From: Gammaproteobacteria bacterium | GTDB lineage: Bacteria > Pseudomonadota > Gammaproteobacteria > S012-40 | Direction: 5' to 3' | DNA: 64,000 bases | Assembly: GCA_029881255.1 (NCBI GenBank) | Contig: JAOUMY010000001.1 | Coordinates: 1,054,001 to 1,118,000, forward strand | Part shown: one piece after another, positions 1-64,000 of the stretch | Numbering within the stretch: the stretch's first letter is position 1 | Layout of the letters: each line of letters starts with the position of its first letter | Notes under the pieces: model-generated | Told to the model about the DNA's origin: nothing | Seen by the model: the letters and a program-made list of their open reading frames with translations, nothing else | The model's database searches: none | Program-made: the position numbers and the translations under genes

Positions 1-63
1 GATCACGGCAAACGCCAGTGTTGCGCCTAACAGTCGTTGAAAACCCAAAGTTATTCTCGCCAT
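1..63 (-). CDS. N-terminal fragment of an exported protein, probably LpoA (PBP activator)
   Basis: Only the first 21 codons are in the window, read leftward from an ATG at 63. They give Met-Ala-Arg followed by a hydrophobic stretch rich in Leu, Ala and Phe, which looks like the start of a signal peptide. In many gammaproteobacteria the gene divergent from rsmI is lpoA, the outer-membrane lipoprotein activator of PBP1a, and the neighbourhood here fits. The lipobox, if present, lies outside the window, so the name is inferred from gene order only. Confidence 0.45.
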   Translation of the reverse strand, partial: MARITLGFQRLLGATLAFAVI

Positions 64-107
64 ATACTTAGTGTGGTGGATGTAAAGTATTGTCATAAGG
101 GGGTTAA

Positions 108-953
108 GTGTCAAATTCCAGTGGTATTCTCTATATCGTCGCGACCCCGATCGGCAACTTGCAAGATTTGTCCCCACATGCGATCACCGTGTTAAAAGAG
201 GTGGGTTTGATCTGGGCGGAGGACACGCGTCATACGCGAAAACTATTAACTCACTTTGCGATCGATACGCCGACGAAAGCATTGCACGAGCATAATGAAT
301 CCGATATTAGTGCACAGGTGTGTGACATATTGGAATCGGGGCAGAGTTGTGCGCTCGTTTCCGATGCAGGTACACCTCTTATTAGTGATCCCGGTTTTGT
401 TTTAGTTCGCGAGGCGCATCGCCGTGGTATACGGGTTTCGCCTATACCCGGGCCGAGTGCGGTGATTGCGGCCTTGAGTGCGTCTGGTTTGCCTTCAGAT
501 CGTTTTGTGTTTGAGGGATTTCTTCCACATAAGTCTCATGCGCGACAGGAGAAGTTGAAAAAGTTACAACGGGAAACGGGCACACTGGTTTTCTATGAGT
601 CGCCTCGTCGTTTGAAAGAGTGTGTTGACGATATGTGTTCGGTGTTTGGCGCTGAGCGGCGTGTGGTGTTGGCGCGCGAGCTCACCAAGATTTATGAAAC
701 CATTCATCAGTCGAGTGTTGGGGAGATGCAACAGTTTTTGGCTGAGGATGATGATCAGAGTCGAGGTGAGGCGGTGTTGTTGGTGGAGGGTTGTAAAGAC
801 GCACCGTCTGATGAGGTAAATGTCATGCTCGAAGATCTGTTGCAGGTGCTCGGTGATGAGTTACCGGTGAAACAGGCGGCGGGTATTGCAGCGAAGCTGA
901 GTGGTCGCAAGAAGAATGAGCTTTATCAGGAGTTGTTACGGCTTAAGGGTTGA
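108..953 (+). CDS. rsmI: 16S rRNA (cytidine1402-2'-O)-methyltransferase RsmI
   Basis: RsmI methylates the ribose 2'-OH of C1402 of 16S rRNA in the decoding centre, using S-adenosylmethionine. The 281-residue protein has the usual family length and opens with LYIVATPIGNLQDLS. The AEDTRHTRKLL and SDAGTPLISDPG motifs and the PGPSAVIAALSASGLP segment follow, all typical of the tetrapyrrole-methylase fold of RsmI. The start is GTG at 108, preceded by a purine-rich AAGGGGG ribosome-binding site at 96-102. It is divergent from the lpoA-position gene and convergent with the YcgL gene, with two large palindromes in the gap. Confidence 0.96.
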   Translation: MSNSSGILYIVATPIGNLQDLSPHAITVLKEVGLIWAEDTRHTRKLLTHFAIDTPTKALHEHNESDISAQVCDILESGQSCALVSDAGTPLISDPGFVLVREAHRRGIRVSPIPGPSAVIAALSASGLPSDRFVFEGFLPHKSHARQEKLKKLQRETGTLVFYESPRRLKECVDDMCSVFGAERRVVLARELTKIYETIHQSSVGEMQQFLAEDDDQSRGEAVLLVEGCKDAPSDEVNVMLEDLLQVLGDELPVKQAAGIAAKLSGRKKNELYQELLRLKG

Positions 954-982
954 ATGTTGGGAGCTGTTTTGCCGGGGTTTCC

Positions 983-1253
983 GCTGAGTGTGGTCTAGAC
1001 GCTTGGCGTTTTGATTTATGTGACTGCGTCAGGCATTGTGGCGGGGCTTTTCGCAAAACTCGCTGTGAATCCTTTCCAGCTTCGCTGAAAAGTCCAGGGC
1101 ACACATCCGTGTGTGCCCGTTCGTTTCGGGAACACCGAAACTCACCCCTGTACGCTCGACGGCCGCGTCCATGCGGCCGTCGGTTTTGCGAAAAGCCCCG
1201 CCACAACACCCTCCTTGCACATCAAAACGCCAAGCGTCTAGACCACACTCAGC
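983..1253. repeat. Nested palindromic element A
   Basis: A 271-bp element built as a palindrome within a palindrome. Outer arms at 983-1015 and 1221-1253 are perfect 33-bp inverted copies. Inner arms at 1036-1059 and 1183-1206 are perfect 24-bp inverted copies ending in GCAAAAC. The centre holds several smaller hairpins: 1098-1118 (GGGCACACA/TGTGTGCCC), about 1123-1140 (GTTTCG/CGAAAC), and 1157-1182 (CGACGGCCGC/GCGGCCGTCG). The last hairpin plus a TTCACAGCG block (minus strand) recurs in element B, while the arms do not. It lies between convergent rsmI and the YcgL gene. Open reading frames across it are by-products of the palindrome. Confidence 0.9.
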
Positions 1254-1386
1254 TATTTGGGTGGACGAATTATTTTCTACTAGGTTTCTATGCGGCTTGC
1301 CTGTTCAAACTGGAACTTCTTGTTTCAATTAAACCAAACAATTTTGTTGGTGTTGAGAATGTTTTTCCAAAGCCACCACCTAGCTA

Positions 1387-1586
1387 GCATTGTGACTGAG
1401 GCGTGGGTAGTAAATTGGCGGTGCAAGGAGGGTATTGAGGGCGTTTGTCTTGCAAAACCGTCGGCCGCATGGACGCGGCCGTCGAGCTCCCATGGATGGG
1501 TTCACAGCGTGTTTTGCAAGACAAACGCCCTCAATATCCGACGCCGTACCAAAGACAATTTACTACCCACGCCTCAGTCACAATGC
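1387..1586. repeat. Nested palindromic element B
   Basis: A 200-bp element with the same architecture as element A and opposite core orientation. Outer arms 1387-1417 and 1556-1586 are perfect 31-bp inverted copies. Inner arms 1433-1458 and 1511-1536 are perfect 26-bp inverted copies ending in GCAAAAC. The core at 1459-1510 contains CGGCCGCATGGACGCGGCCG, then GTCGAGC and TTCACAGCG, matching the reverse complement of the core of element A. Arm sequences are unrelated to those of A. Either strand could fold into a long hairpin, so a bidirectional terminator or cruciform role between the convergent genes is possible. Confidence 0.9.
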
Positions 1587-1621
1587 GACAACCCCGCCCT
1601 AAAACTAAAAGTCAGAAAAAC

Positions 1622-1915
1622 TCAAAACCCATCAGACGAGTTATTCAACATGCTGTCATCGGCACGAAATTCGTCATTCGGTGGCATTTGCAGATAGAAA
1701 CCCTTCTCGGACAGGCTTTGCAACACATCGCCGCTATTCGCGCGCGCCAATTTGCGATCTGGGGTGATATCAAGATCCATGGCCTTGATCAGGCGACCGG
1801 TGATTTGGGTAAGGCCTACAGGTAATGTGCTGACGGCCTGATCTTCATCCTCATGATGAGGGACATAGAGATACATTCCCTCTTTTTTAGAGCACCGGAA
1901 AATCAGACACTTCAT
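1622..1915 (-). CDS. YcgL family protein
   Basis: A 97-residue protein matching the small YcgL family, which is common in gammaproteobacteria and has no firmly established function. Recognisable features are the opening KCLIFRCSKKEGMYLYV, a central LDITPDRKLARAN segment, and the C-terminal EKGFYLQMPP motif. The ATG at 1915 is chosen because a GAGG ribosome-binding site at 1924-1927 sits 8 nt upstream; a GTG at 1918 is also in frame. It converges on rsmI with the two palindromic elements between them. Confidence 0.85.
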   Translation of the reverse strand: MKCLIFRCSKKEGMYLYVPHHEDEDQAVSTLPVGLTQITGRLIKAMDLDITPDRKLARANSGDVLQSLSEKGFYLQMPPNDEFRADDSMLNNSSDGF

Positions 1916-2019
1916 CACATCACCTCACTTACTAACTCAGAAAAACTCAAAACTGCGCTGTTATAACAGAATCGTCCCTCCACCTCTAATCCATCGACAC
2001 AGAACTGCCCCTGCGAGGG

Positions 2020-2025
2020 TATAAT
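2020..2025 (+). promoter_or_regulatory. -10 box of the rnpB promoter
   Basis: A perfect TATAAT lies about 7 nt upstream of the expected 5' end of the RNase P RNA. The -35 region is poorer: TCGACA at 1994-1999 would leave a 20-nt spacer. A C/G-rich discriminator at about 2026-2032 would fit a stable-RNA promoter. Confidence 0.6.
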
Positions 2026-2032
2026 AGCCGCC

Positions 2033-2369
2033 GAGTTGGCCAGACAGTCGCTGTTGCCTTTGGCAATGGAGGAAAGTCCGGGCTCCACAGGGCAGAGTGC
2101 CAGCTAACGGCTGGGAGGCGTGAGCCTACGGAAAGTGCAACAGAAAGGATACCGCCTGCCTCGGCAGGTAAGGGTGAAATGGTGCGGTAAGAGCGCACCG
2201 CGTCGGTGGCAACACTCGGCGGCGATGGTAAACCCCACTCGGAGCAAGACCAAATAGGGGAACAATGGCGTGGCCCGCGCTGTTCCCGGGTAGGTTGCTT
2301 GAGGTGCATGGTGACATGCATCCCAGATGAATGACTGTCCGCGACAGAACCCGGCTTATCGGCCAACTC
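2033..2369 (+). ncRNA. rnpB: RNase P RNA, bacterial class A
   Basis: This is the catalytic RNA of RNase P, which removes the 5' leader from tRNA precursors. The ends pair as helix P1 (GAGTTGGCC at 2033-2041 with GGCCAACTC at 2361-2369). Conserved class A blocks appear in order: CAGACAGTCGC, GGAGGAAAGTCCGGGCTCC, AGGGCAGAGTGCCAG, AGGGTGAAA, GGTGCGGTAAGAGCGCACC, GGAGCAAGACCAAATAGGGG, and near the end AGATGAATGACTGTCC and ACAGAACCCGGCTTATCGG. Seven or more T residues directly after P1 (2370-2376) probably terminate transcription. Confidence 0.97.
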
Positions 2370-2512
2370 TTTTTTTAAAATAATTGAATTTCACGTTCTA
2401 CGCTGTTTGTGTTTATATGAAACGCATTCAGCGAATTTCGTGAAAAATCACCGCAAAACCATGCATGTGTCGCAACTCAATGACAGTTGTTTTCAACAGC
2501 TGGTGATCTATA

Positions 2513-2561
2513 GGATAGTGGATGGATCTGTTAGACAGGATCCTCAGGCCAGATACTATCC
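2513..2561 (+). other. Nested hairpin in the leader of the Pal-like gene
   Basis: An outer stem pairs GGATAGT (2513-2519) with ACTATCC (2555-2561). An inner hairpin pairs GGATCTGT (2524-2531) with ACAG-G-ATCC (2535-2543), with one bulged base. The structure ends 4 nt before the AAGGAGG ribosome-binding site at 2566-2572. It could influence translation of the lipoprotein mRNA, but no known RNA family is recognised. Confidence 0.4.
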
Positions 2562-2583
2562 ATACAAGGAGGTTTATATCCTC

Positions 2584-3180
2584 ATGAAAAATTCTTCGTT
2601 TATTCGATATATATTGGTTGTTGCTATTTTGGCCCTCAGTGCGTGTGCAACCACGCCAGAGCCAGTAGTGGTTGAAGAAAAGCCAGCTGAAATCGTGGTA
2701 GAGCAAGCAGCAGTCGCGCCCGAGCCTGAACCTGCGCCAGCGGTAACCCAGGTGGAAGTGGCACCGGAACCAGAGCCTGTCGTTCCGCCTTCATCACGGG
2801 AGATACGCTTTGAGTATGATTCGAGTGATATCAGTGCCGAGTTTGCAGCGCTGATTGATGAACATGCGGCTTTTCTCAGCCAACATGCTGATCAATCATT
2901 AACACTGGTAGGTCATGCTGATGAGCGTGGTTCCGATGAGTATAACCAGTCGCTCGGTCAGCAGCGTGCCGATGCTATCCGTGAAGCTTTGGTTGCCCGT
3001 GGCGTGCGTGCCGAGCAATTAGTGACTCAAAGCCTGGGTGAAAAGCAGCCCAAAGTGAAGGCGAGTGGCGAAGAGGCATGGAAGGCCAATCGCAGAACTG
3101 CATTTGTCTACAGCGAACAATCGAGTGGTGTCGCTGAAAATCAGGACGCATCGAAACAGATGTTTGTTTCCGACAACTAG
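2584..3180 (+). CDS. Pal/OmpA-family peptidoglycan-binding lipoprotein
   Basis: A 198-residue outer-membrane lipoprotein. A signal peptide ends in the lipobox LSAC (Cys21), followed by a Pro/Glu/Val-rich linker to about residue 75. An OmpA-like domain follows, opening with REIRFEYDSSDIS and containing LTLVGHADERGS and NQSLGQQRADAIREAL, the motifs that contact diaminopimelate in peptidoglycan. The start is ATG 2584, with AAGGAGG 11 nt upstream; upstream in-frame codons would put residues before the signal peptide. It stands alone between rnpB and efpL, without tol genes, so whether it is the Tol partner Pal or a paralogue is open. Confidence 0.85.
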   Translation: MKNSSFIRYILVVAILALSACATTPEPVVVEEKPAEIVVEQAAVAPEPEPAPAVTQVEVAPEPEPVVPPSSREIRFEYDSSDISAEFAALIDEHAAFLSQHADQSLTLVGHADERGSDEYNQSLGQQRADAIREALVARGVRAEQLVTQSLGEKQPKVKASGEEAWKANRRTAFVYSEQSSGVAENQDASKQMFVSDN

Positions 3181-3204
3181 TTATCCGCGGCCAAGTAAGA
3201 AGGA

Positions 3205-3232
3205 GCCCCGTCTCACAACGGGGCTTTTTTTT
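3205..3232 (+). terminator. Rho-independent terminator of the Pal-like gene
   Basis: GCCCCGT (3205-3211) and ACGGGGC (3218-3224) form a 7-bp stem with a 6-nt loop, followed by eight T residues. It reaches the last codon of the convergent efpL gene. Confidence 0.92.
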
Positions 3233-3794
3233 ATGCGCGGGAAATATAGTCGCCGCTTTCGGTGTTGATCTTGATAACTTCACCAGGTTCGAGATATTCC
3301 GGGACTTGCACTACGAGTCCGGTAGGCATGGTGGCGGGCTTGGTGCGGGCGGAAGCGGACGCGCCCTTGATGCCTGGTGAGCATTCGCTTATCGGCATCA
3401 CGACGGTAGCGGGTAATTCTATGCCGATGATATTGTCGTCGGCGATTAAGGCATAAATGCCTTCAAGTCCATCGACGATAAAAGGGAGTTCTTCATAAAG
3501 CGTTTCTTCCGCGAGGGTAAATTGCTCATACGACTCATTGTCCATAAAGGTGCAGCCATCGGCGTCGCGAAACAATAATTGCACCGGGCGGCGCGCGAAA
3601 TCCACAAGATCGATGTGTTCATCGCCCTTGTAACTGCGCTCATATTTTTGCCGGGTCACAATATTGTGGCCGCGTGTCTTATAGAGTGTGTTACCGCTTC
3701 GGGAAGACGGTGACTGCACCGTAACGTTCTTGACCAGAATATTCTGCCCATCAACCTGGATGACCATGCCTTTCTTCAATTCTTGCGCTTTCAT
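3231..3794 (-). CDS. efpL: Elongation factor P-like protein EfpL (YeiP)
   Basis: EfpL is a paralogue of elongation factor P that helps ribosomes through difficult peptide bonds. The 187-residue protein has three beta-barrel domains: a KOW-like N-terminal domain with the tip loop SPSSRSGNTLYK, a central OB domain, and a C-terminal OB domain. The last contains SPGIKGASASARTKPATMPTG and VQVPEYLEPGE-type segments typical of YeiP. The tip carries Arg rather than the Lys of canonical EF-P, as in other EfpL proteins. The TAA stop overlaps the T-run of the opposing terminator. Confidence 0.93.
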   Translation of the reverse strand: MKAQELKKGMVIQVDGQNILVKNVTVQSPSSRSGNTLYKTRGHNIVTRQKYERSYKGDEHIDLVDFARRPVQLLFRDADGCTFMDNESYEQFTLAEETLYEELPFIVDGLEGIYALIADDNIIGIELPATVVMPISECSPGIKGASASARTKPATMPTGLVVQVPEYLEPGEVIKINTESGDYISRA

Positions 3795-3872
3795 GCCTGT
3801 TTAGCTCTTTGTGTAAAAGTGGGAGACGGAAAAATAAATCATGTGCGACATCTTTTCAAAAACTCCTTTCAA

Positions 3873-3890
3873 TTAGTTGGTGCCAACTAA
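3873..3890. repeat. Operator-like inverted repeat upstream of efpL and mraZ
   Basis: TTAGTTGG (3873-3880) and CCAACTAA (3883-3890) are perfect 8-bp inverted half-sites around a 2-nt centre. They lie in the divergent region between efpL (start 3794) and mraZ (start 4157). The size and symmetry suit a dimeric regulator; the protein is unknown. Confidence 0.4.
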
Positions 3891-3999
3891 CTTTTCTGTT
3901 GATTGTGTCCGAAGGTGCAGTAGTCCGGAAAAAATAGCTTGCTATAGTGCCGCAACAATTGACCTATAGAAATTCATTTTTGTATCGATAGTACGCGCT

Positions 4000-4022
4000 A
4001 ACTCCTTCTGTATGAAGGAGTT
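4000..4022 (+). other. Stem-loop between efpL and mraZ
   Basis: AACTCCTTC (4000-4008) pairs with GAAGGAGTT (4014-4022) around a 5-nt loop, followed by GTTTGTG. The T-run is too weak for a confident terminator. It could end a short transcript entering the dcw region. Confidence 0.4.
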
Positions 4023-4060
4023 GTTTGTGAGAAAAAGTTGCCAATTTTTCGTCGTTTTCC

Positions 4061-4089
4061 TTGAAAGCACTTGCACCGGGGGCTATAGT
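4061..4089 (+). promoter_or_regulatory. dcw operon promoter upstream of mraZ
   Basis: TTGAAA (4061-4066) and TATAGT (4084-4089) are separated by an optimal 17 nt, predicting a start near 4096. It is the best promoter seen before the 17.6-kb run of dcw genes. The MraZ operator overlaps its downstream half. Confidence 0.75.
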
Positions 4090-4142
4090 GTAACGAAGTG
4101 GGATATTGTGCAATAATGTGGGATGAAGTGGCACAAAGTGTG
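4088..4142 (+). promoter_or_regulatory. MraZ operator: GTG(GG) boxes every 10 nt
   Basis: GTG triplets start at 4088, 4098, 4108, 4118, 4128 and 4138, exactly one per 10 nt. Boxes at 4098 and 4118 are full GTGGG, 4128 is GTGGC, and the others are partial. MraZ proteins are known to bind TGGG-type direct repeats at this spacing in front of their own gene. The array covers the -10 box and the start point, as expected for autorepression of the dcw operon. Confidence 0.8.
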
Positions 4143-4156
4143 TTGGAGAAGCGTAT

Positions 4157-4609
4157 TTGTTCCGCGGCGTAAGTTCTTTAAGTCTCGACAGTAAAGGTCG
4201 AATGGTGATGCCTAGCCGCTATCGGCAGAAGTTGCAGGAGATGTGCGACGGACAGCTGATAGTGACGGTTGATCTCGACCATTGTCTGATGATTTACCCC
4301 TTGCCCGAATGGGATCGAATTGAAGCCGAAATCTCGGCCCTTCCCAGCCTGAATCCTCAAGCAAAAAAATTGAAACGTTTGATTGTTGGTCACGCGACTG
4401 ATGTTGAAATGGATGGTAGCGGACGCCTGTTGATTCCGCCACCTCTGCGTGGATTCGCAGAACTGGACAAGCATGTCGTATTAATTGGCCAAGGCGCGAA
4501 GTTTGAGCTTTGGGACGAATCACTTTGGAGTGAAAAGCGCGATACCTGGATGGATGAAGATATAGATTTAAGCAATCTACCATCGAACATGGAAAATCTG
4601 TCGTTCTGA
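4157..4609 (+). CDS. mraZ: Transcriptional regulator MraZ
   Basis: MraZ is a DNA-binding protein of the AbrB-like double-wing fold that represses its own dcw operon. The 150-residue protein has two tandem MraZ repeats, the first with SLDSKGRMVMPSRYR and the second with EMDGSGRLLIPPPLR. The start is TTG at 4157, preceded by GGAGA at 4145-4149, and yields the usual FRGVSSLSLD opening. It is the first gene of the operon, 4 nt before rsmH. Confidence 0.96.
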   Translation: MFRGVSSLSLDSKGRMVMPSRYRQKLQEMCDGQLIVTVDLDHCLMIYPLPEWDRIEAEISALPSLNPQAKKLKRLIVGHATDVEMDGSGRLLIPPPLRGFAELDKHVVLIGQGAKFELWDESLWSEKRDTWMDEDIDLSNLPSNMENLSF

Positions 4610-4613
4610 TTTC

Positions 4614-5543
4614 ATGGGCGAAGGCAAACATCTATCGGTACTGTTAAACGAGGCGCTTGATGCATTAGCCATAGTTCCTGATGGAACGTATGTCGATGGC
4701 ACGTTTGGTCGGGGCGGTCACGCCAGGGCAATACTGAAAAGGCTGGGAGAAAGCGGCCGATTGTATGCGCTGGACAAGGACCCGGACGCCCTGAAGTTTG
4801 CGCAGGAAGTGCTGGAGGCAGATGGTAGGTTTGTAATCGTGCAAAGCAGTTTTGCCGAACTTGGTGGGCGAGTGCAGCAGTGGGGATTGCAGGGCAAGGT
4901 CAATGGCGTATTGCTGGATCTTGGCGTGTCGTCGCCGCAGTTAGATGAAGCGCATCGCGGATTCAGTTTTCGGCACGATGGTCCCCTGGACATGCGCATG
5001 AATCCAGATGAAGGAATAGGCGCAGCGCAGTGGCTACAAAAAGTAAAAGAAGCCGAACTTGCTGACATTATAAAACGCTATGGCGAGGAGCGTTACGCAA
5101 AACGAATCGCCAGGGCAATAGTAAAAGCACGTGAAGAGCGGAGTATTCAAACAACAAAACAATTGGCGGACATTGTAGCGGCAGCACATCCCGCATGGGA
5201 AAAAGGTAAGCACCCTGCAACCCGTACATTTCAAGCAATAAGAATTCATATTAACCGCGAGCTGGAGGATTTGGAGAGAGGGCTGGAACAGGCGCTGGAG
5301 GCGCTGGCGCCCGGTGGGCGTCTTGTTGTAATCAGTTTTCACTCTCTGGAGGATCGCATGGTAAAGCGATTTATGCAGAAGCACAGTCAGGGGCCACAAG
5401 TGCCGCCTGGTTTGGCTGTGCGCGAAAGTGATATGCATCGGTCATTAAAGCGAATCGGAAAAATGCTTACACCAGGTGACGAGGAGCTGAATACCAATCC
5501 TCGCGCCAGAAGTTCGCGTATGCGCGTTGCGGAGAAGTTGTAA
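4614..5543 (+). CDS. rsmH: 16S rRNA (cytosine1402-N4)-methyltransferase RsmH
   Basis: RsmH (MraW) adds a methyl group to N4 of C1402 of 16S rRNA, the nucleotide whose ribose is methylated by RsmI at the left of this window. The 309-residue protein has VDGTFGRGGHA as the SAM-binding loop, LLDLGVSSPQLD, and GFSFRHDGPLDMRM, all family signatures. ISFHSLEDRMVKRFM follows near the C-terminus. It overlaps ftsL by one base (TAATG). Confidence 0.97.
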   Translation: MGEGKHLSVLLNEALDALAIVPDGTYVDGTFGRGGHARAILKRLGESGRLYALDKDPDALKFAQEVLEADGRFVIVQSSFAELGGRVQQWGLQGKVNGVLLDLGVSSPQLDEAHRGFSFRHDGPLDMRMNPDEGIGAAQWLQKVKEAELADIIKRYGEERYAKRIARAIVKAREERSIQTTKQLADIVAAAHPAWEKGKHPATRTFQAIRIHINRELEDLERGLEQALEALAPGGRLVVISFHSLEDRMVKRFMQKHSQGPQVPPGLAVRESDMHRSLKRIGKMLTPGDEELNTNPRARSSRMRVAEKL

Positions 5544-5836
5544 TGACGACGGCAACATCTAAAACGAAAGGATTGACGACATGGGTAAACATGATCGTCG
5601 TTGCCTGCGTTTTGTCGTCGGCGCTGGCCCTGGTTTATGCGAAGCATGTTAATCGCAATCTGTTTATAGAATTACAGGAGACGATGAGTCAGCGAAACGA
5701 CCTGAATGTTGAGTGGGGTCGTCTGCAACTCGAACAGAGCACTTTTACAACACACAGTTATATAGAAAACAGGGCGAGACAGGAGCTCGGTATGGTATTG
5801 CCGCAGCAAAACGAAATCGTAATGGTGAGACCATGA
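5543..5836 (+). CDS. ftsL: Cell division protein FtsL
   Basis: FtsL is a bitopic inner-membrane protein that forms a trimer with FtsB and FtsQ and activates FtsW-FtsI at the septum. The 97 residues comprise a short cytoplasmic N-terminus, one membrane helix at about residues 14-34, and a periplasmic coiled coil with the QLEQSTF and IENRARQELGM segments typical of FtsL. Position between rsmH and ftsI and the ATGA overlap with ftsI support the call. Confidence 0.93.
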   Translation: MTTATSKTKGLTTWVNMIVVACVLSSALALVYAKHVNRNLFIELQETMSQRNDLNVEWGRLQLEQSTFTTHSYIENRARQELGMVLPQQNEIVMVRP

Positions 5837-7545
5837 AGAAGCAGCAGACGGTGGATCAATTCGTCTGGCGGCGTCGCTTGGGATTTGCTGCTGTTTTTGC
5901 GTCCGCGCTTTATCTCTCCTGGCATGCCTTCAATATTCAGGTGCTCAATAACGACTTTTTGCGTACCCAGGGTGATATGCGTCATTTGCGCACGGAAAGT
6001 ATCAATGCAACGCGTGGCATGATTCTCGATCGCAACGGTGAGGCGCTAGCGGTAAGTACGCCGGTTGCCTCTGTTTGGGCCAACCCGGAAAAGTTTGCGC
6101 CTACGCCTGCACAATGGTCACGTCTCTCAGAAATGCTCAATCGGCCGGTTGCCGAATTAAAACGGCAAGTAGAAAAACGCAGCAATAAGGAATTCGTTTA
6201 TTTAAAGCGCCATATCGATCCCGATCTTGCCAATCAAATAGACGCGTTGAAGATCGCGGGCGTAGATTTGCAAACCGAGTATCGCCGTTATTATCCTTCA
6301 GGCGAAGTCGCAGGACATTTGATCGGCTTTACTAATGTCGATGATAAAGGTCAGGAAGGCCTGGAGTTGGCCTTCGAAGAAAGACTCGCCGCAAGTACCG
6401 GCAAGCGCAGAGTCATTCGCGATAACCAGGCCAATACCATACGTACCCTGGAAATGATTAAGGCAGCGAGTCCGGGCCATGATGTTTATCTAAGTATTGA
6501 TCGACGTCTGCAATACATTGCCTACCGTGAATTGAAGAAGGCGGTCGTTGCTAATAACGCGAGCTCAGGAAGTCTGGTGATGTTGGACACCGTCACCGGT
6601 GAAGTGATCGCGCAGGTCAATCAGCCTGCCTTCAATCCCAATAACCGTTCGCAATTTCAGACAGAAAATTATCGCAATCGCTCTGTTGTGGACGTGTTCG
6701 AGCCGGGTTCAACCATTAAGCCTTTTACTATCGTTGCTGCATTGAAGGCCGGCAGTATCGCAACAGATACGATGGTCGATACCTCGCCAGGTTATCTGCG
6801 TGTCGATGACAGCACTATAAAAGATGTGCGCAATTTCGGCATGCTTGATGTGCCGGGAATCATTCAGAAATCCAGCAATGTTGGCGTAACGCAGATCGCC
6901 TTGCGTGTACCTAAGGAGTCCATGTGGGAAACTTTGTCTGATTTTGGTTTTGGTGATTTGACTGCCAGTGGCTTTCCTGGTGAGAGTGCCGGTGTGTTGC
7001 CGTTCTTCGGTACCTGGAATCGGGTTGAGCAAGCGACACTATCCTATGGATATGGGCTTTCGGTTACTGCCCTGCAGTTAGCGCAAGCCTATTCGGTACT
7101 TGCTAATGGCGGCGTGATGAAGCCGATTTCCTACGAAAAAGTTAATGAAGCACCAAAGGGAAAGCGCGTCATAGAAGAAAGTATCGCACGCAATGTGGTG
7201 AAAATGATGGAAGGCGTTGTATCGCGTGAAGGCACGGCATACAAAGCGGCGATTGAAGGCTATCGCGTGGCGGGTAAAACCGGCACGGTAAAGAAGTTGG
7301 GTGCGGATGGTTATACAGAAGACAAATATTTAGCAACCTTTGCAGGAATCGCCCCTGCAAGTTCACCAAGATTGGCAGTGGTGGTCACCATCGATAATCC
7401 AGGCAATGGGGACTATTACGGAGGAAAAATTGCCGCGCCGATTTTTTCGAACGTAGTGTCTGAAGCGCTGCGGATTATGAATGTGCCACCGGATAATGTG
7501 TATACCGAGCCACTACGTATGACACAGGCAGGGAGACATTTATGA
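5833..7545 (+). CDS. ftsI: Septal transpeptidase FtsI (PBP3)
   Basis: FtsI is the class B penicillin-binding protein that crosslinks septal peptidoglycan together with FtsW. The 570-residue protein has a cytoplasmic tail, a membrane anchor at about residues 15-35, the pedestal domain, and a transpeptidase domain. The catalytic motifs SxxK (GSTIKPFT), SxN (KSSNVG) and KTG (AGKTGTVKK) are all present. The ATG at 5833 overlaps the ftsL stop (ATGA) and gives the expected short cytoplasmic start; an earlier in-frame start would run inside ftsL. The gene overlaps murE by 4 nt. Confidence 0.97.
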   Translation: MKKQQTVDQFVWRRRLGFAAVFASALYLSWHAFNIQVLNNDFLRTQGDMRHLRTESINATRGMILDRNGEALAVSTPVASVWANPEKFAPTPAQWSRLSEMLNRPVAELKRQVEKRSNKEFVYLKRHIDPDLANQIDALKIAGVDLQTEYRRYYPSGEVAGHLIGFTNVDDKGQEGLELAFEERLAASTGKRRVIRDNQANTIRTLEMIKAASPGHDVYLSIDRRLQYIAYRELKKAVVANNASSGSLVMLDTVTGEVIAQVNQPAFNPNNRSQFQTENYRNRSVVDVFEPGSTIKPFTIVAALKAGSIATDTMVDTSPGYLRVDDSTIKDVRNFGMLDVPGIIQKSSNVGVTQIALRVPKESMWETLSDFGFGDLTASGFPGESAGVLPFFGTWNRVEQATLSYGYGLSVTALQLAQAYSVLANGGVMKPISYEKVNEAPKGKRVIEESIARNVVKMMEGVVSREGTAYKAAIEGYRVAGKTGTVKKLGADGYTEDKYLATFAGIAPASSPRLAVVVTIDNPGNGDYYGGKIAAPIFSNVVSEALRIMNVPPDNVYTEPLRMTQAGRHL

Positions 7546-9071
7546 TTTCTGCGCGAAAATTGACGACTTCCCTGTCCCGCCTTATGGCGGATTTTGCGCA
7601 TATTGAGGAAGCTCAAGATTGTGATGTGTCCGGCGTCGCCATGGACAGTCGTGCAGTGAAAAGTGGAGATATCTTTCTCGCGTGCCGTGGTGCTAATGGC
7701 GCAACACATGGTGTTGAGTTCTGCGATATGGCAATTGCGAAAGGGGCAATCGCAATTGCGGTCGACGATGAAGGCAGCGAGCAAAGTAAAGCCATTTCTG
7801 AATTGCGTGCGAAATATGATCTACCGATATTTCCCGTACGCGGATTGAATCAAAAAGCTGGTTTGATCGCGGCACGTTTCTTTGGTCAGCCTTCGCAAGC
7901 GCTGAATGTGTTCGGTATAACCGGCACAAACGGTAAAACATCGGTATCGCAATTCCTTGCGCAGTGTTTTACGTCACTGGGACGGCCATGTGGTGTTATT
8001 GGCACTTTGGGCTCAGGTATGTGGGGGAGTCTTCATGATTCCGGTCATACCACGCCAAGTGCAGTTGCTGTACAGCAAACGATTTACGACATGTCGCAAC
8101 AACAGGCAAGCGAGCTGGTAATGGAAGTGTCGTCTCACGGGCTTGAACAGGGCCGAGTGAATGGCGTGGAATTTAATGTAGCCGTACTGACAAATCTCAG
8201 TCGAGACCATCTCGATTATCACGGCACAATGGAAAACTATGCTTTGGCAAAAGCACTGCTGTTTAAGCAAAGCCAATTAACTGCAGCCGTTTTGAATCTC
8301 GACGACGCCTTTGGTCGCAACTTGTGCAGGCAAACACCTGATGGTGTGGAGCGAGTCGGCTACAGCCTGGAACTGGATTCGTCTGAACTGGTTGATAAGT
8401 TGGTCAGTGGGCGCATTGCATCGCTTGGTCATACAGGAATAGTCATGGATGTCACGTCACCGTGGGGGGGCGGCGAAATCCGATCCAGCTTGCTTGGTCG
8501 ATTTAATGCGCAAAATATATTAGCCGTACTCTGTTCGCTGCTGGTGAGTGGTGTTTCATTCAAACAGGCTGCGAATCTGCTTGCCGAGATCAAGGCGCCC
8601 CCTGGGCGTATGGAAACATTTCAGGTCGAAAATGCACCGCTCGTTGTTGTTGACTACGCCCATACGCCTGACGCACTCGAAAACGTTCTGGCTACCTTGC
8701 GTGAACATTGTCAGGGCGAGGTTTGGGTTGTGTTTGGCTGCGGTGGTAATCGCGATCGTGGCAAACGTCCCCAGATGGGGGCGATTGCTGAGACGTTTGC
8801 CAATCGGGTTATCGTTACGGATGACAATCCCCGTCGTGAAAATGCCCAACAAATCGTGGACGATATTTTGTCTGGAATAAGAAATATTGGAGCTATTCGC
8901 GTCGAACACGACCGAGAGCAGGCGATTATGATGGCGATTCAACAGGCCGCGACGCAGGATATGGTATTGATAGCCGGCAAGGGCCACGAGGATTATCAGA
9001 TCGTCGGCGATGAAGTGCGACATTTTAGTGATAAAGAAGTGGTTGAGCGCGTATTGGGGGTGGCAGCCTGA
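7542..9071 (+). CDS. murE: UDP-MurNAc-tripeptide synthetase MurE (meso-DAP adding)
   Basis: MurE adds the third residue of the stem peptide in the cytoplasm. The 509-residue ligase has the ATP-binding GITGTNGKTSVSQF motif, the HTTPSA and VSSHGL segments of the central domain, and VVDYAHTPDALE. The DDNPRRE motif carries the DNPR signature that selects meso-diaminopimelate over lysine. The gene overlaps both neighbours and is translationally coupled. Confidence 0.97.
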   Translation: MISARKLTTSLSRLMADFAHIEEAQDCDVSGVAMDSRAVKSGDIFLACRGANGATHGVEFCDMAIAKGAIAIAVDDEGSEQSKAISELRAKYDLPIFPVRGLNQKAGLIAARFFGQPSQALNVFGITGTNGKTSVSQFLAQCFTSLGRPCGVIGTLGSGMWGSLHDSGHTTPSAVAVQQTIYDMSQQQASELVMEVSSHGLEQGRVNGVEFNVAVLTNLSRDHLDYHGTMENYALAKALLFKQSQLTAAVLNLDDAFGRNLCRQTPDGVERVGYSLELDSSELVDKLVSGRIASLGHTGIVMDVTSPWGGGEIRSSLLGRFNAQNILAVLCSLLVSGVSFKQAANLLAEIKAPPGRMETFQVENAPLVVVDYAHTPDALENVLATLREHCQGEVWVVFGCGGNRDRGKRPQMGAIAETFANRVIVTDDNPRRENAQQIVDDILSGIRNIGAIRVEHDREQAIMMAIQQAATQDMVLIAGKGHEDYQIVGDEVRHFSDKEVVERVLGVAA

Positions 9072-10435
9072 TGCAAGTGCTGAATGAATGGACATTGCAA
9101 TCTGCGGCTCAAGTTCTGGGATGTGAGGCGCCAGCTAATGACGCAAAATTTAGTGGCGTGAGTACGGACACTCGCACGATCAAGCCGGGTGATTTGTTTT
9201 TTGCCATTACAGGCGAAAATTTTGATGGCCACGAGTATGTTGGCAAAGCGGCAGAGCAAGGCGCGGTGGCGGCAGTCGTCAGTCGAGAAACAGTAGTTTC
9301 GATTCCTCAACTGAAAGTTGACGATACACGTATCGCCCTGGGTGCGCTGGCAGCCGCGCATCGCAAGAAATTTAAAAAGCCAGTTATCGGATTGACCGGT
9401 AGCAATGGAAAGACCACTGTTAAAGAATTGCTTAGCGCGATTCTAGCGCGCTGTGGAAAAGTTCTGGCGACGGCAGGAAATTTTAATAACGATATCGGAT
9501 TGCCTCATACACTATTTCGCCTGCAGTTGGATGAAGACTTTGCAGTGCTTGAAATGGGGGCAAATCATCCCGGCGAGATCGCTTATTTGAGCGCGATTGC
9601 GAGTCCTGATGTAGCGATACTCAATAATGCCGGCGCGGCGCATCTTGAAGGTTTTGGTTCGCTACAGGGCGTAGCCAAGGCAAAAGGTGAAATTTTTGAA
9701 AACCTATCGAGTAAAGCTGTCGCTGTAATTAATCGCGACGATGACTTCGCAGATTATTGGCTCGGCATTACACGCCATTGTAAACGCATCGGGTTTGGTA
9801 TCGAGAACACGACAGCGGAAGTACGCGCGAGTGATTTGTTGCACAGCAATGAGGGAGTTGCTTTTCGCCTGCACATTGCTCAACAGAGCCTGGAAGTCAA
9901 TCTAGCTTTATTTGGTCGGCACAACGTCATGAATGCATTGGCTGCAGCGGCAGCGGCACATGTTCTTGGCGTGTCTATCGAAGACATTCGAACGGCATTG
10001 AACAGTTTTCAGGCAGTCAAGGGACGGCTTAAAGCCATGACGGCAGAAAACGGTTGCATGGTATTCGATGACACCTATAACGCCAATCCTAATTCACTAT
10101 ATGCAGGAATTGACGTGTTAGTCGCCTTGCCTGGGACACACGTGCTGGTCATGGGCGATATGCTTGAAGTGGGGAAAGATACGGCGACAGTTCACTTTCA
10201 AGCAGGCGAATATGCCAAACAGCAAGGTGTAGATAGATTGTTCGCGTATGGGCCACAAAGTGTACAGGCAGTAAAGGCCTTCGGGGACAGGGCCCAACAT
10301 TTTGCTACGCACGACGACCTGGCAAAGGCGCTGAAGGAAATTCTCGATGCCGATGTAAAAGTTCTGGTCAAAGGTTCTCGGGGAATGCAGATGGAAAAAA
10401 TTGTTAATTCACTCAAATCCGCTAGTGAGGTTTAA
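9071..10435 (+). CDS. murF: UDP-MurNAc-pentapeptide synthetase MurF
   Basis: MurF attaches D-Ala-D-Ala to the UDP-MurNAc tripeptide, completing the pentapeptide. The 454-residue protein has an N-terminal substrate domain (FSGVSTDTRTIKPGDLFFAI), the ATPase motif GLTGSNGKTTVKELL, LEMGANHPGEI, and DDTYNANPNS in the C-terminal part. Its start overlaps the murE stop by one base. Its D-Ala-D-Ala substrate is made by the ddlB product encoded downstream in the same operon. Confidence 0.97.
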   Translation: MQVLNEWTLQSAAQVLGCEAPANDAKFSGVSTDTRTIKPGDLFFAITGENFDGHEYVGKAAEQGAVAAVVSRETVVSIPQLKVDDTRIALGALAAAHRKKFKKPVIGLTGSNGKTTVKELLSAILARCGKVLATAGNFNNDIGLPHTLFRLQLDEDFAVLEMGANHPGEIAYLSAIASPDVAILNNAGAAHLEGFGSLQGVAKAKGEIFENLSSKAVAVINRDDDFADYWLGITRHCKRIGFGIENTTAEVRASDLLHSNEGVAFRLHIAQQSLEVNLALFGRHNVMNALAAAAAAHVLGVSIEDIRTALNSFQAVKGRLKAMTAENGCMVFDDTYNANPNSLYAGIDVLVALPGTHVLVMGDMLEVGKDTATVHFQAGEYAKQQGVDRLFAYGPQSVQAVKAFGDRAQHFATHDDLAKALKEILDADVKVLVKGSRGMQMEKIVNSLKSASEV

Positions 10436-10438
10436 ATC

Positions 10439-11527
10439 GTGCTGTTAATACTGACAGAGTATCTGGCGCAATTTCATTCGGGGTTTAATGTTTTTCAATA
10501 CCTCACCCTGCGTGCCATCCTGGGTGTGTTAACTGCGCTGGTCATCGCCTTTCTTGTCGGTCCGCGTATGATACGCCGTCTCAGCTTTAAGCAGAAAAAA
10601 GGACAGCCGATTCGCAGCGATGGGCCACAAAGTCATCTTGCCAAGGCAGGCACGCCAACCATGGGTGGATTATTGATACTGGTGGCGATGGTGGTGAGCA
10701 CTGTTTTGTGGTCGGATCTGAGTAATCGTTATGTCTGGGTCGTGCTCGGCGTAACCATTTTGTTTGGAATAATTGGTTATATCGACGACTACAAAAAACT
10801 CATCAAAAAAGACCCTAAGGGTCTGAGTGCCAGACACAAGTATTCCATGCAGTCGCTGGGCGCCTTAGGCGCTGCGTACTTTTTGTACGTTACAGCAACG
10901 TCCAGTGTCGAGACGACCTTGATCGTGCCCTTCATGAAAGATTTCGGGATTCAAATGGGGCTCGTGACCTTCGTCATTTTTTCCTATTTCGTTATTGTTG
11001 GTTCGAGCAACGGTGTGAACCTAACTGACGGACTGGATGGCCTGGCGATCATGCCGACGGTACTGGTGGGTGGTGCGCTGGGAATATTTGCATACGTCGC
11101 AGGTCACTCCAAGTTTGCTGAGTATTTAACGATTCCCTACGTCGCTGGCGCGGGTGAAGTGACTATCTTCTGCGGCGCTATCGTGGGTGCAGGTCTCGGT
11201 TTTCTGTGGTTTAACGCCTATCCCGCGCAAGTGTTTATGGGAGATATTGGCGCGCTGGCCTTAGGCGCGGCGCTCGGTGTGGTCGCCATCATCGTGCGTC
11301 AGGAATTGGTGTTATTCATTATGGGTGGCGTGTTTGTCGTGGAGACACTATCGGTGGCGATTCAAGTGCTCTCCTACAAAATGACGGGAAAACGCGTTTT
11401 TCGCATGGCGCCGCTCCATCATCACTATGAACTAAAAGGATGGCCGGAGCCGCGAATAATCGTGCGATTTTGGATAATTACGGTGATTCTGGTGTTGTTC
11501 GGTTTGGCGACCTTGAAGATTCGATAG
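10439..11527 (+). CDS. mraY: Phospho-MurNAc-pentapeptide transferase MraY
   Basis: MraY transfers phospho-MurNAc-pentapeptide to undecaprenyl phosphate, forming lipid I in the inner membrane. The 362-residue protein has about ten membrane helices and the conserved motifs GTPTMGG, the Mg2+-binding [29 protein letters not shown] and [14 protein letters not shown]. The start is GTG at 10439 with GTGAGG at 10425-10430 upstream; the product opens like E. coli MraY. Confidence 0.97.
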
Positions 11528-11534
11528 ATAAGCT

Positions 11535-12893
11535 ATGGGTGCATTGGCATACATGAGTGACTACAAAAACAAAAAAATTGCGGTGATCGGACTGGGGAGT
11601 ACTGGTCGCTCTTGCGTGAAGTGGTTGGTGAGCAAGGGTTATGAAGTCAAGGTGTTTGATACACGTGAAAGTGTGGCAGGGGTCGACGCTTTCAGGCTTG
11701 AATATCCACAAGTGGAAGTAAAGTTTGGTGCGCTAATGTTAGACGATTTTTCAGATATCGATATGCTGGTTTGCAGCCCAGGCGTGTCTGTGAAAGAACG
11801 GGTGTTGCAGCAATTGCTCAACAATGACGTTGAACTTGTCGGCGACATAGAACTGTTTGCGCGAGAAGTGAAACAGCCCATTATCGCCATTACCGGCTCA
11901 AACGGAAAAAGTACCGTTACCACTTTGGTCGGTGAAATGGCGCGTGCTTCCGGACTGGATGCAGTTATTGCGGGGAATATCGGGACGCCGGTGCTCGATT
12001 TGCTCGCTGACGACCCAAAAGAATTGTATGTGTTGGAGTTGTCCAGTTTTCAACTGGAAACTACCTACGGTTTGCGACCCAATGTGGCAGTTGTTCTAAA
12101 TATCAGTCCCGACCATATGGATCGCTATGATGATCTCGAAGAATATGCTGAAGCAAAAGCTCGAATCTATAACGACGCCAATATATGCATAATCAACCGC
12201 GATGATCCCGCTGTCGTGGCAATGGTGCATGGTGACAACATCGTCGGCTTTACACTGGGAGAACCGGCTAGCGAAAAAGATTTTGGATTGCGCAACTTCG
12301 AAGGCAATGAATGGATCTGCAAGGGTAAAGAAAAAATCATGCCCGTGAAGGAACTCAGTCTCGCGGGTAGACACAACGTCGCCAATGCACTTGCGGCACT
12401 GGCCATCTGTGAAGCACAAAAGCTTGATCGCCTCGCCTGTGTACAGGTATTGAAAAATTTTCAGGGTTTGCCGCATCGCTCTCAACGTGTCGCAGTCATA
12501 AATGGCGTGCAGTGGATTAACGACTCAAAGGGTACCAACGTAGGTGCGACAATGGCAGCGGTGGCTGGTATGGATGGACCGGTATGGCTTATTGCCGGAG
12601 GTCAATCCAAAGATCAGGATTTTTCTGCACTTGCGCCAGTCGTAGCAGAAAAGGCAAAGGCCGTGCTTCTGTATGGCGAAGATGCAGGCATTATAGAACA
12701 GGCGATTGAGGGCAGTGCGCCCATTATTCGCGTACAAAATCTCAAGGAAGCGGTTGATGTGGCATACGCGCGCGCTGAAGAAGGTGACAGTGTGTTGTTA
12801 TCGCCTGCGTGTGCAAGTTTCGACATGTTTCGTAACTACGTTGAGCGTGGCGAAGTTTTTATTCAGTTAGTTGAGGATCTACAACACCCATGA
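11535..12893 (+). CDS. murD: UDP-MurNAc-L-alanine:D-glutamate ligase MurD
   Basis: MurD adds D-glutamate as the second residue of the stem peptide. The 452-residue protein has an N-terminal Rossmann-like domain (IAVIGLGSTGRSCVKWL), the ATP-binding AITGSNGKSTVTTL, the ELSSFQLE and NISPDHMDRYDDLEEY segments, and INDSKGTNVGAT in the third domain. The start is uncertain: ATG 11535 is taken, but ATG 11553 gives MSDYKNKKIAVIGLG, closer to family length. It overlaps ftsW by 4 nt. Confidence 0.96.
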   Translation: MGALAYMSDYKNKKIAVIGLGSTGRSCVKWLVSKGYEVKVFDTRESVAGVDAFRLEYPQVEVKFGALMLDDFSDIDMLVCSPGVSVKERVLQQLLNNDVELVGDIELFAREVKQPIIAITGSNGKSTVTTLVGEMARASGLDAVIAGNIGTPVLDLLADDPKELYVLELSSFQLETTYGLRPNVAVVLNISPDHMDRYDDLEEYAEAKARIYNDANICIINRDDPAVVAMVHGDNIVGFTLGEPASEKDFGLRNFEGNEWICKGKEKIMPVKELSLAGRHNVANALAALAICEAQKLDRLACVQVLKNFQGLPHRSQRVAVINGVQWINDSKGTNVGATMAAVAGMDGPVWLIAGGQSKDQDFSALAPVVAEKAKAVLLYGEDAGIIEQAIEGSAPIIRVQNLKEAVDVAYARAEEGDSVLLSPACASFDMFRNYVERGEVFIQLVEDLQHP

Positions 12894-14086
12894 GAGCGCA
12901 AAGCATCTCTTATGCTGGCAGAGACGCCTACCATGACAGGCGGCAGAAAAATATTGCCGGTGTCGATGTTGCGCTGTTGTTGATAGTGCTCGCCATCATG
13001 AGTCTGGGTCTGGTAATGGTGACATCTGCATCGATAACTGTCGCCAACGAACAATATGGCGACGCGTTCTATTTTCTGTATCGGCAGGGTGCGTATTTAA
13101 TTACCGGTATTTCTCTCGCTGCTGTGATCTGGCGTTTACCATTAAAAGTTTGGGAAGTGATTGGCCCCTATGCTTTGATGGCCACGTTAATTTTACTTGT
13201 TTTAGTGTTAGTGCCGGGCATAGGCAAGAGCATTAACGGCAGTACGCGTTGGTTAGGCGCGGGTGGGCTTACGTTTCAGGTTTCGGAGTTGGCGAAATTG
13301 TTTGTGATCGTCTATCTCGCCGGATATTTAACGCGTCATGCGGAGCGTGTTACAACCCGGATACGGGGTTTTCTGATGCCTTTGCTAGTGCTTGCGGCGG
13401 TTGCGTTTCTGCTGCTTAAAGAGCCGGACTTTGGCGCAACTGTCGTGGTGACTGCTACAGGATTGTTTCTGCTGTTCATCGGTGGCGTGAAGTTATGGCA
13501 ATTTTCAATGATTGCTCTGGTGGCTGGTGGCGCATTGGTGACGCTGGCATTTTCCGATGATTACCGCCTAAAGCGTTTGATCAGCTTTCGTGATCCTTGG
13601 GCAGATCAGTTCGATACGGGGTATCAGTTAACGCAGGCGCTTATCGCGTTTGGTCGTGGAGAGCTAAGTGGCGTAGGCCTTGGCAGCAGTGTGCAAAAAC
13701 TTTTTTATCTGCCGGAGGCGCACACGGATTTTCTGATGGCCATTGTGGCGGAAGAGCTAGGCTATCTCGGAGTCTTAAGCATAATCCTGTTGTTTGCGCT
13801 ACTTGCGTGGCGAGCAATTGTGATCGGACAACGTGCGTTACTTAGCGAAAATCGCTTCGGCGCTTATATCGCGCATGGCATAGGTTTCTGGTTGGTGCTG
13901 CAGGCATTAATCAATATAGGCGTAAACATGGGCGCCTTACCAACAAAAGGAATTACCTTGCCGCTCATGAGCTATGGGGGAAGTAGCGTCATCGTCTCCT
14001 GTATCGCTGTGGCGTTATTGCTCCGCGTAGATCTGGAAACACGTTTCCATGGTCGCAAACCGGGACAGGATCGCCGTAGGTCATGA
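12890..14086 (+). CDS. ftsW: Septal peptidoglycan glycosyltransferase FtsW
   Basis: FtsW is the SEDS-family polymerase that makes septal glycan strands from lipid II in complex with FtsI. The 398-residue protein has about ten membrane helices and the conserved GSTRWL(G)AGG loop, FQVSELAKLF, LKEPDFGATVV, EAHTDFLMAIVAEELG and LPTKGITLPLMSYGGSS. It overlaps murG by an ATGA junction. Confidence 0.96.
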   Translation: MRAQSISYAGRDAYHDRRQKNIAGVDVALLLIVLAIMSLGLVMVTSASITVANEQYGDAFYFLYRQGAYLITGISLAAVIWRLPLKVWEVIGPYALMATLILLVLVLVPGIGKSINGSTRWLGAGGLTFQVSELAKLFVIVYLAGYLTRHAERVTTRIRGFLMPLLVLAAVAFLLLKEPDFGATVVVTATGLFLLFIGGVKLWQFSMIALVAGGALVTLAFSDDYRLKRLISFRDPWADQFDTGYQLTQALIAFGRGELSGVGLGSSVQKLFYLPEAHTDFLMAIVAEELGYLGVLSIILLFALLAWRAIVIGQRALLSENRFGAYIAHGIGFWLVLQALINIGVNMGALPTKGITLPLMSYGGSSVIVSCIAVALLLRVDLETRFHGRKPGQDRRRS

Positions 14087-15153
14087 CGATGCATGTAGTA
14101 ATTATGGCGGGTGGTACTGGTGGGCATGTATTTCCCGCGCTTGCGGTAGCAGATGAATTGCGTTCGAGAGGTGTATCAGTATCGTGGATAGGAACGCAAC
14201 GCGGTTTGGAAGCGGACGTGATTCCTGCGGCGGGGATCGAAATAGATTGGATTAGCATTTCAGCGGTTAGAGGAAAGGGATTGAGTGGTTGGTTAAGCGC
14301 ACCATTTAGGATACTTAAGGCAGTGAGTGAAGCAAAAGCGATTATGAAAAGACGCCAACCTAGCCTGGTGCTGGGTATGGGCGGCTTTGTCGCCGGTCCT
14401 GGTGGGCTTGCTGCGTGGTTAAGTGGAGTACCCTTGTTGATACACGAACAAAACTCTATCGCCGGAATGACGAATCGACAGTTGTCGCGTTTTGCAAAGA
14501 AGGTAATGGTTGCATTTCCTAATGCGTTTAGCGGAAGTAAAGTGGTGAATGTAGGTAACCCACTGCGTGGGCCTATCATCAATGTCGAAGCGCCCGAAAA
14601 ACGTTTTGCTGGACGTAATACTGGATTGAGAATTTTGGTTATCGGCGGCAGCTTGGGCGCCGCTGCCTTGAATGAAACCGTTCCACAGGCCTTGAAATCA
14701 TTAGCACTAGCATACGAAGTTTGGCATCAGACAGGAAAACGCAATCTCGAAGAAACCAAAACATGGTATGCGCAGGCTGGCGTTTCTGGACGCGTGGTCC
14801 CTTTTATTGAAGACATGGCAGAAGCTTATGCATGGGCGGATATCGTGATATGCAGAGCTGGTGCGTTGACTGTAGGCGAATTGGCCGCTGTGGGTGTTGG
14901 ATCGATACTCGTACCGTTTCCGCACGCCGTTGATGACCATCAAACAACAAACGCGCAATATCTGGTTGAGAACGGCGCAGCGATTTGCATCCAGCAAGCT
15001 GAACTCGAGGCTGGCAAATTGTCGCAGTTGCTGGAAACCTACACGCGTGATCGCCAAAAACTCTTAAGTATGGCTATCGCCGCACGTGCCTTGGGTCGAC
15101 CTCGTGCGACTAAAGATGTTGCAGATTTGTGTATGGAGTACGCCCATGTTTGA
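14083..15153 (+). CDS. murG: Lipid II synthase MurG
   Basis: MurG is the membrane-associated GT28 glycosyltransferase that adds GlcNAc from UDP-GlcNAc to lipid I. The 356-residue protein has the N-terminal glycine-rich loop [40 protein letters not shown], the second glycine loop [11 protein letters not shown], and the donor-binding [15 protein letters not shown] and [11 protein letters not shown] segments. Its end overlaps the murC start by 8 nt. Confidence 0.97.
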
Positions 15154-16621
15154 TCGAATTTATACTGGCGCAAACGCTACCCGAAATATGGGGCGCATTA
15201 AGCAGATACACTTTGTTGGTATCGGTGGCGTCGGTATGTGCGGTATCGCTGAGGTATACGCGAATCTAGGTTTTTCCGTTAGTGGGTCAGATCTCAAACA
15301 GACAGCAACGACTCGACGTCTTGAAGACATGGGTATACGCATTGCCATAGGGCATGCAGCGGAAAATGTACAGGACGCGGATGTTGTTGTTATCTCCAGT
15401 GCAGTAGGTAAGGAAAATCCCGAAGTAAGGGAAGCTCGCGAGTTAATGATCCCGGTGGTGCGTCGGGCCGAAATGCTTGCTGAGTTGATGCGTTTTCGTT
15501 TTGGCATCGCCGTTGCCGGAACTCATGGTAAGACCACAACTACCAGTCTGGTGTCCAGCCTGTTGGCAGAAGGCGACCTTGATCCGACTTTTGTCATCGG
15601 CGGCAAGCTCAATAGCCTGGGTGTCAATGCCCGTTTAGGTGAAGGTTCATATCTGGTTGCCGAAGCGGATGAAAGCGATGCGTCATTTCTACATCTGCAA
15701 CCCATGATGACAATCGTCACCAATATCGATGCCGATCACATGAGTACCTACGACGGTGATTTCTCAAAGTTGCGACGGACGTTTATTGAATTTTTACATC
15801 ACTTGCCATTTTACGGATTGGCGGTGATGTGTATTGATGATCCACAAATTGCCGATGTGTTGAAGGAGATTGCGCGACCGGTTTTGACATATGGACTGAG
15901 TGAAGAGGCAGATTTACGTGCCAGCAATATCGAACAGCGGGGAATGCAAACACATTTTACGGTTTCGACTCGCGAAAACCCCGAGTGGTTGCAAGTGACC
16001 TTGAATTTGCCTGGAACCCACAATGTGCAAAACGCACTTGCCGCGATTGCGGTAGCAAACCAGCTTGGTGTTGCGGATAAGGCAATTTTAAAAGCGCTGT
16101 CGTCTTTCGAGGGCATCGGAAGGCGTTTTCAAGTTCATGGCGATATCGCTTTGCCCAACGGTAAAGTGACCTTGGTTGATGACTATGGTCATCATCCCCG
16201 TGAAGTACAAGCGACTCTCGATGCAATTAATAAAGTATGGCCAGATCGCCGCATTGTCGTTGCGTTTCAGCCACACCGTTATTCGCGTACGCGTGATTTG
16301 TTTGAAGATTTTGTGCAGGTTTTGTCTCAGCCTGAAGTTTTGCTGCTATTGGAAGTATATGCCGCTGGCGAGGAGCCAGTGACAGGTGCGGATAGTCGTT
16401 CCCTGATGAGGGCGATCCGCATGCGTGCGAGCAATGATCCAGTTTTTATTGAAACGATACAAGAACTAAAAGATTTGGTGCCCAAGGTGTTACAGGACAA
16501 TGATGTGTTGTTAACACTTGGGGCGGGGGATATAGGAAGTGTGCCGGGTGAACTGTTCAAAACATATTCTGATGAAAAAGAAGTAGCATTGCCAGCAAAC
16601 GGAGGTGCTCGCGAATGTTGA
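15146..16621 (+). CDS. murC: UDP-MurNAc:L-alanine ligase MurC
   Basis: MurC adds L-alanine, the first residue of the stem peptide, to UDP-MurNAc. The 491-residue protein has the N-terminal [18 protein letters not shown] loop, the ATP-binding [23 protein letters not shown], and [10 protein letters not shown] with FQPHRYSRT in the C-terminal domain. ATG 15146 is chosen because GGAG at 15134-15137 lies 8 nt upstream and the protein then opens [16 protein letters not shown]; an in-frame upstream start would lie deep inside murG. It overlaps murB by 7 nt. Confidence 0.96.
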
Positions 16622-17580
16622 ATACCTTGTCAGCAAAGAGGCAGTTTATGGCTTTTAACCAGACATTAGGCAGCACAATGGATCATGAGTTAAATATACG
16701 TGGGACTGTGAGTTTTAACGAACCGATGTCCAAGCATACCTCTTGGAGGGTGGGTGGACCGGCGGAGAAGTTTTTCAAGCCGGCAGATATAGACGATGTG
16801 TCCGCTTATCTGAAAAGTATTGACCCAAATGAACCCATTCTATTTGTTGGATTGGGTAGCAACCTGCTCGTGAGAGACGGTGGAATTAGCGGAACAGTGA
16901 TCTTAACCAATGGATTGCTCAACGGTCTGGAGATGATTTCACCGACGCAAATTCGCGCCGAAGCGGGTGTTGCTTGCGGTAAAGTCGCGAGATTTGCTGC
17001 AAAAAACAGTCTTACAGGAATCGAATTTCTTGCCGGGATCCCGGGTAGCATGGGCGGTGCGCTACGCATGAATGCGGGTGCCTTTGGCGGAGAAACCTGG
17101 GACTGGGTGAGTGCTGTTGAAACCATGGATAGAAATGGCGAACGTCATTTGCGAATACCACAAGAATTTGAAGTTGGATATCGGACGGTAAAAGGCCGAG
17201 AAGATGAATGGTTTGTTGCTGCCCACTTGTCATTACAAAAAGGTGATGGCGAAGCAGCGTTATCAAGAATTAAGCAACTGTTGGCGCGCAGAAATGAATC
17301 GCAACCGACAAATCTGCCAAATTGTGGTTCGGTATTCCGTAATCCTGAAGACGATTTCTCCGCGAGATTAATTGAATCCGCGGGTTTGAAGGGATTGTGT
17401 ATAGGCGGTGCCTGTGTCTCGGAAAAACACGCCAATTTTATTATCAACTCGGGAAATGCGCGGGCAATGGAAATAGAACAACTTATCGAAAAAGTCGCAG
17501 CGACCGTCGAACAAATCCACGGGATACGTCTAGTGAGAGAAGTTCATATTGTTGGAAATGCCGCCGAGGCAGGAGAGTGA
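16615..17580 (+). CDS. murB: UDP-N-acetylenolpyruvoylglucosamine reductase MurB
   Basis: MurB is the FAD-dependent enzyme that reduces enolpyruvyl-UDP-GlcNAc to UDP-MurNAc. The 321-residue protein has [25 protein letters not shown], and [20 protein letters not shown] of the FAD domain. [10 protein letters not shown] carries the proton-donor Ser, and REVHIVG carries the C-terminal Glu. The start ATG 16615 has GGAGGTG 7 nt upstream and overlaps the murC stop. The first 35 or so residues look like a poorly conserved N-terminal extension. Confidence 0.95.
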
Positions 17581-17586
17581 TCGAAC

Positions 17587-18543
17587 ATGATGACATTTCG
17601 TAGCGTCGAAGAATACGGAAAAGTAGCGGTGCTGATGGGTGGTACCTCGGCCGAACGTGAGATCTCTTTGAAAAGCGGCCAGGCGGTACTCGAGGCCTTG
17701 CTTAGAAAAGGTGTCGATGCACATAAAGTCGACGCTGCGGATAGCGTAATCGCGGCCCTGCAAAACGGTGGCTATAGCCGGGTATTCAATATGCTGCATG
17801 GGCGCATGGGTGAAGATGGGATTATGCAAGGCGCGCTTGAGTTACTCGGTTTGCCGTACACCGGGAGCGGCGTTTTGGGTTCGGCCCTGGGTATGAACAA
17901 GCTTCGTACAAAAGAAGTATGGATTGCCAATGATCTACCCACACCGCCCTATGTTGTTATGCGCAGTCGCGCCGATGTCCCGGTTGCGATTGAAAAACTG
18001 AAGTTGCCGATATTTGTGAAGCCTGCGCACGAAGGCTCTAGCATCGGCATAACAAAAGCCGGTGACGAGGCGGCTCTGGAAAAAGCCTGGATGACGGCGA
18101 ATGATATTGACGACACGGTTATCGCGGAAGGATTTATCAAAGGCGCAGAATACACCTGTGCGATTTTAGGGCGCGATGTCTTGCCCCTGATTCGTCTTGA
18201 AACGCCACATGAGTTTTACGATTTTCATGCAAAATATGTAGCGAATACCACTAAGTATCATTGTCCTTGTGGGCTCGATGAAGAAACTGAAAAGTCGCTG
18301 CAAGCGCTTGCGCTCCGTGCCTTCGATGTGGCTGATGCGCGTGGCTGGGGACGTGTCGATATGATGGTGGCTGAAAATGGCAAGCCCTACTTGATCGAAA
18401 TTAACACGCTTCCCGGAATGACTGACCACAGTTTAGTCCCGATGGCGGCTAAACAAGCGGGAATCGAATTTGATGACCTCGTATTGCGCATACTCGAATC
18501 GAGTATGACCGGTGCGAGTGAAGGAGGATTTGGTGGTTGCTAA
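17587..18543 (+). CDS. ddlB: D-alanine-D-alanine ligase DdlB
   Basis: Ddl joins two D-alanines with ATP for use by MurF. The 318-residue ATP-grasp enzyme opens with VAVLMGGTSAEREISLKSG, has MLHGRMGEDG and PYTGSGVLGSALGMNK, and the ATP-grasp segment FVKPAHEGSSIGI. The C-terminal metal-binding part is LIEINTLPGMTDHSLVP. It lies 6 nt after murB, and its last codons overlap the ftsQ start. Confidence 0.96.
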   Translation: MMTFRSVEEYGKVAVLMGGTSAEREISLKSGQAVLEALLRKGVDAHKVDAADSVIAALQNGGYSRVFNMLHGRMGEDGIMQGALELLGLPYTGSGVLGSALGMNKLRTKEVWIANDLPTPPYVVMRSRADVPVAIEKLKLPIFVKPAHEGSSIGITKAGDEAALEKAWMTANDIDDTVIAEGFIKGAEYTCAILGRDVLPLIRLETPHEFYDFHAKYVANTTKYHCPCGLDEETEKSLQALALRAFDVADARGWGRVDMMVAENGKPYLIEINTLPGMTDHSLVPMAAKQAGIEFDDLVLRILESSMTGASEGGFGGC

Positions 18544-19297
18544 GGCAAAACCACAAGTAGAGTTAGAACCGGCTTCGTTTTCGGTGCGCACATTCGCCTA
18601 TTTGTTGGCGGTGTTGTTGCTGGCTGCGATTCTGGTTTATGCAGTGCAGCAGCTGAGTCGCAGTGATGTTCTGCCTATTACCGAGTTGAGAATCAGTGGC
18701 GAATTCAAATACCAGGACGCAGCTGAGCTGAAAGACGTCGTGTCGTCTGCGATGCAAGGCAATTTTTTTACGATTGATGTTGAATCGATTCATCAAAAAG
18801 TCGTGCAGCTCCCATGGGTGGACTTTGCATGGGTCGATAGAATCTGGCCAAACGTGTTGCAGGTACGCGTGGTTGAGGAAAAACCTCTCGCGTTATTGCT
18901 TGGACATGGATTGATTAATCGTCACGGTATGGTGTTTACATCTGACGTGCCACCGCAGTTGTCTGCAACTGTTCCGAGTCTGGACGGACCAGAAGAGTTG
19001 AAACTGAAAATGGTGGAAGAGTTTCAACGTTTGAGTGTGCAGCTACAACAAATAGACGTGGGTATCGCGAGTCTGAGCCTGGATACTCGAGGTTCATGGC
19101 GCATGACCTTGAGCAACAATATAGAAGTTGTACTTGGGCAGCAGGGTATGGCGATGCGGCTGCAAAGATTCTTGCGCATATATGGCGATCGCCTGGTGAA
19201 TGACAAAGATATCAAGCGTATTGATTTGCGTTACGCCAATGGTTTTGTCATCGGTGCTCTTGAAATAGATGTAAATGAAAACGGCTGGGAAAGCTGA
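18533..19297 (+). CDS. ftsQ: Cell division protein FtsQ
   Basis: FtsQ is the bitopic inner-membrane scaffold that binds FtsL-FtsB in the divisome. The protein has a short cytoplasmic tail, one membrane helix (about residues 15-35), a POTRA domain beginning ITELRISGEFKYQD, and the FtsQ beta domain with WVDFAWVDRIWPNVLQVRVVEEKPLA. The chosen start is GTG 18533, 5 nt after the AAGGAGG at 18521-18527, giving 254 residues. TTG 18530 and GTG 18512 are in frame but badly placed relative to that site. Confidence 0.93.
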   Translation: MVAKAKPQVELEPASFSVRTFAYLLAVLLLAAILVYAVQQLSRSDVLPITELRISGEFKYQDAAELKDVVSSAMQGNFFTIDVESIHQKVVQLPWVDFAWVDRIWPNVLQVRVVEEKPLALLLGHGLINRHGMVFTSDVPPQLSATVPSLDGPEELKLKMVEEFQRLSVQLQQIDVGIASLSLDTRGSWRMTLSNNIEVVLGQQGMAMRLQRFLRIYGDRLVNDKDIKRIDLRYANGFVIGALEIDVNENGWES

Positions 19298-20538
19298 TGG
19301 GAAAGAAACCGGAAAAACAATTATTGGTAGGCTTGGACATTGGAACGTCCAAGGTTGTTGCCATCGTTTGCGAAATTACACCGGAAGGTGATATCGACAT
19401 CATCGGTCTCGGTTCGCACCCTTCTCGCGGTCTGAAAAAGGGCGTGGTAGTCAATATCGAATCGACGGTGCAGTCTATTCAACGCGCGGTGGAAGAAGCG
19501 GAGCTGATGGCAGGTTGTCAGATCCATTCGGTATATACCGGCATTGCAGGCAGCCATATTCGCAGCTTGAATTCGCATGGCATCGTTGCCATACGCGACA
19601 AGGAAGTTAACCAGGGCGATGTGGAAAGGGTAATCGATGCGGCACGCGCGGTTGCTATACCCGCAGATCAAAAAATACTACACGTGTTGCCGCAAGAATT
19701 TGTTATCGATGAGCAAGACGGCGTACGCGAACCCGTAGGTATGTCAGGCGTACGTTTAGAGGCTAAGGTACATATGGTTACCGGCGCAGTGAGTGCCGCG
19801 CAAAACATTATTAAATGCGTTAAGCGTTGTGGTCTGGATGTGGACGACATCATACTCGAACAATTGGCATCGAGTTACGCCGTGCTCACAGAAGATGAAA
19901 AAGAACTGGGCGTGTGCCTGGTTGACATCGGAGGTGGAACTACCGATATCGCAGTATTTACCGATGGCGCGATTCGTCACACTGCGGTCATTCCCATTGC
20001 CGGTGATCAGGTGACGAGCGATATAGCCGTCGCATTGCGTACGCCAACACATCATGCGGAAGAAATTAAAGTGAGATATGGCTGTGCACTGACGCAGATG
20101 GCGAGCCCCGATGAGACCATCGAGGTTCCCAGTGTCGGCGATCGGCCATCGCGACGTCTTGCAAGACAGACACTCGCAGAGGTTATTGAGCCTCGTTATG
20201 AAGAATTATTCACTCTGGTGCAGGCGGAATTGCGACGCAGCGGTATGGAAGACATGATCGCTGCGGGCATCGTACTCACCGGAGGTAGCGCAAAGATGGA
20301 AGGCGCGATTGAACTGGCAGAGGAAGTTTTTCACATGCCGGTTCGTCTCGGTTTGCCACAAGGCGTGACAGGATTAGTGGACGTGATTCGCAACCCGATT
20401 CACTCCACAGGGGTTGGCTTGCTGTTATACGGATTCAAACATCAACATTCGCCGCGTCGTGGACAGGGGTACGGCATGAGCGAAGAAAGCGAAGGTGTGT
20501 GGTCGCGTATGAAGTCTTGGTTTCAAAACAATTTTTGA
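19297..20538 (+). CDS. ftsA: Cell division protein FtsA
   Basis: FtsA is the actin-like ATPase that tethers FtsZ to the inner membrane and recruits later divisome proteins. The 413-residue protein has the phosphate-1 loop VGLDIGTSKVVAIV, the 1C domain, the phosphate-2 motif LVDIGGGTTDIAVF, and adenosine motif GIVLTGGSAKMEG. It ends with an amphipathic helix (SRMKSWFQNNF) expected to bind the membrane. It overlaps the ftsQ stop by one base and precedes ftsZ by 25 nt. Confidence 0.97.
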   Translation: MGKKPEKQLLVGLDIGTSKVVAIVCEITPEGDIDIIGLGSHPSRGLKKGVVVNIESTVQSIQRAVEEAELMAGCQIHSVYTGIAGSHIRSLNSHGIVAIRDKEVNQGDVERVIDAARAVAIPADQKILHVLPQEFVIDEQDGVREPVGMSGVRLEAKVHMVTGAVSAAQNIIKCVKRCGLDVDDIILEQLASSYAVLTEDEKELGVCLVDIGGGTTDIAVFTDGAIRHTAVIPIAGDQVTSDIAVALRTPTHHAEEIKVRYGCALTQMASPDETIEVPSVGDRPSRRLARQTLAEVIEPRYEELFTLVQAELRRSGMEDMIAAGIVLTGGSAKMEGAIELAEEVFHMPVRLGLPQGVTGLVDVIRNPIHSTGVGLLLYGFKHQHSPRRGQGYGMSEESEGVWSRMKSWFQNNF

Positions 20539-20563
20539 TTTGTTGGAGTAAGGAGATAAGGCG

Positions 20564-21715
20564 ATGTTCGAAATAATGGACGCATACTCACAAAACGCCG
20601 TCATTAAAGTTGTAGGCGTGGGAGGGGGTGGAGGTAATGCGGTCGAGCATATGTTGTCGGCAAATATCGAAGGGGTAGACTTTATTGCCGCCAATACGGA
20701 TGCACAGGCCCTAAAAAATTCTTCCGCCAGAACAATTGTGCAGTTGGGTGCGAATGTAACGCGCGGTCTTGGTGCAGGTGCAAACCCTGAAATTGGTCGA
20801 CAGGCAGCTTTGGAAGACAAAGACAGACTGGCCGATGAACTTCAAGGCGCAGATATGATCTTTATCACCGCGGGTATGGGCGGCGGCACGGGAACAGGCG
20901 CGGCGCCTATCGTTGCACAAGTTGCAAGAGATCTTGGAATACTCACGGTTGCCGTCGTTACCAAGCCGTTTCCTTTCGAAGGGCGTAAACGCATGGCCTA
21001 TGCTGAGCATGGTATGGCTGAATTGGCACAATATGTGGATTCACTAATAACGATTCCCAATGAAAAGCTACTGTCAGTGTTGGGGAAAAACATCAGTTTG
21101 CTGGACGCATTTAAAGCGGCAAATGATGTATTGCTCAACGCGGTGCAAGGCATTGCCGAATTAATCACTCGTCCGGGTCTGATTAATGTGGATTTCGCAG
21201 ACGTTCGCACGGTGATGTCGGAAATGGGCATGGCGATGATGGGCTCTGGTCGTGCCCGTGGTGAAGACCGTGCTCGAGTGGCGGCAGAAACAGCAATCGC
21301 AAGTCCGTTGCTTGAAGATGTTCAACTGTCGGGCGCACGCGGCATACTCGTGAATGTGACCGCTGGACTGGATATGTCTATTGGCGAATTTGAAATTGTG
21401 GGAAATACGGTTAAAGAGTTTGCATCAGACAACGCGACCGTGGTTGTGGGCACTGTTATCGATCCTGACATGCAGGAAGAATTGCGAGTGACGGTTGTTG
21501 CAACCGGCATTGGCGGTGCGGAAAGCACAGAAAAAGTAACGGAAACCGAGCCTATGAAATTGATAAAGAATCGCGATGGAGATGTCGACTATAAGAAGCT
21601 CAATCGACCAACAGTTATTCGTCGAAAAAACGCTGAAGAAAGTGCGCGTTCGACGTCACCTGACGATCTCGAGTATCTCGACATACCGGCGTTTTTGCGT
21701 CGACAGGCCGACTAA
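20564..21715 (+). CDS. ftsZ: Cell division GTPase FtsZ
   Basis: FtsZ is the tubulin-like GTPase that forms the division ring. The 383-residue protein has [17 protein letters not shown] at the N-terminus, the tubulin signature [14 protein letters not shown], and [15 protein letters not shown] of the C-terminal half. It ends with a linker and the conserved tail [13 protein letters not shown], which binds FtsA and ZipA. It is the last gene of the dcw operon; lpxC starts 124 nt later. Confidence 0.98.
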
Positions 21716-21734
21716 AAGTGTCGTGTTGATGAGA

Positions 21735-21752
21735 CTGTGCGCTAGCGCACAG
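21735..21752. repeat. 18-bp perfect palindrome between ftsZ and lpxC
   Basis: CTGTGCGCTAGCGCACAG reads identically on both strands and lies 19 nt after the ftsZ stop. It is not followed by a T-run, so it is not a standard intrinsic terminator. It may be a protein-binding site or an RNA hairpin at the end of the ftsZ transcript. Confidence 0.5.
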
Positions 21753-21839
21753 CTTAATGATTGAATTCTGGCTGCTGGCAGGTTGATGTGCTAACATCGA
21801 CCGCCTTGCAATTATTGGTTTTGCATCAGGTACCGGTGG

Positions 21840-22754
21840 ATGGTTAGGCAAAGAACGCTGAAAAATGTGATACGAGCAACCGGTATTGGTTTGCACACAG
21901 GGAAGAAGGTTTACCTTACCTTACGCCCTGCGGCACCTGATAGCGGCATAACCTTTCGTCGTGTCGATCTCGATCCTGTCGTTAGTATAAAAGCTACTGC
22001 TGAAAGCGTAGTGGACACTCGCTTGTCTACAACGCTAGGGCATGACGGTGTTACCGTTTCGACAGTCGAGCACCTGTTGTCAGCCTTTGCCGGTTTGGGT
22101 ATCGACAATGCTAGCGTTGATGTCAGTGCCGAAGAAGTGCCTATCATGGATGGCAGCGCCGGCCCCTTTGTTTTCCTGATTCAATCCGCAGGAATTTCTG
22201 AACAACCCGCGCTAAAGCGTTATGTGAAAATAAAAAAACCTATCTTGGTAGAGCAAGGTGATAAGTGGGCGCGTTTCGACCCGTTTGACGGTTTTAAGGT
22301 TTCTTTTTCCATCGATTTCGAGCATCCGGTCATCAAAAAGAGCGGAAATCATTCACAAGTGAATTTTTCAACCACGTCCTTCGTGCGTGAAGTCAGTCGC
22401 GCCCGGACGTTTGGTTTTACCCGCGACATAGAAATGCTCCGTTCCAACAATCTTGCGCTAGGCGGAAGTATGGATAACGCCGTCGTGGTAGATGACTATC
22501 GCGTACTCAATGCGGACGGACTTCGCTATGAAGACGAATTTGTAAGACACAAGATTTTAGACGCAATCGGCGACCTCTATTTATTAGGGCATAGCCTGAT
22601 TGGCGAATTTAGTGGCTATAAATCAGGGCATGCGCTGAATAACCAGTTATTGCGCAAACTCATCGAACAAAAGGACGCCTGGGAGGTGATCACCTTTGAA
22701 GATGAAGAATCCGCTCCGATTTCCTATGTTCATGCCATCACGTCAAGTGGCTGA
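21840..22754 (+). CDS. lpxC: UDP-3-O-acyl-N-acetylglucosamine deacetylase LpxC
   Basis: LpxC is the zinc-dependent deacetylase that commits UDP-acyl-GlcNAc to lipid A synthesis. The 304-residue protein has [21 protein letters not shown], the zinc-ligand motif [44 protein letters not shown], and the second metal and catalytic motif [14 protein letters not shown]. The ATG at 21840 gives the usual family opening. A 124-nt gap after ftsZ leaves room for its own promoter, but no strong one is obvious. Confidence 0.97.
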
Positions 22755-22775
22755 TTTGCAGTAGCAAGAGTTTTA

Positions 22776-23228
22776 TCAGGTCTTTTTTAGGGTCTGAGAA
22801 AGACGGGCGAATGCTCTTTTGAGGTCGGAATCTTCCAGTTCCTCGGAAAATTCGTCTATCGCTGTCAAGGCAGTTGTCCCAGGATTTCTGGGAATGCGTT
22901 GATGTTGATTTTTGTTTGTAGATTCATGCGGTGCAATTTTTACCCGAATACTCGAGATCTGAGCATATTCGGGGATCACTGCCAGCCGAGACAGTAGTTG
23001 ACGCTGTTCATGGTGAAGATGGGTGGCCCAACTAGCTGAATTACAAGTAAAAATAATTTGATTGTCACGGATGTTGGCGACCTGGCACTTACCTTTCAAA
23101 TGGGGGGGAAGTAATTCGTCAACCTGCTTGCTGAGGCGGGACAGGGCGTCTGCGCGACGAATTAATGCGCCGAAATGGCCCTCTTTTTGACTGAGGATGC
23201 TTGTGACTGATTTTGATGAGTTTTTCAT
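22776..23228 (-). CDS. dciA: DciA (DUF721) replicative helicase loader
   Basis: DciA proteins recruit the DnaB helicase at replication start in most bacteria that lack DnaC. This 150-residue protein has an N-terminal KH-like domain typical of DUF721: LSKQVDELLPPHLKGKCQVANIRDNQIIF, then CNSASWATHLHHEQRQLLSRL. A Lys/Asn/Gln-rich, low-complexity tail follows. It is antisense between lpxC and the M23 peptidase, a position seen in Pseudomonas relatives. ATG 23228 is preferred; an in-frame TTG at 23246 cannot be excluded, as neither has a strong ribosome-binding site. Confidence 0.85.
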   Translation of the reverse strand: MKNSSKSVTSILSQKEGHFGALIRRADALSRLSKQVDELLPPHLKGKCQVANIRDNQIIFTCNSASWATHLHHEQRQLLSRLAVIPEYAQISSIRVKIAPHESTNKNQHQRIPRNPGTTALTAIDEFSEELEDSDLKRAFARLSQTLKKT

Positions 23229-23335
23229 GGATAAAATTGTGGACAATATCTCAGTCCAGTGTTTAAGTTATCGTCATTCAAGGACGATAAGAGTTTACAA
23301 TATATTAGTATGTTGAGTGAGGGAAACAGACTGAT

Positions 23336-24259
23336 ATGAGTTTGATTCTTGTTACAAATAAACGTGGCGGTACGGCTCGAGTCCATCTTGGCGGTTTCGT
23401 CGGCCTATTGTTGGTTCTGGTTTTGGGATTGCTCATAACCGGATCTGTCTATGTAGGCTCCTGGCTAGAGCGCGATAATGTTGCTCCAGACTCTATGGTT
23501 CGTGTGCTGCAGACTGAACTTGCCGTGCAAAAACATGATCTGGCGGCGGTGACGCAATCAGCGGAAGAGAACATGAACGCCCTGGCGATGCGTCTCGGGC
23601 AGCTTAAAGCGCATATCGTTCGCCTTGATGCTCTTGGGCAACGTCTGATCGACAAAGCTGAGCTGGATAAAGGCGAATTTGATTTTGAGAGTCCTCCCGC
23701 AGTCGGTGGTCCTGCGAATGCAGCCGGTGAACGCGGCAAGGCCATGTCAGTTCCTGACTTTCTTACCGAACTAGACAACTTGTCAGGCCAGGTAGAGCAC
23801 CGTTCTCTGCAGTTAGGCGTGTTGGAAACCATGCTCATGAACCGTGAGCTTCAGGACGAAGTCTATCCTGCGGGACGACCAGTTAAGCGCGGATGGGTTT
23901 CTTCCTATTACGGCTACCGTACTGACCCATTCAATGGACGTATCGCTCACCATGACGGTATCGACATCGCTGGTAAGCATGGCTCGGATATTATTTCCGT
24001 CGCTGCTGGTGTGGTGACCTGGTCCGGTAAGCGTTATGGCTACGGTAATCTGGTCGAAATCAACCACGGCAATGGCTATGTTACCCGTTATGGGCATTGC
24101 GAGAAGGTATTGGTGAAAGTGGGTCAGATGGTGAAGAAGGGCGAAGAAGTTGCGGAGATGGGTTCTTCAGGCCGCTCCACCGGACCGCACGTTCACTTCG
24201 AGGTTATCAAGAATGGCCGAGTGGTCGATCCTATACGCTATGTTCGAGCCTCGCGCTAA
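23336..24259 (+). CDS. M23-family (LytM) peptidoglycan peptidase
   Basis: A 307-residue membrane-anchored protein, predicted to cut peptide crosslinks of peptidoglycan in the periplasm. A membrane helix lies at about residues 21-45, followed by a probable coiled-coil region. The LytM domain is in the last 125 residues, starting near KRGWVSSYYGYRTDPFNG. Zinc-binding residues are visible in HHDGIDIAG (H..D) and GPHVHFEV (HxH), so it should be active. It is immediately upstream of secA, as in several Pseudomonas-type genomes. Confidence 0.93.
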   Translation: MSLILVTNKRGGTARVHLGGFVGLLLVLVLGLLITGSVYVGSWLERDNVAPDSMVRVLQTELAVQKHDLAAVTQSAEENMNALAMRLGQLKAHIVRLDALGQRLIDKAELDKGEFDFESPPAVGGPANAAGERGKAMSVPDFLTELDNLSGQVEHRSLQLGVLETMLMNRELQDEVYPAGRPVKRGWVSSYYGYRTDPFNGRIAHHDGIDIAGKHGSDIISVAAGVVTWSGKRYGYGNLVEINHGNGYVTRYGHCEKVLVKVGQMVKKGEEVAEMGSSGRSTGPHVHFEVIKNGRVVDPIRYVRASR

Positions 24260-24277
24260 ATAACAATTATCGGGAAA

Positions 24278-24307
24278 AAGACCGCCGACAGGCGGTTTCT
24301 TTTTTTT
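24278..24307 (+). terminator. Rho-independent terminator after the M23 gene
   Basis: ACCGCC (24281-24286) and GGCGGT (24291-24296) form a stem with the tetraloop GACA. It is followed by TTCTTTTTTTT and preceded by an A-rich stretch. Confidence 0.8.
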
Positions 24308-24388
24308 GCGCCGTTGAAAATCTCACAAATTGTCGCCATCTCACGCGTATTGCCTGTATCAGCCTATGCACCCGTGCTCAATAACTAC

Positions 24389-24394
24389 TATAAT
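24389..24394 (+). promoter_or_regulatory. -10 box of the secA promoter
   Basis: A perfect TATAAT lies 42 nt upstream of the secA ATG, after the terminator of the M23 gene. No good -35 match is present at 16-18 nt upstream. I looked for a secM-like leader peptide here and found none. Confidence 0.5.
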
Positions 24395-24435
24395 GTCAGG
24401 CCTTTAATCCTTAGAACCCGTATTTTGGAACCAAC

Positions 24436-27156
24436 ATGCTCAATGTCTTTAAAAAGGTATTTGGAAGCCGTAATGAACGCGAAGTAAAGCGATTCGGCAA
24501 GACAGTGGCGAGAATTAATGCCCTGGAGGCCACCATCAGCGCCCTCTCAGACGAGGAGCTCAGGGGTAAGACGGAAGAATTCAAGCAACGCTACCAAAAT
24601 GGTGAATCCCTGGATGCCTTGTTGCCAGAGGCGTTTGCGGTTGTTCGTGAAGGTGGTAAGCGAGCACTTAAAATGCGCCATTTTGACGTACAGTTGATCG
24701 GTGGCATGGTAATGCACGATGGCCGTATTGCAGAAATGCGTACCGGTGAGGGTAAAACCCTGGTGGCGACACTGGCTGCTTATTTGAATGCGCTGTCAGG
24801 GAAAGGTGTGCATGTCATCACTGTGAATGACTATCTTGCTACCCGTGACTCTGAGTGGATGGGCAAGTTATATAAATTTCTGGGTTTGAGTGTCGGGGTT
24901 ATTGTCTCCGGCCAGGATGGCGATACCAAGCGTAAGGCATACGCTGCAGATATTACCTATGGCACCAATAACGAATACGGGTTTGACTATCTGCGCGACA
25001 ATATGGCCTTTCGCGGCTCCGACCGCATGCAGCGTGGACTGAACTTTGCCATTGTTGACGAAGTTGACTCGATACTCATAGATGAAGCACGCACGCCGCT
25101 CATCATCTCCGGTCCTGCGGAAGACAGTTCCGAGATGTACACCAAGATCAATAAACTCATACCGAGCCTGGTTCGCCAGGAAGGTGAAGAAGGCAATGAT
25201 GGCGATTACTATGTCGATGAAAAAGCCCGACAAGTCTATCTAACAGAGCGTGGTCATGAGACATGTGAAAACATGTTGTATGAAACCGGTTTGTTGCCAG
25301 AGGGTGAAAGCCTTTACGACCCGCAAAATATCAGCATGATGCATCACCTCAATGCCGCCTTGCGCGCGCATGCCCTGTTCCAGAAAAACGTCGATTACAT
25401 CGTCAAGAACAATGAAATCGTGATTGTCGATGAGTTTACCGGTCGCACCATGCCCGGGCGTCGCTGGTCTGAGGGTTTACATCAGGCGGTAGAGGCGAAG
25501 GAAGGCGTACACATCCAGCAGGAAAATCAGACCCTGGCTTCCATCACTTTCCAGAATTACTTCCGCATGTATAACAAGCTTTCTGGTATGACCGGAACTG
25601 CTGACACAGAAGCCTTCGAATTCCAGCAAATATACGGCCTGGAAGTTACTGTTATTCCAACTAACCGAACAGTTGCGCGGAAAGATCTTGGTGATCTCGT
25701 CTATCTCAGTACTCGTGAGAAATTCGACGCGATCATTGAAGATATCAAAGACTGTAATAAACGAGGTCAACCGGTGCTTGTCGGTACGACATCGATAGAT
25801 GCCTCGGAGTTGTTGTCACAAGCGCTGACGAAATCCAAAGTCACACACGAAGTATTGAACGCAAAACAACACGAACGGGAAGCAGACATCATTGCCCAGG
25901 CAGGTAAGCCAGGCTCGGTAACGATTGCCACCAATATGGCTGGTCGTGGAACCGATATCGTGCTCGGTGGGAATCTCGATTCTGAACTTGCCGCGATGGG
26001 TGAAAATCCCTCTGAGCAAGAAGTGGAAAGCCGCAAGACTGCCTGGGAAGAACGCCATAAAGCGGTTCTTGAGGCAGGTGGCTTACACGTGATTGGTACG
26101 GAACGACATGAATCCCGTCGTATAGATAATCAGCTTAGAGGTCGAAGCGGTCGCCAGGGTGATCCGGGCTCTACACGTTTTTATCTCTCACTTGAAGACA
26201 ACTTGATGCGTATATTTGCGTCTGATCGCGTTGCGGGGATGATGCAGAAATTAGGCATGGAAAAAGGCGAGGCTATCGAGCATCCGTGGGTGTCCAAAGC
26301 CATTGAAAATGCTCAACGTAAAGTTGAAGGCAGAAATTTCGATATTCGTAAACAGTTATTAGAATACGACGACGTTGCAAATGAACAACGTAAAGTCGTT
26401 TATTCACAGCGTAACGATCTGATGGACCTGGAAGATATTTATGGGACTATCGAAGAGGTCCGCGGTGAAGTTTTTAATGAAGTGATAAATCAATACATTC
26501 CGCCTGAGAGTCTCGACGAACTTTGGGATGTGCCAGGGCTGGAAGATGCGCTGGCACGAGAGTTTGGCAAACAGTTACCTATTGCAAAATGGCTGGAAGA
26601 AGATAGCGAACTGTACGAGGAAACGCTTAGGCAGCGTATTGTCGATAGTTTTGTTGAAGAATACGCAGCTAAAGAAGCGCAGGTTGGTGCGGAAAGTATG
26701 CGTCAGTTTGAAAAAGCCGTCATGCTTCAGGTACTGGATAATCTTTGGAAAGAACACCTCTCGGCGATGGATTACCTACGCCAGGGCATTCACCTGCGTG
26801 GCTATGCGCAGAAAAATCCCAAGCAGGAATATAAGCGTGAGGCGTTTGAACTATTCATACGCATGCTAGACAGGGTGAAGCACGAAGTAATCTCTATGCT
26901 GTCGCGCGTGCAAATTTCCTCTGCGCAACACGATATGGAACGATTGCAAGAGCAGCAGGAAAAACCCAGAGAGATGGACTTCAAACATCCCAGTGCACAA
27001 ACTCCAGTTGGTGCCATGCCTCAAGGCGGGGGTGACGATGCAGGTGATGATAATGCTCAGCCATTTGTTCGTGATGGGCGCAAGGTCGGCCGTAACGAAC
27101 CATGTCCGTGTGGCTCAGGTAAGAAATTCAAGCAGTGCCACGGTAAGTTAGCCTAA
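24436..27156 (+). CDS. secA: Preprotein translocase ATPase SecA
   Basis: SecA drives protein export through SecYEG. The 906-residue protein has all expected parts. The first nucleotide-binding domain has Walker [14 protein letters not shown] and Walker [15 protein letters not shown]. The preprotein crosslinking domain and second ATPase domain follow, with [13 protein letters not shown] and RQGDPGS. The helical scaffold region has [25 protein letters not shown], and the zinc-binding C-terminus is [16 protein letters not shown], which binds SecB and lipids. Confidence 0.98.
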
Positions 27157-27159
27157 TGT

Positions 27160-27203
27160 AAAAAAAGGCCAGGAAACCTTTCATGGATTTTCTGGCCTTT
27201 TTT
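27160..27203 (+). terminator. Rho-independent terminator after secA
   Basis: GGCCAG (27167-27172) and CTGGCC (27192-27197) pair. Flanking A and T runs extend the helix, with a 7-nt T-run at the 3' side. The A-run on the left may let it also stop leftward transcription from the cytochrome gene. Confidence 0.85.
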
Positions 27204-27250
27204 CTATATCCGAATTGTGTAGCTATAGCGGCTCTATTGATCCCTCAAAT

Positions 27251-27646
27251 CTATTTGATGCCTGCCTTCCGCTGCTCTTGTCTTACGTACGCGATGACAT
27301 GACCTACATCCTCTGGTGTCGCAGATGGAATAGCAGGCATATCGCCGAAATGCCAATGGTGTGAACGTACGCCGTTTCTTGCCGCCATATAGAACGCCAT
27401 GTCGCCATGATGTGATGGTTCGTAGAATTTGTGTACGAGCGGCGGCCCAGTGGGACTTCCAAGTGCGTTTTCTCCGTGGCAGCGCTGACAAAGTCGGTTA
27501 TACACCGCTTTTCCGGTCCCTGGGCTGCCAGTAAAATCGGCTGCGGGAACTGCGGAATGTGAATTTCTGCCGGGTTCACAAGCTGTAAATATTGCGAAAC
27601 CAAATGCTGTGATCATTAGCAGTAAAAGTTTTTGTTGATAGTTCAT
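27251..27646 (-). CDS. Monohaem cytochrome c, probable lipoprotein
   Basis: A 131-residue exported class I-type cytochrome. The signal peptide ends in FTAC (Cys23), a probable but not ideal lipobox. Haem binds at CQRCH (residues 53-57), and Met103 in the GDMPAIPS segment is the likely distal ligand. Several His residues (72, 79, 80, 97, 98, 100) lie between them. It is the last gene of a minus-strand run starting with the multicopper oxidase, so it may pass electrons to or from that enzyme. Confidence 0.85.
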   Translation of the reverse strand: MNYQQKLLLLMITAFGFAIFTACEPGRNSHSAVPAADFTGSPGTGKAVYNRLCQRCHGENALGSPTGPPLVHKFYEPSHHGDMAFYMAARNGVRSHHWHFGDMPAIPSATPEDVGHVIAYVRQEQRKAGIK

Positions 27647-27662
27647 TGTGAGCTCTTGGTTG

Positions 27663-27965
27663 TTAGTTGTGATGGTGATGCATACTAGGTATTTCGGTAT
27701 TCTGCACTTTACTACAATTCAGTTTCGACGCTGCATCTATCATCAATATTCCCTGTGATGCCAACTTACACTTTTCATTTTGTGTTAAATTGATGGATGT
27801 TGAGGGCATTGTGTAATGTCCGTTGTAACCACCTTCTCGCGCTCGTCCGCTGCCGCCGCTAACCATTGTGTTTCTTATATCATTCGGTGTTGTATTTGAT
27901 AGGCTCATGCATGCGCTACACACGGTTGCTGCAAATACAATTATGATAATTTGTTTCAGGCACAT
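27663..27965 (-). CDS. Small secreted protein with C-terminal His tail
   Basis: I do not recognise a family. The 100-residue product starts with a hydrophobic signal peptide ending in CSAC (Cys19), an imperfect lipobox, and ends with MHHHHN. Two further Cys residues lie in the mature part (in NEKCKLAS and KLNCSK). ATG 27965 has GAGAAG just upstream and begins 8 nt after the stop of the barrel gene. The His cluster and the copper-enzyme context suggest metal binding, which is inference. Confidence 0.6.
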   Translation of the reverse strand: MCLKQIIIIVFAATVCSACMSLSNTTPNDIRNTMVSGGSGRAREGGYNGHYTMPSTSINLTQNEKCKLASQGILMIDAASKLNCSKVQNTEIPSMHHHHN

Positions 27966-27972
27966 CTTCTCG

Positions 27973-29145
27973 TTATTGCAATCCATTGCCGTGTTCCAGA
28001 TTCAGTATAGAATCCCGCTTTCCAATACTATTATTGAGTACTGTGTCCAGATAAAATACGATTCCCATGTTGATCTCGAATACCGTCTGGTGTTTACCTA
28101 TTGCAGCGTCGTAACGAGAAACACTACCTTGCGCACTGATATCTACACCTTGGCCAATTCGATAGCGAATATTAGGTACCACGCTCCACTGAAGCGCATC
28201 GCCTATATCAGGAAAATATTTCGCGCCCGCTGTTATGCTTAGCAACCACCGGGTTAACAATAGCGGACGTTGTGTATAGCGCAATGAGGCGACTAAACTG
28301 AAATAATCGACTTGCGCCATATCAGAATAGAACTCGAGTTCTCCGGTGTTGTTTTGCAAGCTTCCCTTATTGGCGATGGCCTGAAATGCACTTGACCAAT
28401 TGTGTTCGGGATTACGCGTCAGGTTAAATTCCACGCCACTGATCAGCGATAGATTCCAACGACTATTATGAGCGATATTTTGTGCATCTATCATTACCCC
28501 GGCTTGTCGTACAAAACCCGAGTAAATCATGTCTACAGAACGCGAATACAGATAGCCGCCGCCTACTGTGTTGTAGTCGCCGTGTCCGGACCGTTCACTC
28601 GACCAGATGCCAAATCGTTGCTCAGCGCCAAGTGGATAAAGATCTAAAATGACGCTGGTCGCGTAGAGTTGATCGTTATCATTATTCGTGATGTTTACAC
28701 CGCCGCTACCGTGGTTTCCATCCTCTCCATTGAGCACGTGGGTGTACTGCAACAAATCGTCATCGCGCATGGTTGGAAACTCGATGAGTGTATTGCGCAA
28801 TCGGGTGCGCCCCAGTGTGAGTTCAAAATTTCGCGACCACCAGCTTGTGTGTAGCTGATGTACTATCAGACCATGATGCGACTCCTTTATTCCAATTGTC
28901 GCTCCGGCAACACCGCCCGTATATAAGTGTTTATCAAAGCCGAGCAGAAACGCAGAATCATCCACCGCTACGCCGGCGAGTTTGCTATCGACATCCCACT
29001 TCTGTGTGTAATAAGAGGTAGTAATCACTTTGCCGCCAAGTAACATTCGTGGTAAAACTTCGCGGTCAATTTCCAGTGCGTGGATCGCACTGCTCGAAAT
29101 CGATAAATAGGTAATGGCCAGGTAAGCTAACGGTCGAAGTTGCAA
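27973..29145 (-). CDS. Predicted outer-membrane beta-barrel protein of the multicopper oxidase locus
   Basis: A 390-residue protein with a signal peptide cleaved near IHALEIDR. The rest alternates short hydrophobic and polar strands with aromatic residues throughout (for example LLLTRWLLSITAGAKYFP and FEINMGIVFYLDT), as in outer-membrane barrels. It does not end in the usual aromatic residue. No family is recognised. It starts 13 nt after the multicopper oxidase stop, echoing the copA-copB order of copper-resistance operons, but sequence similarity to CopB is not evident. Confidence 0.65.
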   Translation of the reverse strand: MQLRPLAYLAITYLSISSSAIHALEIDREVLPRMLLGGKVITTSYYTQKWDVDSKLAGVAVDDSAFLLGFDKHLYTGGVAGATIGIKESHHGLIVHQLHTSWWSRNFELTLGRTRLRNTLIEFPTMRDDDLLQYTHVLNGEDGNHGSGGVNITNNDNDQLYATSVILDLYPLGAEQRFGIWSSERSGHGDYNTVGGGYLYSRSVDMIYSGFVRQAGVMIDAQNIAHNSRWNLSLISGVEFNLTRNPEHNWSSAFQAIANKGSLQNNTGELEFYSDMAQVDYFSLVASLRYTQRPLLLTRWLLSITAGAKYFPDIGDALQWSVVPNIRYRIGQGVDISAQGSVSRYDAAIGKHQTVFEINMGIVFYLDTVLNNSIGKRDSILNLEHGNGLQ

Positions 29146-29158
29146 TGTTAGTCTCCCA

Positions 29159-30448
29159 TTATTGGTCTATCGAAAGTGAAGGCGTGTAACTTGGCGTGAA
29201 GTCCTCGTATACCAGCATTGTTAGCATGCCGCCGGGATATATTCCGTTGTTTCGCACGTGCGTGGTTGTATGATCATGCCAGGTCCAAAAGCCTGGGTTA
29301 TCACCAAATACAATAACATCATATGTACCACCTGGCTCAACGTGTAATGTATTTAGTCGCCGATGCTGTTGAAGTTCATTTCCGTCCTGAGCCACCCACC
29401 AGAAGTCATGTCCGTGTAAATGCATATGGTGGCTGATGCCGCTCGCATTAATCATTCTGACCCGTATCCACTCGCCGTGTTTGATGCCTATGCGTTGCGT
29501 GGCAGGATAGGCCTTTCCGTTTATCGCAAAAAAATTGGGCTCAATTTTTTTTCCTGATGAGCGACTTTGTAAATAGGGTGGTACGTAACGTCCATCATCA
29601 AAAGCCTGCTTAAATTCAGTATAATTTCGAAAAAATCCATGGGTCGCCGGGTCAAGTTTTCCTTCGGCCATGAGGTGATTAACCTGTTTCATGCCCTCAA
29701 GCAGTCCATTCATCTCCTCGCGAATAAAGTCCGTATCCCAGGCCTCTAGCATCAGCGTGTAGTCACGTGTGTAAGGGTAGCGTTCCTTTATGGTGTCTTT
29801 TTCGGGGTGAATGACAAACGCGCCGTGCATCGCGGAAGCTGCATGCAAGGGTGTATTCCAGTGACAGTGATACCAACGGGTGCCTGCAGGCTTTGCCTGA
29901 AAACGATAGACAAATGTTTCGCCGGGGTGTACGGGATCCTGCGTAACCATCGGAACGCCATCCATCGTATAAGGCAGTACCAGGCCGTGCCAATGTATGG
30001 TGTGCATTTCTTCAGTGTGATTTGTAAAATTGACCTGTATCCATTCTCCTTCGGTTACATGAAATTCAGGACCAGGCACTTGTCCGTTAAATGCGAATAC
30101 ATGTGTTTTTATGCCGGGTAGAATCTCATGTTCGACGATGCGCACTTCCACGTTGTAAACTTTGTAATCGACTTCTTCAGGCGGGGGAGATCCTGGTGGG
30201 ATAATGGTTCTTCCCGGCTGCATCTGATGTTTTTCAAACATCATGCTGCTGTACTCTGCCATTTGATGTCCGGCATGGTCGCCAGTGTGTTTATGTGCGT
30301 CGTGTGAGTTTTCTGCGTAGGTAGTGGAAGCAGAGCTGGCTATAAGAGTGCCGCTGGTAAAGGTTGCCGCCTTTTTAAGAAAATCCCGTCTTTCTATTCG
30401 CGTTGGCGTTGTAGGATCGTGTGACTTTGAAGGCGGTGTTTTCGACAT
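29159..30448 (-). CDS. Two-domain multicopper oxidase, type-1 copper in domain 1
   Basis: A 429-residue periplasmic enzyme with a Tat signal (RRDFLKKA). A His/Met-rich stretch at residues 49-76 could bind extra copper. Domain 1 has H152-W-H154-G and the H194-C195-H196 segment followed by H202 and M207, a complete type-1 copper site plus trinuclear ligands. Domain 2 has HHMHLHGH (H340-H347), and H391-D-H393 where classical laccases have HCH. The type-1 site is therefore in domain 1 only, as in type C two-domain oxidases such as the Nitrosomonas blue copper oxidase. These are trimers with trinuclear clusters between subunits. The substrate (Cu(I), phenols, cytochrome c) cannot be read from sequence. 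Confidence 0.9.
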   Translation of the reverse strand: MSKTPPSKSHDPTTPTRIERRDFLKKAATFTSGTLIASSASTTYAENSHDAHKHTGDHAGHQMAEYSSMMFEKHQMQPGRTIIPPGSPPPEEVDYKVYNVEVRIVEHEILPGIKTHVFAFNGQVPGPEFHVTEGEWIQVNFTNHTEEMHTIHWHGLVLPYTMDGVPMVTQDPVHPGETFVYRFQAKPAGTRWYHCHWNTPLHAASAMHGAFVIHPEKDTIKERYPYTRDYTLMLEAWDTDFIREEMNGLLEGMKQVNHLMAEGKLDPATHGFFRNYTEFKQAFDDGRYVPPYLQSRSSGKKIEPNFFAINGKAYPATQRIGIKHGEWIRVRMINASGISHHMHLHGHDFWWVAQDGNELQQHRRLNTLHVEPGGTYDVIVFGDNPGFWTWHDHTTTHVRNNGIYPGGMLTMLVYEDFTPSYTPSLSIDQ

Positions 30449-30466
30449 TTCATTCTCCGCAGTTCG

Positions 30467-30472
30467 ATTATA
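30467..30472 (-). promoter_or_regulatory. -10 box upstream of the multicopper oxidase
   Basis: A perfect TATAAT on the minus strand lies about 18 nt before the start codon, with a weak -35 region. The implied leader is only about 12 nt. No CueR-type dyad is seen. Confidence 0.4.
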
Positions 30473-30551
30473 TGCCGATAATGCTAAAACATTCTTCTGT
30501 AGTATTGTATAGACATTTGAACTGAGCCGTTAATTCTGTGTGCAAACGACA

Positions 30552-30583
30552 TAAAAAAACCTCCGCATGTTGCGGAGGTTTTG
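30552..30583 (-). terminator. Terminator of the TPR lipoprotein gene
   Basis: AACCTCCGCA (30558-30567) and TGCGGAGGTT (30571-30580) form a perfect 10-bp stem with a 3-nt loop. Read leftward it is followed by a run of seven T residues. Confidence 0.88.
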
Positions 30584-30608
30584 TTTTACTGCACGTAGCG
30601 CGTAAGAA

Positions 30609-31496
30609 TTACTTGCTTAGTGCTTTGTACTCTGCGAGGCGATTGGTGCAAGCTGCGCGTGTAGTAGCGTAAAAACCCTTGCCGCCAAGATTAATTGCCT
30701 TGTCATACAAGGTTAGCGCCTTGTCATAGTTAGCCATTGCATCATGCATTACAGCAAGGTTGTACACAACATCAGGACGGTTGGGCTGTGAGGCCATCAT
30801 AGATTCCAACTTATCAGCCGCCTGAGCATATGAACGCTTCTTGATGATCTCGACAACCGGGCCTAGGTCTTTGGACTCGTCATCAACCTTTACGGACTCA
30901 TTGATAAAGCGAGGCGTGATGTCGGCCAGGAATTTGGATACCGCATTGTCAATCGCGGCTTGTTTGGCGGCATCTTTGTCACCTTTATTTTCAGGGATTT
31001 TGGCTTCGCCACTGTATTCTTTCTCAGAAAGGCGTGCACGACCGCTGGCGTCAAGTGTGGTTACCCCGATGCTGGCAGCTCCAACAAACACATTGCTGCG
31101 CTTGGTGATTGTTTGCCCTTTGCTGTTCTTGAATTGCTCAACAACCTGGTCTTTGTTTGCGTCGGCCTCATAGACATCTACGCGTACAAAAACCTCTCCA
31201 TCCTTAGGGCCAGTTGGGCGGGCAGAGGCGCTATCGCCTTTAGGTACGATTTCAATGCCTTTGGACATCTTGTCTTCGAACTGCCACCAGTTAGACTGGC
31301 GAGCCTTTACGCTCAGGCTTTCCATCAACTGTTCGCGCAAGCTGCGCTTACCTGACATCTGCACCATTACCAAGCTCTTGGATGCCCCAAGGTTATAGGC
31401 CGCAGGAGAAGGACGTTGGATAACGGCGTTGGTTCCACAACCCTGTGCAATCAAGATAAAAGCTGCTAAAGCCACAAGGATTAAACTTCTTTTCAT
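30609..31496 (-). CDS. Lipoprotein with C-terminal tetratricopeptide repeat
   Basis: A 295-residue lipoprotein with lipobox AQGC (Cys20). The middle part (about residues 30-200) has an alpha/beta character, with GEVFVRVDVYEAD and VGAASIGVTTLDASGRA segments. The C-terminal 70 residues contain a TPR-like pair (DVVYNLAVMHDAMANYDKAL). ATG 31496 is chosen because it gives a clean signal peptide with AGGTG upstream. It resembles CsgG/FlgT-type envelope lipoproteins in layout but cannot be assigned to a named family. Confidence 0.7.
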   Translation of the reverse strand: MKRSLILVALAAFILIAQGCGTNAVIQRPSPAAYNLGASKSLVMVQMSGKRSLREQLMESLSVKARQSNWWQFEDKMSKGIEIVPKGDSASARPTGPKDGEVFVRVDVYEADANKDQVVEQFKNSKGQTITKRSNVFVGAASIGVTTLDASGRARLSEKEYSGEAKIPENKGDKDAAKQAAIDNAVSKFLADITPRFINESVKVDDESKDLGPVVEIIKKRSYAQAADKLESMMASQPNRPDVVYNLAVMHDAMANYDKALTLYDKAINLGGKGFYATTRAACTNRLAEYKALSK

Positions 31497-31780
31497 AGAG
31501 TAATTCACCTGTCTTTCCTCACTAATGAATGTTTTTAAAATACGCGGGCACATGACATTTGGTACCCAAATTGACCGTTTGTAAGTTAGAACCGAGCCTA
31601 TGATTTTTACGAGGCGCGGAACCGGCACTCCGGGAGATTATTCGACAGGAAGGCTGACAAACTTAAGGTGTATTTGCGTCTGATTTAGCGTTTGATTAAC
31701 GGGAAGAACTAAGGCGTTAGGACTGGCGCCTTCTGAAGCGACTAAGGGTTTCTCTTAGATGTTCAGAAAGCGCTTTTGGA

Positions 31781-32839
31781 CTAAAACTTATATCCAGTCT
31801 GTAATGCAAAAGACATTTTCATTGATTCACTAGGCGGGAAAGATTTGTCGGTGAATATTTTTGCATCGGTGCCTATCAATGCCAGGTCAGCGCGTACATA
31901 GGTTTCCTTACTGAAGTTGTAAGTCGGCGTCACCGTGATTGAATAGGCACTGGTGCCAATGCCGCCGCCGTTATATCCATATACGGTGTTCCCTGTGCCG
32001 CTGTTCGCGTACTCGAGTCTCACAGGCACCGATATATCATCGAAACGTGCATTAGCGTAGAGAGCAAGTCCGAAGACGCTTGAAGACGCGCCAACCTGCG
32101 GAGACTCAACAATAAACAAATCCAAATTTGCACCTACATCAATGCTCTTGTCTATTTTCATAGTGAAGATGACATCAAAGATATTGTTGCCACCGTCGCC
32201 GTAAAGAAAGGTACCGCCCACCTTCATGTCGTCTATTTTCGCGTCGGCTCCTAATGCAAAAGATTTGCTAGAACCCTGACTCGCATCGTTGTTGAATTCC
32301 ACGAATACCTTGATGTCGTCGATGCTGTAGTTTGCGCGCAATCCTCGATAATAACCTGGCTGTGCATTCCAAATGACGCCACGCAAAATATTGCCATTTG
32401 CATAACTGACGCCTTGCTCAAGTCCAATCGTCGTAGGGATTACACCGATATCGATCGCTAAATCTTTCATAGGCGCGACAGAAAGCCAGCCGTGATTAAA
32501 GCCTCTTGGCGTGTCGCTAAACAAAGGTATTTGCGTGGTGTCTGTGATAAAGCCAGGCATCATGCCGCCATCGTAAAGTGTGCTTGGCGTATATCCACCG
32601 AGTCCTATGGTAAAACCTACGCCGGTTTTTTTTATTTTCCCGGTTTTGAGTTCAAGCATGATGTCCGAAATCTGCAAATTGTCGTGAACCTTTGATCCCG
32701 TATTGTTTGATGTAAAAAAAGAACCGCTAACACCACCTGACAGGTCCAAATCGACGCTCTCTGTCTTAATGCTGCCAGCATGTAAATTAGTCGTAATAAG
32801 CATCAATCCCGTTGCTAAATATCCTAAATGTTTTTTCAT
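31781..32839 (-). CDS. Predicted outer-membrane beta-barrel (porin-like) protein
   Basis: A 352-residue protein with a signal peptide cleaved near LHAGSIKT. The mature part has alternating amphipathic strands, Gly-rich turns, and the C-terminal ALQTGYKF that ends in Phe, as required by the BAM machinery. ATG 32839 is preferred because AGAGG lies 7 nt upstream. The substrate is unknown. The neighbouring lipoprotein gene on the same strand is 284 nt away, so co-transcription is uncertain. Confidence 0.75.
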   Translation of the reverse strand: MKKHLGYLATGLMLITTNLHAGSIKTESVDLDLSGGVSGSFFTSNNTGSKVHDNLQISDIMLELKTGKIKKTGVGFTIGLGGYTPSTLYDGGMMPGFITDTTQIPLFSDTPRGFNHGWLSVAPMKDLAIDIGVIPTTIGLEQGVSYANGNILRGVIWNAQPGYYRGLRANYSIDDIKVFVEFNNDASQGSSKSFALGADAKIDDMKVGGTFLYGDGGNNIFDVIFTMKIDKSIDVGANLDLFIVESPQVGASSSVFGLALYANARFDDISVPVRLEYANSGTGNTVYGYNGGGIGTSAYSITVTPTYNFSKETYVRADLALIGTDAKIFTDKSFPPSESMKMSFALQTGYKF

Positions 32840-33280
32840 TTGGTAACCTCTGGTCGAAATGAAAACAAATTTTACAAACAAACTTCATACCAGATTAGTC
32901 AACACTTTGGAAATTACAAGTCCAATGAAAGTTCATATCACTGAAAATAGTTGAAAATACGTCCTCGGCAGACTCTTTATGGTTCAACCAAAAAGGCAGA
33001 CTTCAAAGAGAATTTATGCTTGCCTGAATCAACAAACGAAATGTTTGGACCAGGCATTCTATTCGTCATTTGGCCTTGGATGTGCGGATACGAGAAGAAA
33101 TTTACTGTATGGTGTCGTGCAACTTTTTTTGCTGGTTTCGCACCAGAATTTGTGCTCTACTTCTATCCCGACGAAAACTCAGGGGTTTTCTTACCGGCAA
33201 GCGATAAATTCGGTGACTGGTCATTAGCTTGTTTTCGTTCTTTTGGTTATTTTTATCAACATGTTAAAGAGGTTATTTAT
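32840..33280. other. Intergenic region between the porin-like gene and the cold-shock gene
   Basis: This 441-nt region must hold divergent promoters and probably a long leader for the cold-shock mRNA, as known for cspA-type genes. A possible leader stem pairs TGCCTG (33021-33026) with CAGGCA (33051-33056). No convincing promoter or RNA family is identified. Confidence 0.3.
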
Positions 33281-33487
33281 ATGAATACAGGAACCGTTAA
33301 ATGGTTTAACGAGTCCAAAGGATTTGGTTTTATCACGCCTAACGATGGTGGTGCGGACGTATTTGTTCACTACTCGTCCATCCAGGGGAATGGTTTCCGA
33401 TCTTTGAACGAAGGTCAGAAAGTTTCCTTCCAAGTTGAGAAAGGTGCCAAAGGGCCACAGGCTACTCAAGTACAATTGCAGAACTAA
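33281..33487 (+). CDS. Cold-shock domain protein (CspA family)
   Basis: A 68-residue single cold-shock domain protein that binds single-stranded RNA and DNA. Both nucleic-acid-binding motifs are present: RNP1 as KGFGFI and RNP2 as VFVHYSS. The opening [16 protein letters not shown] and closing GPQATQVQL segments are typical. ATG 33281 has AGAGG about 9 nt upstream; the longer in-frame reading upstream is leader, not coding. Whether expression is cold-induced cannot be told. Confidence 0.95.
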
Positions 33488-33543
33488 TAACAAATTTTTT
33501 CACGCATCCTCAACGAAACTAAATTTCTGAGAATTGGATTACC

Positions 33544-33574
33544 AGGGCCTGTGTATTCAGTACACGGGCCCTTT
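33544..33574 (+). terminator. Terminator of the cold-shock gene
   Basis: AGGGCCTGTGTA (33544-33555) pairs with TACACGGGCCCT (33561-33572) with one G-T pair, a 5-nt loop, and a short T-run. It lies 57 nt after the stop codon. Confidence 0.75.
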
Positions 33575-33964
33575 CCGCTATGAAACATCGATAATTGACA
33601 TAACGCCACTCTCATCATTTTCGCTAATATTCTGTAATTTCACGCGTTTTAACCAGTATTTGGACCAGCTTTGCGCTTTGCCTTTTGTGATGGGCGTCGC
33701 GGTGAAACCCTGCATGATGGTGTAATCTATCTTATTGTTTTTTTTGGTTTTTATCGCTATCCACTTGCGCTAAGCAGGGCCTGACAGCTTCATGGCTCAT
33801 CCGCAGCTACCTTTAAGGCATTCATTTTTTTGACGTTTATGTCCATACGGGTCTCTATATTGCTTACATAGGCTTAAATAACGCGAACTTAGAGGCGTTT
33901 AATCTGAACAGTGAAATAAATTTATGTTGAAAACACACACGACAAAAGCAAGCCAGGGTTGATC
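33575..33964. other. Long region upstream of the exopolysaccharide operon
   Basis: About 390 nt before the first exopolysaccharide gene, probably holding its promoter and leader. No known riboswitch, promoter or regulator box is recognised. A 45-codon minus-strand reading frame at 33578-33715 lacks a ribosome-binding site and is not called. Confidence 0.3.
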
Positions 33965-35173
33965 TTGACTGCCAGGAACCTGCTAAAGGCAGTCTGTCTT
34001 ACCGTGATTTCGTGGAGCGCATGTTTCTTCAATATCGGTGTAAATGCAGAAGAGGCAGACAAAGGACTTGCATACGGAAAACTCTTGGTAGAGCCCATAT
34101 TCTCAGCGGAGCTGACCTACGATGACAATGTTTTTCGACAACAGACATCTCCGACATCTGCACTTTTGTCCACGCTGAATTCGCAATTGAAGTTGTCCGT
34201 TAATAATGAAATGAATCGTAGTAGTGTTGGGTATCAAGGTAGTTACGTCGATGTTCAGCAAAGCCCGGCCGACAACTATATGGACCATATGGTATTCGGT
34301 CGTTTGCAACATGCCTTATTGAGAAACTTGAGTTTTGTGTTCAGTGGCGCATATCAATTGGCCCATGAAAAAAGAGGGGAGACGTATATTGTGGATACGG
34401 TCTCCAATTTCGATGTGCCAGACGCCTTCGTGTTGAAACAAATCAAAGCCAATATGGTTTTGGGAAGCGAGCAGTCGCAAGGGCGTCTGCAGTTGGAAGG
34501 TGAGAAGCGTACGAAACTGTTTACTACGCGACTAGATGTGACAGGACGTAGAAGTCACGAGTTGCAAGTGGCAAACCTGGTTTTAACCCGGCGGATCTCG
34601 CCAAAAACTGCGTTTCTATTGAAGGGTGGCTATTCTCAGTATGACTATACAAACGAAGATAGTTTGCTCGCCAGTCGTGATAGTGCGGACCTGACAGTCG
34701 GATTAGGTGCTCAATGGGAATTCACGCGTTTGACTAAAGGCGAATTTGTTTTCGGCTTGCACAATAAAAATTTCACAGATGCCAGCAAACCGCAGGTCAC
34801 AGGTAAAGAGTGGTTGTTAGCAATGACATGGTCTCCCCTAGAGGACCTGGAATTCGAATTAACGTCTGGAGGAACACTGGAGGAATCTACTACGACAGGA
34901 AACTATACGGATTCGAAGCGAGTTTCCATTGGTGCGCAATATAGTTTTTTTGACAAGCTTCTTTTAAAGCCTCAGGCTTGGGTGAACTCCGCTGAGTACC
35001 CACCAGAATTAGGGCGAGATATAGCGCTTGGAGGTGAGTTTGCGGCCGTGGTAAACACAGCTAAGTGGGTACAAATCGGCGCAGCTCTGCGCTACTTGCG
35101 ACAATATTCGTTTCGAGATGGTTTTAGCTATCGTGAAAAAATGTTAATCGGACGTATCTTAATACGACCATGA
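33965..35173 (+). CDS. Outer-membrane beta-barrel protein of the exopolysaccharide operon
   Basis: A 402-residue exported protein with a signal peptide cleaved near GVNAEEAD. A barrel follows, with the opening VEPIFSAELTYDDNVFRQ typical of exopolysaccharide-associated barrels (BBP2 type, related to VpsM/EpsL-like proteins). It probably forms or supports the outer-membrane exit for the polymer. TTG 33965 is preferred over TTG 33959 because AGGG at 33955-33958 is 6 nt upstream. It overlaps the SLBB gene by ATGA. Confidence 0.75.
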   Translation: MTARNLLKAVCLTVISWSACFFNIGVNAEEADKGLAYGKLLVEPIFSAELTYDDNVFRQQTSPTSALLSTLNSQLKLSVNNEMNRSSVGYQGSYVDVQQSPADNYMDHMVFGRLQHALLRNLSFVFSGAYQLAHEKRGETYIVDTVSNFDVPDAFVLKQIKANMVLGSEQSQGRLQLEGEKRTKLFTTRLDVTGRRSHELQVANLVLTRRISPKTAFLLKGGYSQYDYTNEDSLLASRDSADLTVGLGAQWEFTRLTKGEFVFGLHNKNFTDASKPQVTGKEWLLAMTWSPLEDLEFELTSGGTLEESTTTGNYTDSKRVSIGAQYSFFDKLLLKPQAWVNSAEYPPELGRDIALGGEFAAVVNTAKWVQIGAALRYLRQYSFRDGFSYREKMLIGRILIRP

Positions 35174-35961
35174 AAGCGACTACGCAGATAAATAACGTTC
35201 ACATCAAACCGATACGGCTGCAAGGTGCGTTGTGGTTGTTGCTACTGATTGCCTGCACCAGCTCATTTGCGCTTGATCAATCCGCATACCAGCTTTCCAC
35301 AGGTGATGTGATCGATATTCAGGTGTTTGGTGAAAAAGAATTGAGCGTGAAAAAAGCCATAGATGATACCGGCAAAGTGTCCTATCCCTTATTAGGAGAT
35401 TTGAAGGCAGCTGGGCGTACGCTGCGTGAAATGGAACACGTTATCGTTGAGGGGCTCCAGGGGCGATATCTAATTTCGCCGAGAGTGAATGTTACGATCG
35501 AAAATTACCGACAATTTTTTGTGAATGGCGAAGTCAACCGGCCTGGAGGTTATGCATTTCTTCCAGGTCTATCCCTGCGCAAAGCAATTGCCGTTGCAGG
35601 TGGGCTAACCTCCCGTGCTTCATCTGAGCGTATCTTTGTTATTCGCGATTCCGATGAGAGTAAAACGCCGAGCAAAACTGACATGGAAGCGGAAGTTAGC
35701 CCCGGAGACATCATTACGGTCTATGAATATCGACAGGTGTTTATCTCTGGCGAGGTTCAGCGTCCCGGTAACTACGACTATCAACCGGAATTAACGATGC
35801 GAAAGCTGGTTGCGTTGGCTGGTGGATTTACAGCGAGGGCATCGAGTGGAAAAATTTGGCTGATTCGTGAAAAAGGCGGTACTAAGACGGAGCAGGACGC
35901 TGCGCTGGACGATATGGTGAAACCCGGCGATATTGTCACGGTAGGGGAGCGTTTCTTCTGA
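35170..35961 (+). CDS. Polysaccharide export protein with two SLBB domains (Wza/EpsA-like)
   Basis: A 263-residue periplasmic or outer-membrane protein. After a signal peptide (ending SFALDQ, or LIAC if lipidated) comes a polysaccharide-export domain, YQLSTGDVIDIQVFGEKELS. Two SLBB repeats follow, each with a VNGEV or ISGEVQRPG start and an ALAGGFTARAS-type end. It is shorter than E. coli Wza and lacks its C-terminal membrane helix, so the neighbouring barrel protein probably supplies the outer-membrane pore. Confidence 0.9.
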   Translation: MKATTQINNVHIKPIRLQGALWLLLLIACTSSFALDQSAYQLSTGDVIDIQVFGEKELSVKKAIDDTGKVSYPLLGDLKAAGRTLREMEHVIVEGLQGRYLISPRVNVTIENYRQFFVNGEVNRPGGYAFLPGLSLRKAIAVAGGLTSRASSERIFVIRDSDESKTPSKTDMEAEVSPGDIITVYEYRQVFISGEVQRPGNYDYQPELTMRKLVALAGGFTARASSGKIWLIREKGGTKTEQDAALDDMVKPGDIVTVGERFF

Positions 35962-38108
35962 TGCTAAACGAAAGCAAGCTGAAACGACGGCTGAAAGGTT
36001 TATATGAATATGGCGATAGCCATGTTGCGAGTAACGTCGACCAGATCATAGCGGCTATTGCCCAATATAAATGGTCTATACTGGCATTAGCCTCAATTGT
36101 CGCATTTATTTCGTTGCTCATTTCCCTTTCGATGCCGTCTATCTATCAGGCTAGCGCGGTGATATTGATTGAGCCGCCAAAATCAAACATCAAAACGCTT
36201 GATGATATTTATGGGATAGATCATCGAAATGGAGATTTCTTCCTAACGCAAGTGGAGCTTTTGCGTTCCAGGGATCTGGTTGCGCGTGTGATACATGATA
36301 TGGAGTTGCAAAAGGAACCGGAATTTTATATCGCACCAAACGCCGAAGATGCTGAGTCGAAGTCGGCGATTTCAAGTGACCAGATCATGCGAGTTCTCGC
36401 GAACAAATTTCTCGATCGCTTAAGTCTACGACCGGTCCAACGTACCCATTTAGTTGAAATACGTTTTGAGTCGACTAGCCCGGAGCTAAGCGCAAAAGTT
36501 GCAAACCATTTGGTTAAGGCCTACCTGACTAGTAGTCTGGAAAATCAACTGCGCATGGCGTCAGACTCGTCCGGCTGGTTAGCAGACAAGCTGGGGCCAC
36601 TGAAAACTGAACTGGCGAGTGCAGAAGGTCGTCTGCAAGACTACCTGGAAAAAGAAAATCTTGCGGATATACAAGGTGTGCGGACACTTATTGCGTCGGA
36701 ACTTGAACGCATAACTCACCACCTTGTCGAAGGACGCGCCAAGCGAGTCGAAGTGGAAAACCTGCTTTCGCAACTTAAGTCTGTGAAAGATTGGCCAAGT
36801 ACTCCTGCCATTATTAATCACGAACTTGTTCGTGGTGCTTACGTACAGAAGCAAAAAGCGATGAGTAAAGTCGCCGAATTGTCCGAGCGTTACGGGCCGG
36901 AATATCCGAGCATGGTCAGCGCCAGATCGGAATTGGAGATTGCGGAAAAAAATCTGATGGCTCAAATGAAGCTGGTTGTAGAGAGTTTCAATAGACAGTA
37001 TGAAGTTGAGTTGAAAAACGAGCAATCTTTAAATGGCAGCCTGGAAAACGCCAAAAAAGAATTGCTTGGAATTAATCGCAAAGAGTTTCAGCTCAAGGAG
37101 CTACAACGGGAGGTGGATACCCGTCGTCGTCTATACGATGCATTTATCAATCAAATTCAGGAAACGAATGCGATAAAGGACTTTGAACCAGTGAATGCGC
37201 GGATGATAGAGCACGCCTCGGTGCCTATCTCTCCTTATAAGCCGGCCAGGACAAAGATAGTTTCGTTCTCATTCATTATCGCCTTGCTCTCGGCCATCGC
37301 CCTGGCAATTGCACTTGAATACCTGAAAAGTACATTCAAGGTGGCAGAGGACGTTACGCGGTTTCTCGAAATGCCTTTTCTGGGTTACGTGCCGTACATC
37401 AAGAATGATGGTAGCGATCGCCTGACGGTTGAAAAGGTATTCTCCGGTGAAGGTGTATCTGAGGCGCAGGAATTCATTAACACGATACGTACGGCCTTGT
37501 TGTTAAATGATCCGGATAGCAGGAACCGAATAACGATAGTGACATCCAGTGTGCCGGAGGAAGGCAAGTCGATTGTATCCGGATGTATTGCTGCCGGACT
37601 CGCGCAATTAAATCGGGTGTTGTTGATAGATGCTGACATGCGGCGTCCCTGTGTGCACAAGCTATTTAATGGCTTACATCGAAAAACGGGAATTGCCGAG
37701 GTCTTGGTTGGTGAGTCAACAATAGAAGAGGCCTTGCAACATGTTGATGAATACCATCTGGATGTGCTGCCGGTGGGAATGATTCCACCGCGACCGTTAG
37801 ATCTGCTTTCCTCTGAACGTTTTCAATCTCTGCTTTCTGAGCTGATTACCCGTTACGACCACATTATTATTGATACGCCACCCGTGCACGCGGTCAGCGA
37901 TGCCTTGGTTTTGTCCAGACGAGTTCACGATGTTGTCTTTGTGACGCGGTATGACTCCACATCGCATTTCACCGCTCGCAAGGCACTGGCGCAATTGACA
38001 GAAGCTAGAGCAAAAATTGCCGGGGTCGTGCTGAACCAGTTTGTTCCACCAACGGCCTCCGGTTCATATGAACTCTATCAGTACATGTATAAGTATGGAA
38101 CAGAATAG
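35961..38108 (+). CDS. Wzc-like chain-length regulator and tyrosine autokinase
   Basis: A 715-residue inner-membrane BY-kinase controlling polymer length and export. It has a Wzz domain with membrane helices at about 38-58 and 433-452 and a periplasmic coiled coil (about 210-400). The cytoplasmic kinase has Walker A VPEEGKSIVSG (K536), Walker A' VLLIDADMRRP, and Walker B IIIDTPPV. The last 13 residues hold five Tyr (703, 706, 708, 710, 712), the expected autophosphorylation cluster. Walker A has Ile where Thr or Ser is usual after GKS. It overlaps the next gene by 14 nt. Confidence 0.94.
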   Translation: MLNESKLKRRLKGLYEYGDSHVASNVDQIIAAIAQYKWSILALASIVAFISLLISLSMPSIYQASAVILIEPPKSNIKTLDDIYGIDHRNGDFFLTQVELLRSRDLVARVIHDMELQKEPEFYIAPNAEDAESKSAISSDQIMRVLANKFLDRLSLRPVQRTHLVEIRFESTSPELSAKVANHLVKAYLTSSLENQLRMASDSSGWLADKLGPLKTELASAEGRLQDYLEKENLADIQGVRTLIASELERITHHLVEGRAKRVEVENLLSQLKSVKDWPSTPAIINHELVRGAYVQKQKAMSKVAELSERYGPEYPSMVSARSELEIAEKNLMAQMKLVVESFNRQYEVELKNEQSLNGSLENAKKELLGINRKEFQLKELQREVDTRRRLYDAFINQIQETNAIKDFEPVNARMIEHASVPISPYKPARTKIVSFSFIIALLSAIALAIALEYLKSTFKVAEDVTRFLEMPFLGYVPYIKNDGSDRLTVEKVFSGEGVSEAQEFINTIRTALLLNDPDSRNRITIVTSSVPEEGKSIVSGCIAAGLAQLNRVLLIDADMRRPCVHKLFNGLHRKTGIAEVLVGESTIEEALQHVDEYHLDVLPVGMIPPRPLDLLSSERFQSLLSELITRYDHIIIDTPPVHAVSDALVLSRRVHDVVFVTRYDSTSHFTARKALAQLTEARAKIAGVVLNQFVPPTASGSYELYQYMYKYGTE

Positions 38109-38730
38109 CCAAGGAAAGGAAAATAGAAGATTCGCCATATTGCCGCTAGCTTTTATGGTATTGGCGAGCGGCTATTGCCTGTTGCAGGTGGTGACAGAAT
38201 GGTATCTGCAACCGGTTGAGCAGGTAATTTCTACGAATGTTGGGTGGACGGAACACGAACGCGTCGCCACTCTGCGTGAACTTGGTTTCGTTAGCAGGCT
38301 TAGTCCTGGCAATGTACGAATTTATGAATATAGAGTTCTACTGCGTGACGAAAGACTGCTTTTTGGTAAAAGCGATGAGTCACGCGGCTATACCGCACTG
38401 CTAGCGCAAAGGCCAACCTGGATTCCTCTGTGGATAAATGCACTAAACCAATTCGCGTCACGTGGAGAGTTTAATCAGCAATTCAATAGGGCATTGTTAT
38501 ACGCCCTCGATCTCACAAAAAACAATCACCAATACGCCTCGCGATTAGTTGAATTGAGCTTGAGACATTGGACACATCTGGATTGGCATACACGTGACGA
38601 ATTAGCGAACAAGCTGTCGGAATACAATCTAACGCCTCTTTTACTGAAACTGGCTAAGGAAAAAGCAATGTTGAACTTTGTATGCGCAACGGTCGGGCAG
38701 ACTGACGTAATGAGTCTGTGCGAGCCTTAA
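38095..38730 (+). CDS. Single-pass membrane protein of the exopolysaccharide operon
   Basis: I do not recognise a family. The 211-residue product has a short basic N-terminus, one membrane helix at about residues 13-32, and a periplasmic helical part resembling degenerate TPR helices (NRALLYALDLTKNNHQYASRLVE). Three Cys residues occur. ATG 38095 overlaps the end of the kinase gene, which indicates translational coupling; an in-frame ATG further upstream would lie deeper within the kinase gene. Its place between the kinase and Wzy-like genes suggests a role in polymerisation or transport. Confidence 0.7.
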   Translation: MEQNSQGKENRRFAILPLAFMVLASGYCLLQVVTEWYLQPVEQVISTNVGWTEHERVATLRELGFVSRLSPGNVRIYEYRVLLRDERLLFGKSDESRGYTALLAQRPTWIPLWINALNQFASRGEFNQQFNRALLYALDLTKNNHQYASRLVELSLRHWTHLDWHTRDELANKLSEYNLTPLLLKLAKEKAMLNFVCATVGQTDVMSLCEP

Positions 38731-38750
38731 TCCGCTGAGGGGTGCTTTTA

Positions 38751-40232
38751 GTGGAATTATCCAACGATAACTTTCTAGCAACTACGCGTTCAACAATGGT
38801 CGCCTTCGTAAGTAGGTATCCTCTGTTCTCGACCTTGCTCGTCCTGCTATTTTGGTTGCCACTACCTTTAGGTTCAAATAGAGGCTGGTCGTCATCATTG
38901 TTTGAAGCGGTTGTATTTTGCCTTTTTGCTATTTGGATATTGGGCTATTTAAAAGGTCGATACAAAACAAGTGTAGCCTTTGTTCGCGCCAGACCTGTGA
39001 TATACCTGTTGTCGTGTGTTTGTGTCTGGCCGATTTTTCAAATGATACCTTTGTCAGCATCGGTGCTTGAACTGTTATCGCCGAATGCATTGATCCACTA
39101 TCAGGCGGTTTCGGGCCTTTCCGCTAATGCAGCGTATTCAGTGAGTCTAGATCCCTATGCCAGTTGGGAGAGATTTCTTCTTAACTTATCCTTGTTAAGC
39201 CTGTTTATGCTTGTCTTGCTAACAACACGTACACGCCAGCATCTATACTTTTTGTTGTATACGATGGTGTTGGCCGGGTTATGTCAAGCGATATGGGGCA
39301 GTCTTAAATTACTATTTGTCGAAGATGTTCATTATGCGACAGGTACATTCGTCAATCGAAATCATCTTGCGGGGTTTTTTGAATTGACGCTCGCAGCCGG
39401 TACGGGTCTGTTGTTGGCTATAACTTCACACCGCCATTCGCGAAGTTGGCGGCAAGCACTGGTGTACTGGATCAGTCTGATTTTTAGTAAGAAGCTGCGA
39501 CTTCGACTATATCTGATGATAATCGTTATTGGGCTTATTCTTACGCATTCGCGTATGGGGAATTTTGCCTTTTTTACTAGCCTAACGTTCGCTGCGCTTA
39601 TATTCATGTTGACGACCAAAAATCAGCAATACGCACATAAGTCATGGTGGAGGGCGATAGCACCAGCGCTTTTCCTGCTATCCAGTCTCGTAGTTATTGA
39701 CTTTCTGATTGTCGGGAATTGGCTTGGTGTTGACCAGGTCGTCGACAATATTCAAAAAACGCAAGTAGAGACGGAATCGAGAAGCCTGCTATTTAGCGAT
39801 GCTCTATCGTTGACGAAGGAATTTTGGTTGTCCGGGATTGGTGCCGGTGCCTTCTCCAGTGTTTTCCCAGTTTATCAATCAAGGCCATACTTCGAAGTGT
39901 ACGACCATGTGCATAATGACTTTCTGGAAATTGCAATGGAGTACGGACTACCCGTCTTTGTTCTATTTTCGGCGGCAATAGTTTGGTGTTTTCTGTCTGC
40001 GGTGAAAGCACTATTTATCAATGAATCCCAATTCCATCGGGGTGTCGCTTTTGCGTGTGTGATGGGCATATCCGCTTTGTTGCTGCATGGGCTTGTAGAT
40101 TTCAATTTTCATATACCTGTTAACGCCGCCTATATTTCTGTTTTATTGGCATTGACTCAGGTTGCTGGACATCGGAAGTCTTTGAGTATGCAAGGGAGCG
40201 GTAACGACGATAACGGTGGAGGTCCAATATGA
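38751..40232 (+). CDS. O-antigen ligase/Wzy-type polymerase
   Basis: A 493-residue inner-membrane protein with about ten to twelve helices. It carries the Wzy_C-type signature: ATGTFVNRNHLAGF in one periplasmic loop and the large loop GAGAFSSVFPVYQSRPY followed by HVHNDFLEIAMEYG. Such proteins polymerise or ligate lipid-linked sugar repeats. GTG 38751 is chosen with GAGGGG at 38737-38742 upstream; GTG 38742 overlaps that site. Polymerase and ligase cannot be told apart by sequence; the operon favours an exopolysaccharide polymerase. Confidence 0.88.
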   Translation: MELSNDNFLATTRSTMVAFVSRYPLFSTLLVLLFWLPLPLGSNRGWSSSLFEAVVFCLFAIWILGYLKGRYKTSVAFVRARPVIYLLSCVCVWPIFQMIPLSASVLELLSPNALIHYQAVSGLSANAAYSVSLDPYASWERFLLNLSLLSLFMLVLLTTRTRQHLYFLLYTMVLAGLCQAIWGSLKLLFVEDVHYATGTFVNRNHLAGFFELTLAAGTGLLLAITSHRHSRSWRQALVYWISLIFSKKLRLRLYLMIIVIGLILTHSRMGNFAFFTSLTFAALIFMLTTKNQQYAHKSWWRAIAPALFLLSSLVVIDFLIVGNWLGVDQVVDNIQKTQVETESRSLLFSDALSLTKEFWLSGIGAGAFSSVFPVYQSRPYFEVYDHVHNDFLEIAMEYGLPVFVLFSAAIVWCFLSAVKALFINESQFHRGVAFACVMGISALLLHGLVDFNFHIPVNAAYISVLLALTQVAGHRKSLSMQGSGNDDNGGGPI

Positions 40233-40861
40233 GCCTATATCGGCTGCTAGATATTATTTTTCAAGCGCTACTCATACTGATATTGAGTACATCGTTGGTC
40301 GTAGCAGGAGTGTCAGAGGACATCGCCGCAGGGAAGTCTCTTGAGCAGGTTTTCGTCAACAATGTAAATAGAGGCACTAAGGTTGAAGATGTCATGCGGC
40401 AAGCGATGAGAGTTTTAAAGAGTCGTAAACCGCAAGTATTGGCTGCTGCCCTGATGACCCAGCCGTCCGCAGCACCGAGTTTGGTCGAAATCGCATTAGC
40501 AAACGGCCTGGCGCCAGAAGAGGTTATGCAGATGGCATTGAGAGTTGCACCCAAATATGCGGATGAAATTCTACGCATGGGAATATCCGCAAATGAAGAA
40601 GCCGCGCCGGATTTGTTGAAACAGGCAATTCGCGCAGGCATCGCTCCTAATGTTATTACCCCGTTGATTAATGAGTTCGTCCTGAAATCCATGCAAGGCT
40701 TAGATGGGTTATCTGAACAGGACAAAAGAATACGCATGTTAACGGCAGAGGAAATCTTGTCCACGCAATACGATTTGCCTACTGATATGCAGCGCCCCGT
40801 ACCTGTCATGGATATACCTCCCAGAAATGGGGGGAGCGATCGTCTGGCCAGTCCAAACTGA
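40229..40861 (+). CDS. Secreted helical-repeat protein of the exopolysaccharide operon
   Basis: No family is recognised. The 210-residue product has a signal peptide or membrane helix (about residues 9-26) and then repeating helical units of about 25-28 residues with the pattern A-P-x-x-V-x-x-A-L-x-x-G-L/I. Examples are APSLVEIALANGLAPEEVMQ and APDLLKQAIRAGIAPNVI. It ends in a Pro-rich tail. It overlaps the Wzy-like gene by ATGA, so it belongs to the operon. The repeats suggest a protein-interaction scaffold, which is inference. Confidence 0.7.
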   Translation: MSLYRLLDIIFQALLILILSTSLVVAGVSEDIAAGKSLEQVFVNNVNRGTKVEDVMRQAMRVLKSRKPQVLAAALMTQPSAAPSLVEIALANGLAPEEVMQMALRVAPKYADEILRMGISANEEAAPDLLKQAIRAGIAPNVITPLINEFVLKSMQGLDGLSEQDKRIRMLTAEEILSTQYDLPTDMQRPVPVMDIPPRNGGSDRLASPN

Positions 40862-41018
40862 GGTGACTCATTCTTAACATCTGTGAATTCTATTGATAGT
40901 CTTTCTCCCTATGGCATAAACTTACGCCTTCTTTTCGACTTTCGACCTGTGCACACAGAATCTGTTGTATAGGATTAGCACTGAATCGTAGATATGTGGA
41001 ATTAAGGGATAGGTTTTT

Positions 41019-43445
41019 ATGTCATGGATTAGTCGCTTGTTTGACTCGCATTCACAATTCATCGTTCGATATCCTTGGCCGATTATTCTTCTCACCCTGG
41101 GGGCTTCAATTGGACTCGTCAGTCAACTTCCAGGACTCGTAGTCGATACGTCCCCCTACGCCTTTTTTGAGCCAGATGATCCGATAGTAACGAAGTATGA
41201 CCAGTTTCTTAAAGACTATGATCGGGACGAAGTCGGTGTTATCACAATTAAGACTGAAAACGTTTTCGATCGCTCTTTTTTGCAGACGCTGCAAAACATC
41301 CATCATGATTTGGAACAAAAAGTACCTTATCTCGACGAAGTGCTTAGTCTGATCAATGCGACGTCGATTAAAGGTAAGAATGATGAGCTTATCGTAAAAG
41401 ATCTCCTGGAGACCATGCCCGCAGACGATGCAGAGCTTGATCGATTCAAGCAAGACGTACTGACTCACCCCCTATATCCCAGCCTGCTAATATCTTCAAA
41501 CGCGCAGTACACATCGATAATTGTTCGTCCAAATGCGTATCAGGTGGAAACGACAGGCGCCGCTAATTTGATGGAGGGATTTGATGATGCTCCAGTGAAT
41601 GATGATGTAGGTGCCGATTTATCACCTCCACGTCTGACGCCGAAACAGATTGGTGAATTCAGTGCTGCCATATTCGATACCCTGAAGCCGTATCAAGGCA
41701 ACGGTATTGAGTTTTTGGTCGCAGGGCTAGCGGTTGTTAATAATGAAATACTGGTTAAGCTCAACAAGGAAGTTCCACTATTTACGGGTGTGGCCCTGCT
41801 ACTAATTGCCGTGTTGTTGTTTTTTCTGTTTCGGCGCTTTAGCGGGGTGGTTTTGCCCATTGTCGTCGTGTTGCTGGCCTTATTGGTTACGCTCAGTCTG
41901 ATGGCAATTTCAGGCAAACCTTTTAATGTTTTCACGCAAATACTTCCCTCCTTTCTTTTGGCTGTTGGCGTGGGCGACGCTGTGCATCTTCTGACCATTT
42001 TTTACAGAGAGTACGCACGAGGTGGTGATAAACGCCAGGCGCTTCGATTTGCGGTAGCGCATACGGGCCTGCCTATGCTTATGACAAGTCTGACCACGGC
42101 CGCAGGACTGCTTTCGTTTTCTGTTTCGGAAATAGCCGCCATTGGATATTTGGGAATATTTTCGGCTAGCGGTGTATTGATTGCCTTTGTTTTTTCTATG
42201 ACCTTATTGCCGGCGCTTATCGTAGTCTTGCCTATAAAGCATCTTTCGGAAAATAAAGACGGAAAGGTTCAAAGTCTCATAGAGGGATTTCTACGGACGA
42301 TATCAACCATAGCGACGCGTCATTACGGTAAAGTCATTCTGGCTTCTTCTGTAATTGCGCTTGTTGCATTATACGGCGCCTTTCAGTTGAGGTTCTATTA
42401 CAACGCTGTTGACTGGTTTCCCAAAGACGATCAAATACGAGTAGCCAGCGAGATATCGAATAAAGTAATGGACGGCAATATGTTTGTCGAAGTGCTAATC
42501 GATACGGGCGAGCTTGATGGGGTGAAAAAGTCAGAATTCTTGCAACGTCTTGAAGTGCTGCAAACAAAGATTATGACTCTTCGGGGCGAGGCCGATATGG
42601 TCGCGGCCAAGACGATTTCCATCGTTGACACCGTAAAGCTTATACATCAGGCGTTACACAATAACGATGCACACTATCATAAGGTGCCTGATAATGACGA
42701 TTTGGTTTCGCAGGAGATTCTCCTATTTGAAAATAGTGGCGCCGATGATTTGCGTTCACTGGTAAGCGACGATTTTTCCAAGGCTCGTTTGTCGATCAAG
42801 CTGCCCTGGACAAACGCGGGCGCCTATGAATCTTATTTGCTTGATATTAGAAATCTAGTTGAGGCAGCGTTTGAGCACCGCAACGAGGTGACGCTTACCG
42901 GGATGATTTCTCTTCTAACGGAAACGTCGAGCCAGGCCATACGCAGCATGACTGAGAGTTATATACTCGCCGCCTTCGTCATCGGCATGATGATGATGCT
43001 TTTGTTGCGAAGCGCTCGCGTTGGTTTGATTGCTATGATACCGAATCTCTTTCCTATCCTGGTTGCCCTGGGCTTCATGGGTTTACTTGGATTCCCTCTG
43101 GATCTGTCATCCATACTGGTGGGTAGTATCGCTATAGGGTTGAGCGTCGATGACACGATTTATTTTATGCATCATTTTAAGCGCTATTTTTCAAAAAGCG
43201 GGGACGTTGTCGATGCTGTTGACCATACCCTGCATACCGCAGGACGGGCGATGCTGGTTACTACTATCGTACTATCCATTGGTTTTTTCGTATTTGGAAT
43301 GTCCGATATGACCAATCTCGTTTCATTTGGCCTGGTAACCGGCGTCGCGATTATCATGGCGCTTATTGCTGATATCGTTCTTGCCCCGGCGTTAATGGCC
43401 TATGCCGTGAAGAGTCCCTCCTTAAGTCGGTCACTGATGCGATAA
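41019..43445 (+). CDS. RND superfamily exporter (MMPL-like)
   Basis: An 808-residue inner-membrane protein with the twelve-helix RND layout: one helix, a large periplasmic loop, five helices, then the same again. Asp-containing helix motifs appear in VGVGDAVHLLTIFYREY and IGLSVDDTIYFMHHFKRYF, which carry the proton-relay residues of this family. It belongs to the predicted exporter group that moves lipids or hydrophobic molecules rather than the tripartite AcrB pumps. It lies 157 nt after the exopolysaccharide operon on the same strand; a shared role is possible but not shown. Confidence 0.9.
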   Translation: MSWISRLFDSHSQFIVRYPWPIILLTLGASIGLVSQLPGLVVDTSPYAFFEPDDPIVTKYDQFLKDYDRDEVGVITIKTENVFDRSFLQTLQNIHHDLEQKVPYLDEVLSLINATSIKGKNDELIVKDLLETMPADDAELDRFKQDVLTHPLYPSLLISSNAQYTSIIVRPNAYQVETTGAANLMEGFDDAPVNDDVGADLSPPRLTPKQIGEFSAAIFDTLKPYQGNGIEFLVAGLAVVNNEILVKLNKEVPLFTGVALLLIAVLLFFLFRRFSGVVLPIVVVLLALLVTLSLMAISGKPFNVFTQILPSFLLAVGVGDAVHLLTIFYREYARGGDKRQALRFAVAHTGLPMLMTSLTTAAGLLSFSVSEIAAIGYLGIFSASGVLIAFVFSMTLLPALIVVLPIKHLSENKDGKVQSLIEGFLRTISTIATRHYGKVILASSVIALVALYGAFQLRFYYNAVDWFPKDDQIRVASEISNKVMDGNMFVEVLIDTGELDGVKKSEFLQRLEVLQTKIMTLRGEADMVAAKTISIVDTVKLIHQALHNNDAHYHKVPDNDDLVSQEILLFENSGADDLRSLVSDDFSKARLSIKLPWTNAGAYESYLLDIRNLVEAAFEHRNEVTLTGMISLLTETSSQAIRSMTESYILAAFVIGMMMMLLLRSARVGLIAMIPNLFPILVALGFMGLLGFPLDLSSILVGSIAIGLSVDDTIYFMHHFKRYFSKSGDVVDAVDHTLHTAGRAMLVTTIVLSIGFFVFGMSDMTNLVSFGLVTGVAIIMALIADIVLAPALMAYAVKSPSLSRSLMR

Positions 43446-43618
43446 AAAAATGTAAATTTTGGCTTGACGTATCCAAACTTAGTTGCCAGACTTTCGAGCA
43501 TGATGACTCAAATTATTACCTGCGTGCGATTTTCCTGTGTGATGAAGCCAATGTGGCTACACCAATATGGGTCTGCGTGCCAAGAGGTAGTAATTTAAGA
43601 GTAGTTTTAGAAAACGCC

Positions 43619-43655
43619 AAAAAGCCGCAGATCCGACAGGACTGCGGCTTTTTTC
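43619..43655 (+). terminator. Rho-independent terminator after the RND exporter
   Basis: AAAAAGCCGCAG (43619-43630) and CTGCGGCTTTTT (43642-43653) form a 12-bp stem with an 11-nt loop and a run of six T residues on the plus strand. A-rich flanks could allow action on both strands. Confidence 0.88.
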
Positions 43656-43700
43656 GTTTATGGCCTTTAACAAATTGCTAATCATAATAAGGAGAAAACA

Positions 43701-44597
43701 GTGTCTATTCCTTTGGCGTATCTTGGCGTGGTTTTGATATGGACGACTACCCCTATCACTATCAAATGGAGCGGTGTAGATGTCGGATTTCTATTCGGCA
43801 TTTCTTCGCGCATGCTGATTGCGAGTGTTGTTGGAATAGCACTCGTGGCGCTAATGCGTAAACGCTTGCCACTACATCGCAGTGCACTGCATGCCTATAT
43901 CGCAGTAGGAATACCACTGTATACCGCAATGATGGCCGTTTACTGGGGGGCTCAGTTTATCCCGTCGGGACTAATTGCTGTGATTTTTGGTTTAACGCCA
44001 TTGGTTACCGGCTTGTTTGCTGTCTATTTTCTGCAAGAAAAAAGTTTTACGCCTTTTCGCGTGCTGGGCATTTTGTTAGGGGTTGGTGGTCTGGCAATAA
44101 TCTTTAGCGACAGTCTGGCCTTGGGTGTTAACGCCTGGATGGGATTGGTGGGTGTCTTGATTGCCGTCGTGTTTCATTCTCTTGGAACGGTATGGATAAA
44201 AAAAGTCAGCACTGATATTTCATTGCTGAGTATGAACACCGGAGGAACAACCTTGGCGACGCTATTGTTTTCGCTTACCTGGTTGTTCAGTGGCGCGAGT
44301 TTGCCCTTACATGTTCCCACGCAGGCCGCCGTTTCGATTGTCTATCTTGGCGTTGTGGGTTCGGTTTTTGGCGCAATACTTTTTTATTACGCTTTACGAC
44401 ATGTTGATACCGGAAAAATGGCGATGTTGACGCTGATTACACCGGTGACGGCTTTGCTAGTCGGCAATCTGTTTAATGGCGAAGTGCTTGCGCCAACGAC
44501 ACTCTACGGCACCGCATTGGTGGTGTCGGGGCTGGCGATTTACCAATGGGCTTCTGAAATTCTGCGTTACCTTAACAGTAGAGTGTTACCCCAATGA
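43701..44597 (+). CDS. EamA/DMT-family transporter
   Basis: A 298-residue inner-membrane protein with ten helices arranged as two EamA halves. The opening LAYLGVVLIWTTTPITIKW and the second-half GSVFGAILFYYALRHVDTGKMAMLTLITPV are typical. Members export amino acids, nucleosides or other small metabolites, and the substrate cannot be inferred here. The start is GTG 43701 with AAGGAG 6 nt upstream. It stands alone. Confidence 0.9.
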   Translation: MSIPLAYLGVVLIWTTTPITIKWSGVDVGFLFGISSRMLIASVVGIALVALMRKRLPLHRSALHAYIAVGIPLYTAMMAVYWGAQFIPSGLIAVIFGLTPLVTGLFAVYFLQEKSFTPFRVLGILLGVGGLAIIFSDSLALGVNAWMGLVGVLIAVVFHSLGTVWIKKVSTDISLLSMNTGGTTLATLLFSLTWLFSGASLPLHVPTQAAVSIVYLGVVGSVFGAILFYYALRHVDTGKMAMLTLITPVTALLVGNLFNGEVLAPTTLYGTALVVSGLAIYQWASEILRYLNSRVLPQ

Positions 44598-44721
44598 ATC
44601 CGAGTCAGTATTGTAATCGGAATGGTTTAGACCTCGAACTTGCATAGGAGTGTTTTAAGCAAATGTTGAAGTCTTAGGTCAATATCAGCAGGAAAGTGTC
44701 GTCATTACCCTGATAAGAGCG

Positions 44722-44749
44722 CGAGCCACTCACGCGGGTGAGTGGCTCG
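44722..44749. repeat. 12-bp hairpin, perfect stem
   Basis: CGAGCCACTCAC (44722-44733) pairs perfectly with GTGAGTGGCTCG (44738-44749) around GCGG. No T-run follows on either strand, so it is not a classic terminator. It lies 125 nt after the EamA transporter gene. Confidence 0.6.
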
Positions 44750-44938
44750 GCATACGGCCCACCGTGAAGAAAATATGTATCGATGGCGTGAATATTGACA
44801 CAATTAGCAGTGGAAAAATTATTCACCACAAAGGCTTTGCAAATACTTTCGAGGGGCTTGTTCGTATTGGCGCACTTCCTGGTGTGGGTGAGCGCTGAAT
44901 TACACGATGACGAAAAATATGTCGTCTTTTTGAGAGTC

Positions 44939-44966
44939 TTGACAGGGCAATTGGACAGGCTAGAGT
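44939..44966 (+). promoter_or_regulatory. Promoter candidate for the EF-hand gene
   Basis: TTGACA (44939-44944) and TAGAGT (44961-44966) are separated by 16 nt. The -35 is perfect and the -10 matches at four of six positions. This would give a leader of about 140 nt before the EF-hand gene. Confidence 0.4.
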
Positions 44967-45115
44967 GTTTAGATAAGTAACAGACTAGCGGTTTGGATGC
45001 ACGCTTTCGCGGTGCTCATGTATGGGGGCGCTATAGACGGTTGCTTATTTTTCGATGTTGAAAAGGAAAACAATATCAGTTTCGCTCAATAGATGATTCG
45101 TTTACAGGAGGTTTT

Positions 45116-45406
45116 ATGCGGATAAGGTTTATTTTTTTAGTCGTGTTGTTATCGATTTCATTCGGTTCCTGGGCTGGCGGATTGAATAAGGCCGCATTGT
45201 TTGAGGATGTCGATACCGATGGTGATAAAACCATTAGCAAAGCCGAGGCAAATGACAGGGATGACTTGAAGGAAAACTTTGCCAAAATCGACGCGAATAA
45301 GGACGGAAAACTCGACATATCAGAGTTTAGCGCGTTTGAAACGGCAGGAAGTACATCCGTACCCGAGTCAGATCAGCCTGAACCAGGCGCGGCACCAACT
45401 CGTTGA
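45116..45406 (+). CDS. Secreted EF-hand calcium-binding protein
   Basis: A 96-residue exported protein with a signal peptide cleaved near GSWAGG. It has two EF-hand loops: DVDTDGDKTISKAE and DANKDGKLDISE, with Asp/Asn at positions 1, 3 and 5, Gly at 6, and Glu at 12. A short Ser/Pro-rich tail follows. AGGAGG at 45106-45111 is an ideal ribosome-binding site 4 nt upstream. It should bind calcium in the periplasm or outside; the partner is unknown. Confidence 0.85.
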   Translation: MRIRFIFLVVLLSISFGSWAGGLNKAALFEDVDTDGDKTISKAEANDRDDLKENFAKIDANKDGKLDISEFSAFETAGSTSVPESDQPEPGAAPTR

Positions 45407-45423
45407 GTTTTGAACTTTGGATG

Positions 45424-45894
45424 TCAGCTTTGGGCGGGTGTGTTATTGCACCCGCTCAATACTAATTCGGGTGGCTCAATTGAAAAGATAAATGGCGCTG
45501 CTTTTTGAAGAGCGCTTAGTCCGAGAATTTGTCTTGTGTTGCCAGGGAAGATGGCGGCTTCTACATTTCTTAGTACACAGGTCTCTCCAATCTTTATGGA
45601 CGATATCTGATATACATCGACTGTCTTTTGAGTGCCGTCGGCCATGATGCCTTGCAACTGTCGCAAATAAGCGGCATGTCCTTTGCGCTTTAGCGAGTGA
45701 AGTGTCGTTTCATTTAACACCAGGTAGCCTGAACCGGTATCAACCATTAACTCTGTTGCGCCTGATCCAGCGATATTTGCATTGATGTAAAACGCCTGCG
45801 TATGCTTTTGATCCATCGGAATGCTGGTATCAAATTGGCTGGCATAGAGTCCATTGCTAAGCGTAAGGCTTATGATAAGTAGAAATATTTTCAT
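45424..45894 (-). CDS. Periplasmic retropepsin-like aspartic protease
   Basis: A 156-residue exported protein with a signal peptide (cleavage near LYASQF). The active-site motif LMVDTGSGYLVL has the DTGS of clan AA proteases, and a flap-like region and ILGLSALQKAAPFIF follow, as in bacterial single-domain retropepsins. Such proteins work as dimers. It converges on the EF-hand gene and lies downstream of the DUF4382 gene on the same strand. The substrate is unknown. Confidence 0.8.
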   Translation of the reverse strand: MKIFLLIISLTLSNGLYASQFDTSIPMDQKHTQAFYINANIAGSGATELMVDTGSGYLVLNETTLHSLKRKGHAAYLRQLQGIMADGTQKTVDVYQISSIKIGETCVLRNVEAAIFPGNTRQILGLSALQKAAPFIFSIEPPELVLSGCNNTPAQS

Positions 45895-45929
45895 GTGATA
45901 CTGTCAGCAATTAGGATGCCAGAAAGCTG

Positions 45930-45952
45930 GGCGCCGTTTTATGGACGGCGCC
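45930..45952 (-). terminator. Hairpin between the DUF4382 and protease genes
   Basis: GGCGCCGT (45930-45937) and ACGGCGCC (45945-45952) form a perfect 8-bp GC-rich stem with a 7-nt loop. A T-run is lacking on the minus strand, so it may only attenuate or mark the end of the DUF4382 transcript. Confidence 0.45.
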
Positions 45953-45990
45953 GCTATCAAAGCTTGCTGAGAGAGGTGAAAGATATCATC

Positions 45991-46842
45991 TTAAAAATCT
46001 TGTATTGTGGTTTTTTTCGCTTCCGCCAGGACGTTATTTTGCGCAATAAAGTTGAGACTATCTCCCTGCTCCGGATTGTCCAGGTTTGCTTCGCATGTTA
46101 GTGCAAGCGTATAGCTTCCGGATGGAAGAAAACCGACTTCATAGTGGTAGGTGTTGTTAATGACATCCAGTGCGAGAGAGGCGCTTGTCAACACTGCGGT
46201 AATACTTCCACTGCTGTCCATATCGCTTGGTGTTGCATTCTCTCCCTGGAAAACATATATCGCGTTTCCGCTATCGCCGCATCCATTGCTCGATAGCGTT
46301 GTGCCATCAACATTGCCCTTAATATGTCCAACTTCGACATTGTCTATCAATCGTAATGCGGGTTTCAATTTATAACCCTGATTGCTCAAGACGACCGACT
46401 TACGCAAGTCGAAATCGACAGTGAAATCTGCGCTACCAATCACTGGTACTGTAAAGCCTCTCACCATTTTTAGACCGCTCTCTGAGCCGCTAGGTATTTC
46501 TAAAGAATACTCCGCGCCGTTTACAACGATTGTAGAGGTGTTTGGAGAGGAGTCTACTTTTAAGGTGATGGATTGATAGTCTCCGGGTGATAACACTTGC
46601 CCTTGCAGTAGTGGCTCAGAATTCTCACCTTGCAGGGCGAGTAAGTCGATACGTTTAGCTTGTTCGAAATCAACGACAACGTCCTCGTTTTTCGCTGACT
46701 TTAGTTCGATGCCGGTAAATTGGACATAAACATTTGACGCGCCATCAACAGGCGCATCTGTTATCGACAGACTGAAATTACCCTGACCGCAACCGGTTGC
46801 CAATAGTAGCGCAATAACCTCAATTCGGACCAAGTTATGCAT
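45991..46842 (-). CDS. DUF4382-domain lipoprotein
   Basis: A 283-residue lipoprotein with lipobox ATGC (Cys18). The mature protein opens with FSLSITDAPVDGASNVYVQFTGIEL, the DUF4382 signature, with the usual LSPGDYQSITLKVD and a carboxypeptidase-regulatory-like Ig fold at the C-terminus (HYEVGFLPSGSYTLALTCEA). DUF4382 proteins are surface or periplasmic, of unknown function. ATG 46842 is chosen because GAGGAGAAGG lies just upstream; an ATG 28 codons earlier would put charged residues before the signal peptide. Confidence 0.85.
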   Translation of the reverse strand: MHNLVRIEVIALLLATGCGQGNFSLSITDAPVDGASNVYVQFTGIELKSAKNEDVVVDFEQAKRIDLLALQGENSEPLLQGQVLSPGDYQSITLKVDSSPNTSTIVVNGAEYSLEIPSGSESGLKMVRGFTVPVIGSADFTVDFDLRKSVVLSNQGYKLKPALRLIDNVEVGHIKGNVDGTTLSSNGCGDSGNAIYVFQGENATPSDMDSSGSITAVLTSASLALDVINNTYHYEVGFLPSGSYTLALTCEANLDNPEQGDSLNFIAQNNVLAEAKKTTIQDF

Positions 46843-47143
46843 GAGCCTTCTCCTCGAATTTATCTGAAATAACTTATCGGCGATTTTATCTGAAGGCCTA
46901 GTGCGAAAAAGTGACGGGGCGCGCATATTGGGAAAAATAGACCAATAAATGCTTATCTTACTGTTTTAAAACGAATTATCCTTTCTGCCTCAGCTGTTGG
47001 AGTGGTCTTGATACTGCAAAAAAATCAATGAGATAGCGGTGTATTCACATGACGACATTCTTTTCATCACCATCGTGATTGTGCTTTAATTGACCCTGGT
47101 CGAATTGTGTATGTTTTGGCGCCTATAGGGAAAGGAACATAAA
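46843..47143. other. Divergent intergenic region
   Basis: About 300 nt between the DUF4382 lipoprotein and the barrel protein of the envelope cluster. It must hold divergent promoters. TTGACC at 47090-47095 is a -35-like match without a well-spaced -10 box. No repeats were seen. Confidence 0.3.
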
Positions 47144-48955
47144 ATGGAAGTTGGTTTGGTAAAGTCTTTTCTAGGTGTTCTAGCAACCCTGTTGATAGTC
47201 ACATTCAATATTGCGGGTGCCGCAGAGGAGACGTTTTCTGCATCAGATGATTCGCAAAAGAAATATGAGCGCAAGGTTCTTCTTCAAATCCGGGATATTG
47301 GTCTCCAGCAAAAACATTTTTCCGTACCCGTAACCTTCTGTCCTTACAAAAAATCCTGCGTGCCGTTTGCGACCTGGGGGCTTGATGTCGATGACAATCT
47401 CGAGATCGCCGCTGCGGGGCAGGTCATTGAGCGCATGTCTGGTAATCGATATGACAATATCAGCATACAGTCGGGTAAGCTGGTAATGACAACGTTGAAC
47501 GAAACCCTTGAAATGGATGCAGACCTGGGACAGTTCAATTTTGATGTCGGGCCATATTATGAGTTTGTCACGAAGTCCACCGAATATCTAAACACGAAGT
47601 TCGCGCCTTTCATGGGTGAGTTGCTTATTAAAGCTAAAGATGCCCGGTATCAGGAATTGGCCGACCGCGAAAAAGAGACTTTTCTTGCAGAGATAGCCAA
47701 AGAGCGTAGCGTGCCGGTAGCTTTTCTTCAGCGCTTATTGAATTCCGCCTTTGTCTTCGCCACCTATCTTGAGACTCCACGCGGGAAAATCAGCATCAGC
47801 CAACAAAAAAGCAAAAAGTCTTTCAATTTCAGTGTAGGTGTTGATATCGATTTGCCTATGCGGATGGTGATTTTTCGATTTGACTCAGAGAAAAAACAAT
47901 TCGAAATCTATAAGGAGTTAAGTGCTCACTCCGGGTATGTATCAGATAGTGCGCAAGTGTTTCCATCAAGACCGGAAAATGTTGAGCTTTTGGCGAATTT
48001 GTATCGGAGAAGTTTTGTTGTTGCTGCCCGGGCCGCCGGGATAGCCCTCAATACCAATCTGAAAGAAGACGACGCATTCGCCATCTTTGCTACGGTCGAT
48101 GCGGTTGATGAAGGTTTCTTTTTGACGCGAATCGAGTCTGCGATTGGTCAGGCGGAGGATTTACGTATAGACGCACCCTACCGTCTTAAGCAAATGATAG
48201 ATGGAAAAATTGTTAATCGAGGTTGGATTAAGGCGCGTTCGGTAGCGAGAAAGTCCTTATTAGATGATGGCGCACAAGGACAATACCTTTCTTCATTTTC
48301 TGTTATCAAAGGCAGTGCCGAATTTAAAGATCAGGTGAGAGAGCATCCCTGGACTGGAGTTCTTGGCGCGCTAACCGTTGTCAATACACATCAGACGGTG
48401 GAGAAACTTTCCGGATTAACTGCCAGTGGTGGCGGTGACTTTTTGGGCTTGGGTCTTGGTTTTAAGGCGGATTTGGGTTACTTGTTTAACTCATCAGGAT
48501 ACTCTGAGTCATGGTTAGAAATAGTCGGACAATTTGGTCTTGGTGGCGAAAGCATAGTCCAGTCTTCTTCTATATATACAACTCCAGTACTAGGTGTTGT
48601 CCGTATGGACTATGTGAAGCGAGGTCATCTGGGGGCGAGTGGACTCTTTGTCGCGTATAAGTTTGGCCTCGCTGCGAGTCAAATGCGTGGGCAAGGGCCT
48701 AATGTTGACTCTGCAAACGATGACATAGAGATAACTTCATTCGGCCTGGGCGCGGGTCTGCAATTGGGTTATCTATTTTCACCCGATACGGAGTTGGTGG
48801 TAAACGCACAAGGGTATTTTCCCATAAGCTCTCAATACAGAATCGGCGAATCTGAGACGTATGATGACGCCAATATGTCTGTGGTCTATGGTATTAATGT
48901 TGGCTTATCGTTTCATATGAAATCGTTAGGCGGACTCGCATCACTGATGAGGTAA
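47144..48955 (+). CDS. Exported protein with C-terminal outer-membrane barrel-like domain
   Basis: No family is recognised. The 603-residue product has a signal peptide cleaved near IAGAAEE. An N-terminal part of about 390 residues is mixed alpha/beta with two Cys (in VTFCPYKKSCVPF). A Gly- and aromatic-rich C-terminal region from about residue 425 looks like an eight-stranded barrel (LGLGFKADLGYLF, FGLGAGLQLGYLFSP, YGINVGLSFHMK). It has AAGGA 8 nt before ATG 47144 and starts a four-gene run with the FlgT-like, LPP20 and PEGA proteins, so it may be the outer-membrane partner of that set. Confidence 0.65.
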   Translation: MEVGLVKSFLGVLATLLIVTFNIAGAAEETFSASDDSQKKYERKVLLQIRDIGLQQKHFSVPVTFCPYKKSCVPFATWGLDVDDNLEIAAAGQVIERMSGNRYDNISIQSGKLVMTTLNETLEMDADLGQFNFDVGPYYEFVTKSTEYLNTKFAPFMGELLIKAKDARYQELADREKETFLAEIAKERSVPVAFLQRLLNSAFVFATYLETPRGKISISQQKSKKSFNFSVGVDIDLPMRMVIFRFDSEKKQFEIYKELSAHSGYVSDSAQVFPSRPENVELLANLYRRSFVVAARAAGIALNTNLKEDDAFAIFATVDAVDEGFFLTRIESAIGQAEDLRIDAPYRLKQMIDGKIVNRGWIKARSVARKSLLDDGAQGQYLSSFSVIKGSAEFKDQVREHPWTGVLGALTVVNTHQTVEKLSGLTASGGGDFLGLGLGFKADLGYLFNSSGYSESWLEIVGQFGLGGESIVQSSSIYTTPVLGVVRMDYVKRGHLGASGLFVAYKFGLAASQMRGQGPNVDSANDDIEITSFGLGAGLQLGYLFSPDTELVVNAQGYFPISSQYRIGESETYDDANMSVVYGINVGLSFHMKSLGGLASLMR

Positions 48956-48960
48956 GAAAG

Positions 48961-50163
48961 ATGAGAGGCAGAATTGCACTCCTAATATTATTGGTCGCTA
49001 TGCTTGCCGCGTGCGGCGGGAAAAAAGTCGTAAAGTCTGATGACCCTTTGCCGCAAAGTCGACAGGTTACCGAAGTCGAAAGCACCAGTTCAGCAGAAAC
49101 ACTGGTGCGAGCTACCGGCAAGGCCGGTTCAGTCGAAGACGCTATTGTTGATGCACAGCGAGCCGCACTTTGGTTTCTTTTGCATGCGGGTTCGAAGCCG
49201 GTATTGAAAACTGCAGCTGAAAAACAGGCATTCGCGGCAATTGAGCGAGACTTCTACAGCGCCCATTCACAATTCGTGCGTTATACCAGTGATCTGAAAT
49301 CCAAACAGAAAAATGGAAACACCGTCAGCGTTGATGTGCTGGTGCGTATTGATATGAATATGTTACGTGAACATCTGGTCAGCAATAACGTGATCAAGTC
49401 GACGACAGATATGCTTGCCGAGGCAGGCTTGCCCTCTATCTCGATCGTAGCGGCTGAAACCACTGACGATACCGATCTTGCGCGGAATGTATTGGGTGAA
49501 TACCTGACCGATCGAAATTACGAAGTGAACGTGGTCTCGCAGAGTGGAAAGCTGTCAGCCGTGGTCAACAAGTTGGCGCGCCTGGGTGGCAATACGGACC
49601 CCTCTTACAACTGGGCTCTGGAAGCGGGTAGCGACGTTTATATAGAAGTGAAAGTCAATACGGAGAAGGGTAAGGTCAGCGGTGTTGATACGCGTAAAGC
49701 CTCGGTCACAGCCAAAGCGTTTGAAACGTCGACCGGTATTCAGCTTGGTTCAAGTACCGGGAATTCTTCGGAAAGAGCGGCATCTGGTTTCGACGCTCTG
49801 ATACAGGAAGCAGCGAATGCGGTAGCCGACAAGTTGATCTCCCAGATCCGTAAGAAGTGGAGCGGTGGGACCAAGGCATTCAAATTGGTTGTCTTCACAA
49901 CGGAAGATCAAGGTGATCGCGTCGATCAATCCATATACAAGGCGTTAAAATTGCTTTCTAAGCAGCCGGTAAAAAGGGTCGCCGCGGGAAAGAGTACGTT
50001 TGACTACGTTGTGCGTACCGAAGGCCTGGCTAATGCGTTTGAATTTATGATGGCGCTGCAACAGCGTTATGGTGGACCGGGAACCATCACGCGTGAAATG
50101 GAAAACGGTGCCTTGCTGGTAGTGCGCGCCGGAGCTGGCGACGTTGATATTCAGTTTGACTAA
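48961..50163 (+). CDS. FlgT-like envelope lipoprotein
   Basis: A 400-residue lipoprotein with lipobox LAAC (Cys18). The N-terminal domain TLVRATGKAGSVEDAIVDAQRAAL has the Gly-x-Ala followed by EDAxxDAxRxA pattern shared by FlgT and LPP20 proteins. A middle part resembles the TolB-N/CsgG fold (LPSISIVAAETTDD to VYIEVKVN), and a C-terminal alpha/beta domain ends at residue 400. It starts 5 nt after the barrel gene. A named family cannot be assigned; the FlgT resemblance is in layout, not clear identity. Confidence 0.65.
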   Translation: MRGRIALLILLVAMLAACGGKKVVKSDDPLPQSRQVTEVESTSSAETLVRATGKAGSVEDAIVDAQRAALWFLLHAGSKPVLKTAAEKQAFAAIERDFYSAHSQFVRYTSDLKSKQKNGNTVSVDVLVRIDMNMLREHLVSNNVIKSTTDMLAEAGLPSISIVAAETTDDTDLARNVLGEYLTDRNYEVNVVSQSGKLSAVVNKLARLGGNTDPSYNWALEAGSDVYIEVKVNTEKGKVSGVDTRKASVTAKAFETSTGIQLGSSTGNSSERAASGFDALIQEAANAVADKLISQIRKKWSGGTKAFKLVVFTTEDQGDRVDQSIYKALKLLSKQPVKRVAAGKSTFDYVVRTEGLANAFEFMMALQQRYGGPGTITREMENGALLVVRAGAGDVDIQFD

Positions 50164-50217
50164 ACTCGTGAAGATTTGTGTTTGGGAATTTTAATTCAGT
50201 AAAAGGAAGGTGAATCG

Positions 50218-50799
50218 ATGAAATTGAAACAGCTTGTAGTGTTGTCTGTCGTGGGCGTGGCCTTGTCTGCTTGCGGTGGAAAAAATGTGAAGCAGGAAGT
50301 TGCGGATTGTGTGTTTCCGAATACCGAGACTGCTGCACCGGGTTGGATTTGTGATGAACCGGTACCGGGCCTGGATGTTCAAGCCGTGGGCATCTCTGAA
50401 AAATCCGGTGCGGGCATGAGCTTCATGAAAGATATCGCTGCCGCAGATGCGCGTGGTCGTTTGGCCGAGCAGGTTAAGGTCAAGGTCAACAAGATGGTCA
50501 AGAACTACATGGGCACCACTGGACGTGGCGATTCGGAAACCGTTGATGCTGCTGCCAGCAGCACCTTAAAGACCATCTCGTCCGAAAACCTGGTGGGCTC
50601 AAAAGTATACAAGTCACGCACTGGCCCGAACGGCAGATTGTTTGTTCTTGTTGGTATAGACGAAAATGCAGCCAAGAAGATTGCTGAAACTGCATTGAAA
50701 ACGAGCATGAACAATGAGAAGGCATTGTGGCAGCAATTCGTCGCGCAAAAATCACACGATGAAATGGCGGCGGAAATTGCCAAGGAATATGGTCGTTAA
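50218..50799 (+). CDS. LPP20-family lipoprotein
   Basis: A 193-residue lipoprotein with lipobox LSAC (Cys19). It carries PGWICDEP followed by LQAVGISEKSGAGMSF-like sequence and the AAADARGRLAEQVKVKV helix, the LPP20 pattern first described in Helicobacter. The C-terminal NGRLFVLVGIDENAAKKIAETAL segment completes the domain. A strong AAAGGAAGG ribosome-binding site lies upstream. The family includes flagellar FlgP, but this copy sits with non-flagellar envelope genes. Confidence 0.82.
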   Translation: MKLKQLVVLSVVGVALSACGGKNVKQEVADCVFPNTETAAPGWICDEPVPGLDVQAVGISEKSGAGMSFMKDIAAADARGRLAEQVKVKVNKMVKNYMGTTGRGDSETVDAAASSTLKTISSENLVGSKVYKSRTGPNGRLFVLVGIDENAAKKIAETALKTSMNNEKALWQQFVAQKSHDEMAAEIAKEYGR

Positions 50800-50826
50800 T
50801 CGAACCGGCTTGCAGGGAATTAAACC

Positions 50827-51933
50827 ATGGTCAGAGTCTTACTGACATTATTCGTGTTTGTGTCTGCGGGTGCGGGTGTCCTGAATGCTCAGGATGCCCG
50901 CGCTGCCGGGTATATACTTTCAGCGGAAGGGAGTGGTCCATCGCTGGATGAGGCAAAAGCCGCCGCGGTTACCGAATTGGGAAAAAGCATTATTGCGAAA
51001 GTTGAGTCTACCTTTCGTAGTGATGTGAAAGTGAACAACGATCAAGTCAATCGGGACATGCAGTCGATCAAGCAAGTGCGTTCCGATCAGCTGCTTAAAG
51101 GCGTGCGCTATAGTGGAGAACGTCAGGATGGCGAAGGCTATCATATTACTGCTGGTCTGGATCAAAGCGGCGTAAATGACACGGTTAACTATATGCGCGA
51201 GCAGCTCGACGGTGATCTGAGTGTTCGCAATCGTGAGCAGCTGGGCGCGGCATTGAAAATTGTCGATCATATGCAGGCGTTCATTTCGACTGTTCCAAAA
51301 ATTGCCTTGTCTTCATTTCCTGATATCGACAAGTGGTTGGCGGATCGTCGGCACGAAATTCTGCAGCGTATGAATCAAGGGCGCGTCGAGTTTATCAGTC
51401 CTGTGCCAGAATACACTATTTCGATAGATGGTAAATCTGCGGTTTCCGGACAATATTTTCCGCCTGGACACTACCAGTTTTCTGCTAGTGCAGAAGGCTA
51501 TCGCAGCTTTAATGGCACGTTCTCAGTGAGTGAGGGGGAGATTGCAAAGGTCAATCTTCCGTTTGTTAAAGTTATGGATAACAAGTCTGTGAGCCTACAG
51601 ATTAGCGACGGATTTGAATTCCTGCACGATAGCCTGAAAACCATACTTGAAGATATGGGGGTAGCGATTTCCTCGGGTAGTAAACATGAAGTGAAAGTCA
51701 CCATCGACGATGAAGTAAAAGACGTGGATGGTTTTTCTTCTCATAGCATTAAGGTGCAGATCGTCGCGATGAAAAACGGTAAACGGGTAAACCGGGTGCG
51801 TTTTTCAAAGAACATGACGGCGGAAAGTGGCGACCAGATCAAATTGCGTAAGACACTACAGCCGCTGGTGGAGAAGGGTATGATAGGTTTGTTCTCACGC
51901 ATGGAAGTGGAAGAGTACTTTTCCGGCAAGTAA
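50827..51933 (+). CDS. Exported LPP20-like and PEGA-domain protein
   Basis: A 368-residue exported protein with a signal peptide cleaved near LNAQDA. Residues 28-125 form an LPP20-like domain (AEGSGPSLDEAKAAAVTELGKSI to YHITAGLD). Residues about 187-248 form a PEGA domain (FISPVPEYTISIDGK to VNLPF). The last 110 residues look like a CsgG/TolB-N-type fold (SVSLQISDGFEFLHDSLKTILEDMG). It closes the four-gene cluster and is followed by a hairpin. The mix of domains suggests an envelope assembly or surface-attachment role, which is inference. Confidence 0.7.
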   Translation: MVRVLLTLFVFVSAGAGVLNAQDARAAGYILSAEGSGPSLDEAKAAAVTELGKSIIAKVESTFRSDVKVNNDQVNRDMQSIKQVRSDQLLKGVRYSGERQDGEGYHITAGLDQSGVNDTVNYMREQLDGDLSVRNREQLGAALKIVDHMQAFISTVPKIALSSFPDIDKWLADRRHEILQRMNQGRVEFISPVPEYTISIDGKSAVSGQYFPPGHYQFSASAEGYRSFNGTFSVSEGEIAKVNLPFVKVMDNKSVSLQISDGFEFLHDSLKTILEDMGVAISSGSKHEVKVTIDDEVKDVDGFSSHSIKVQIVAMKNGKRVNRVRFSKNMTAESGDQIKLRKTLQPLVEKGMIGLFSRMEVEEYFSGK

Positions 51934-51965
51934 GTGGTCTGCCTTTGTTCTAATTCTACGATATC

Positions 51966-52000
51966 AAGACTCTGTGCCTGCTTTGAAAGGCCAGAGTCTT
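51966..52000 (+). terminator. Hairpin at the end of the envelope cluster
   Basis: AAGACTCTG (51966-51974) and CAGAGTCTT (51992-52000) form a perfect 9-bp stem. An inner GCCT/AGGC stem extends it. The following T-run is weak, so termination is probable rather than certain. Confidence 0.5.
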
Positions 52001-52034
52001 TGATCTCCCAATTATAAACACGCATAATCCTCCA

Positions 52035-52739
52035 ATGAAACCAATACGTATTTTTCGACACGTAGATTGTGAAGGTCCAGGATTCTTGCAGGATTTTCTC
52101 GATGTGCAAGGCGTTCCTAGTGAATTAGTTAAGATAGACGAAGGCATGCCGGTGCCAATGACTATCGATGACGTTTCCGGTTTGGTTTTTATGGGCGGTT
52201 CGATGAGCGTTAATGACGATTTGCCCTGGATCGTGCAGGAATTGGATTTGATTCGCCGCGCCGCAAATTCAAAGTTGCCAGTACTGGGTCATTGTCTTGG
52301 TGGCCAATTGATCGCAAAGGCATTAGGTGGTCAGGTGACAGCCAATCAGGTCAAAGAAATAGGCTGGTTTGAAGTGACTCGCAGCTCAACAGCAGCCGCG
52401 CAGCAGTGGCTGGCCGATATGCCGGAGACGATGACTGTTTATCACTGGCATGGCGAAATGTTTAGCTTGCCACCGGGCGCGCAACTCATACTGGAAAACC
52501 TGAATTGCCCACACCAGGCCTTTGTCGTCGGGAATATGTTGGCCATGCAGTGTCATGTTGAAATGACTGTCGATCTGGTAAGAGAATGGGCGTCGCGGTT
52601 TGAAGATCAACTGCGCCCAGGAAGTGAAACTGTGCAAACACCAGAGCAAATGTTGGCAGGACTGGAGATGAAAGTCGAGAATCTTCAAAACTATGCCAGG
52701 CATATTTACTCACACTGGTTATCACGTGTTGCTACCTGA
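52035..52739 (+). CDS. Class I glutamine amidotransferase-like protein
   Basis: A 234-residue cytoplasmic protein of the GMP synthase-like GATase1 family. The catalytic triad is visible: Cys87 in LGHCLGGQ and His174 with Glu176 in MQCHVEM. GLVFMGGSMSV is the oxyanion-side glycine loop. There is no fused synthetase domain, so the acceptor reaction is unknown. Close relatives are annotated as glutamine amidotransferases of unknown substrate. No good ribosome-binding site precedes ATG 52035. Confidence 0.85.
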   Translation: MKPIRIFRHVDCEGPGFLQDFLDVQGVPSELVKIDEGMPVPMTIDDVSGLVFMGGSMSVNDDLPWIVQELDLIRRAANSKLPVLGHCLGGQLIAKALGGQVTANQVKEIGWFEVTRSSTAAAQQWLADMPETMTVYHWHGEMFSLPPGAQLILENLNCPHQAFVVGNMLAMQCHVEMTVDLVREWASRFEDQLRPGSETVQTPEQMLAGLEMKVENLQNYARHIYSHWLSRVAT

Positions 52740-52748
52740 CGTAACAAT

Positions 52749-53525
52749 ATGTCCGATATAAACTTCGATCAATTGGCTGAGCGTTTTCAGCGAAATATCT
52801 ATGGTACTACCAAGGGTCGCATTCGACTGGAAATTCTCAGACGCGATTTGACCGAGGTGTTAGCTAGTGCGCGCAATTTTGAAAATGTGAAAATATTAGA
52901 CGCTGGTTGTGGCATGGCTCAGATAAGCACCCATTTGGCAGAGCAAGGCCATCATGTCGTTTTGAACGATGTTTCGAAAATAATGTTGGATGCAGCACAG
53001 AAGAGTTTCGAACAAAAAGGAATGTCGCAACAATATCGACTTGTTTGTGGACCGCTACAGGATTTGCGAGCGCAACATGATGCATTCTTCGATTTGATAA
53101 TGAATCATGCTGTTCTGGAGTGGACGGAGTCTCCTAAGCAGGCGCTCGACGATTTAGTCTACATGCTTAAACCCGGCGGCTACTTATCGCTAATGTTTTA
53201 CAATATTCACTCGTTGGTGTTTCGTAATCTCGTGCGTGGCAATCTGTACAAAGTCGATCGCTCTGACTGGGCGGGCACGGGAGAGGGAAGTTTGACGCCA
53301 ATCAACCCACTTGATCCAGATGAGGTATTCAATTGGCTGGAGCAGCATAATATGAAAATTTTATGCAAATCCGGTGTGCGGGTATTTCAAGACTACATGT
53401 CACGGCACAATCGTGAACATGTCAGTGACGATGACATCGTTGCGACAGAATTGAAATATAGTCGACAGGAGCCGTATCTGCATCTCGGTCGTTATATTCA
53501 CGTCGTTTGCCAGAAATTTTCGTGA
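52749..53525 (+). CDS. cmoM: tRNA 5-carboxymethoxyuridine methyltransferase CmoM
   Basis: CmoM methylates the carboxyl group of cmo5U34 in several tRNAs, using SAM. The 258-residue protein matches E. coli CmoM (SmtA) across its length: the opening LAERFQRNIYGTTKGRIRLE, the SAM motif ILDAGCGMAQIS, NHAVLEW, LKPGGYLSLMFYN, VRVFQDYM, and the terminal QEPYLHLGRYIHV. It is 9 nt after the GATase gene, probably in one transcript. Confidence 0.93.
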   Translation: MSDINFDQLAERFQRNIYGTTKGRIRLEILRRDLTEVLASARNFENVKILDAGCGMAQISTHLAEQGHHVVLNDVSKIMLDAAQKSFEQKGMSQQYRLVCGPLQDLRAQHDAFFDLIMNHAVLEWTESPKQALDDLVYMLKPGGYLSLMFYNIHSLVFRNLVRGNLYKVDRSDWAGTGEGSLTPINPLDPDEVFNWLEQHNMKILCKSGVRVFQDYMSRHNREHVSDDDIVATELKYSRQEPYLHLGRYIHVVCQKFS

Positions 53526-53540
53526 GGGGAGCCAAAAACA

Positions 53541-54173
53541 ATGTTCGGATTTGTAAAGAAAGTTGAGATGCCTACCCGCGAGTCCGCTTTGCCTGGGAGA
53601 CAAAATCCCGTTGTGGTATCGGGAACACACTTCGTTAACGGTAACAACGTGGTCATGCCTTTTCCAGAAAATATGCAAATGGCATTGTTTGGTCTCGGCT
53701 GTTTTTGGGGGGCGGAAAAGGCCTTTTGGCAACTACCCGGTGTTTTCTCAACGATGGTGGGCTATGCCGCCGGCTTTACGCCAAATGCGACTTATGAAGA
53801 AGTATGTTCTGGCATGACCGGGCACAATGAAGTGGTGCGCGTGGTATTTGATCCGAGGCAAATTAGTTATATTCAACTACTCCGTGTTTTTTGGGAGTCA
53901 CATAATCCTACTCAGGGTATGCGTCAGGGAAATGATGTCGGTACCCAGTATCGATCAGGAATTTATTGTTACGATGAGGAGCAGCGATCGCTGGCGACAG
54001 ACAGTAAAACCCATTATCAACAACGACTGTCAGCAAATGGACTTGGTGATATAACTACTGAAATCCTGGCGGCACCAACGTTTTATTACGCGGAAGACTA
54101 TCATCAGCAATATCTTGCCAAGAATCCTAATGGCTATTGTGGGCTAGGTGGGACGCGGATTGCCTACGATTAG
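53541..54173 (+). CDS. msrA: Peptide methionine sulfoxide reductase MsrA
   Basis: MsrA reduces methionine-S-sulfoxide in proteins. The 210-residue protein has the catalytic Cys54 in [49 protein letters not shown], and the C-terminal [18 protein letters not shown] with one resolving Cys. The second C-terminal Cys of E. coli MsrA is absent, because the protein ends nine residues later. No signal peptide is seen. Its TAG stop overlaps the stop of the convergent HD-GYP gene by 3 nt. Confidence 0.95.
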
Positions 54174-55165
54174 GCAATAGCTGAAAGCGGATTAAAAGAG
54201 AATTTGTTAACGGGTACGTGGCAAAGTATTCGGATTCCTTCCTCTTGCGACACGGCAGACAAATCGACGTCAATAAGAGGATTTAACATACGTTTTGCCT
54301 TCAGGTTATAAATCTGGCGTACCATAGGCGTCTTGACTTTTTCACTGTTCTGTTGAAACACAACACCGACGTTGCCATTGTTCAGCGCTACGAGCGTGCC
54401 CACCGGGTATAGGCCGATACAGTGTATAAATTGATTGATCAAATCCTTCGAAAAACTTCTATCTTTTTCGGCATGAATTAAAAGTAAGGCATCTGTCGCG
54501 GGACGGGCTTCTCGGTAAAGTTTGTGAGAAGTGATGGCGTCATAGGTGTCGGCAATGGCTGATATTTGTCCTGCAAGACTGATTTGTTTGTCTTTTAAAC
54601 CGTTTGGGTAACCACTACCGTTGAAACGTTCGTGATGCTGCGCAACCGCCAGAACTACTTCTTCGTCAAAGTCCTCGCATGCAGATAAAATTTTCTGGGC
54701 TTTGTCGCTGTGTAGGCGAACCAGAGAAAACTCTTCATCTGTTAATCTGCCTTGTTTATACAAAATATTCGAAGGTATGAATACTTTACCCAGGTCATTC
54801 AATAAGGCGCCAACAGCAATACTTCTTACACGTGATGCGTCAAGTCCAAGAAATATGGAAAAGCGCGCGGCAATCACGGATGCGCTAATCGCATGTTTGA
54901 GCAGGTAATCATCTTTGCTCTTATTCAGGCAAAAACACACCAAGGCATCTGGGTTACGTTGGATCGATTCGATGAAGCTGTCAACAACGGGAAACAATGA
55001 TTGAAAATCTGCCGGTTTACCTTTTTTGGTAACTGCAAAGACGTTGTGCACTATCGTCCAGGCCTGTTTATAAATGCCGATGGACTTACGCAATTCCTGC
55101 TCGATTGGAACGACGGACGCTCCTTGAGCGATACTTTCGAGTACTTCTTTTTGTATGACGCCCAC
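54170..55165 (-). CDS. HD-GYP domain protein with altered HD motif
   Basis: A 331-residue cytoplasmic protein. The first 80 residues are a DUF3391-like N-terminal region. The HD-GYP domain (about 88-230) contains His91, [14 protein letters not shown] (H177, H178, G185-Y186-P187), and [22 protein letters not shown]. The HD pair itself reads N123-D124 in [11 protein letters not shown] where active cyclic-di-GMP phosphodiesterases have HD. Metal binding may thus be lost or changed. The start is GTG 55165 with GAGG upstream. It lies near a PilZ gene, suggesting a c-di-GMP link. Confidence 0.88.
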
Positions 55166-55347
55166 GTTTTCCTCGCAAGACTATCTTAGAGTAGGTATAG
55201 ATTTCTTGTGGATGGATCAATTGCACAAGTTAAGCATGGTTTGTTTGTGAGGAATAGCCTGCTCTGGCGTTTCTGAGAAGGACTTGGCGCAAAAGGTCGC
55301 GCCCGGGTAAGTATTGCAATTCTAATAATTTTTTGTTTAAAACAGGG

Positions 55348-56157
55348 CTAAAATTGTTGAGAGAAATTCAACCCAAAAACGTCTGATGAACGAAAGGGCG
55401 TAAGCTGTATCGGCGTCTCTTTAGTGCGATGTAATCTGGGAATATTGTAGCCTACGGTAGTTCCCCAGAGGATGCCGGTGATAACGTCGCTTAGAAAGTG
55501 TTTTCCCCCTTCGACTCGCAACCAGGAACCTGCGGCTATACCGATAATGGCACCTCCCCAGACCAGCTTTTTGTTCTGAGACTGAGGATAATAGTCGCTA
55601 AACACCGTTGCGCTGAATATCAGGCTGGCAGAAATTGTTGCCGCATGACCGGAAAAAAAAGAACGGGTGGCATCAGCATCCAATTTGGCCGTAAGAGGCG
55701 CCTCGCTACCGTAGGTAAAAGGTCGGTAGCGAATGATATTGCCCTTGGCGACCGAGGTGCCACCGAGAGTTAAAGCGAGGGTCTCGGCATACATTAGGCC
55801 TAAAGTCAGAAAGTCCTCTTTTTCTTTAAATAAAAAAACCGTTGGTGTAAGCATGCTCACGCCGAGGACAGCATCGCTGATATGTTGCGCCGTAGGATTC
55901 CAGAAGCCAGTATTGTATCGGTCTAACCAGGGTATGCTGTGTTTGTCGAGCGCGCTTAAGGATTGCGGCGTCGGTGTTTCCTTATTCATATCTGCAAAAA
56001 GTCCGGCGATACCTAAGGCGCTGGCACCGACGAGCAAGTGAATTTCTGAACGCTTGTCGAGTTTATATGGCGATGCCTGCACTACTGATATGTCGACAAA
56101 AACAGACATGATCACGAAAAGGAAAATTCTTGACGTCCGCCAAACACGACTTTTCAT
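55348..56157 (-). CDS. Exported PAP2-family phosphatase
   Basis: A 269-residue protein with a signal peptide (cleavage near VQASPYK) and the three PAP2 motifs intact: K138-x6-R145-P146, FFSGH with S169-G170-H171, and R214-x5-H220-x3-D224. The hydrophobic segments between the motifs suit a membrane-linked or periplasmic lipid phosphatase such as an undecaprenyl-pyrophosphate or lipid A phosphatase. It does not form a clear operon with neighbours. Substrate choice cannot be read. Confidence 0.88.
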   Translation of the reverse strand: MKSRVWRTSRIFLFVIMSVFVDISVVQASPYKLDKRSEIHLLVGASALGIAGLFADMNKETPTPQSLSALDKHSIPWLDRYNTGFWNPTAQHISDAVLGVSMLTPTVFLFKEKEDFLTLGLMYAETLALTLGGTSVAKGNIIRYRPFTYGSEAPLTAKLDADATRSFFSGHAATISASLIFSATVFSDYYPQSQNKKLVWGGAIIGIAAGSWLRVEGGKHFLSDVITGILWGTTVGYNIPRLHRTKETPIQLTPFRSSDVFGLNFSQQF

Positions 56158-56283
56158 TGATAAGACTCGCTGTATTATTCGATTGTTTTAGAATGATACC
56201 GCAGTCGATATCTTTCCATAAAGAGAGTATTTGAATCCGGCACGAAAATTGGTTCGTCCAGCCTTTAAGTTATCGTCTGGGGG

Positions 56284-56598
56284 ATGATTATGTACGATAG
56301 TTCGGTTAGGGAAAAGCGAAACTATTTTCGCATTCAGCTAAATTGTCCGGTGAAATTATGGAAGACAGAGTCGGCAGCGCGATTTAGCGGCGTCTGCATT
56401 AATATGAGCATTAAAGGCATACTCATCGAATTGGATCAACCGGTTCGCCAGGGGGATAAGTTACACATATTGATTGAGCCGGGTCTTGATATTTCACCAC
56501 CCTTAACCGGAATAGTGGACGTTTTGCGTGTCGAACGAGACTGCTTGCGAAATCGCTATAAGATTGCCGGAACGCTGGAAACTGAGGTGGTTGTATAA
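56284..56598 (+). CDS. PilZ-domain protein
   Basis: A 104-residue single PilZ domain. The c-di-GMP-binding arginines are in KRNYFRIQL (RxxxR) and the second motif reads NMSIKG (N-x-S-x-x-G). Both are intact, so c-di-GMP binding is expected. It converges on the flgT-like gene and lies near the HD-GYP gene, making a small c-di-GMP-flagellum neighbourhood. The effector partner is unknown. Confidence 0.85.
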   Translation: MIMYDSSVREKRNYFRIQLNCPVKLWKTESAARFSGVCINMSIKGILIELDQPVRQGDKLHILIEPGLDISPPLTGIVDVLRVERDCLRNRYKIAGTLETEVVV

Positions 56599-56619
56599 GT
56601 CGTCGATTAGGGTGTTATA

Positions 56620-57771
56620 TCAGCGACCAAATCGGATGATATCGCCTGGAAAGAGTTGCGCTTTATCGATTTCGAGACGACCTACTGAGAATAATGGTTG
56701 TACCTGTTCAACGGCTAGCGTTGCTACAGGGGTCTCGCGTCGACCTAAAAAGAATTCCTTTTGGGTGAAACGTATAGGGTCAGGCGATAGTCGGTAAGTC
56801 ATCAGGGTATCGCCAACCTCGACTAACGATGTGGCTCCTGCATTGAAGATAATCTCGTTACCGGAAATTTGTACGATGCGCGCGGTGAAAGGGATCATTT
56901 GCAAATTATTGCGTATCATTTCTACATGTCTATTCATGATTTCACTCATGGCTTTGCCGTAAGCGCTATGCATAAACGTCTTGTTTGTAATCCATGCCCG
57001 GGCGTCTGATAAAAGGCTAACACCTTCAACTGTTTTACTGAATCGATGGTTGGCGATACGCGCGCCTGAGACGCCATCATGAATAAACAGCTCTATGTCG
57101 ATATCGCGTTGATCAAACACCAGACCATCACGTTTTTCCATGCTGTGAATTACACCGCTTACAATGATCTGCACGTCTAATTTGTCGGCTAGAACGGCGT
57201 AAGTCTCTGGGTCATCAAATTTGTAACCGGGATTGTCTCGCGAAATCAGATATTGCGTGCCATCTTCACCGAGAAAGGAACCGCTACTTTCCAGTCTACC
57301 TAGCAACTCCCTCGGCCAATCCTGTTCTATGCCTGGAAAGTCGATCACGTGTTGTTTTTTGATAATATCGAATTGCAGTATGGCAACTTTTTTTCGATAT
57401 CGTGCGGCAGGCGAAGAAGGTCGCGAGCCATCGCGGGGAATCTTTGCTCGAATATGTACGTGATACACATCCTTCTCTGCCCATTCCTGTAATACCTTAA
57501 CATCTTCAACGCGACTGGCTGCATTGACGCGTGTGCTTTCGATTAGCAATACACTGGACGATGTTAAGGTGGTGCTGTCTATTTCAGATTTGAATTGCGT
57601 GGCCGCCTGACGCATCGCATTTTTAATAGCCTGCTCTCTAGCCATTCCCACAGCGCCATCCTTGATGACTGCGCTGCCTTGTGCCTCCACGATCGTATCC
57701 GCTGAAACACTAAACGCCAATATCAAATTGGCGATCAGGCAGAAAATGATTTGCGAGACTATCGTCGGCAT
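56620..57771 (-). CDS. flgT: Flagellar assembly protein T-like (FlgT)
   Basis: FlgT is a periplasmic protein of the flagellar H ring in Vibrio and relatives. The 383-residue protein has a signal peptide cleaved near SVSADTIV. It shows the three FlgT parts in order: an N-terminal domain with AREQAIKNAMRQAATQF, a middle TolB-N-like domain (KKVAILQFDI to DVQIIVSGVIHSME), and a C-terminal beta domain (TARIVQISGNEIIFNAGATS). The start ATG 57771 is 8 nt after the stop of the upstream flgP-like gene. No other flagellar gene is in the window. Confidence 0.82.
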   Translation of the reverse strand: MPTIVSQIIFCLIANLILAFSVSADTIVEAQGSAVIKDGAVGMAREQAIKNAMRQAATQFKSEIDSTTLTSSSVLLIESTRVNAASRVEDVKVLQEWAEKDVYHVHIRAKIPRDGSRPSSPAARYRKKVAILQFDIIKKQHVIDFPGIEQDWPRELLGRLESSGSFLGEDGTQYLISRDNPGYKFDDPETYAVLADKLDVQIIVSGVIHSMEKRDGLVFDQRDIDIELFIHDGVSGARIANHRFSKTVEGVSLLSDARAWITNKTFMHSAYGKAMSEIMNRHVEMIRNNLQMIPFTARIVQISGNEIIFNAGATSLVEVGDTLMTYRLSPDPIRFTQKEFFLGRRETPVATLAVEQVQPLFSVGRLEIDKAQLFPGDIIRFGR

Positions 57772-57779
57772 TTAGCGTG

Positions 57780-58499
57780 TTACTCTGATTGATAGTAGAA
57801 ATTCTTGGTCGCAATATGATTTGCACTGTTTCCGCTTGCTGGTGCTGGCATATTGCTACTCATAATGAATTCGGCCTGCTGCGCGTTGTCTTTTGGTTGG
57901 TTTGCGGCATCAGTACATTCGTCGTCTCTTGAATTAGGAAGCGTTGCGGTCAACAGTCGTTGATCGACGTTGACTTCAACAGTTGTTTCATAACTGCCGT
58001 CTTCATGTGGATTTTCTGCGATAACTCTGGCGCCTTGCAGAGTCGTATCAATGTAGACTCTGAAACGGTCTTTTTCGACGACCATATCGCCCAAAGTGGT
58101 TCCGCCCCAGATCTGAACACCACGTATACGTTCAGCCAGGCTTCGGTAGGCATCAACTTTTGCCGCACGCATCGCCATCAGTCTGCGTTGCGGATCGGAA
58201 TAAAAACTTTTGGGAGGTGCGCCGTATCCAGTTGCTCTGACTCGAACACTAGGAACCTTTCTACCATTTAGATTGATGTAGTGACCATCTGCGGTACAGT
58301 TGACTTCGGCCATTTTTGCCGCGGCAGATGCGTTATCCTGCATGGAGACAGCCACGGGAGATTTCTCCTTCGCTGAAGTTAGTTCCTTGCCTTGCGCTAC
58401 TTGCTTCTCCTTGGGATCGTCGGGAAGTGTATAGTGTGTGCAAGCGGCAAAGAGTGTCGCTAGCGTGAACAAACCTGCCGTTTTAATAACCGAGTGCAT
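57780..58499 (-). CDS. LPP20/FlgP-like lipoprotein
   Basis: A 239-residue lipoprotein with lipobox FAAC (Cys20). The LPP20 domain spans about residues 75-195: VRVRATGYGAPPKSFYSDPQRRLMAMRAAKVDAYRSLAERI, then TTLQGARVIAENPHEDGSYETTVEVNVD. FlgP of Vibrio and Campylobacter has this domain and forms an outer-membrane flagellar ring with FlgT. The tandem order with flgT supports the flagellar reading. ATG 58499 is chosen for the signal peptide; an earlier ATG would place 25 polar residues before it. Confidence 0.75.
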   Translation of the reverse strand: MHSVIKTAGLFTLATLFAACTHYTLPDDPKEKQVAQGKELTSAKEKSPVAVSMQDNASAAAKMAEVNCTADGHYINLNGRKVPSVRVRATGYGAPPKSFYSDPQRRLMAMRAAKVDAYRSLAERIRGVQIWGGTTLGDMVVEKDRFRVYIDTTLQGARVIAENPHEDGSYETTVEVNVDQRLLTATLPNSRDDECTDAANQPKDNAQQAEFIMSSNMPAPASGNSANHIATKNFYYQSE

Positions 58500-58775
58500 T
58501 GATGGTACTCCCTCAAAATGTGTGAAAAGCGCCTGGTTCATGCTTTTCACGGAATCGATATAACGCTCAAACATAAAATTGCAAAGTGCATACCAAGGGT
58601 GTTAGGAAAGTGTAACAAGGTGTTTACGACAGCGCTTAACGCAAACATTGCGCCGTTTTAGTTTTGACTTGGCTCGGTTTTTGTAAATATTTTTACCGAA
58701 GGATTTATGGGAAAGGATTCCAATTCCAGTTAATGAGTACTTAGTTACCTGTATAAGTACACGCAATTTCGGGAA

Positions 58776-59624
58776 ATGAAACAATACATGAAAGCACTAC
58801 TACGGTATCGCCTGCAAAAACACTTTCTGATCGCCAGTTTATCTGTCATGTCTGGTTCTGCACTGGCAGATAGTTGTTATAGCGCAATCGACTATATCAA
58901 GCCAGAAGCGATAAAAGCCAAGCGTGCGCTGTACTTGTTAGTTGACCAAACAACGCCGCTAAGTGGCGAGATGCGGCAAAATGTTACCGATCTGCTGAAA
59001 AGTTGGGGTAAGCCAGGTGATGTCGTTAAGGTGGGCGTTTTTTCGGCCAACATGCAAGGGCGCTTTCCCAAGGTTACGTTTGATCGTAGGGCAGACAATC
59101 CACCGAGTGAAAAATATTTGTGGCAGCTGCGTTGGCAGGACAAAAAGGATTTGCTCGCCTGTTTGGAACAGCAGCAGTCTAATTTTCAGGACGAGGTGAA
59201 AAACGCCATTTCCGAAGCGGTGGAAAAATCCAATTCCACTATTCCGAAAACGGAATTGCTGTTTAGTTTGAAGCGACTTTCCCGTGCAATGATAGTGAAA
59301 GAGGAAGCCGAGCATCCCGTTGTCTTTCTTGTGAGCAACGGCATGGAAAATAGTACTGACTTTTCTTTTTATCGTGGCACTGTGATTAATAAGCTACCGA
59401 CGTTGCAAATCATTTCCAAGATACGTCGCAAGGGACTCATGGGTTTTTGGCGTGGTGCCGATGTCTATATATACGGACTTGGCGTTATTGAAAATAGGAA
59501 AGCCTATATCAAAGGAAATCAGCTCAAAGATCTTGAAGATTTCTGGGAGCGCTATTTCGTCGAAGGCGGTGGCAAAGTAAAAGCCATAGGTTTGCCCGAG
59601 TTGCTTATTTCCTCTATCGAATAG
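58776..59624 (+). CDS. Secreted vWA-like protein, family not recognised
   Basis: A 282-residue exported protein with a signal peptide cleaved near ALADSCYS. It has a Rossmann-like alternation: RALYLLVDQTTPLS at the start, GDVVKVGVFSAN, and HPVVFLVSNGMEN. This resembles a von Willebrand A fold whose first metal motif is DQTTPLS rather than DxSxS. It is divergent from the flgP-flgT pair with a 276-nt gap and convergent with the BASS gene. Function is unknown. Confidence 0.6.
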   Translation: MKQYMKALLRYRLQKHFLIASLSVMSGSALADSCYSAIDYIKPEAIKAKRALYLLVDQTTPLSGEMRQNVTDLLKSWGKPGDVVKVGVFSANMQGRFPKVTFDRRADNPPSEKYLWQLRWQDKKDLLACLEQQQSNFQDEVKNAISEAVEKSNSTIPKTELLFSLKRLSRAMIVKEEAEHPVVFLVSNGMENSTDFSFYRGTVINKLPTLQIISKIRRKGLMGFWRGADVYIYGLGVIENRKAYIKGNQLKDLEDFWERYFVEGGGKVKAIGLPELLISSIE

Positions 59625-59631
59625 ACCATAC

Positions 59632-60570
59632 TTAATCAAACGCGGCAAATTCGCGTTTCATTTTTCCCCGTCGAAGAAAGGCCGTCATCCCCGCTGCAGT
59701 GATGATGCACCACACGGCGAATATTGCCCCCGGTAAAGCGGTTTCCGGTTCGAAATGCTTTAACGCCAGTGCAACTCCTAGCCCGGCATTCTGCATTCCA
59801 ATTTCTATCGACAAGGCGATCTTGTGTCGACGATTGAAGCGAAATAAGCGAGCCAATTGCCAACCGACTATATAGCCCCAGGCATTAACAATAATGACGG
59901 TAATTAACAAAGTAGGGCCAAGTTCTACCAGGCGAGTTTGATTTGCGGCAACGGCGTAGCTGCAAATGACAACAATAGCAAGAACCGCAATAGCTGGCGC
60001 TGCATTGACCACTGGTTGTGCCTTATCGCCCAGAACATGTTTCAAACTGATACCGGTGAGTAAGGGTAGCAATACAGTAAGCAATATGGTTTTCATCATC
60101 GGCCAGAACTCAATCGGCAAAAATGCGCCGCCGAGCCATTGCACTAAAGCCGGTGTGAGTATCGGAGACAACATGGTTGCAACCGTAGTCAAGGCGATTG
60201 AATATGCGAGCGCGCCACCGGCAAGATACACCACAACATTGCTGGCCATAGCGCCCGGCGCACAGGCAACAATAATCAGACCTATCGCGACTTGAGGTTC
60301 AAGCTGGCTGAACCAGGCTGCTGCAAATCCGAGAGCCGGCATGATGGTGTATTGTGCAAGAAGTCCAAGCGAAATTTTCCCCGGTTCTTTTACCGTAGTC
60401 TTGAGGTCGTCCAGCTCCAGGACCATGCCTAGAGAAAACATCGTCGCGGCAAACATCCACAGAAATACATCTTTAAAGATCAAAAAACTGGGGGGATAGA
60501 TAAAGGCGATGACTGCGCCTGCTGCAGTAAGCGGTGCCAGCTGATTGCTAATGCTCTGTAGTATTTTCAA
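59632..60570 (-). CDS. Bile acid:sodium symporter family (BASS) protein
   Basis: A 312-residue inner-membrane protein with nine to ten helices. Family landmarks are SLGMVLELDDL, CAPGAMASNVVVYLAGG and IEIGMQNAGLGVALA, where the two crossed helices bind sodium and substrate. Substrates of bacterial members include organic acids and pantothenate, but not necessarily bile acids. TTG 60570 is preferred, with AAGGA 7 nt upstream. TTG 60600 is also in frame and would share base 60600 with the ATG of the divergent gene. Confidence 0.9.
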   Translation of the reverse strand: MKILQSISNQLAPLTAAGAVIAFIYPPSFLIFKDVFLWMFAATMFSLGMVLELDDLKTTVKEPGKISLGLLAQYTIMPALGFAAAWFSQLEPQVAIGLIIVACAPGAMASNVVVYLAGGALAYSIALTTVATMLSPILTPALVQWLGGAFLPIEFWPMMKTILLTVLLPLLTGISLKHVLGDKAQPVVNAAPAIAVLAIVVICSYAVAANQTRLVELGPTLLITVIIVNAWGYIVGWQLARLFRFNRRHKIALSIEIGMQNAGLGVALALKHFEPETALPGAIFAVWCIITAAGMTAFLRRGKMKREFAAFD

Positions 60571-60599
60571 TTCCCTGTCCTTGATAATCAAAAAGAACA

Positions 60600-61499
60600 A
60601 TGACGATGAATAAGCGAGTGATACGCAATCTCATTTTCCTGGCCATAATGTTGTCATCTAGTATGCCCCATGCCGGCATACTCGACAAACGCGATCTCTG
60701 TCAGCGCGCCATTCAGATGCAGTGTTTATTTCCGGATAGCCTGCATTTAATCACAGAAATTCCCGGCGATTTGTTTGCTACCGCTATCTATCCCTTTAGT
60801 CACGAACGTATCTACCGCACCGGATTTGATTTCGCCTCGACACTGGCGCTGATGCCTGCGGATGAACCGCTGACACGCGGTATTTGGCGTATCCGTGATT
60901 GGGGAGGCGAGTGGGGTTTACGGCCAAAGACGCATCAAGACTGGTACATCCCCGGTTTTCTTTTTTATGATTCCATCATGACGTATGCCTTGCCGGCGAT
61001 GTATGTGGGTGCAGCACTGGCGAATAATCGGCGCCTGTATCGCGCATCGTATTTTGGTATGAAGGTATGGGCCTATACTATTGCTGTACCGTTGCCGTTC
61101 CGTTACGCGGTGCAACGCTCTTATCCCAGTGCAAGTGACGGGGGCTGGAATAGTCCGTTTGAATTTCACTCCCGCGATGCCTACGACAGGAATCAGGCGG
61201 TAATCGATGGCCTGGGGGCGTTTCCCTCGTTTCGCGCGGCAATGTGGTTTGGTCTGGCCGATGTCTTTGCATCCGAATATCAACACGCTTGGGCCTGGTA
61301 TAGTGCCGCAACCGCATTGACCTTGCTCGCCGATCATGGCCACTGGGCGACCGATCTGCTGTTTGGCGCATATATTGGGTTGAGCGTCTCGCAAAGTGTA
61401 CGCACCCGATACCGTTACAACGAAGGCGGTTTTTTCGAAATACGCCCGTTTTTCGCCGGTGGCACAGCGGGCGTGCGTATGGAATGGCTATACGATTAG
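60600..61499 (+). CDS. Degenerate PAP2-like membrane protein
   Basis: A 299-residue protein with a signal peptide (cleavage near PHAGILD) and several hydrophobic segments. The spacing of GLGAFPSFRAAMW and DHGHWATDLLFGAYIG echoes PAP2 motifs 2 and 3. However, PSGH reads PSFR (P209-R212), the motif 3 Arg is missing, and the KX6RP motif is not intact; only H248 and D252 remain. It is probably catalytically dead or a distant relative. It starts at ATG 60600 without a strong ribosome-binding site and precedes uvrD by 40 nt. Confidence 0.6.
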   Translation: MTMNKRVIRNLIFLAIMLSSSMPHAGILDKRDLCQRAIQMQCLFPDSLHLITEIPGDLFATAIYPFSHERIYRTGFDFASTLALMPADEPLTRGIWRIRDWGGEWGLRPKTHQDWYIPGFLFYDSIMTYALPAMYVGAALANNRRLYRASYFGMKVWAYTIAVPLPFRYAVQRSYPSASDGGWNSPFEFHSRDAYDRNQAVIDGLGAFPSFRAAMWFGLADVFASEYQHAWAWYSAATALTLLADHGHWATDLLFGAYIGLSVSQSVRTRYRYNEGGFFEIRPFFAGGTAGVRMEWLYD

Positions 61500-61522
61500 G
61501 CGCCTGAACCCGCGCCGACTTC

Positions 61523-61531
61523 TGGTACAAT
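61523..61531 (+). promoter_or_regulatory. Extended -10 box next to the uvrD start
   Basis: TGGTACAAT gives an extended -10 (TGn plus TACAAT at 61526-61531). The expected start of transcription falls at about 61538-61540, at the uvrD ATG itself. No ribosome-binding site or LexA box is present. Confidence 0.4.
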
Positions 61532-61539
61532 ACCGCCCC

Positions 61540-63738
61540 ATGGATGTTTCCCACATACTCGATCCCCTTAATGATGAACAGCGCGACGCGGTAACCACCC
61601 CGCCGGGTAACGTGCTGGTGCTCGCTGGCGCGGGTAGCGGCAAAACCCGAGTGTTAGTACATAGAATCGCCTGGAATATCGTGACCGAGGGGGTTTCCCC
61701 CTATAGCATTCTGGCTGTGACCTTTACCAATAAGGCCGCCGCCGAGATGCGTGGGCGTATTGAAAGATTGCTGGATATTCCGGCGGGCGGGATGTGGGTC
61801 GGTACCTTTCACGGACTAGCCCATCGTCTGTTACGCGCGCATTTCGAAGAAGCCGGTCTACCCAAAGGATTTCAGATTCTCGATTCCGATGACCAACACC
61901 GATTGGTCAAGCGCGTATTACGTTCCCTGGAACTGGACGAGGCCAAATGGCCTGCGCGGCAACTACAGTGGTATATCAACGGCAAGAAAGACGAAGGTAT
62001 CCGGCCCGAGCACATCGATGGCCGTGGCGATCCGGTCGAGGCCACATATCAAAAAGTCTATCAGGAATACGAACAACGCTGTGCCGCTGGTGGCATGGTC
62101 GATTTTGCCGAATTGCTCTTGCGCGCCCACGAGTTATGGCTCAAACGCCCCGATGTACTGGATCACTATCGCAAGCGTTTTCGCTGCATTCTTGTCGACG
62201 AGTTTCAGGACACCAACACAATTCAATACGCCTGGCTGCAATTACTCGCCGGTAAGCAGGGCAATATCTTTGTCGTTGGCGACGACGATCAATCTATCTA
62301 TGGTTGGCGCGGCGCAAAGGTAGAAAACATTCATCGCTTTCAACGAGATTTTCCCGATGTGCGGGTTATTCGTCTTGAACAAAACTATCGTTCCACCGGG
62401 CATATACTGAATGCCGCCAATAAATTGATAGCGAATAATGCGGATCGCATGGGTAAAAATCTATGGACAGAGAGTGGCGAAGGGGAGCCGATACGCTTTT
62501 ATTCTGCCTACAATGAGCAGGACGAAGCACGTTTCGTAGTGGATACGATTCAGCAATGGGTACGTGATGGCAATATGCGTAAGGAAACGGCTATTTTGTA
62601 CCGTTCCAATGCGCAGTCACGTGTGCTTGAAGAAGCCTTGTTAATGCAAGGCGTTCCGTATCGTGTGTACGGTGGCATGCGGTTTTTCGAACGCATGGAG
62701 ATCAAGGATGCATTGGCTTATTTGCGCCTGGTATCCAATCGTCACGATGATGCGGCTGTGGATCGCGTGATCAACGTACCACCGCGTGGCATAGGTGAAC
62801 GCACAGTGCAGATGATACGAGATCGGGCGCGTGAATCTCATATGAGTATGTGGGCAGCGGCGGAATCCATCGTGCAAAACAAAGAAGTGCCTGCGCGTGC
62901 GCTCAATGCCTTGAATACCTTTCTCGAACTCATTGTAGAGCTGGATAATGATGTCAACGAATTGCTTATCGGCGATATGCTGGAACACATTGTCGACTAT
63001 ACCGGCCTGCTTGATCACTATAAAAAAGAAAAAGGTGAAAAAGGTCGTGCGCGTATAGAAAATATCGAGGAATTGGTCAATGCCGCGAGGCAGTTTGAAG
63101 ATGACTTTCTGGAAGAGGAAGTCGATGATGAAACAGGCGAGGCTGCGCTAGATCCCTTGCTGGAGTTTTTGTCCTATACCGCATTGGAAGCTGGAGAAAG
63201 CCAGGCAGGTCCGGGGGATGACTGCGTGCAACTGATGACGCTGCATTCGGCTAAGGGACTGGAATTTCCAATGGTCTTTTTAGTTGGTATGGAAGAAGGA
63301 CTTTTTCCCCATGAACTGTCTATAGAAGAACCCGGTCGACTCGAAGAAGAGCGACGTCTGTGTTATGTCGGCATTACCCGTGCTGAGCAACAGTTATATA
63401 TTACGGCTGCCGAGCATCGACGTTTGTATGGGCGCGACAGTTACAACCTGCCTTCACGTTTCGTCAATGAAATTCCACGCGACAGCATCGTTGACATTCG
63501 ACCTAAGGCACAGGTAACGCGCCCTATGAGCGCTTCATCCTTTACCTCGCGTCTTGATGATCTCGATCAGAGTATTAACGGATTTCATATTGGTCAGCGA
63601 GTTATGCATCCAAAATTTGGCGAAGGTATTCTGGTTAATTGTGAAGGCAATGGGCAACACGCCAGAGTGCAGGTGAATTTCGAGGAAGTTGGGCAGAAGT
63701 GGCTGGTTTTGGCCTATGCGAATTTGCAGGCGTCCTGA
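61540..63738 (+). CDS. uvrD: DNA helicase II UvrD
   Basis: UvrD is the 3'-5' superfamily 1 helicase of nucleotide excision and mismatch repair. The 732-residue protein has all SF1A motifs: Walker A LAGAGSGKTRVL, TFTNKAAAEM, LVDEFQDTN, GDDDQSIYGWRGA, EQNYRSTGHIL, LMTLHSAKGLEF and CYVGITRAEQQ. The C-terminal Tudor-like part (HPKFGEGILVNCEG) binds RNA polymerase in E. coli. ATG 61540 gives the conserved MDVSHILDPLNDEQ opening; upstream in-frame sequence lies inside the previous gene. Confidence 0.97.
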   Translation: MDVSHILDPLNDEQRDAVTTPPGNVLVLAGAGSGKTRVLVHRIAWNIVTEGVSPYSILAVTFTNKAAAEMRGRIERLLDIPAGGMWVGTFHGLAHRLLRAHFEEAGLPKGFQILDSDDQHRLVKRVLRSLELDEAKWPARQLQWYINGKKDEGIRPEHIDGRGDPVEATYQKVYQEYEQRCAAGGMVDFAELLLRAHELWLKRPDVLDHYRKRFRCILVDEFQDTNTIQYAWLQLLAGKQGNIFVVGDDDQSIYGWRGAKVENIHRFQRDFPDVRVIRLEQNYRSTGHILNAANKLIANNADRMGKNLWTESGEGEPIRFYSAYNEQDEARFVVDTIQQWVRDGNMRKETAILYRSNAQSRVLEEALLMQGVPYRVYGGMRFFERMEIKDALAYLRLVSNRHDDAAVDRVINVPPRGIGERTVQMIRDRARESHMSMWAAAESIVQNKEVPARALNALNTFLELIVELDNDVNELLIGDMLEHIVDYTGLLDHYKKEKGEKGRARIENIEELVNAARQFEDDFLEEEVDDETGEAALDPLLEFLSYTALEAGESQAGPGDDCVQLMTLHSAKGLEFPMVFLVGMEEGLFPHELSIEEPGRLEEERRLCYVGITRAEQQLYITAAEHRRLYGRDSYNLPSRFVNEIPRDSIVDIRPKAQVTRPMSASSFTSRLDDLDQSINGFHIGQRVMHPKFGEGILVNCEGNGQHARVQVNFEEVGQKWLVLAYANLQAS

Positions 63739-63744
63739 TTAATT

Positions 63745-64000
63745 TCATGCGGCCTTGATAGTGGTTTGTTTTTTCTTTTCTCTCGCCAGCATCGTGAGCG
63801 CAGGTAGGAATTTTACCAATAAGATTGAGGTGCTTGACGGGGCTTGCAGGCGCAGTGTACGCCGAATGTTTTCATCAAATGTCGCGCGCAACACCTGGCG
63901 TACGAGGTGGCTCGCAATTGGTGGAAACGCCAGTCTGGGTGTTTCATTGAGTGACAGTTGAGCCAGTTTCCGTCCCTGTTCGCTGTAACGCATAAAACGG
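63745..64000 (-). CDS. C-terminal part of an unidentified protein, cut by the window edge
   Basis: The minus-strand reading frame is open from the right edge to a stop at 63745. It encodes about 85 residues, with amphipathic helices (ASHLVRQVLRATFDENI) and a basic tail. An ATG at 63993 exists, but the frame continues past it to the edge, so this is more likely the end of a larger protein. No family is recognised. It converges on uvrD. Confidence 0.5.
   Translation of the reverse strand, partial: RFMRYSEQGRKLAQLSLNETPRLAFPPIASHLVRQVLRATFDENIRRTLRLQAPSSTSILLVKFLPALTMLAREKKKQTTIKAA

Follow-up and report, generated by a model that had tools for sequence, protein, structure and literature searches.

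A rare, conserved four-gene locus for exported barrel, DUF6175 and LPP20-type proteins in a gammaproteobacterium, possibly a divergent relative of Lpp20/LpoB envelope loci

Introduction

LPP20-fold lipoproteins are widespread, and we know of no role for them outside the flagellum, nor, to our knowledge, has a cell-wall function been demonstrated for Lpp20 itself. LpoB is the activator of PBP1B. In Helicobacter pylori, HP1457, which is a homologue of LpoB (PMC11394524), flanks lpp20/HP1456 (PMC12029599), and HP1454, a product of the HP1456 operon, is a secreted protein of three domains, the first of them Lpp20-like (PMC11756786). Cells with hp1456 deleted were normal in motility and bacitracin resistance, and Lpp20 co-purified with FlgP and FapH (PMC11756786). 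The SHS2-fold relatives FlgP and FlgT form rings, and work on Campylobacter jejuni FlgP tied ring formation in the FlgP fold to a particular insert (PMC12222027).

Here we analyze four consecutive genes, A to D, in a window (the whole stretch of DNA analyzed) of 64,000 nucleotides from a gammaproteobacterial genome (Table 1). Cast against the H. pylori locus, B would stand for LpoB, C for Lpp20 and D for HP1454, with A as an extra component. We found no published description of this combination. An initial annotation, made from the sequence alone, had proposed the four genes as a candidate for an undescribed system.

Table 1. Features of the window that are discussed in the text.
Feature	Coordinates	Strand	Description
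339-aa lipoprotein	30609-31628	-	C-terminal TPR repeats
Polysaccharide export/polymerization genes (by eye)	33959-40232		Outer-membrane protein, SLBB-type export protein, chain-length kinase, O-antigen-ligase-like protein
Gene A	47144..48955	+	603 aa; signal peptide, ~370-residue periplasmic region, predicted C-terminal 8-strand OmpA-like barrel (~397-595)
Gene B	48961..50163	+	400 aa lipoprotein; SHS2/FlgT_N-like start, CsgG/LpoB-like middle (DUF6175), alpha/beta C-terminus
Gene C	50218..50799	+	193 aa LPP20-family lipoprotein
Gene D	50827..51933	+	368 aa, exported; LPP20/SHS2-like N-terminus, PEGA-like segment (~196-248; tentative), C-terminal domain
flgT	56620..57771	-	Ordinary flagellar H-ring gene, outside A-D; FlgT_N 4.7e-12, FlgT_M 1.4e-11
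flgP	57780..58574	-	Ordinary ring-forming FlgP lipoprotein gene, outside A-D
282-aa protein	58776-59624		Exported; divergent from flgP-flgT; no clear Pfam family

A conserved unit in two genera

The four plus-strand genes for exported proteins are present as the initial annotation had reported them, separated by gaps of 5 bp (A-B), 54 bp (B-C) and 27 bp (C-D), and each starts with a signal peptide that can be read by eye. The signal peptides of A and D look ordinary (by eye). B and C have lipoboxes (LAAC and LSAC, respectively) with glycine at +2 in each, as is expected of outer-membrane lipoproteins. Promoter and terminator scans at A-D gave no excess over shuffled sequences.

The annotation had named gene-order conservation as a check, and A-D do co-occur elsewhere: a genome of another genus in the same order (G279) carries all four (locus L006, 9526-14276), with gene order and strand kept and with gaps of 4, 30 and 58 bp. 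Orthologues in the two genomes share 41% (A), 57% (B), 66% (C) and 36% (D) identity, and the flanks of the G279 copy are unrelated to the flanks here. A second-genus copy in the same order and on the same strand, set between different flanks, makes A-D a real unit, beyond chance. It is a rare unit, conserved in two genera. A was searched for in 274 genomes of the class and 56 relatives, and the searches for B covered 369 genomes of the class, 13 of the order and 398 of the phylum; across these class, order and phylum genomes, the A and B searches gave no carrier of the set beyond this genome and G279. No relatives of A were found in a wider genome-contig collection, and none of B in plasmids and viral contigs. 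Relatives of C, by a scan of a species-level genome collection, occupy 28 loci, which come from Gamma- and Betaproteobacteria, and no A, B or D lies near any of them.

The rapid divergence of A and D and the very narrow distribution are what might be expected of a lineage-specific set of surface or vesicle lipoproteins with no fixed complex, held together by co-transcription only. We consider such a loose set unlikely, as B and C are well conserved and the order of the four genes was kept despite the differing flanks.

Predicted proteins

The barrel-like end that had been assigned to A held up. The AF2 model of A has a pLDDT of 35.6 overall and is too weak to read over residues 1-396; in this low-confidence model, eight strands spanning residues 397-595 align with the OmpA barrel (1bxw; Z 14.6, rmsd 3.4, 167 aligned). 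The G279 orthologue of A matches the family OMP_b-brl (PF13505) at 1.8e-5, just below the cut-off. A strand-alternation test found 32 windows in the C-terminus against 11.6 +/- 6.5 in shuffles, and the N-terminal part also exceeded its shuffles, by less than the C-terminus. The OmpA match and the PF13505 score support the prediction of a C-terminal eight-strand barrel of the OmpA type in A. No profile similarity was found between A and B, C, D, FlgT or the COG3014-like protein described below. The possibility that A is a wide export channel or pore by itself was set aside because its barrel is OmpA-sized.

B had been called a FlgT-like lipoprotein. The lipobox agrees with this, as does the best Foldseek match of its model (pLDDT 52.7), which is FlgT (3w1e, E 2.8e-4), but by Pfam the protein belongs to DUF6175 (PF19672; 2.4e-8, and 3.7e-10 for the G279 orthologue), a family on which we found no papers, and none of FlgT_N, FlgT_M and FlgT_C was detected in it at E<=1. 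Membership of B in FlgT was rejected for lack of a Pfam FlgT domain, and the likeness of fold was retained. The start of B is Tip-alpha/Lpp20-like in the model (residues 34-151 against Tip-alpha, Z 6.7) and residues 181-303 resemble CsgG (Z 7.4), both scores lying in a range where unrelated common folds also occur; matches of the middle domain include CsgG and PelC at Z 6-7 and GNA1162 by Foldseek. Pfam gave no significant match of B to LpoB. A distant and weak relative of part of B outside the class (L092, 259 columns aligned) itself matches FlgT_N at 2.1e-6 (28.6 bits, with a cut-off of 28.8) and, weakly, LpoB at 7e-4.

C is an LPP20 lipoprotein, as annotated: besides its lipobox, it matches PF02169 at 2.3e-8, with 34.8 bits that place it above the cut-off of 25.9. 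It aligns with H. pylori Lpp20 (5ok8, E 1.9e-6) and not with FlgP. Its insert of about 41 residues is without the motif GVQIWGGTT..DRFRVY that is present in the true FlgPs of the order, a distinction drawn from sequence only; secondary-structure propensity does not separate the two inserts.

For D, described as an LPP20-plus-PEGA protein, the first part fared better than the second. Its N-terminus resembles the long-LPP20 family described below in a profile-profile comparison (hhalign, 89.5%, E 2e-6), but in Pfam both LPP20 (PF02169, 13.3 bits against a cut-off of 25.9, E 0.11) and PEGA (PF08308, 18.2 bits against 20.8, E 0.0024) score below their cut-offs. The PEGA label is tentative because this match is sub-threshold and Pfam did not show PEGA in the G279 orthologue. 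We found no papers on LPP20 combined with PEGA. These comparisons show the domain types of all four proteins, with those of A and B predicted in part from low-confidence models.

The initial annotation had suggested that the set could build a ring. Such a ring or disc, separate from the flagellum, would arise by oligomerization of B and C (SHS2, CsgG-type) under the outer membrane, around or beside the barrel of A. FlgP and FlgT, their relatives of the SHS2 fold, assemble into rings (PMC12222027); the best fold match of B is FlgT, a ring protein, and its further matches CsgG and PelC are ring formers too. The evidence as a whole does not support this structure, and we think it quite unlikely: C matches Lpp20 and not FlgP and is without the FlgP insert motif, real FlgP and FlgT are encoded separately, the barrel of A is of the small OmpA type with no wide pore, the models are of low confidence (pLDDT 35.6 and 52.7), and similarity of fold is no demonstration of oligomerization.

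Relation to the flagellar ring

The annotation had noted an absence of flagellar genes, which was mistaken, as flgT and flgP lie within the window 4.7 kb downstream of D (Table 1). The flgT product is the only FlgT_N match in the genome and matches the FlgT chain of 8z5n, a solved ring structure, and FlgT 3w1e, and the flgP product matches solved FlgP-type chains (9hmf_C, 3.5e-8; 8z5n_2, 1.5e-7). In most genomes of the order flgP adjoins flgT, and the pair recurs without A-D; in G279 it is on a different contig from A-D. FlgH was found in 13/13 genomes of the order, both carriers included, and A-D in 2/13. Because flgP-flgT recurs without A-D and FlgH is in every genome of the order, the flagellar ring neither requires A-D nor has a stable link to it. 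The earlier view that A-D is not itself a flagellar or pilus locus stands. A link between A-D and the nearby genes was set aside because the flgT-flgP module is conserved alone across the order and is on a separate contig in G279.

It might still be argued that the products of A-D decorate or support the outer-membrane rings of the motor in these two species. Both carriers have FlgH, flgP-flgT is close by in this genome, the FlgT and LPP20 folds are shared, and, in H. pylori, Lpp20 was purified together with FlgP and FapH (PMC11756786). An accessory of this kind nonetheless seems improbable given that most genomes with FlgH are without A-D, that flgT-flgP is conserved independently of A-D, and that the H. 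pylori hp1456 deletion strain was motile (PMC11756786).

Together with the exported 282-aa protein, flgT and flgP make up a trio (56620-59624). Most genomes of the order have the same three genes together, which makes the 282-aa protein a possible new factor linked to the flagellum.

Gene context of C relatives

LPP20 folds had been described in the annotation as known mainly from flagellar rings, a view that is at odds with the company kept by the relatives of C, which travel with genes for LpoB, lytic transglycosylase and transglutaminase-like proteins. Among the 28 loci, short LPP20 genes occur at 18/28, transglutaminase-like genes at 13/28 (a label based on sequence motifs, with no match in Pfam), SLT-domain lytic transglycosylases at 7/28 and FecR at 6/28. 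In three genomes (G282, G280 and G052) the C family is in or near a cluster that encodes LpoB (confirmed by Pfam, PF13036, 1e-42), a protein that we take to be COG3014-like and for which Pfam shows TPR repeats only, and a long LPP20 protein, whose family matches a solved LPP20-family structure, 4kzs, presumably that of HP1454.

An LpoB-like gene is present in 9/13 genomes of the order and was found in neither carrier of A-D. The probability of this absence by chance is ~0.08 (Fisher's test, with only two carriers and genomes that are related), and a replacement of LpoB by A-D is a hint, not proof, because of the small number of carriers and this level of chance.

Several other features of these loci were observed. 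At L009-L036, several partners of C relatives share FxxYKxxQ-type repeats, which either follow the signal peptide or lie C-terminally, and in G280 a flagellin gene sits between the C relative and the LPP20-COG3014-LpoB cluster (L048, 9413-14975). The nearest analogue of A-D in layout is a run in Thiomicrospira (L011, 3366-11251) that includes a C relative, a short LPP20, an SLT protein, lipoproteins, a long LPP20 and an exported protein of 636 aa that may end in a barrel. The 339-aa TPR lipoprotein of the window is similar in layout to one gene of that run (6008-6940), with no significant sequence match. The window also includes a set of polysaccharide genes (Table 1).

Discussion

The gene context of the C relatives suggests a link of A-D to LpoB and murein enzymes. 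We tentatively favor the possibility that A-D is an operon for one outer-membrane complex facing the peptidoglycan, a divergent locus of the Lpp20/LpoB/HP1454 type that would serve in wall synthesis or envelope integrity. Several observations favor this envelope function: C relatives have genes for LpoB, lytic transglycosylases, transglutaminase-like proteins and short LPP20 as neighbors; the four-gene order is kept in G279 between different flanks; the N-terminus of D resembles the long LPP20 of the LpoB cluster; the middle of B is CsgG-like, and its distant relative L092 weakly matches both FlgT_N and LpoB; the LpoB-like gene that is common in the order was found in neither carrier; and H. 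pylori HP1457/HP1456/HP1454 is a published precedent. It is weakened by the lack of a significant LpoB match in B, by the normal motility and bacitracin resistance of the H. pylori hp1456 deletion, and by a Pfam search that found no peptidoglycan-binding family in A-D. The claim of an undescribed system, which agrees with the absence of publications on the combination, was too strong in light of this resemblance.

We infer the complex and its function as follows. A would be held in the outer membrane by its OmpA-like barrel and extend a large region into the periplasm, with B (CsgG/LpoB-like) and C (Lpp20-like) probably lipid-anchored in the same membrane. D would be soluble in the periplasm, where its LPP20-like domain likely docks on A, B or C. 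Such an assembly would most likely span from the outer membrane towards the peptidoglycan and may support or regulate the synthesis of the cell wall or the integrity of the envelope, in the way that LpoB acts on PBP1B. A bolder proposal, which we regard as very unlikely, is that A-D is a new non-flagellar outer-membrane assembly, an OmpA-type barrel bearing a FlgT/CsgG-like and Lpp20-like ring or cap, that has displaced LpoB-COG3014-LPP20.

As a minimal four-gene set with its own barrel, A-D is a tractable case for learning what LPP20-fold lipoproteins do, and it bears on how SHS2- and CsgG-type parts were reused in flagellar rings and in envelope maintenance.

Among described systems, the H. 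pylori hp1457/hp1456/hp1454 locus is like A-D in pairing an Lpp20-type lipoprotein (C) with a secreted protein that starts with an Lpp20-like domain (D). It differs in having an LpoB homologue where A-D has B, a DUF6175/FlgT-like protein that is not clearly LpoB and shares with it just the CsgG-type fold; A-D also adds the 603-aa protein with the OmpA barrel, and D has a PEGA-like segment. We describe A-D as like a locus of this type rather than a proven member because B is not LpoB by sequence. The LpoB-COG3014-like-long LPP20 cluster (L047, L048, L052) likewise encodes lipoproteins with CsgG- and LPP20-type domains, but A has no counterpart there, and no LpoB-like gene was found in the A-D carriers. 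CsgG, PelC and GNA1162 lipoproteins have a fold in common with the middle domain of B, by a moderate match to a low-confidence model, and B shows no sign of the membrane-spanning hairpins of CsgG. Flagellar FlgP and FlgT share the SHS2 fold (LPP20/FlgP/FlgT_N) with A-D, and B is like FlgT in domain order, but true copies of both are encoded apart from the locus, C is without the FlgP insert motif, and B is without a FlgT Pfam domain.
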